This document shows positions 1 to 21,049 of a stretch of DNA of 21,049 bases, in pieces (the stretch's first letter is position 1; the number at the start of each line of letters is the position of its first letter). The position numbers and the translations under genes were made by a program. The stretch comes from a virus: positions 1 through 21,049 of the IMG/VR virus record IMGVR_UViG_3300030389_000580. One strand, given 5' to 3'. Below the pieces are notes generated by a model. That model ran no database searches, was not told where the DNA came from, and saw nothing but the letters and a program-made list of their open reading frames with translations.

Positions 1-155
1 CTTTTTAATTCTTCAAGATTATTTGTACTAATCTTGCGGTTATTTTCAAAGTTTTTTGTTAAATAAAACTGTGCTTTTTCTGGTGTAATAAATTCTAGAG
101 AATAGTCTAAGCCCTCATATACAGTTGAGAGGGCATTTTGAACTTGGGAGGTCAT
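1..155 (-). CDS. ParB-like/phage hypothetical protein, N-terminal 51 residues (cut by window edge)
   Basis: The gene starts at the ATG at 153-155 and runs off the left edge, so only the first 51 residues are visible. A strong Shine-Dalgarno AGGAGG (minus strand, around 158-165) sits just before the ATG, and the start overlaps the stop of the upstream gene as ATGA. The visible part contains ITPEKAQFYLTKNFENNRKI. That pattern (an 'ITPE..A...L..N..NR' stretch) is seen at the start of many phage ParB-like or DUF proteins of unknown role. The function cannot be settled from this fragment; a ParB/sulfiredoxin-fold nuclease-like domain is a guess based on that resemblance. Confidence 0.75.
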   Translation of the reverse strand, partial: MTSQVQNALSTVYEGLDYSLEFITPEKAQFYLTKNFENNRKISTNNLEELK

Positions 156-490
156 GCTTCCTCCTGATTAGTTAACTTCTGAAGTATTTTTTCATCATGA
201 GTTCTTTCATATTCCTTAAGCATTTCCATATCTTTTTCAATCTGCTTAATTCTTGCAAAAATAATATTGCCAAGTTTTTTTAGCATTATGTCATGTTCAA
301 CACCTAAAGTATTGATAGCAAGCTCAAAAGAATGTAGGAACTTATGACCTGACATTGAATATTCATCAAGACTATTTCTATTATCTTTAAAAAATAAATG
401 AACTTTATCGTTCAAAATATCATTGTCAAAATAAAATTCGTCATTATCGTCAAGGTGACGAGTTGTTTTGCTTTGCATGGAAAGTTTCAT
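152..490 (-). CDS. Hypothetical protein, 112 aa, charged and helical
   Basis: I do not recognise this protein. It is rich in charged residues. The N-terminal half is acidic (HLDDNDEFYFDNDILND) and the C-terminal half (about residues 75-110) looks like a long amphipathic helix with many Lys/Glu, possibly a coiled coil. It has no membrane segment, no Cys and no signal peptide. A second in-frame Met lies at residue 5, so the true start may be four codons later. Its stop overlaps the start of the next gene (ATGA), which has a strong ribosome binding site, so the two are probably co-translated. It is likely a small cytoplasmic accessory protein. Confidence 0.7.
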   Translation of the reverse strand: MKLSMQSKTTRHLDDNDEFYFDNDILNDKVHLFFKDNRNSLDEYSMSGHKFLHSFELAINTLGVEHDIMLKKLGNIIFARIKQIEKDMEMLKEYERTHDEKILQKLTNQEEA

Positions 491-570
491 AAAACCTCAT
501 AAATGTTATTGCCTTTATAGTTTATCATTAAAATGTCATCACTTTGTATATGTTCTCGAATCGTAACAAT
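487..570 (-). other. Possible micro-ORF with non-standard start (13-27 aa)
   Basis: The 81-nt gap between the genes at 572 and 490 holds a minus-strand frame open from just inside the upstream gene. It reads IREHIQSDDILMINYKG then NNIYEVL and stops in an ATGA overlap with the next gene. The composition looks protein-like and the overlap is typical of real neighbours here. However, the only ATG (526-528) gives just 13 residues, and the longer 27-aa version would need an ATT start at 568-570. No Shine-Dalgarno is seen for either. It may be a real tiny gene, a remnant of a longer one, or chance. Confidence 0.2.
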
Positions 571-571
571 G

Positions 572-1204
572 CTACTTTCGCTTCTTAGTTAATTTAGAAA
601 CGGTTTGCTTCACTAATGGCCGTACAAGCTGAAGTACAAATGGTGCAGAAGCACCAACCAAAGCAAGGCTAAAAACCCCAACAAACTGTGGAGCAGACGG
701 AATGTATTGATCTTTCCATTCAACTGCTTCATAAAGAGTTATGCACTCACTTCCATCTTGCCCTCTTTCATGTCCTGTAACACGTTCTAACTTTTTATCG
801 TTACGAAAGTCTCCTACTCTTTGGTCATTTTTACCAGGACAGGGAGGAAAATCTGGTGGGGGTGGTTCAGGTAAGTCAGGAATCTTTGGCTGCTCTGTTT
901 CTGGGAAGGGCGGTGGTTCATTACTGATAGGTGCTTCTTCTGTAATGACCATATTCTCAGGTGTATAGTCAAGAGGTACAAAGCTAGGAAACGGAAAATC
1001 ACACGTTGTAAATACACCATTTGGATCTTCCAGCAATAAATTACGATTACCAGTATTTTTTATATCACGATGTTGATAGGTACAACCAGGAACATCAATA
1101 TCTGGTGGTTTTGTAATAGTTAAATAATGAGGAGTATAAGGTTCTGGAACGTCTGGAATATGTATCTCAGGAATATTTATATCAGGTATATCAATCGTAG
1201 GCAT
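572..1204 (-). CDS. Proline-rich protein with C-terminal membrane anchor, 210 aa
   Basis: The N-terminus (residues 2-20) is a short repeat of the type I-x-I-P-[D/E]-I (IDIPDINIPEIHIPDV). Residues 95-123 form a Pro-rich stretch with PPP and PPPP. Four Cys (41, 68, 122, 154) could form disulfides. Near the C-terminus, residues 173-195 make one hydrophobic segment, followed by a basic tail ending KKRK. There is no N-terminal signal peptide. The start overlaps the end of the upstream zinc-ribbon gene by 14 nt, which points to translational coupling. I do not recognise a family. Similar Pro-rich tail-anchored proteins occur in marine phages without known role. A membrane or lysis-related role, or a virion role, is only inferred. 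Confidence 0.75.
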   Translation of the reverse strand: MPTIDIPDINIPEIHIPDVPEPYTPHYLTITKPPDIDVPGCTYQHRDIKNTGNRNLLLEDPNGVFTTCDFPFPSFVPLDYTPENMVITEEAPISNEPPPFPETEQPKIPDLPEPPPPDFPPCPGKNDQRVGDFRNDKKLERVTGHERGQDGSECITLYEAVEWKDQYIPSAPQFVGVFSLALVGASAPFVLQLVRPLVKQTVSKLTKKRK

Positions 1205-1358
1205 CTCTTGGTAAATATACTTCTACAAAAGAATGACAACTAGGACAAGAAAGATTAGTTACCATGCTATATTCTCCAGACCTTAATGGATAATCTTCTC
1301 CATCCATATCGTGATCTCCTCCCCATATTAATTCAGTCTTGCAGTGCCAGCAATTCAT
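1191..1358 (-). CDS. Small zinc-ribbon protein, 55 aa
   Basis: The ORF begins MNCWHCKTELIWGGDHD and contains two CXXC pairs (C3/C6 and C38/C41), the layout of a small zinc ribbon that would bind one zinc. Proteins of this size and start are common in marine phages including cyanophages; their function is unknown. The start lies 2 nt downstream of the 104-aa gene's stop, and the end overlaps the Pro-rich gene by 14 nt, so it is tightly packed in the operon. A GGGGAGGAG stretch lies inside the gene (about 1315-1325) and is not its ribosome site. The protein is likely a DNA-, RNA- or protein-binding accessory factor. Confidence 0.8.
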   Translation of the reverse strand: MNCWHCKTELIWGGDHDMDGEDYPLRSGEYSMVTNLSCPSCHSFVEVYLPRDAYD

Positions 1359-1360
1359 TT

Positions 1361-1675
1361 TTATGCAACTACTTCTTCTTCCTTCTCTTCTTCTATTTGT
1401 AGTTCAATTTCTTGTAGTTTTTCGTGAAAATGAACGTCATCTTGGAGATGAGCTTTCTTTTTAGGTATTGCTATAGAAGGACCTGTCATATCAGGTAAGC
1501 CTTGATCTAACATTTTAGGCATCATTCCAGAAACATTATCAAGAACTTCATTCATAACTTTTGATTTAAACTGTTCTGATGTTACATACTTATAGCCAAA
1601 ATAAGCAGTGCCACTCATTGAGGCTACCATTATAAATGAGATGATACTCAACGTGTTTGCGACCTTTTGAAACAT
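1361..1675 (-). CDS. Membrane protein with N-terminal TM and acidic helical tail, 104 aa
   Basis: Residues 8-30 form one transmembrane segment (ISFIMVASMSGTAYFGYKYV) after a short N-terminus with one Lys. The middle is Met/Pro-rich (MMPKML, GLPDM) and the last 25 residues form a strongly acidic helix with EIELQIEEEKEEE. No Shine-Dalgarno is seen before the ATG. The layout (N-terminal TM, then helix) is the same as an inner-membrane spanin, and the neighbour downstream is a Pro-rich membrane protein. No sequence signature of Rz is present, so this comparison is weak. It could equally be a virion or host-membrane protein. A candidate promoter lies about 70 nt upstream. Confidence 0.7.
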   Translation of the reverse strand: MFQKVANTLSIISFIMVASMSGTAYFGYKYVTSEQFKSKVMNEVLDNVSGMMPKMLDQGLPDMTGPSIAIPKKKAHLQDDVHFHEKLQEIELQIEEEKEEEVVA

Positions 1676-1684
1676 TGATTTAAA

Positions 1685-1816
1685 ATGATTAAATTAGCAA
1701 TTTTGAAAGCCATGTCTGTTATGACATTAGCAACTTTACTCTTAATTATAGGGCTATCACCGTTATACGTCACGCTTGGACTATTACAACGACAATTGAT
1801 AGAAAAAGTTAAGTAG
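1685..1816 (+). CDS. Possible 43-aa hydrophobic membrane peptide on the opposite strand
   Basis: This is the only credible plus-strand ORF in the window. It starts ATG at 1685 and ends TAG at 1816, filling almost exactly the gap between two minus-strand genes. It overlaps the 57-aa gene tail-to-tail by 8 nt. The product has a basic N-terminus (MIKLAILK), a hydrophobic core MTLATLLLIIGLSPLYVTLG and a basic end (LIEKVK), which looks like a single-span membrane peptide. There is no Shine-Dalgarno and no clear plus-strand promoter, and the same DNA contains a candidate minus-strand promoter. A holin-like or other small membrane role is possible but unproven. Confidence 0.35.
   Translation: MIKLAILKAMSVMTLATLLLIIGLSPLYVTLGLLQRQLIEKVK
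1745..1773 (-). promoter_or_regulatory. Candidate sigma70-type promoter for the small-gene module
   Basis: On the minus strand a perfect TATAAT (1745-1750) lies 17 nt after GTGACG (1768-1773), which matches TTGACA at four of six positions. It lies in the 133-nt gap upstream of the 104-aa membrane gene and would drive that gene and those downstream. The -10 match and exact spacing make it the best promoter-like site in the left part, although AT-rich DNA produces chance hits. Confidence 0.4.
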
Positions 1817-1982
1817 TTTTTTCTGTCATTTCTTCAAGAGTAGCAATAGCACCTCTTAATTCATAAATTCTTATTTTACAATTTTCTACCACTTGAGTAG
1901 CTTTAGTGTAATTTTCTTCCATTTTTTTAATTTCGGCATTTAGTTCCGCTAACTTTTTTTTTGGATCAGAATTAGAAGTCAT
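1809..1982 (-). CDS. Small coiled-coil protein, 57 aa
   Basis: The ORF runs from ATG at 1980-1982 to TAA at 1809-1811. After a short polar start (MTSNSDPKKK) the rest is one amphipathic helix with heptad-like spacing of Leu/Ile/Met/Val (LAELNAEIKKMEENY and later IRIYELRGAIATLEEM), so it probably forms a coiled-coil dimer or trimer. A single Cys is at residue 36. There is no membrane segment. I do not recognise a family; small coiled coils of this kind are frequent in phages. A promoter-like site lies just upstream, after the end of the fibre chaperone gene. Confidence 0.65.
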   Translation of the reverse strand: MTSNSDPKKKLAELNAEIKKMEENYTKATQVVENCKIRIYELRGAIATLEEMTEKTT

Positions 1983-2004
1983 AAAATCAATTTGATATTA
2001 CTTT

Positions 2005-2033
2005 AATATAATACCAAATAATTTAAATTTCAA
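2005..2033 (-). promoter_or_regulatory. Weak candidate promoter upstream of the 57-aa gene
   Basis: In the 51-nt gap after the fibre-chaperone gene, minus-strand TTGAAA (2028-2033) and TATATT (2005-2010) are 17 nt apart. This is a fair sigma70-type match just before the coiled-coil gene. The region is nearly all A and T, so the site may be chance. Confidence 0.3.
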
Positions 2034-2495
2034 CTAAGAAGGTCTTTTTGGATAGTCATAATGTGTTATATCCTCAACAAGTGTTTGATAACTAACAGTT
2101 TTGGTAGTTGGCATATCTCTTAATGCCTGTCTGTAAGTTTGCCATTCTTTTTTCTTTTCGTCTGTTAAAGGAGAGTCAGGGCTTTGTGTCCAATCTGAGC
2201 TATACAATAAGTCATTTCTAGTATCTCTAAACCACTTTTCCCATTCCTGTTCAGTTGGTGTATTGTCAGCTTCTTCTTTATTTTTAGCAACTTGCCATTC
2301 AACAAGACATTGATTATATGGAGTTAAATCATCTATAAAAACATTAGGACTATTATCAACAAACTCTAATTCTCCTTTATCGTTATCCCACTGGATTGCA
2401 TGAATATTTTGATCTATATAACTTAAATCATTAACAACATAACCTTCTCCGTCTTTAATAACGACATTATCTGGTGTGATTACTGTTAATTTCAT
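2034..2495 (-). CDS. Tail fibre assembly chaperone-like protein (Phage_tail_APC type), 153 aa
   Basis: Residues 93-129 hold the pattern RN-x-LL-x(3)-DWTQ-x-PDSPLT-x(5)-W-x-x-YRQALRD-x-P. This is typical of the C-terminal domain of phage tail fibre assembly chaperones and XkdW-like proteins. The N-terminal part (1-60) contains short beta-like segments about an 'IQWDNDKGELEFVD' stretch, as in such proteins. The gene lies two genes downstream of the large fibre, and its ATG directly follows the stop of the preceding gene, as expected for a factor co-expressed with its fibre client. Its likely role is to help fold, trimerise or attach the 1212-aa fibre. Confidence 0.8.
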   Translation of the reverse strand: MKLTVITPDNVVIKDGEGYVVNDLSYIDQNIHAIQWDNDKGELEFVDNSPNVFIDDLTPYNQCLVEWQVAKNKEEADNTPTEQEWEKWFRDTRNDLLYSSDWTQSPDSPLTDEKKKEWQTYRQALRDMPTTKTVSYQTLVEDITHYDYPKRPS

Positions 2496-2801
2496 TTAAC
2501 TATCCAATAAATTTGTAATGTCTACATCAGATATTCTAGTCGGCCTCGGCGTTGCTGGCATATCCATTCTTCTAACCATTTCATTTCTAAATGATTCAAC
2601 AGCAGCACCAGACATTCTTGTGCTTTGACTATTTTCGATAGCCAGCATGGGAAGCCAAGCTACAGCACAAGCCCAATCTTCTACGTCTTTACCTGTCTGT
2701 GGGTTTGTTCCCTGGACTTTTGTAAACCAAGCACATTGTAGTCCTATACAGGTTTTACCCATCAAAGGACAAATATCTCCACTTTCAACTTTAATTGTCA
2801 T
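2496..2801 (-). CDS. Conserved phage protein with four-Cys motif, 101 aa
   Basis: The N-terminal half carries four Cys at 11, 18, 23 and 45 (CX6CX4CX21C) around ICPLMGKTCIGLQCAWF and WACAVAW, so a metal or Fe-S site is plausible. The second half contains MLAIENSQSTR and AAVESFRNEMVRR, which are helical. This type of protein is seen next to tail fibre genes in other phages, with no known function. The ATG overlaps the stop of the 1212-aa fibre by one base (TAATG), and its own stop abuts the chaperone gene, so all three are translationally linked. Confidence 0.75.
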   Translation of the reverse strand: MTIKVESGDICPLMGKTCIGLQCAWFTKVQGTNPQTGKDVEDWACAVAWLPMLAIENSQSTRMSGAAVESFRNEMVRRMDMPATPRPTRISDVDITNLLDS

Positions 2802-5800
2802 TAGTCTTTTTGTGCAATGATAACGTCTAAGTATCTAACTGCCAAGTTTATAGACGTACCAGTAAATGAGTGGTTATGTGCTGATCCTGTAAATCCGTGG
2901 TTATGAGCATCAATCGAGTGACTATGATCTGAGCCTATGTAACTATGACTATGTGAATTTCCAGTAAATGAGTGACTATGTGCGTTTATTGAGTGACTAT
3001 GTGAGTTTATAGTATGGCTATGAGAAGAACCAGAAAAGCCGTGACTATGTGAACTTGAACTTCCTGCTTGTAATAAGGTATTAGAATTAATATTTCTATT
3101 TCTACTTCTGTCTGTTGTTCTAGGACATGAGTGGTTGTCATTAGCTGGAAAACCCTGTGATCCTACTGAGTTTGAGTCACTGTTAGTAGTTTTAACAGTG
3201 TGCCTATGAGTTGGCATTTGGGATTCACTTAAAGTATGATTATTTACCGAGCCTCCTTGAGTAGTGCTGTTTGTATTATTTCCACCACTGTTAGTATTAT
3301 TTCCTCCATTTCCTATCGAACCTCCTTGAGTTACAGTTGAGATAGAAATATTTGTTATTGTTGTCGAGTTTGAATTATTACCGCCATTCCCTATCGTACC
3401 GCCCTGTGTAGTATTTCCGAGAGAACCAGAAACGCCTTTACTTGCAAAAGCAGTTGTGAAATCTACTGATCCACCAGAACCAGCCGTTCCAGATACTACT
3501 CGTAAGGCTCTTTGGTTCGTATCACTTGTGTCTTTAGTCCAACCAGTAGGTGCTGATGATTGTTGGAATATCATGCGAGTTCCTGATGGAAACGCAGTTA
3601 CTTCAGCACTACTGCCTTCTTTACCTACTAAAACTTTACCCTTTGAACGATCTGGTGCATTTGCACCACCAATACCTGTACCAATACCAGCATTTAACCA
3701 AATATTACCAGCCGATTCGATGGCAACAGCATCTTTTGGAGTACCACTAGCATCATCATTTTGTGCTCCTACTACAAGAACACCATTTTCAGCATTGCCA
3801 CTATCATTTGCATAATTATTGTTATCGTCATACCACCATAGGTATCCAAAATCTGAACTAGCGTTTACTTTACTTCTGAAGATTATTCCAGTTTTACCAC
3901 CTGATCCACTTGGTTGAAGATTTAAACAACCAGCCGTTACTGATGGAGCTTCATTTTTAGCCGCATTTGTTAGTGTATGTGAAAAACTATCAGCTTCATC
4001 TGACTTAAGAAAGCTAGATGCGTGTTTATTATCAACAGTATCGGCATTAATATTAAGAGCATCTATATCAGATTTTGTCTGATCGGCAGTAGCTCCTGCT
4101 TCAATTCCATCTAATTTACTGTGATCTGCATTGGTAAAGTTTTGATCTGTTTGTGATGGTAGGTTTGTTAAATTTGATCCATCTCCATATAAAGTGTCAA
4201 AATATCCGTTTCTTACTCTTACGCTATTCGTACCAATATCAAGAAGCCCATCACCGTTAATTGGTATAAAATGACCATCACCATCTATTCTCCATCTACT
4301 TGTACCACCTTCTCTAAAAATTATTCCACCTGTACCACCTGATATATAAAACGTATTATTAAAAAGTTGAATTTTACCTGTAACATCACCTGTCCAGCTG
4401 GAACCATTAGTAAATCTAATATCACTATCTGCTGCAAGTGTAATTGCACTAGCACCACCGTTAAATGTTACATCTCCTGAGAATGTACCGCCAGCCAAAG
4501 GCATTTTTGTTGCTATTGAGTTGGTAACAGTTGTTGAGAACGAAGCGTCGTCACCCAAAGCAGCCGCTAATTCATTTAAAGTATTTAAAGTTGAAGGGCT
4601 CGAATCAATCAGATTTGATATTGCTGTAGAAACAAATGCTGTTGTAGCAATTTTAGTTGTACTGTTTCCAGCCGATTGGGTCGTTGCTGTGTCTAATCTC
4701 GCTGCTGCTACTGTTCCAGAAGAAATGTTTGATGCGTTGAGTGCTGTTATATTTGAACCAGCACCATATAATGTGTCACCATAAATATTTCTCCATCTAA
4801 CTGAACTTGTACCTAAGTCAAAACTACTATCGCTTTGTGGGTGATGATGTACAGAAGTTATTTTTGTGTCATGTGAACACCTAAACATTTCTGTCATGGT
4901 GTTTGAAGAAGCATTGCCATCTACTCCACATTGAACGACAAAATCTGCTGTTCCTTCTGCTACTTGACCACCACCAGCATCTTGTGCTTGTGCACCAATT
5001 TTTACTTGTGGTGTAGCATTTGCGTTGGCATCTCTAAAAGTAAAATCAATCCAAGTATATTCTGTGCCTATATCAGCAATGTAATTGTCAAGAGTTAGTA
5101 AGGTTGTAGCTCCATTATCAGTACCATTAACATCAATAGTAACCGCAGACGTAAAAGTGGTATCTTGAATTTTTCCAAATAAATTATCAGCATATACTCT
5201 GTTAAACCTAGTAGAATTAGTACCTAAATCTGTTGTACCATCAAGCTCTGGTAAAATATTTCCATTAAAGGTGACATCATTATTTGAGTATGGATAAGAA
5301 AATACTTCATGCCTTGCACCATTAACCCTTCTATAAAATGTGATCCTATCGCTTTCTTCACCACTAGCCCAAGCTGGACTACCGTCACCGTTGTAAGATA
5401 TACCACCACCCTGCAAACTTGTCGAACTCTGCATTAATTCAATGGCTGCGGTTGCTTGTGCGTTTGCACCACCAGTTGCTAAAAATAATGCTTCTCCACC
5501 AGAATCAGCTTCTAGTCTTATTGTCGAACTTGTACCACTATCAACAGTTAAATTGCCAGACAAAGTTGTGTCGCCAGCTACCTCAAGTCCTGTTCCGTTT
5601 ATTAGTTTTAAATCTGTGCTTGTAAGTCTAGCTCCAATGTTATTAGAACCTGCTTTTCTTAATGCAAATTCAATTAATCCATCTTCCGTTCCAGAACTAG
5701 CATCATCAATCTTTCCAGTAACTTTTGCATATACTTCTTTGCTTCCGTCATCACTTTCGCCAGTAAATTTAAGCTGTCCAAGATAATCTGCATCTGCTGG

Positions 5801-6439
5801 TGATGCACTGTTTCTATAAAGTTCAATTATTGGGGAAGCAGAACTACTAGCATCAGTTGATGTAAGTATTAGATCGCCTGTTCCTGTTATATCCCCTGTT
5901 ACGCCAACACCTGCTGATTCCGTTTTAAGTCTTAATGAACCGCCATACGCTAACTGTACTGTTCCATCATGTTGTAATTTTATTTCTGCTCCACCTGTGG
6001 CAGCATAAGTAATATTAAAATCAGCGTTATTACTATTATCTTCAAAACTTAAAAATGCTTGGTCATGAGCATTTGTAATATTTAAACTACTATTATTCCC
6101 TCCAGAGCCAGTTATTTTAATTTTGCCTGTTGTATCTATATTTTGCGATCCAAAATCAGGAGATATTTTCGTACCTGCTATCGCTGCATTAGAAGCTACT
6201 TTTGCATTGTTTATTATTCCATCATCAATAGTAAAAGTCGCACCACTATTGCTGACAGTTATATCTCCCTTATCTCCATCGCTAACACCAGCAGCAGCAC
6301 CTATTTCTGCAATAGTTCCATCATCTTTTTTAGTAAACAGACTCGCATTGTCTGTCCGTAACGCTACCTCTCCAACTACTAGATCACTGGCACTTGGGTC
6401 GCTGCCTGAACCGTTCTTTAATTTAATTTGATTAGCCAT
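2801..6439 (-). CDS. Large tail fibre with C-terminal His-X-His needle, 1212 aa
   Basis: This is the probable receptor-binding fibre. The N-terminus (MANQIKLKNGSGSDPSASDL) resembles the fibre at 6459-7766 and likely anchors to the tail tip. The body is low-complexity Ser/Thr/Gly/Asn-rich beta structure with three copies of a DLGTxSxRxRNxYxDTLYG motif and an 'AATTAFVSTAISNL' segment. The C-terminus has the collar-type 'SESQMPTHRHTV', QGG/GNGGNN repeats, then eight HxH motifs and a short final strand (LAVRYLDVIIAQKD). In T4 gp37 and related fibres, HxH motifs of three chains bind a line of iron ions. The ribosome site AGGAGGTAA lies in a hairpin loop just upstream. The protein probably forms a trimer. 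Confidence 0.9.
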   Translation of the reverse strand: MANQIKLKNGSGSDPSASDLVVGEVALRTDNASLFTKKDDGTIAEIGAAAGVSDGDKGDITVSNSGATFTIDDGIINNAKVASNAAIAGTKISPDFGSQNIDTTGKIKITGSGGNNSSLNITNAHDQAFLSFEDNSNNADFNITYAATGGAEIKLQHDGTVQLAYGGSLRLKTESAGVGVTGDITGTGDLILTSTDASSSASPIIELYRNSASPADADYLGQLKFTGESDDGSKEVYAKVTGKIDDASSGTEDGLIEFALRKAGSNNIGARLTSTDLKLINGTGLEVAGDTTLSGNLTVDSGTSSTIRLEADSGGEALFLATGGANAQATAAIELMQSSTSLQGGGISYNGDGSPAWASGEESDRITFYRRVNGARHEVFSYPYSNNDVTFNGNILPELDGTTDLGTNSTRFNRVYADNLFGKIQDTTFTSAVTIDVNGTDNGATTLLTLDNYIADIGTEYTWIDFTFRDANANATPQVKIGAQAQDAGGGQVAEGTADFVVQCGVDGNASSNTMTEMFRCSHDTKITSVHHHPQSDSSFDLGTSSVRWRNIYGDTLYGAGSNITALNASNISSGTVAAARLDTATTQSAGNSTTKIATTAFVSTAISNLIDSSPSTLNTLNELAAALGDDASFSTTVTNSIATKMPLAGGTFSGDVTFNGGASAITLAADSDIRFTNGSSWTGDVTGKIQLFNNTFYISGGTGGIIFREGGTSRWRIDGDGHFIPINGDGLLDIGTNSVRVRNGYFDTLYGDGSNLTNLPSQTDQNFTNADHSKLDGIEAGATADQTKSDIDALNINADTVDNKHASSFLKSDEADSFSHTLTNAAKNEAPSVTAGCLNLQPSGSGGKTGIIFRSKVNASSDFGYLWWYDDNNNYANDSGNAENGVLVVGAQNDDASGTPKDAVAIESAGNIWLNAGIGTGIGGANAPDRSKGKVLVGKEGSSAEVTAFPSGTRMIFQQSSAPTGWTKDTSDTNQRALRVVSGTAGSGGSVDFTTAFASKGVSGSLGNTTQGGTIGNGGNNSNSTTITNISISTVTQGGSIGNGGNNTNSGGNNTNSTTQGGSVNNHTLSESQMPTHRHTVKTTNSDSNSVGSQGFPANDNHSCPRTTDRSRNRNINSNTLLQAGSSSSHSHGFSGSSHSHTINSHSHSINAHSHSFTGNSHSHSYIGSDHSHSIDAHNHGFTGSAHNHSFTGTSINLAVRYLDVIIAQKD
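2870..3049 (-). repeat. Array of eight His-X-His motifs in the fibre tip
   Basis: The DNA repeats variants of a gtgactatg unit (plus strand), coding eight HxH motifs (six HSH, two HNH). The spacings are 9, 7, 7, 9, 9, 7 and 9 residues. Such spacing fits one motif per turn in a slender trimeric needle with stacked metal ions. Confidence 0.85.
3247..3421 (-). repeat. QGG / GNGGNN low-complexity repeats in the fibre
   Basis: Three TQGG units (TTQGGTIGNGGNN, TQGGSIGNGGNN, TTQGGSVNN) are separated by Asn/Ser/Thr-rich linkers, directly before the HRH-containing collar motif. They look like internally duplicated coding DNA and may allow length change by slippage or recombination. Confidence 0.7.
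4168..5246 (-). repeat. Three dispersed copies of a DLGTxSxRxRNxYxDTLYG motif
   Basis: Related segments lie near 5166-5246 (DLGTNSTRFNRVYADNLFG), 4749-4830 (DLGTSSVRWRNIYGDTLYG) and 4168-4252 (DIGTNSVRVRNGYFDTLYG). The second and third are followed by GxGSN. This pattern recurs in fibre and chaperone-like regions of many marine phages. The copies are protein repeats inside one gene and not mobile DNA. Confidence 0.75.
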
Positions 6440-6459
6440 GAGCTATTACCTCCTAGCTC
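6440..6459 (-). promoter_or_regulatory. Hairpin with the fibre's ribosome binding site in its loop
   Basis: Between the two fibre genes the minus strand reads GAGCTA-GGAGGTAA-TAGCTC-ATG. The 6-bp arms are perfectly complementary and the 8-nt loop is the Shine-Dalgarno itself. The hairpin starts at the last base of the upstream stop codon. It could present or limit the site for translation of the 1212-aa fibre. Confidence 0.45.
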
Positions 6460-7766
6460 TAATAAGATCCACCGTCTATATCAAAGCCAGATACACTTCC
6501 ATTTTCTAGAAAAGTAACAAGGTCGGATAAAGCAACCTGTACCATCGTACCGCTATCATTTATAACCATACGATCTGTTGTTGCTAAAGTTGTCGATGTT
6601 GCACTCGTAGATCCGTCAACTATATTCAATTCTGCTGTACTTACTGTCGCACCATCTAGGATCTGTACTTCTGTTCCTGTTAGATCAGCTAAAGCATCTG
6701 CCGTGCCTTGAGCCATAGTGCTAAGTTCTGTAAGTTTATCAGTGTGAGGCTCAACGTCTGTACCAATAACAAGACCCAATGAAGTTCTTGCAGCAGAAGC
6801 ACTTGTGGCTCCTGTTCCTCCGTCTGAAATAGAAAGCGTTCCTGATATAGAACTAGCATTTAGATTGACAGCAATTTTTGTCGATTGAATTTCAAGACCG
6901 CCATTAGCTTTTAAATCTACATCTAATGTATTTCCAGATTTTTGTAGGCCATTTCCTGCTGTAATCTGACCAGCACCAGAGAACTGAGCAATAGTAAGAT
7001 TATTTGTTCCTACTACAGCACTTCCATTATTAGAAGTACAAACAAAACCATTCTCAGCATTAACTGTTCCCTGCTCAACAAAGGTGAAGAAACCAGCAGC
7101 GTTAGCACCAGCAGCTAAATCCGCAGCCCTGGCTGGTGACGATCCAACAATATAGATACCATTTTGAGATTGAGTAGATTGGTCTTTGACAAGAACACGA
7201 TCTCCATTGGCAAGAGTGACGCCATCTAATGTATCGCCATTATTAAGAGCAGTAGATATTGTAATGTTTGCTGTAGTTGCAGCTTTAACAGAATCTTTTA
7301 CATCAAGTCCTTGAGCAGTTGCCTCTACAAAACCTTTGGTCGCAGCATCTTGAGCATTTACTGGATCGGCTACGTTTGTAATATTTTGAGAGTTATAAGA
7401 CACGCTGCCTGTAGGAGCAGCCATCTGATCTAATCTATTTGTTCTAACTCCTGCATCGAAATCACTGATCTTTGTATGTGCTAAAGAAGGTATATCATCT
7501 GAAACTAAAGACCTAAATGTAGGTGCTGCATCTGATCCTGTTGTTGGTCCTGATAATATCTTATTTGCATTTATTACTGTATCTTTATCAAAAAACTTGC
7601 CCTCTCCACCAATAGGTTCAATAGTTGTGGCAGAACCATTCGATCCCCCCGTTCCAATTCCTATGAATAAGGTTTTACTGCCTTCAGCAAAAGCTAACTC
7701 AGCGTTTTCAAGAGTAGTGGGTGCTGATGAGCCAGTGGATCTTTTAATCCTTAAGGTGTTAGCCAT
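6459..7766 (-). CDS. Tail fibre protein, 435 aa
   Basis: The N-terminus (MANTLRIKRSTGSSAPTTLE) matches the style of the large fibre's start and likely shares its attachment site. The middle contains DAATKGFVEATAQGLDVKDS, then a segment with ANGDRVLVKDQSTQSQNGIY. This is a widespread module of phage tail fibres and beta-helix proteins. The C-terminal third has VEPHTDKLTELSTMAQGTAD and ends VSGFDIDGGSY, a 'DGGxY' end like that of the 75-aa neighbour. No HxH needle or catalytic motif is seen. Its ribosome site GGAGGAA is formed by Gly-Gly codons at the end of the upstream gene. It probably acts as a second fibre or as a connector for the large one. Confidence 0.85.
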   Translation of the reverse strand: MANTLRIKRSTGSSAPTTLENAELAFAEGSKTLFIGIGTGGSNGSATTIEPIGGEGKFFDKDTVINANKILSGPTTGSDAAPTFRSLVSDDIPSLAHTKISDFDAGVRTNRLDQMAAPTGSVSYNSQNITNVADPVNAQDAATKGFVEATAQGLDVKDSVKAATTANITISTALNNGDTLDGVTLANGDRVLVKDQSTQSQNGIYIVGSSPARAADLAAGANAAGFFTFVEQGTVNAENGFVCTSNNGSAVVGTNNLTIAQFSGAGQITAGNGLQKSGNTLDVDLKANGGLEIQSTKIAVNLNASSISGTLSISDGGTGATSASAARTSLGLVIGTDVEPHTDKLTELSTMAQGTADALADLTGTEVQILDGATVSTAELNIVDGSTSATSTTLATTDRMVINDSGTMVQVALSDLVTFLENGSVSGFDIDGGSY

Positions 7767-7767
7767 T

Positions 7768-7995
7768 TCAGAAATTTCCTCCGTCGACGAGTGTTAATTT
7801 GGTAGTAGTTGCATCTGCTTTAAATGTAGCAGAAGTTGAGTCATAGTAAACAACAGAGCCGTCAACTTTCGCAGATTCATCTAGGTCTAGACCCTTTGGA
7901 CCCTGCGGACCTCTGGTGGCTACAGTAACTACAGTTGTATCACCTTCATTAACTGTAACATTATTCTTCGTGGTTGAAATGTTAACAGAAGTCAT
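7768..7995 (-). CDS. Small fibre adaptor with collagen-like GPQGPKG, 75 aa
   Basis: This short protein has a beta-rich Thr/Val start (VTVNEGDTTVVTVATRG), a very short collagen-like stretch GPQGPKG (about residues 30-36) and a 'YYDSTSATFKAD...LVDGGNF' end that is like the usual start or joint of phage fibres. It is too short to be a full fibre and probably is an adaptor or trimerisation piece between other fibre proteins. Its start overlaps the upstream gene by 4 nt (ATGA), and its last codons (GGA GGA AAT TTC TGA) create the Shine-Dalgarno of the next gene. Confidence 0.75.
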   Translation of the reverse strand: MTSVNISTTKNNVTVNEGDTTVVTVATRGPQGPKGLDLDESAKVDGSVVYYDSTSATFKADATTTKLTLVDGGNF

Positions 7996-8333
7996 GCTGT
8001 GTAACCCTCACTCATAAAGATGTCTCCTTCTAAATAATACTCTTTTAATCCAGAAGGATTAGTTAGTAATACATCATATTTTAATAAATTAGGTGTAAAT
8101 GTCGCTGTTTGTACATCAGTAAGAGCTATATCTACCGTTCCAGTTGTCCTATTCGTATATGTCACTGCCCAATCAGCAAATTTTGTGGTTCGTGTTTCTT
8201 CCCAAACCTGTGCTTCGACAGTATATCCAGTTAAATCTATTGCATTATTACTATTATCCTTAAAAACGATCTGAATACTATGATCCGTTCTTCGCTGAAT
8301 AGTCATGTTGTAAATTCCAGGTGTAACTGCCAT
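7992..8333 (-). CDS. Beta-sandwich baseplate/fibre-support protein (BppU-N-like), 113 aa
   Basis: The protein starts MAVTPGIYNMTIQRRTDHSI and continues with IVFKDNSNNAIDLTGYTVEAQVW, a pattern typical of N-terminal Ig-like domains of BppU-type upper baseplate proteins ('..G.PidLtGyt...qvr....'). The rest alternates beta strands (TGTVDIALTD, LKYDVLLTNPSG, YYLEGDIFM) with no other domain, so it is a stand-alone copy of this fold. It lies between the collar fibre and the 75-aa adaptor, which fits a structural linker at the tail tip. Assigned by pattern only. Confidence 0.65.
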   Translation of the reverse strand: MAVTPGIYNMTIQRRTDHSIQIVFKDNSNNAIDLTGYTVEAQVWEETRTTKFADWAVTYTNRTTGTVDIALTDVQTATFTPNLLKYDVLLTNPSGLKEYYLEGDIFMSEGYTA

Positions 8334-8335
8334 AA

Positions 8336-9547
8336 CTAATATTTAATAATGTACATTAATGCTACATTACGAGGTCTGGTTTCTGACCCTCCAGTATTAT
8401 TCACAGTTGTAGAAACGCCTACACTAATTCCACACTGGGTATTATTCATAAATTGTCTAGTTCCTAAAGGACCTAAACCCTGACCATTACCGCTTCCATA
8501 GTTACCAACAACCCTATCATTAACAGCAAGAGTACCACCGTCTGCTGTGCTGTTGTTTGAGGTGCCAGTTGTAGGGCTATGATGATGCGATGGATCAGTA
8601 ACAGTTGCAGTAGATGAAGCAGTATGATTATGGCTTACAATATCGCTTGATTGAGTTCCTCGAATTGGTCGACCTTGATCTCTTGTTGAGTCAGTAGTAT
8701 TACTTGCCCAACCTCTAACAAATTCTCCTCTAAGATCAGGTAAACTATTTCCTATTTTATTTCGTAAATCTCCAAGTAAATTTTTATTTACTCCTTGCAC
8801 TGAACCATTACCAGATATACTCTCACCATTACACTCTAAATAACCATCTGGTACGTCTGATGTAGCCATGCAAAATACTGCCGCCACTGGTACAGAAGCG
8901 ACAGCTTCCCACGCTAATGTTGAATTAGCACCGCTACTACTAGCAATTTTTAAAAAACCTCCGTCTACTTTTGTCTGCGGTAATACATAAGTCCTGCTTT
9001 CACCAATATTGTCATTGGCTGTTAAACCTGTGAAGAAAGTTTGAGCAGCATTTTTTAGTTCTAAGTTACCACCAAAAGTTATTTCGATTCCATAACTACC
9101 AATACTAGCTCTAACTGCTGAGCCAGCTTTAAAAGCCATAATATCTGATCCTGCCCTGTAAATACCTGTATCTGTATCCCCAGCAAAACTAATAGCAGGA
9201 GTTGAACTGTTATTTGAATTACTAAATAATACTTGTCCTGAAAATGTATCTCCCGATCTTTTTACCAATCCTAAATTATCTTCATCTAGATTCCCTACTT
9301 CATATAAAGTTGCACTACCTGTAACTCCTCGTTGAGCTAAATTACCTCCACTTGTGCCTCTTATAAATAATTTCTTTGGTGTTCCACTATCTTCGGCTAT
9401 AAATTCTGTAGGTAATAACTCGCCACCTGAACTTAACGGACCATAGTTATGTGCTGCTACGGATTTAATAGTATCTTGCATATCCTCTCTGACTACTAAG
9501 CCAGAGGCATTTTCTATGTCTTTAGTACCTCTTTGAAATGTTGACAC
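8336..9547 (-). CDS. Tail fibre with phage collar domain, 403 aa
   Basis: The gene uses a GTG start (9545-9547). The middle has the fibre motif AISFAGDTDTGIYRAGSDI. The C-terminal part is a phage tail collar domain: VPVAAVFCMATSDVPDGYLE, then LPDLRGEFVRGW, SSDIVSHNHTAS, a HHH cluster and the end TRPRNVALMYIIKY. T4 gp12 and lambda Stf carry related collar domains, with His residues that bind metal. The N-terminus (MSTFQRGTKDIENASGLVVR) differs from the two MAN-type fibres, so this protein may attach elsewhere, perhaps directly to J, whose gene ends 23 nt upstream. Confidence 0.85.
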   Translation of the reverse strand: MSTFQRGTKDIENASGLVVREDMQDTIKSVAAHNYGPLSSGGELLPTEFIAEDSGTPKKLFIRGTSGGNLAQRGVTGSATLYEVGNLDEDNLGLVKRSGDTFSGQVLFSNSNNSSTPAISFAGDTDTGIYRAGSDIMAFKAGSAVRASIGSYGIEITFGGNLELKNAAQTFFTGLTANDNIGESRTYVLPQTKVDGGFLKIASSSGANSTLAWEAVASVPVAAVFCMATSDVPDGYLECNGESISGNGSVQGVNKNLLGDLRNKIGNSLPDLRGEFVRGWASNTTDSTRDQGRPIRGTQSSDIVSHNHTASSTATVTDPSHHHSPTTGTSNNSTADGGTLAVNDRVVGNYGSGNGQGLGPLGTRQFMNNTQCGISVGVSTTVNNTGGSETRPRNVALMYIIKY

Positions 9548-9570
9548 TACAAAAAATCTTTTACTCTATA

Positions 9571-12500
9571 TTACACGCCTTTACCGTAACCGACAGCCTG
9601 AAATGTAAATTTTTTATTTACTGGTTGATTATTAGAATTTTTTATAATTAAATTAAAACCTTTACCATTTATATTTGCTCCTGCTGCATTTAAAAAATTA
9701 CCATTTGAATCTTGTTTAATAACAAAATATTCACCACTAGCAGCATTAGCAATAGTTATTCCGATAGAAGGCAGAAGAGTATTAGCATTTCCTAAAGCTG
9801 TTGTTCCTGTAAAAAATGGGTTAGCAAAAGTTACATCTACTCCATTAACTGAAGTACCCGAATCTATAGGAGTAGTAACACTTTCATTGCTTGAATTTAG
9901 ATGTGATCTTTCAGTTCTTGATTCAAACTCAGCAATAACTCCAAGCTCCTGCACGTTTACATTATTTGCAGCAGAACCAGATTCTAATGTGCATCTAAAT
10001 TTAAACCCTCTACCTTTATACGTTCCATTGGCAAAAGTTTGGTAGTTACTGTATATAGGAGAACCAGTACCAGGATCATCTTGAGTTATGCTGACAGATA
10101 AAAACGCACTTACGTCATCTATAGCAGGGCCATCAAAGTTGCCATCTGTTGCATAATTGTTCCAAAAAGACCCTGCTGGTATCAAAGTATCTATTGTATT
10201 AACAAAGTTAAAAATACAAGCGGTAGCTGAGGATACGGTAGCACTTGGCACTGCCTCTATTTGAAAACTGGTAGTAGTGAGATTATTGCTTATTACTTTA
10301 TAAACACCACTTGTTGATCCACTGCTAGGTGTGAAATTAACATAATCTCCTGCTGATCTTCCATGAGCAGTAGCACTTCCACTTGAATCTAACGCAGTAA
10401 TAGTTACTATAGTGCCAGATTGAGTATATAAACCATTTATAAGTTGACCCCCTACACCAAAACCAAATGCTTTAATGATTCTTCTGAAATTAACAGAAAA
10501 AATAGCACCTAAATCTAACGTGACGGCAAAATCATAAAATCCTCTTAAACCTCTATCAATACTTACACTTCCAGAAGTATTAACACTACGGTCTGCTACA
10601 ACTGTAAGAGTATTTGCATTTTGAACAGAAGCAACTGTATAGTCTAAATCTTCTGCTTCTCCCCCAGAAAAATTAAACTTTAAAAATTCTCCAACTTGTA
10701 TTCCATGGTTTGTAATTGTACAAGTAATAATTTTACCTACTTGACTATAGGTTCCAGACTTTACAACTGTTACATCTTCTAACTCTAAACCTCCTGCATT
10801 TTTTACCGTGTTTCTTTTATTTCCTGCAAATGAATTAGGTAAATCTGTATCTTCCCTATCATTCATTACAATCTTGGAATCTATTAAATCAGGTAAATCA
10901 ACAATTACGCTGGTTTCTTCTGTACTAAAACGACCTCCATCATCTTGAAACTTTAAAATATATTCTCCTTCCAACAAAGGTACGGTAACAGAAGTACTAT
11001 TCCCTGGAATTGCTTTTATAAGATCAACTGAATTTTGAAACGTACCTTGACCATCTGTTTGTGTGCTATGCCTTACATACACTCTTCCACCATGTATAAC
11101 ATCAGGATCGGTAGATAAATCCCATCTAAGTCTTACATCTTTCGAATCAATAGGTTCATAACTTAAGTTTCTTACAGGACCAGGAATTTCTGATTTACCT
11201 TTTGCGTTGAAAGTTATATTTGTAGAAGTCGTTGATAAAGTAAAAGCAGCATTATAAGAAAAAACTTTAATTTCATAAGTTCCTGCCTGACTATTTAGTA
11301 TTTCAATATCAGGTCTAAAAACTGTTTCACTTACCCAGTTTGTATTATTAAATCTATATTGTACAAGATATTGACTAACACCTGTTCTTACTTCCCAAGA
11401 GACAATAATTTTTGATACAGCTAAATTATTAATTACTACAATTTTTTCTACAGCACCTAAACCAGTAGGAGGTGCTTTAGGAACATTTAATAAAGATATA
11501 GTTCGTGGTGTTAATGCTTCATCTTGTTCAATATTTGCATATTTACCGTCTACATAAGTTAAAGCTGTAATTGTATAGTTAACATCATCTTTCTCTTCGA
11601 TATTAATAACTCTAAAAGTTTGAGCATCTACAGCACCAGGTTGCCCATCAAACTGTGATTCACTGGTTAACATCCAAATTGAATTATCATTTGGTTCTTC
11701 AGTTAAAGCAGAACCTAAATTTATTACATTACCAGAAATAGTAAAAGGTTTATCTTCAACTATTCCACTAGGCAACATTACAAAACATCGTGGATTACTT
11801 CCAGCGAAACCAGATAAATCTTTTATGTTATCTACTGTTATTGCAGTGGTAGTTGCTGTTTTTATTCTTCCTGATCTCCTTACACCACTTCTTACTGGAT
11901 CACTAATTTTAATAACACTACCTGGTCTGACGATACCCCCTGCGTCTATTGATGTAGTAAAAGTAACTACTTCACTTTCTTGTTGTTCACTAAATAAAAC
12001 AGCTTTACCAAGCCTTCGAGCTTGAGTCCGAGAAGTACACGCAAAAGCTTTTATTCTTTTAATAACTCTACCAAATTTTTCTATAGCAACATCATCCTCT
12101 ACTACTTCATAATCTATTTCCCTACTATCCATATTGAAATATCCAACACTTACAACAGAATGTCTTTGCCTTAAACTGCTACCTGAATAAGAAAAGCCCT
12201 CCTCTCCAACATTTGACAAACTAAATAAAAAACTTGCGTCAGTTTCTCTATCCTGAGATAAAGTAAGCTCACCAGATTGCCATACAGGAAAAGCTCGCAT
12301 AACACCAGCAAGCTCATTAATAACAGAAAAAGCTTCTCCTGATCCTTGAATACTTACATTACAACTAAATCTAGGTTCTTTTGCCTGACCTGGAGGTTCA
12401 ATAAGTGCACTTGCATAATGAGAAGCATTGAAATAACTATACAAATCTATATTTTCAAACAAATCAACGTCTGAAGGATTATCTGGATCAAAATTAGGTG

Positions 12501-13617
12501 CAATTTGATCTCCTAGCCCATACCTATGATTAGTCATAACATCAAGCAACACCATCGCAGGATCGCTGCACCATTGGGCTGCTCCCATAGTTCCATTAAA
12601 AATATACCCATCTGGATAGTGTATAAAGCCAAAACTACTTACAGTTCCAAGTTGCAGAGCATCTGCATCAGCTTGATTTCTAACTACGCTAGGAGTTCCA
12701 GAGTTATTAGCACCTGCTCCTGGAATCCTTACCTTTATGCCACGAATACGAAAAGCTCTCTCTGGTATTGATCTAAACTGTTGAGAACTTAATCGTAAAG
12801 TAGAGTATGCACAATTTGGATAAGATTGAGAGCCATCAACTATCTCTTCCATTCTGACCACAGCAAAAGTATCTTGAAATACATCTGGATCTCTGTCATC
12901 TGTTTCTCTTGTAACTTTTACTCTTGCTTGACTATAAGTATTAGGCAAATTTATACGATATTCTTTTGAATATGGATCTGCACTTCTTCCTTTTATTGTG
13001 TCATCAATTTTCTCTACAAACAAACCATTATCAACTTGTAAAAATATTTTTAATTGAACTTCTGCACCCTCAATATCACCATTATCTTTAAATTCTTGTA
13101 ACGCATCAAAAGTAATTGTTATTTCTAAACCATCTTTTCCTGTGCTTAAATTTGGGCTTAAAGATGGACCTGAATTAGTACCTCCTGTTGCTTTACTTAT
13201 AGGATTACTATGAGTTGGGCTTACAGCAGTAGATATTTTTTCAAAAACTGCATTTTCTACATTTTTTACATCTGTTTGATTTTCTTCACCAAACCGAGGT
13301 ACAAAAGTAACATCCTGAAAACTAAAATCAGATTCTTCAAGGTTATCTAGTTTATCAGCAAATTCAGAATCACTTAAAGTTGTATTTATATTTAAAACAG
13401 CAGAATCATTTAAAAATATATCCGTTAAACAAGCATTATTATAATTAGCATTGTTTCTAGCAATTCCTCTTAAAGATGGAGTTGCAAAACCCTCTATCTC
13501 ACCTTCAGACACTAAATCCTGAACAGTGGCAAATTCTTTACTATTAAGAGTATCTTCAGCCCTTTCTGGTTGCCTACTTGATGCTCTTCCTTTTGCTCCT
13601 CTGATTATTTTAGACAT
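9571..13617 (-). CDS. J: Tip attachment (host specificity) protein J, 1348 aa
   Basis: This is the lambda gpJ-type central tip protein: MSKIIRGAKG start, then SKEFATVQDLVSEGEIEGFA (residues about 27-46) and an 'INELAGVMRAFPVWQSGELT' segment of the tip hub. Its fibronectin-like segments lie around residues 715-805 and 810-915, followed by beta-rich repeats. At 1348 aa it is somewhat longer than lambda gpJ (1132). It closes the M-L-K-I-J set of the tip, caps the tube and binds host receptor or fibres. The ribosome site GGAGGAA comes from the last codons of gene I (AAG GAG GAA TAA), which couples the two genes. Confidence 0.92.
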   Translation of the reverse strand: MSKIIRGAKGRASSRQPERAEDTLNSKEFATVQDLVSEGEIEGFATPSLRGIARNNANYNNACLTDIFLNDSAVLNINTTLSDSEFADKLDNLEESDFSFQDVTFVPRFGEENQTDVKNVENAVFEKISTAVSPTHSNPISKATGGTNSGPSLSPNLSTGKDGLEITITFDALQEFKDNGDIEGAEVQLKIFLQVDNGLFVEKIDDTIKGRSADPYSKEYRINLPNTYSQARVKVTRETDDRDPDVFQDTFAVVRMEEIVDGSQSYPNCAYSTLRLSSQQFRSIPERAFRIRGIKVRIPGAGANNSGTPSVVRNQADADALQLGTVSSFGFIHYPDGYIFNGTMGAAQWCSDPAMVLLDVMTNHRYGLGDQIAPNFDPDNPSDVDLFENIDLYSYFNASHYASALIEPPGQAKEPRFSCNVSIQGSGEAFSVINELAGVMRAFPVWQSGELTLSQDRETDASFLFSLSNVGEEGFSYSGSSLRQRHSVVSVGYFNMDSREIDYEVVEDDVAIEKFGRVIKRIKAFACTSRTQARRLGKAVLFSEQQESEVVTFTTSIDAGGIVRPGSVIKISDPVRSGVRRSGRIKTATTTAITVDNIKDLSGFAGSNPRCFVMLPSGIVEDKPFTISGNVINLGSALTEEPNDNSIWMLTSESQFDGQPGAVDAQTFRVINIEEKDDVNYTITALTYVDGKYANIEQDEALTPRTISLLNVPKAPPTGLGAVEKIVVINNLAVSKIIVSWEVRTGVSQYLVQYRFNNTNWVSETVFRPDIEILNSQAGTYEIKVFSYNAAFTLSTTSTNITFNAKGKSEIPGPVRNLSYEPIDSKDVRLRWDLSTDPDVIHGGRVYVRHSTQTDGQGTFQNSVDLIKAIPGNSTSVTVPLLEGEYILKFQDDGGRFSTEETSVIVDLPDLIDSKIVMNDREDTDLPNSFAGNKRNTVKNAGGLELEDVTVVKSGTYSQVGKIITCTITNHGIQVGEFLKFNFSGGEAEDLDYTVASVQNANTLTVVADRSVNTSGSVSIDRGLRGFYDFAVTLDLGAIFSVNFRRIIKAFGFGVGGQLINGLYTQSGTIVTITALDSSGSATAHGRSAGDYVNFTPSSGSTSGVYKVISNNLTTTSFQIEAVPSATVSSATACIFNFVNTIDTLIPAGSFWNNYATDGNFDGPAIDDVSAFLSVSITQDDPGTGSPIYSNYQTFANGTYKGRGFKFRCTLESGSAANNVNVQELGVIAEFESRTERSHLNSSNESVTTPIDSGTSVNGVDVTFANPFFTGTTALGNANTLLPSIGITIANAASGEYFVIKQDSNGNFLNAAGANINGKGFNLIIKNSNNQPVNKKFTFQAVGYGKGV

Positions 13618-13620
13618 AAA

Positions 13621-14232
13621 TTATTCCTCCTTTGTAACTATTTGATTTGTATCAATACCTGCTGAAATTACCACTGATCCTGTAACTATTTCTCCATAAC
13701 ATAAAGGTATAGTTGTACCAGCTCTTGATGTGTTTTGAACACCAGAAAAACTAAATGATACTCTAGGATCTTCTTCATTTTCAAATTCTTTAAATTTAGG
13801 TAATGGAAAAAGCATTTCAGTTACACCCTGAACTGCTAAGGCAATACCTATATTTCCAATAGCTGCTTGAAATCCACTAAATCCTTGTGCTGCTGTAAAT
13901 CCTAACCCACTAAAATTAGCACCAGGCATTGCAAATGCTAGTCCAATCATTGCAACTCCTAGTAATGTTTTTCTAAATCCACCACCTGCTCCACTAACGA
14001 CAGGAACTATATTTACATCAGATTGACCTATTGGATCATGTAATTCGTCTGCTCCTACATCATTATCATTAATGATAATTTGATAATATCTATCATTCAT
14101 ATAAGCCTCAATTCCTTTAAAATTACATACAAGAAATTTTATTGCTTCAGCAGAAGAACTTACAACAGCATCAAATTCCTTATGCCCTACAAATTCAGCT
14201 AATTCTCCATGTAATTTAACTTTTCGAAGCAT
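13621..14232 (-). CDS. I: Tail tip assembly protein I, 203 aa
   Basis: The N-terminal 75 residues look like the beta-grasp domain of lambda gpI ('MLRKVKLHGELAEFVG'), ending in VNIVPVVSGAGGG, which matches the family's usual 'i.Pvi.Gag' motif. Two hydrophobic, Gly/Ala-rich segments follow (about 90-103 and 127-143). The C-terminal 60 residues end TIPLCYGEIVTGSVVISAGI, typical of the family. It is slightly shorter than lambda gpI (223). The start overlaps the K gene by 17 nt and the stop is 3 nt from J, in the same order as in lambda. It takes part in tip assembly with K, L and J. Confidence 0.88.
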   Translation of the reverse strand: MLRKVKLHGELAEFVGHKEFDAVVSSSAEAIKFLVCNFKGIEAYMNDRYYQIIINDNDVGADELHDPIGQSDVNIVPVVSGAGGGFRKTLLGVAMIGLAFAMPGANFSGLGFTAAQGFSGFQAAIGNIGIALAVQGVTEMLFPLPKFKEFENEEDPRVSFSFSGVQNTSRAGTTIPLCYGEIVTGSVVISAGIDTNQIVTKEE

Positions 14233-14923
14233 AACGATACCTCTTACCAGTGCATTTGTATAACCATGCAGAATATGGTTCTCTACAAGATAGTCTATCT
14301 GCTAAATGATGTAAAACCATATCTCCTAAAAATATAGCTACATGATTTAAAGTTGGATACATTATTGACATTAATAATACATCACCTTTTTCTAATCGTT
14401 CTTCAGGTCTTAGTTCTCTAAAACCTGTTCTCCAAGCATAACTTTCAAATAGTGGATCAAATAAAAATTCATCAGGAGTCATGTTTCTTTCATAATCCTT
14501 CAACTCAATTCCTTTTTCTTGTTTATACCAATCAACAACTAAGCTCCAACAATCAGTGACTCCCCATACCCATTTTCTACCGATTAAAGGTGCTTTATAT
14601 CCATTAGGTTCTAAATATGACCATTCTTCTGATTCTGGATTAACGATATACCACGGTAAATTACTTTTCTCACAACTTACTCGATCTGCTTGACTAGGTT
14701 CTGGTGAACAAATGGGATGACTATGAACAATACCAACTATATCTCCTAAATTATCTGCTTTTACATAATCTTCTGGATCTAAAATAAATTCTTGATGGCT
14801 TGTTATTGATAAATTTTGACAGGGATAATATCGTTTTTTACCTTTAATATTTAATAAAAGACCCACAGATTCTTTTGGATTTTGGTCTTTCGCATGAACC
14901 AATGCGTCATCTTTCCAACTCAT
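14216..14923 (-). CDS. K: Tail tip peptidase K (JAB/MPN plus NlpC/P60), 235 aa
   Basis: The N-terminal domain (1-105) is a JAMM metalloprotease: E18 in NPKESVGLLL, H67 and H69 in IVHSHP, S77 and D80 in SQAD, all the usual zinc-site residues. The C-terminal domain (116-235) is NlpC/P60: catalytic C125 in GVTDCWSLVVDW, His194 in NHVAIFLG, and a further His at 205/206 (MVLHH). Both active sites therefore look intact. In lambda, gpK is needed for tip assembly and its peptidase domains are thought to act on tail proteins or peptidoglycan. The start overlaps the L gene (ATGA), and the end overlaps I. Confidence 0.93.
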   Translation of the reverse strand: MSWKDDALVHAKDQNPKESVGLLLNIKGKKRYYPCQNLSITSHQEFILDPEDYVKADNLGDIVGIVHSHPICSPEPSQADRVSCEKSNLPWYIVNPESEEWSYLEPNGYKAPLIGRKWVWGVTDCWSLVVDWYKQEKGIELKDYERNMTPDEFLFDPLFESYAWRTGFRELRPEERLEKGDVLLMSIMYPTLNHVAIFLGDMVLHHLADRLSCREPYSAWLYKCTGKRYRYASKS

Positions 14924-15765
14924 TGAACAAACGTACCAATAGCAGGAAATAACTTCCTAGTACATTGTCTTTTAGGTATCCTAACACCAGCCAAATCAGA
15001 AGGAGCAGCTAATTCAAATTCTACAATTTCTCTATTTTCTGTTGCTTTTCTATCTACTAAATAAATTTCTCTTTTATATTCAGCCGTTGGGTCTGGAGTT
15101 CCATAAGGATTAGCAGCAGGATTGCCTCCGATAGCAGGAAAATTATCAGCATCTAAAAATTTTGTTTGAGTTCTAATTCTTGTTAATCTTGCACCTGTTA
15201 AATCGTTACCCGTATTAAGAGCACCCGATACCGTATTACTATTTACTGCATTTAATATTGTAGATATAGTTCCATACGCATTACTTACAATAAGTTTAGG
15301 TCTTGGTATCTGTCCTTTTCGATAAGCAAAACCTTCTGCAATAATAGGCATCCTAAAGTAATTCTTACCAGCCCATATTATATCTGAATTAGAATTTGCA
15401 TTAGTTCCCGAATGAAATCTATAAATATTAGTCTCACTATTAGAAATAGGAAGTCCTGCGTTACTTCCGTGTAAATTTGTAAATAAAGTCAACACAAATA
15501 ATTCAATTACTGCTGATGGATTTATAGGTTGCAGAGAACCAAATAAAGCATTTACAGCTAAATATTGAACATTAGAAGAAGTAGTGGTATTAGTATCATA
15601 AGCAATCTGTCCTAATTCTTTAGGCCAATTAGGTTCACTACTTCCTGTCGTACCAGCAGTTGTTACTTTAAAAAATAAACCAGCAACTCTTTTGCTTTCT
15701 GTAGGAGCAATTAATGTATTTAGCGATAAACTAGCTCCTGCTGACCAAACGGTAGCTGTCGTCAT
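14920..15765 (-). CDS. Minor tail protein L-like with extra N-terminal module, 281 aa
   Basis: The position between M and K and the segments IYRFHSG...IIWAGKNYFRMPII, IPRPKLIVSNAYG and TRIRTQTKFLDADNFPAI fit the lambda gpL family. Two oddities are visible. First, residues 1-70 (VWSAGASLSL, VTTAGTTGSSEPNWP) match a short repeat-like module often seen in phage surface proteins and not in lambda gpL. Second, the C-terminus stops at RQCTRKLFPAIGTFVQ, where gpL normally enters its four-Cys Fe-S domain; only one Cys is present in the whole protein. The start overlaps M and the stop overlaps K (ATGA each). I call it gpL-like and probably lacking the Fe-S site. Confidence 0.8.
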   Translation of the reverse strand: MTTATVWSAGASLSLNTLIAPTESKRVAGLFFKVTTAGTTGSSEPNWPKELGQIAYDTNTTTSSNVQYLAVNALFGSLQPINPSAVIELFVLTLFTNLHGSNAGLPISNSETNIYRFHSGTNANSNSDIIWAGKNYFRMPIIAEGFAYRKGQIPRPKLIVSNAYGTISTILNAVNSNTVSGALNTGNDLTGARLTRIRTQTKFLDADNFPAIGGNPAANPYGTPDPTAEYKREIYLVDRKATENREIVEFELAAPSDLAGVRIPKRQCTRKLFPAIGTFVQ

Positions 15766-16139
15766 GGTTCAAATACCTGTCTAAATGTTGCTTGTATTAT
15801 TGCTCTGTTTACATACGGAATTGTCTTAGACCAAGTTTCACAAACAAACTTAAACGTACTTGCTTCTCCTGGTGGTTGAAAATCAAAACTTGTACCTTCT
15901 TCTCCACGATCATCTAAAAAAGCTTCCATTTTTACTGCATCTGCTTGCGATACATCAAAAGTAAAAGTAAATACTCTTGGATTTTGATTTAACTGTAAAC
16001 CAAAAACTATTCTTTGTTCATAACCATCGGCAAAACGAACTATACGAGTATTTGGTTTTGAAACTTTTCTTTGACCATATTTAGGAGTCGTTGCACCTGT
16101 GGTAAGCCCTCCTCCAATTGAATCATCAAAAGTAGCCAT
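15762..16139 (-). CDS. M: Minor tail protein M-like, 125 aa
   Basis: The protein has the pattern of lambda gpM: NTRIVRFADGYEQRIVFG near residues 30-50, VFTFTFDVSQADAVKMEAFLDD, a short 'GTSFDFQPP' stretch and a final beta segment IIQATFRQVFEP. In lambda gpM is 109 aa, so the length is usual. It sits directly after the tape measure (TAATG overlap of one base) and before L. It is thought to cap the tip and join it to the first ring of the tail tube. Confidence 0.87.
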   Translation of the reverse strand: MATFDDSIGGGLTTGATTPKYGQRKVSKPNTRIVRFADGYEQRIVFGLQLNQNPRVFTFTFDVSQADAVKMEAFLDDRGEEGTSFDFQPPGEASTFKFVCETWSKTIPYVNRAIIQATFRQVFEP

Positions 16140-18457
16140 TATGTAAGTAAACCTCCTGGTCTTTTTTGCTGTACTATTTCAGATTGTACTGCTGCTGAAA
16201 TAATACGACCAAGCTCCCTACCTTTTTGTTCATCACCTTCAACAGAAGAACCAGAAGCATCTACATTTACAACTATATTTGTTGCACCCATAGCATGATT
16301 TGGAGTTATTCTACCTGACACACCTGGGCTAAACAACTCAGGGCCACGTTCTCCTACAAGATAACCACCTCCTGCTGTTACAGGTCCACCATTTGCTCTT
16401 GGTTGAATTTTGCTATGACCAACAACGTGTCTATTAAGTTGATTAGCAGAAATTCCAACTCCTTGCTGACGCATACCAGCAGGATTACTACTCATACCTG
16501 TGCCAAAAGTTGGATCGAGAAAATTACTAAACAAGCCAAAAATACCTGATCTTATTTGTGCTGCTAACATTTGTGCTGCCATATCCAAAAAATGATCTGC
16601 TGTGCGTTCAAATAGATTTCTTAATGCTTCTTGTGCCGTCATTGAACCTTTTATAAGACCCTTAAATGATTCAGAAAAACTATTACCAATACTTTTTCCT
16701 AAAGCATCAATTTGAGTTAAAGGATCTAATAATCTGTTTAATTCATCAACAGGAGCTTTAATAATTGCTTGTCTTTCTAATTCTGCATTAAATTCTTTTT
16801 GTATTCTTAATCTTTCTTTAGCTTGTGCAATAAGAGCATCAAATTCTGCACCTGCTTTTTTAGCTTTAAGTTCTTCTAATTCATCTACGGACATAAATCC
16901 ACCACCACCTAATATTCCTGCAGATGGATTTTTAAGTTTAAATTTCCCTCTAAAAGGATTTAATTTTTCAAAAAAACCAACTTTTTTACTTTCTTGTTTT
17001 ATGATTTCTTTGTTTTTATCAATAATATTTCCTAGTAACTGATCTTGAGCAGCAGTAGCATCTTTACTTTTTAAAGTCTCTAAAGCACTAATAGCTTGAT
17101 TTATACCAAGCTCTTTTGACAATCCAGGTAATGCACTAATAATTGAAGCGTTATCTTTTAATCCAGCAAAAATATCAAAAGTTCCTTCTGATCCAAATGT
17201 TTTTAATAAAGTAATTCTCGCAGATGCTTCAAACTGTTTAAATGCTTTTAATGCTTCAAGTGCTTCATCTTTTGTCATTCCAAGAGATTTAGCAAATTCA
17301 GCTACTTGTTTTGCAGTAAATGTTGATGTACCACCTGTTGCTTGAATAGAAACATTTAATTTATCAACTGCTTTTCTGAAATCAATAGTTTCTTGTATTC
17401 TTGATGCAATCGCAGTACCAGCTATAGATAAACCAAAACCAAACCCTCCACCTAAAGCACCACCAGCTAAACCACCAATACCACCACCAGCAGCAGCTAA
17501 AGGACCTTGACCAAAGAGTAAAGGAAAACCTCCACCAATAAGACCACTAGAAATAGATCCTGATAATCTTCCTGCCCTACCTCGACTATTTGCAAATGGT
17601 CCTTGAGGATTAGCTCTTTTTCCAAATCCCATTCGATTAAAGAATGAAGGTCTTGCAGGTTGTGGACCTATTGGAGTTGCAAACTGGTTTGGATCTCCAA
17701 AAACTGCTCTATTATTTGATGCACTTAATAATTGTGCTGTTTTACCTGTATTCTTATCAATTTTCTTTTGATGCCTTAATTGTGCTTTCATTACAGCACT
17801 AAACGCAGGTCCAATAGGTCTTTCATATTGAGTACCTGGTCTAATACCAAATCCAGATGCTTCTCTTGACATTCGACTTGCTTCAAGATTTCTTAAAATT
17901 CTTGGATTATTATTTACTGTCATCATTGGCATTGGACCTTGCATTGGACCAAACATCGGACCTTGCATTGGTAATGGACCAATAAATTGTTGAGGACCAA
18001 AAGGAACAGAACTTCTACCAGCCCTTCGATTTTGATTTCTTCTATTTCTATCTATTGATTTTTGTGTTGCAGTATCAAATACAGTAGGTCCTGATACTTG
18101 CGAAGCACCTCGACTAAATTGTGCAAAATTTGACCCTCTTCTGATACTTTCTAATATTGCCTGTCTTTTTTGTAATTCAGCATTATATTCTCTTTCTGCT
18201 TGAATTAATTGTCTTGAAGCAGCTTTAAATTCTTTTGCACCTCTTACTGCTTCATTAAAATTTGTTTGTGCTTTTTTTAAAGCATTTCCAAAACCAATTA
18301 TATTAGAAATTCCAAATTTAGAAGTTTGACCTATCTCACTTAAACCTTGTACTGCTTCTCTTACTTTTTTACCTGTTTGATCTAATTGTTTATTAAAAGC
18401 TACAAGTTTATTAGTATTTTTTATAGAAACTAAAAAATCAATATTATAATTAGCCAC
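16139..18457 (-). CDS. H: Tape measure protein, 772 aa
   Basis: This protein sets tail length; at roughly 0.15 nm per residue, 772 residues would suggest a tail of about 115 nm (estimate from lambda). It starts with GTG (18455-18457). The N-terminal helical part (10-110) is followed by a Pro/Met/Gly stretch (GPMFGPMQGPM), then a Gly/Ala hydrophobic region (GPLAAAGGGIGGLAGGALGG) that may insert in a membrane during DNA entry. The C-terminus has ALRNLFERTADHFLDMAAQM and GGYLVGERGPELFSPGVSG, typical of lambda-type tape measures. No peptidase or lysozyme domain is seen. It lies just after the chaperone genes, as expected. Confidence 0.93.
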   Translation of the reverse strand: MANYNIDFLVSIKNTNKLVAFNKQLDQTGKKVREAVQGLSEIGQTSKFGISNIIGFGNALKKAQTNFNEAVRGAKEFKAASRQLIQAEREYNAELQKRQAILESIRRGSNFAQFSRGASQVSGPTVFDTATQKSIDRNRRNQNRRAGRSSVPFGPQQFIGPLPMQGPMFGPMQGPMPMMTVNNNPRILRNLEASRMSREASGFGIRPGTQYERPIGPAFSAVMKAQLRHQKKIDKNTGKTAQLLSASNNRAVFGDPNQFATPIGPQPARPSFFNRMGFGKRANPQGPFANSRGRAGRLSGSISSGLIGGGFPLLFGQGPLAAAGGGIGGLAGGALGGGFGFGLSIAGTAIASRIQETIDFRKAVDKLNVSIQATGGTSTFTAKQVAEFAKSLGMTKDEALEALKAFKQFEASARITLLKTFGSEGTFDIFAGLKDNASIISALPGLSKELGINQAISALETLKSKDATAAQDQLLGNIIDKNKEIIKQESKKVGFFEKLNPFRGKFKLKNPSAGILGGGGFMSVDELEELKAKKAGAEFDALIAQAKERLRIQKEFNAELERQAIIKAPVDELNRLLDPLTQIDALGKSIGNSFSESFKGLIKGSMTAQEALRNLFERTADHFLDMAAQMLAAQIRSGIFGLFSNFLDPTFGTGMSSNPAGMRQQGVGISANQLNRHVVGHSKIQPRANGGPVTAGGGYLVGERGPELFSPGVSGRITPNHAMGATNIVVNVDASGSSVEGDEQKGRELGRIISAAVQSEIVQQKRPGGLLT

Positions 18458-18488
18458 TTGCTATAAAAATTAAAACATTTTCTCTATA

Positions 18489-18683
18489 TTACCTTCTTTT
18501 GCCTCGTAAAGCACTAGCCCTTTGTGCTTGTTCTTGTTGTTTTTTATATTGCTCATTTTCTAATTCATTATATGCAGCCCAACCTATCATCTCTTCAATA
18601 GTCAAAGTTTCACATAATTCAGCTACAGTTTTGTGTAATGTTTTTGCTAAAGAAAATAAAAATTGCCAATCTTTATTAGCTTT
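18489..18683 (-). CDS. T: Tail assembly chaperone T part, made by frameshift from G
   Basis: This minus-strand frame codes ANKDWQFLFSLAKTLHKTVA, then ELCETLTIEEMIGWAAYNEL and a charged tail ending LRGKRR. The 'LAKTLHKTVAELCETLTIEEMIGW-AYNELE' part matches lambda gpT / DUF4035-type chaperone extensions ('...L.....ms..El.eW.ayy.le'). There is no ATG, GTG or TTG in the first 20 codons, and a stop lies just upstream in the same frame. It can therefore be made only as a continuation of G by a frameshift at 18681-18687. The G-T fusion would be about 179 residues. It binds the tape measure during tail assembly in related phages. Confidence 0.85.
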   Translation of the reverse strand, partial: KANKDWQFLFSLAKTLHKTVAELCETLTIEEMIGWAAYNELENEQYKKQQEQAQRASALRGKRR

Positions 18684-19029
18684 TTAAATCGGCTTTAGCC
18701 TCGTTTACCTCCTTATCAGCTCCAGCATTTACCATTGCTAATTGTATTTCTTCAAGGACAGATGCTTCTATTTCCCTTCTTAAAGATGCTTTATCTCCAT
18801 CTTGAAAAAGTCTTTGACCATCTTTATCTAATGATTTTTCGATCATCATCTGCAAAGCATAATCGTTTACATCATCAGAATTACTTTTTTTCTGTATTGC
18901 TTCTCTTTCAGCAATAGTTAATGGATGCCAATAAACAGTAAGAATAATCTCATCATCTTGTTTGATGTCATGCTTATAAAGTTGAGAAACACCAAACTTG
19001 TTTCTTAACAGATCAACTGCTCTAGTCAT
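18676..19029 (-). CDS. G: Tail assembly chaperone G, 117 aa
   Basis: The protein has MTRAVDLLRNKFGVSQLY at the start, a core ILTVYWHPLTIAEREAIQKK and a helical rest rich in charged residues, like many G-type tail chaperones. It sits between tail terminator and tape measure, the usual place. It ends in GAT TTA AAA AGC TAA, at which a frameshift into the T frame is likely, so two products (G alone and G-T) are expected. Two Shine-Dalgarno-like stretches lie inside its end (AAGGAGGT at 18707-18714, GAGG at 18699-18702), which may stimulate shifting. Confidence 0.85.
   Translation of the reverse strand: MTRAVDLLRNKFGVSQLYKHDIKQDDEIILTVYWHPLTIAEREAIQKKSNSDDVNDYALQMMIEKSLDKDGQRLFQDGDKASLRREIEASVLEEIQLAMVNAGADKEVNEAKADLKS
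18681..18687 (-). promoter_or_regulatory. Probable programmed frameshift site G to G-T
   Basis: The zero frame reads GAT TTA AAA AGC TAA. The T frame begins ...AAA GCT AAT, which is +1 (or -2) relative to G. The A-run lets the AAA-bound Lys tRNA slip +1 with full pairing. A U UUA AAA heptamer for -1 shifting is also present, but the -1 frame stops after 11 codons without T homology. Confidence 0.65.
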
Positions 19030-19056
19030 ATATAAAAGTAATATTACATTACTATA

Positions 19057-19485
19057 CTACGCATTTGCTGTAAATTGGCAAGATATTAAGCCAAGAAAAT
19101 GTGCAGAATCATCTAAAACAATAGGTGCAGGGCCAACAACATCTAAAACTCTAGGTTTGCAACTAAAAGTATCTGTATAATCAGAAGCATTAACAGAAGT
19201 AAGTCCATCAATAACAGCTTCTCCTAATTCAGATAAAACAGCACTACCTTTTCCTCTTGGAACATAAACATTGCATTGAATAACACCAGAATAAAAATCT
19301 TGAGATGCTCCTTGTGTTTGAGATGTAGCCTGTGCAAAATCTATTGACATAATTATGTATTTCTTAGTTTTACCAGGTGTTTTATAAACCATATTGTCAT
19401 AAACCATTTCTACAGTTGGATCTACTTCTGCAACTGCATCTGTTACTGCTTTTTCAAAAGCTGCTCTGGTGTTTACTAAAGTCAT
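19057..19485 (-). CDS. U: Tail terminator protein (U-like), 142 aa
   Basis: The protein starts MTLVNTRAAFEKAVTDAVAE, a pattern seen in phage tail terminators (DUF4128-type), with IMSIDFAQATSQTQGAS then GVIQCNVYVPRGKGSAV in the core and a beta end FLGLISCQFTAN. It caps the tail tube at the head-proximal end and stops tube growth. Its start overlaps the upstream Z-like gene by 4 nt (ATGA). Only 27 nt separate its end from the chaperone G gene, where a major tail protein gene would normally lie. Confidence 0.8.
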   Translation of the reverse strand: MTLVNTRAAFEKAVTDAVAEVDPTVEMVYDNMVYKTPGKTKKYIIMSIDFAQATSQTQGASQDFYSGVIQCNVYVPRGKGSAVLSELGEAVIDGLTSVNASDYTDTFSCKPRVLDVVGPAPIVLDDSAHFLGLISCQFTANA

Positions 19486-20030
19486 AAATTAGTGTAATCA
19501 ACAAATTCTTTATTTGGATCAGCAAATTGTCCAATACCACCTTGACCACCTTTAAATTTACTAGCTCCAATAGCAATCTTAGCTTTTTTATCTGTAAATA
19601 TTGCATTTACAAGAGGTTTAAGTTGTCCTTGAATATATTGAGGAATTTTACTTCTTCTAGAGCCTAAAGCACTTGCAGCATATTCTGATCTATTACCTAT
19701 ATAAACTTTAGAAAAAAGTTTAAAATTATATTTAATATTGTTTGCAAATCTAGGTTCGACTAAAGCGTTAGGTGATGGCACACCTCTATATGAAGGTTCT
19801 ATCTCACTCCATGGAGGATTATCTTCTCTTGCCTGATCTGGTCTAGGTCTTTGTGTACTAGCTGTCCAACTTGAGGCAAAAAAACCAGTATCAATAGGAC
19901 TTATTGGATCTTTTTCTCTAGATAAATCTAACAATGTTGCTCGTATAAAATCATTAAAATCACGGGTTAACAAATCTTCGTTATCTTTTTTTACTAATTT
20001 ACTGTTAAAAGATTTACGTCTTGCCATCAC
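19482..20030 (-). CDS. Neck/tail completion protein (HK97 gp10 / lambda Z-like), 182 aa
   Basis: The segments DPISPIDTGFFASSWTAS and YIGNRSEYAASAL are the usual pair of HK97 gp10-type proteins ('P.dTG.l..S', 'n...YA..ve.G'). It has a basic N-terminus (MMARRKSFNSKLVKK), no Cys and no membrane part. It lies between the head-closure and terminator genes with overlaps of 4 nt on both sides. In relatives it joins the tail to the head or completes the tail. A second Met at residue 2 could be the start. Confidence 0.8.
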   Translation of the reverse strand: MMARRKSFNSKLVKKDNEDLLTRDFNDFIRATLLDLSREKDPISPIDTGFFASSWTASTQRPRPDQAREDNPPWSEIEPSYRGVPSPNALVEPRFANNIKYNFKLFSKVYIGNRSEYAASALGSRRSKIPQYIQGQLKPLVNAIFTDKKAKIAIGASKFKGGQGGIGQFADPNKEFVDYTNL

Positions 20031-20413
20031 AACCTCACCAATAAAGTAAACAGATAAGTTTGGCCACCCTGTTTTGTATCTATATTAATTATTTGTCCAA
20101 CTCTTGTAGATCCAGCATAAGTTATTGTAACTTCATCTTCAAAATTAGGTTGATTATTTCCTATCAAATCAGGTGTAATATAAATTTTTGCTTCTCTTCT
20201 CTCTCTTCCATCAGTTTCAGTAGACCTAACAAACTCTACAGGTACTTTTAAGTCTGAATAAGTCGTATCTATACTCACTTCTTTTCCAGTTTCAATATTG
20301 TAACTGGATTGTCCTTTTCTTGTATAAGTAATAGTTGAGTCTAAAGAATTACCTAAAGTAGAAACTATATCTTTAGCAACACTTTTTAAAAGCGAGTCAA
20401 GTTGTCCTGCCAT
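20027..20413 (-). CDS. Head-closure / head-tail adaptor protein, 128 aa
   Basis: The protein has a short N-terminal helix (SLLKSVAKDIVSTLG) then a beta-barrel-like series: TITYTRKGQSSYNIETGKEV, KVPVEFVRSTE, AKIYITPDL, EDEVTITYAGSTRVGQI and TYLFTLLVRL. This is the order of head-closure proteins of the lambda FII / HK97-adaptor type. The gene's ATG overlaps the upstream stop by one base (TAATG), and its end overlaps the Z-like gene by 4 nt (ATGA). It is expected to sit as a ring under the portal. The assignment is based on pattern and position. Confidence 0.7.
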   Translation of the reverse strand: MAGQLDSLLKSVAKDIVSTLGNSLDSTITYTRKGQSSYNIETGKEVSIDTTYSDLKVPVEFVRSTETDGRERREAKIYITPDLIGNNQPNFEDEVTITYAGSTRVGQIINIDTKQGGQTYLFTLLVRL

Positions 20414-20943
20414 TATCCCCTTACCACCCTAGTTTGATAACTACCCGATCCACCTAAAATATATGCTCCAAGATAACTTTGTAATTGTGGATATTTGTCT
20501 AAAACATTATTTGTAGTACCTACACCTTGACTTTGTGAATTATATTTTACCTGTATATCTCCTAATTTTACTTCAGATATATTACCCTCTGTACCAGATA
20601 CACCTGTCATTGCATCTGTATCGTTTGCTAATAATCTTGCCAATTCATATTGTGCATATTTAATATTATTTGGAATAGAACTACAAGTAAGTTCGACATT
20701 ATCAATTTTATAATTATTTCTAGGAAATTTTAATGCTTGACCATTATCACATCTTGTTCCATAAAAATTTAAATTATCAATCCATCTTGTAGCATCTATC
20801 AATGCTCTATTTTTTTGGTCATCTGTTTTATTGGTCCAAGTGCTTGAATCTGGTACTGTTTCAAAATATGTGTTAGCTTCTGTCAATGTGACATAGCTAT
20901 TTGCAGTAGCACTTGATAATGTTGCTGTTATAGTAGCTGCCAC
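20413..20943 (-). CDS. Head-tail connector, DnaT-like/gp6-type, 176 aa
   Basis: Start is GTG at 20941-20943. The features VTLTEANTYFETVPDSSTWT, RALIDATRWIDNL, LKFPRN and YAQYELARLL match phage head-tail connector proteins annotated as DnaT-like or gp6-type, common in marine and lambda-like phages. The helical core (about 40-115) would bind under the portal. It is the first gene after the terminator and candidate promoter, so it may start the tail transcription unit. No clear Shine-Dalgarno precedes the start. Confidence 0.8.
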   Translation of the reverse strand: MAATITATLSSATANSYVTLTEANTYFETVPDSSTWTNKTDDQKNRALIDATRWIDNLNFYGTRCDNGQALKFPRNNYKIDNVELTCSSIPNNIKYAQYELARLLANDTDAMTGVSGTEGNISEVKLGDIQVKYNSQSQGVGTTNNVLDKYPQLQSYLGAYILGGSGSYQTRVVRG

Positions 20944-20966
20944 GGTTATAAAGTAATTTTAGTTTT

Positions 20967-20995
20967 ATTGTAGCGTAAAGAAAAAACCCCACCAA
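20967..20995 (-). promoter_or_regulatory. Candidate promoter overlapping the terminator
   Basis: On the minus strand TACAAT (20967-20972) lies exactly 17 nt after TTGGTG (20990-20995), and the first gene starts 24 nt after the -10. The -35 lies inside the terminator's stem, so the element may restart transcription of the tail genes after the stop. The -35 match is only moderate. Confidence 0.4.
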
Positions 20996-21010
20996 TAATT
21001 GATGAGGTTT
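20981..21010 (-). terminator. Rho-independent terminator
   Basis: On the minus strand a stem of about 12 pairs (AAACCTCATCAA with TTGGTGGGGTTT, including two G-U pairs) with a 3-nt loop is followed by a run of six T that overlaps the stem end. It would stop transcripts coming from beyond the right edge. A stop after the major capsid gene is common in such phages, so the gene before it may be the capsid; that gene itself is not visible. Confidence 0.85.
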
Positions 21011-21025
21011 GATGACCACAAATTA

Positions 21026-21041
21026 ATATTAAAATTAATAT
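21026..21041. repeat. AT palindrome ATATTAA-AA-TTAATAT
   Basis: A perfect 7-bp inverted repeat with a 2-nt centre lies just before the terminator. It may be a second weak stem at the transcript's end or chance in AT-rich DNA. Confidence 0.35.
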
Positions 21042-21049
21042 GTTGAAGT
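21035..21049 (-). CDS. Possible last codons of the upstream gene (cut by window edge)
   Basis: From the right edge one minus-strand frame reads Thr-Ser-Thr-Tyr and then TAA at 21035-21037, 25 nt before the terminator stem. This spacing is right for the end of a gene, possibly the major capsid gene by analogy. Too little sequence is present to confirm frame or identity. Confidence 0.3.
   Translation of the reverse strand, partial: TSTY

What the first reader, a model, noticed from the sequence alone, without database searches (positions are those of the whole stretch)
18489..18730. Tail chaperone G-T frameshift of +1 (or -2) type at an A-run
The T frame has a clear gpT-like sequence but no start codon, and it opens only 7 nt before G's stop codon begins. 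The shift from G to T is +1 or -2, whereas lambda-type phages mostly use -1. A U UUA AAA heptamer typical of -1 shifting is present too, but -1 leads to an 11-codon dead end. P-site Lys tRNA on AAA can slide +1 onto AAA with full pairing, before an AGC codon and a UAA. Shine-Dalgarno-like stretches lie 10 and about 20 nt upstream of the slip. Non-lambda modes are known in a few phages but rarely characterised.
Basis: partly seen in the sequence, partly recalled or inferred. Interest (0 to 1): 0.65.

Follow-up and report, generated by a model that had tools for sequence, protein, structure and literature searches.

The report
Forward (+1) frameshift makes tail chaperone
In a large group of marine phages, probably infecting Prochlorococcus, and again in a separate group of aquatic phages, ribosomes appear to skip one base forward at the sequence AAA-AGC to make the long form of a tail-building helper protein, whereas their cousins slip one base backward to do the same job.

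Summary
Gene T (window 18489-18683, minus strand) encodes a gpT-like domain, has no usable start codon, and lies in the +1 frame of gene G. It is not a sequencing error: 264 loci of this lineage keep the +1 layout with no exception. The only invariant slip string is AAA_AG(C). The Lys codon is AAA in 201/201 unique sequences (27% AAG elsewhere in G) and Ser is AGC in 193/201. The base before AAA can be A, G or C, so the U UUA AAA heptamer is irrelevant and -2 re-pairing is implausible. G's stop need not be adjacent. A second lineage (79/79 scored loci) has the same AAAAGC +1 site (ATG AAA AGC, G stop a few codons later). It nests among relatives that use -1 sites (KBS-S-2A group 77 loci; HTVC202P group 78 loci), so +1 probably arose at least twice. 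A strong anti-SD-binding site precedes every unique junction of the window lineage, with no synonymous change in its main form. Its spacing is 22-23 or 17 nt, outside the reported 3 nt (+1) and 9-14 nt (-1). Best reading: programmed +1 ribosomal frameshift by P-site tRNA-Lys slippage at AAA_AGC. New variant of a known kind; untested experimentally.

The parts
18676..19029 (-). gene G, 117 aa tail assembly chaperone, short form
   Evidence: PHROG_20784 E=1.5e-23 and PHROG_344 'tail assembly chaperone' E=1e-5; lies between the tail terminator gene and the tape measure gene
18489..18683 (-). T frame, stop to stop; gpT-like domain made only as a G-T fusion (116 + 63 = 179 aa)
   Evidence: PHROG_337 tail protein E=2e-6; T-frame substitutions concentrate in third codon positions; no early start codon
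18682..18684 (-). P-site Lys codon AAA of the slip site
   Evidence: AAA in 201/201 unique relatives, never AAG
18679..18681 (-). A-site codon AGC; its first base is skipped, next codon read is GCT (18680-18678)
   Evidence: AGC 193, AGT 6 of 201 unique, AGG in rare cases; AGC is rare in this lineage (7.5 per 1000) against GCT 41.5
18676..18678 (-). stop codon TAA of G
   Evidence: adjacent to AGC in most relatives but displaced in others, so not essential
18684..18686 (-). TAA that closes the T frame directly upstream and confines the shift to the AAA codon
   Evidence: sequence; TAA or TGA in most relatives, TCA where the preceding codon is CTC
18707..18715 (-). TAAGGAGGT, perfect Shine-Dalgarno-like sequence inside G, 23 nt before AAA
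   Evidence: anti-SD energy <= -8.6 kcal/mol in 187/187 unique junctions; AAG 129/129 and GAG 111/111; spacing 23/22/17
18699..18702 (-). GAGG, secondary SD-like stretch 14 nt before AAA
   Evidence: GAGG or CAGG in the window sub-lineage; weak, not kept in the other sub-lineage

Best explanation
The G-T pair is expressed by programmed +1 ribosomal frameshifting. Most ribosomes finish G. A minority pause with peptidyl-tRNA-Lys on AAA (18684-18682) and the AGC codon in the A site; tRNA-Lys lets go and re-pairs, fully matched, on the overlapping AAA one base 3'. Ala-tRNA then reads GCU and translation continues into T, giving ...ADLK-ANKDWQF... (179 aa). As in lambda, gpG and gpGT would together chaperone tape measure and tail tube protein in a fixed ratio. 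The SD-like sequence 17-23 nt upstream is under selection and probably sets efficiency through pairing with 16S rRNA, by a route not yet described. Shown here: frame, absence of a T start, conservation of AAA_AGC and of the SD, two lineages. Inferred: that shifting happens, its efficiency, tRNA-Lys slippage as the mechanism, the SD's role, the chaperone function.
For: All 264 scored loci of the lineage have T in +1, 0 exceptions, among them an independent Prochlorococcus single-cell genome contig. Lys codon AAA 201/201, Ser AGC 193/201; SD codons AAG 129/129 and GAG 111/111. Strong anti-SD site in 187/187 unique junctions, and it is the strongest in G for 170/180. None of 66 other in-frame AAA_AGC in longer ORFs of these loci has such an SD within 36 nt. 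A second lineage, 79/79 scored loci in +1 with invariant ATG AAA AGC (AAA 56/56 where AAG is 62% of Lys codons). -1 relatives show -1 heptamers instead. T diverges like a coding frame. G and T match tail chaperone and tail protein families.
Against: No protein, reporter or ribosome-profiling data. AAA_AGC is not avoided elsewhere in these genomes (AAA fraction before AGC 0.85 against 0.81 overall), so it is not strongly shift-prone alone. AGC is rare in the window lineage but the commonest of the Ser codons counted in the second lineage. SD spacing fits neither published rule (PMC5009743). Sequences are related, so counts overstate independence.
Confidence: 0.86

Rival explanations
1. -2 ribosomal frameshift (as in phage Mu), giving LKKAN in place of LKAN.
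For: Same final frame; -2 is documented for Mu (PMC5009743). The secondary GAGG lies 14 nt upstream, a spacing typical of backward shifts.
Against: The base before AAA is A, G or C, so -2 re-pairing of tRNA-Lys would be on UAA, UGA or UCA; tRNA-Ser on AGC cannot re-pair on AAA. The invariant part, AAAA(G), is exactly what +1 needs.
Confidence: 0.05
2. T is translated on its own by internal or coupled initiation, the AAGGAGG being its ribosome binding site.
For: Perfect SD just upstream; other genes in the window use SDs.
Against: No ATG/GTG/TTG at a usable distance after the SD leads into T. The first possible T-frame starts lie 5-60 codons after the slip at scattered places in relatives, often inside the conserved domain. 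AAA_AGC conservation would be unexplained.
Confidence: 0.04
3. RNA polymerase slippage on the A-run makes mRNAs with one base less or two more.
For: The site is an A-run.
Against: The run is only 4 A in many relatives (TTG AAA AGC, CTC AAA AGC); slippage generally needs about 8-9 (general knowledge). The SD would be unexplained.
Confidence: 0.02
4. The +1 frameshift is real but the SD-like sequence is unrelated to it (protein-level constraint or another use) and AAA_AGC works alone. This is a rival to the SD part of the best explanation only.
For: Spacing is outside known stimulatory ranges; the HTVC -1 relatives have no SD; in the second lineage it is weaker and partly explained by Glu codons.
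Against: Zero synonymous variation at AAG and GAG, and pairing kept at -8.6 kcal/mol or better when the amino acids change.
Confidence: 0.3

Closest known systems
Lambda G-T frameshift (and related tail assembly chaperones, Xu, Hendrix and Duda 2004)
   Same: Same gene order (tail proteins, G, T without start, tape measure), same short and fusion products, shift near the end of G
   Different: Lambda shifts -1 at G GGA AAG; here +1 at AAA_AGC, with a long-spaced SD
Phage Mu (-2 shift)
   Same: Downstream ORF in the same relative frame (+1 = -2)
   Different: Here the sequence around the slip does not allow -2 re-pairing
Listeria phages PSA, A118, A500 (tsh, +1 at CCC_UGA)
   Same: +1 slip of a P-site tRNA, stop codon close by
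   Different: Tail shaft gene and Pro codons there; here the chaperone, Lys AAA, sense codon AGC in the A site, adjacent stop not needed
Haloarchaeal virus HSTV-2 and SEA-PHAGES forward-shift chaperone annotations (PRFect)
   Same: +1 shift annotated or deduced between the two chaperone genes
   Different: Sites not tested experimentally in the sources read and, for SEA-PHAGES, in GC-rich genomes; no AAA_AGC motif found in the papers read
prfB (release factor 2) +1 frameshift
   Same: Internal SD plus P-site slippage +1
   Different: SD 3 nt from the shift codon and UGA in the A site; here 17-23 nt and AGC
Cyanophage KBS-S-2A and pelagiphages HTVC202P/HTVC026P
   Same: Homologous G and T, same place in the genome
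   Different: They have T in the -1 frame with A AAA AAC heptamers

Membership tests
Lambda-type G-T tail assembly chaperone pair | G-like gene upstream of a tape measure gene, followed by an overlapping gpT-like ORF | tested here: met
   PHROG_344 and PHROG_337 matches; tape measure at 16139-18457
Lambda-type G-T tail assembly chaperone pair | T lacks its own start and lies out of frame with G | tested here: met
Lambda-type G-T tail assembly chaperone pair | -1 shift at an X XXY YYZ heptamer | tested here: not met
   T in +1 in 264/264 scored loci; the -1 frame is a dead end of about 15 codons
Lambda-type G-T tail assembly chaperone pair | fusion protein made at a few percent and needed for tail assembly | not testable with these tools
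   needs protein data
Programmed +1 ribosomal frameshift by P-site slippage | P-site tRNA can re-pair in the +1 frame | tested here: met
   AAA to AAA; AAAAG in all 187 unique junctions
Programmed +1 ribosomal frameshift by P-site slippage | slow A-site codon or stop codon | tested here: inconclusive
   AGC rare in the window lineage, common in the second lineage; stop often displaced
Programmed +1 ribosomal frameshift by P-site slippage | conservation of the shift site above that of the protein | tested here: met
prfB-type SD-stimulated +1 frameshift | SD 3 nt 5' of the shift codon | tested here: not met
   spacing 23, 22 or 17 (window lineage), mainly 20 or 17 (second lineage)
Mu-type -2 frameshift | slip sequence allowing re-pairing two bases back | tested here: not met

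The most novel reading that the evidence does not exclude
A third kind of internal SD stimulation: an SD-16S rRNA duplex 17-23 nt upstream promotes +1 shifting, for instance because the duplex ruptures as the ribosome reaches AAA_AGC and the mRNA springs forward one base. By moving the SD outward (from 7-10 nt in the KBS -1 relatives to 17-23 nt) and changing a few slip bases, these phages would have reversed the direction of the same programmed frameshift at least twice.
Probability: 0.3. Interest if true: 0.75.

Novelty: new variant of a known kind. Interest (0 to 1): 0.55.

Why it matters
It gives a +1 slip motif, AAA_AGC, in hundreds of uncultured aquatic phages whose T gene is unannotated in every annotated relative looked at. 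The same gene pair occurs in fairly close relatives (G about 71% identical between the second +1 lineage and KBS-S-2A) with -1 sites, which allows a clean comparison of what sets frameshift direction. The conserved SD sits at a distance where current rules predict no effect.

Tried and rejected
Conserved RNA structure: folds are no better than shuffles (z -0.5 to -0.6 for the long stretches). The predicted long stem around the slip has no compensatory pair, and all seven of its outer pairs form in only 60 of 187 sequences; the small GGC-NAAA-GCC hairpin is absent from one sub-lineage. Avoidance of AAA_AGC elsewhere: not seen. Stop codon as the necessary pause: rejected by displaced stops. Synonymous shuffles give an equally strong SD in a mean of 9% of cases per sequence, so the SD's significance rests on its recurrence, not on one sequence. 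Pfam and NCBIfam give nothing useful for G or T. A text search for AAAAGC with frameshift listed 20 of 915 papers, none on such a site by title or abstract; Xu et al. 2004 was not available to read. A single +1 clade was tested and disfavoured (AU p = 0.029), but one gain with later losses is not excluded. Structure prediction was not run.

Full report
WHAT IS THERE. The window is a 21,049-base virus record carrying a siphovirus-like tail module on the minus strand: head-tail connector, neck, tail terminator, G, T, tape measure, minor tail proteins, tail tip J. G (18676-19029) ends GAT TTA AAA AGC TAA. The T frame is open from 18683 to 18489 and encodes KANKDWQFLFSLAKTLHKTVAELCETLTIEEMIGWAAYNELE..., a gpT-like domain (PHROG_337, E=2e-6). 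A TAA directly upstream in the T frame confines any frame change to the AAA codon. T is +1 relative to G; the -1 frame is a dead end of 15 codons.

NOT AN ERROR, NOT CHANCE. Two protein searches and one DNA pattern search of IMG/VR and a scan of bacterial genomes gave 264 loci of this lineage in which both genes could be scored; all 264 are +1 (earlier subsets). One is a 41-kb contig of the Prochlorococcus single-cell genome AG-418-M08, which points to Prochlorococcus as a host. Among 201 unique G sequences the slip Lys codon is AAA 201/201 and the next codon AGC 193 and AGT 6, with AGG in a few, while Lys codons in G are 27% AAG overall and Ser uses six codons. The base before AAA is A, G or C, and G's stop may be TAA, TAG or TGA, next to AGC or one to two codons later. 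So the conserved unit is AAA_AG(C), the tetranucleotide AAAA being what lets tRNA-Lys move from AAA to AAA.

A SECOND LINEAGE AND THE -1 RELATIVES. Distant relatives (cyanophages KBS-S-2A, S-H1, MED4-184; pelagiphages HTVC202P and HTVC026P) have T in the -1 frame. Larger samples confirm it: HTVC group 78 loci, nearly all at A AAA AAC; [quoted passage not shown] The one exception in the KBS scan was +1 (L357). Searching with it gave a whole lineage, 79/79 scored loci in +1, all ATG AAA AGC (or the same string a few codons earlier), with G's stop usually 15 nt and at most 27 nt after the AAA begins; AAA 56/56 and AGC 56/56, although AAG makes up 62% of its Lys codons in G. In the G tree this lineage lies inside the KBS -1 group (its own branch has support 98); forcing all +1 rows into one clade is rejected at p = 0.029. 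Two gains of the same hexamer are the simplest reading; a gain with losses remains possible, and the tree rests on few columns.

THE SD-LIKE SEQUENCE. Every unique junction of the window lineage (187) has an anti-SD-binding site of -8.6 kcal/mol or better within 36 nt, and it is the strongest in G for 170 of 180. In its main form, AAG GAG, there is no synonymous change at all (129/129 and 111/111). Spacing from GGAGG to AAA is 23 nt (149 unique), 22 (15) or 17 (24) in the window lineage and mainly 20 or 17 in the second; the KBS -1 group has SDs 7-10 nt before the A-run and the HTVC group mostly none. Of 66 other in-frame AAA_AGC in longer ORFs, none has a comparable SD. Published spacings are 3 nt for +1 and 9-14 nt for -1 (PMC5009743). 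In the window, G itself and the tape measure gene lack an SD at their starts, while some others, J included, have one. In the second lineage the SD is weaker and partly follows from Glu codons.

MECHANISM. Best supported: +1 slippage of peptidyl-tRNA-Lys from AAA to AAA while AGC waits in the A site, then Ala on GCN. In the window lineage AGC is rare (7.5 per 1000) and GCT frequent (41.5), which favours a forward slip; in the second lineage AGC is common (32.9), so rarity is not general. AAA_AGC is not avoided elsewhere, so a stimulator is likely, the SD being the only candidate found: no conserved RNA structure was seen. How a distant SD would help is unknown; rupture of the duplex near the slip site is one testable idea (speculation).

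NOVELTY. Tail chaperone frameshifts of -1, -2 and +1 type are known (PMC5009743; PMC10885494). What appears new is the AAA_AGC motif, its recurrence in two lineages of a family that otherwise uses -1, and the conserved long-spaced SD. Nothing here has been tested in the laboratory, and the literature check covered open-access papers only.

Noticed in passing
L083-L089: T is not annotated as such in the annotated relatives examined (KBS-S-2A, S-2L, MED4-184, MED4-117, HTVC202P, HTVC026P; S-H1 has only a small hypothetical ORF there), although a -1 T frame follows G in each.
   Followed up: yes
L443:5001-5535: A 41-kb contig in Prochlorococcus single-cell genome AG-418-M08 carries this phage type, suggesting a Prochlorococcus host.
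   Followed up: partly
[quoted passage not shown]
   Followed up: no
window 16139-18457 and 18676-19029: The tape measure gene starts with GTG and has no SD, and G has none either, while J and several others have strong SDs.
   Followed up: partly
L444-L523, position +9 after AAA: In the second lineage a further Lys codon three codons after the slip is also always AAA; it overlaps T codons, so this may be dual coding.
   Followed up: no
window 18691-18693: The Ala codon GCC three codons before the slip is strongly preferred (160/201) although GCC is rare elsewhere in these genes; no structure explains it.
   Followed up: partly
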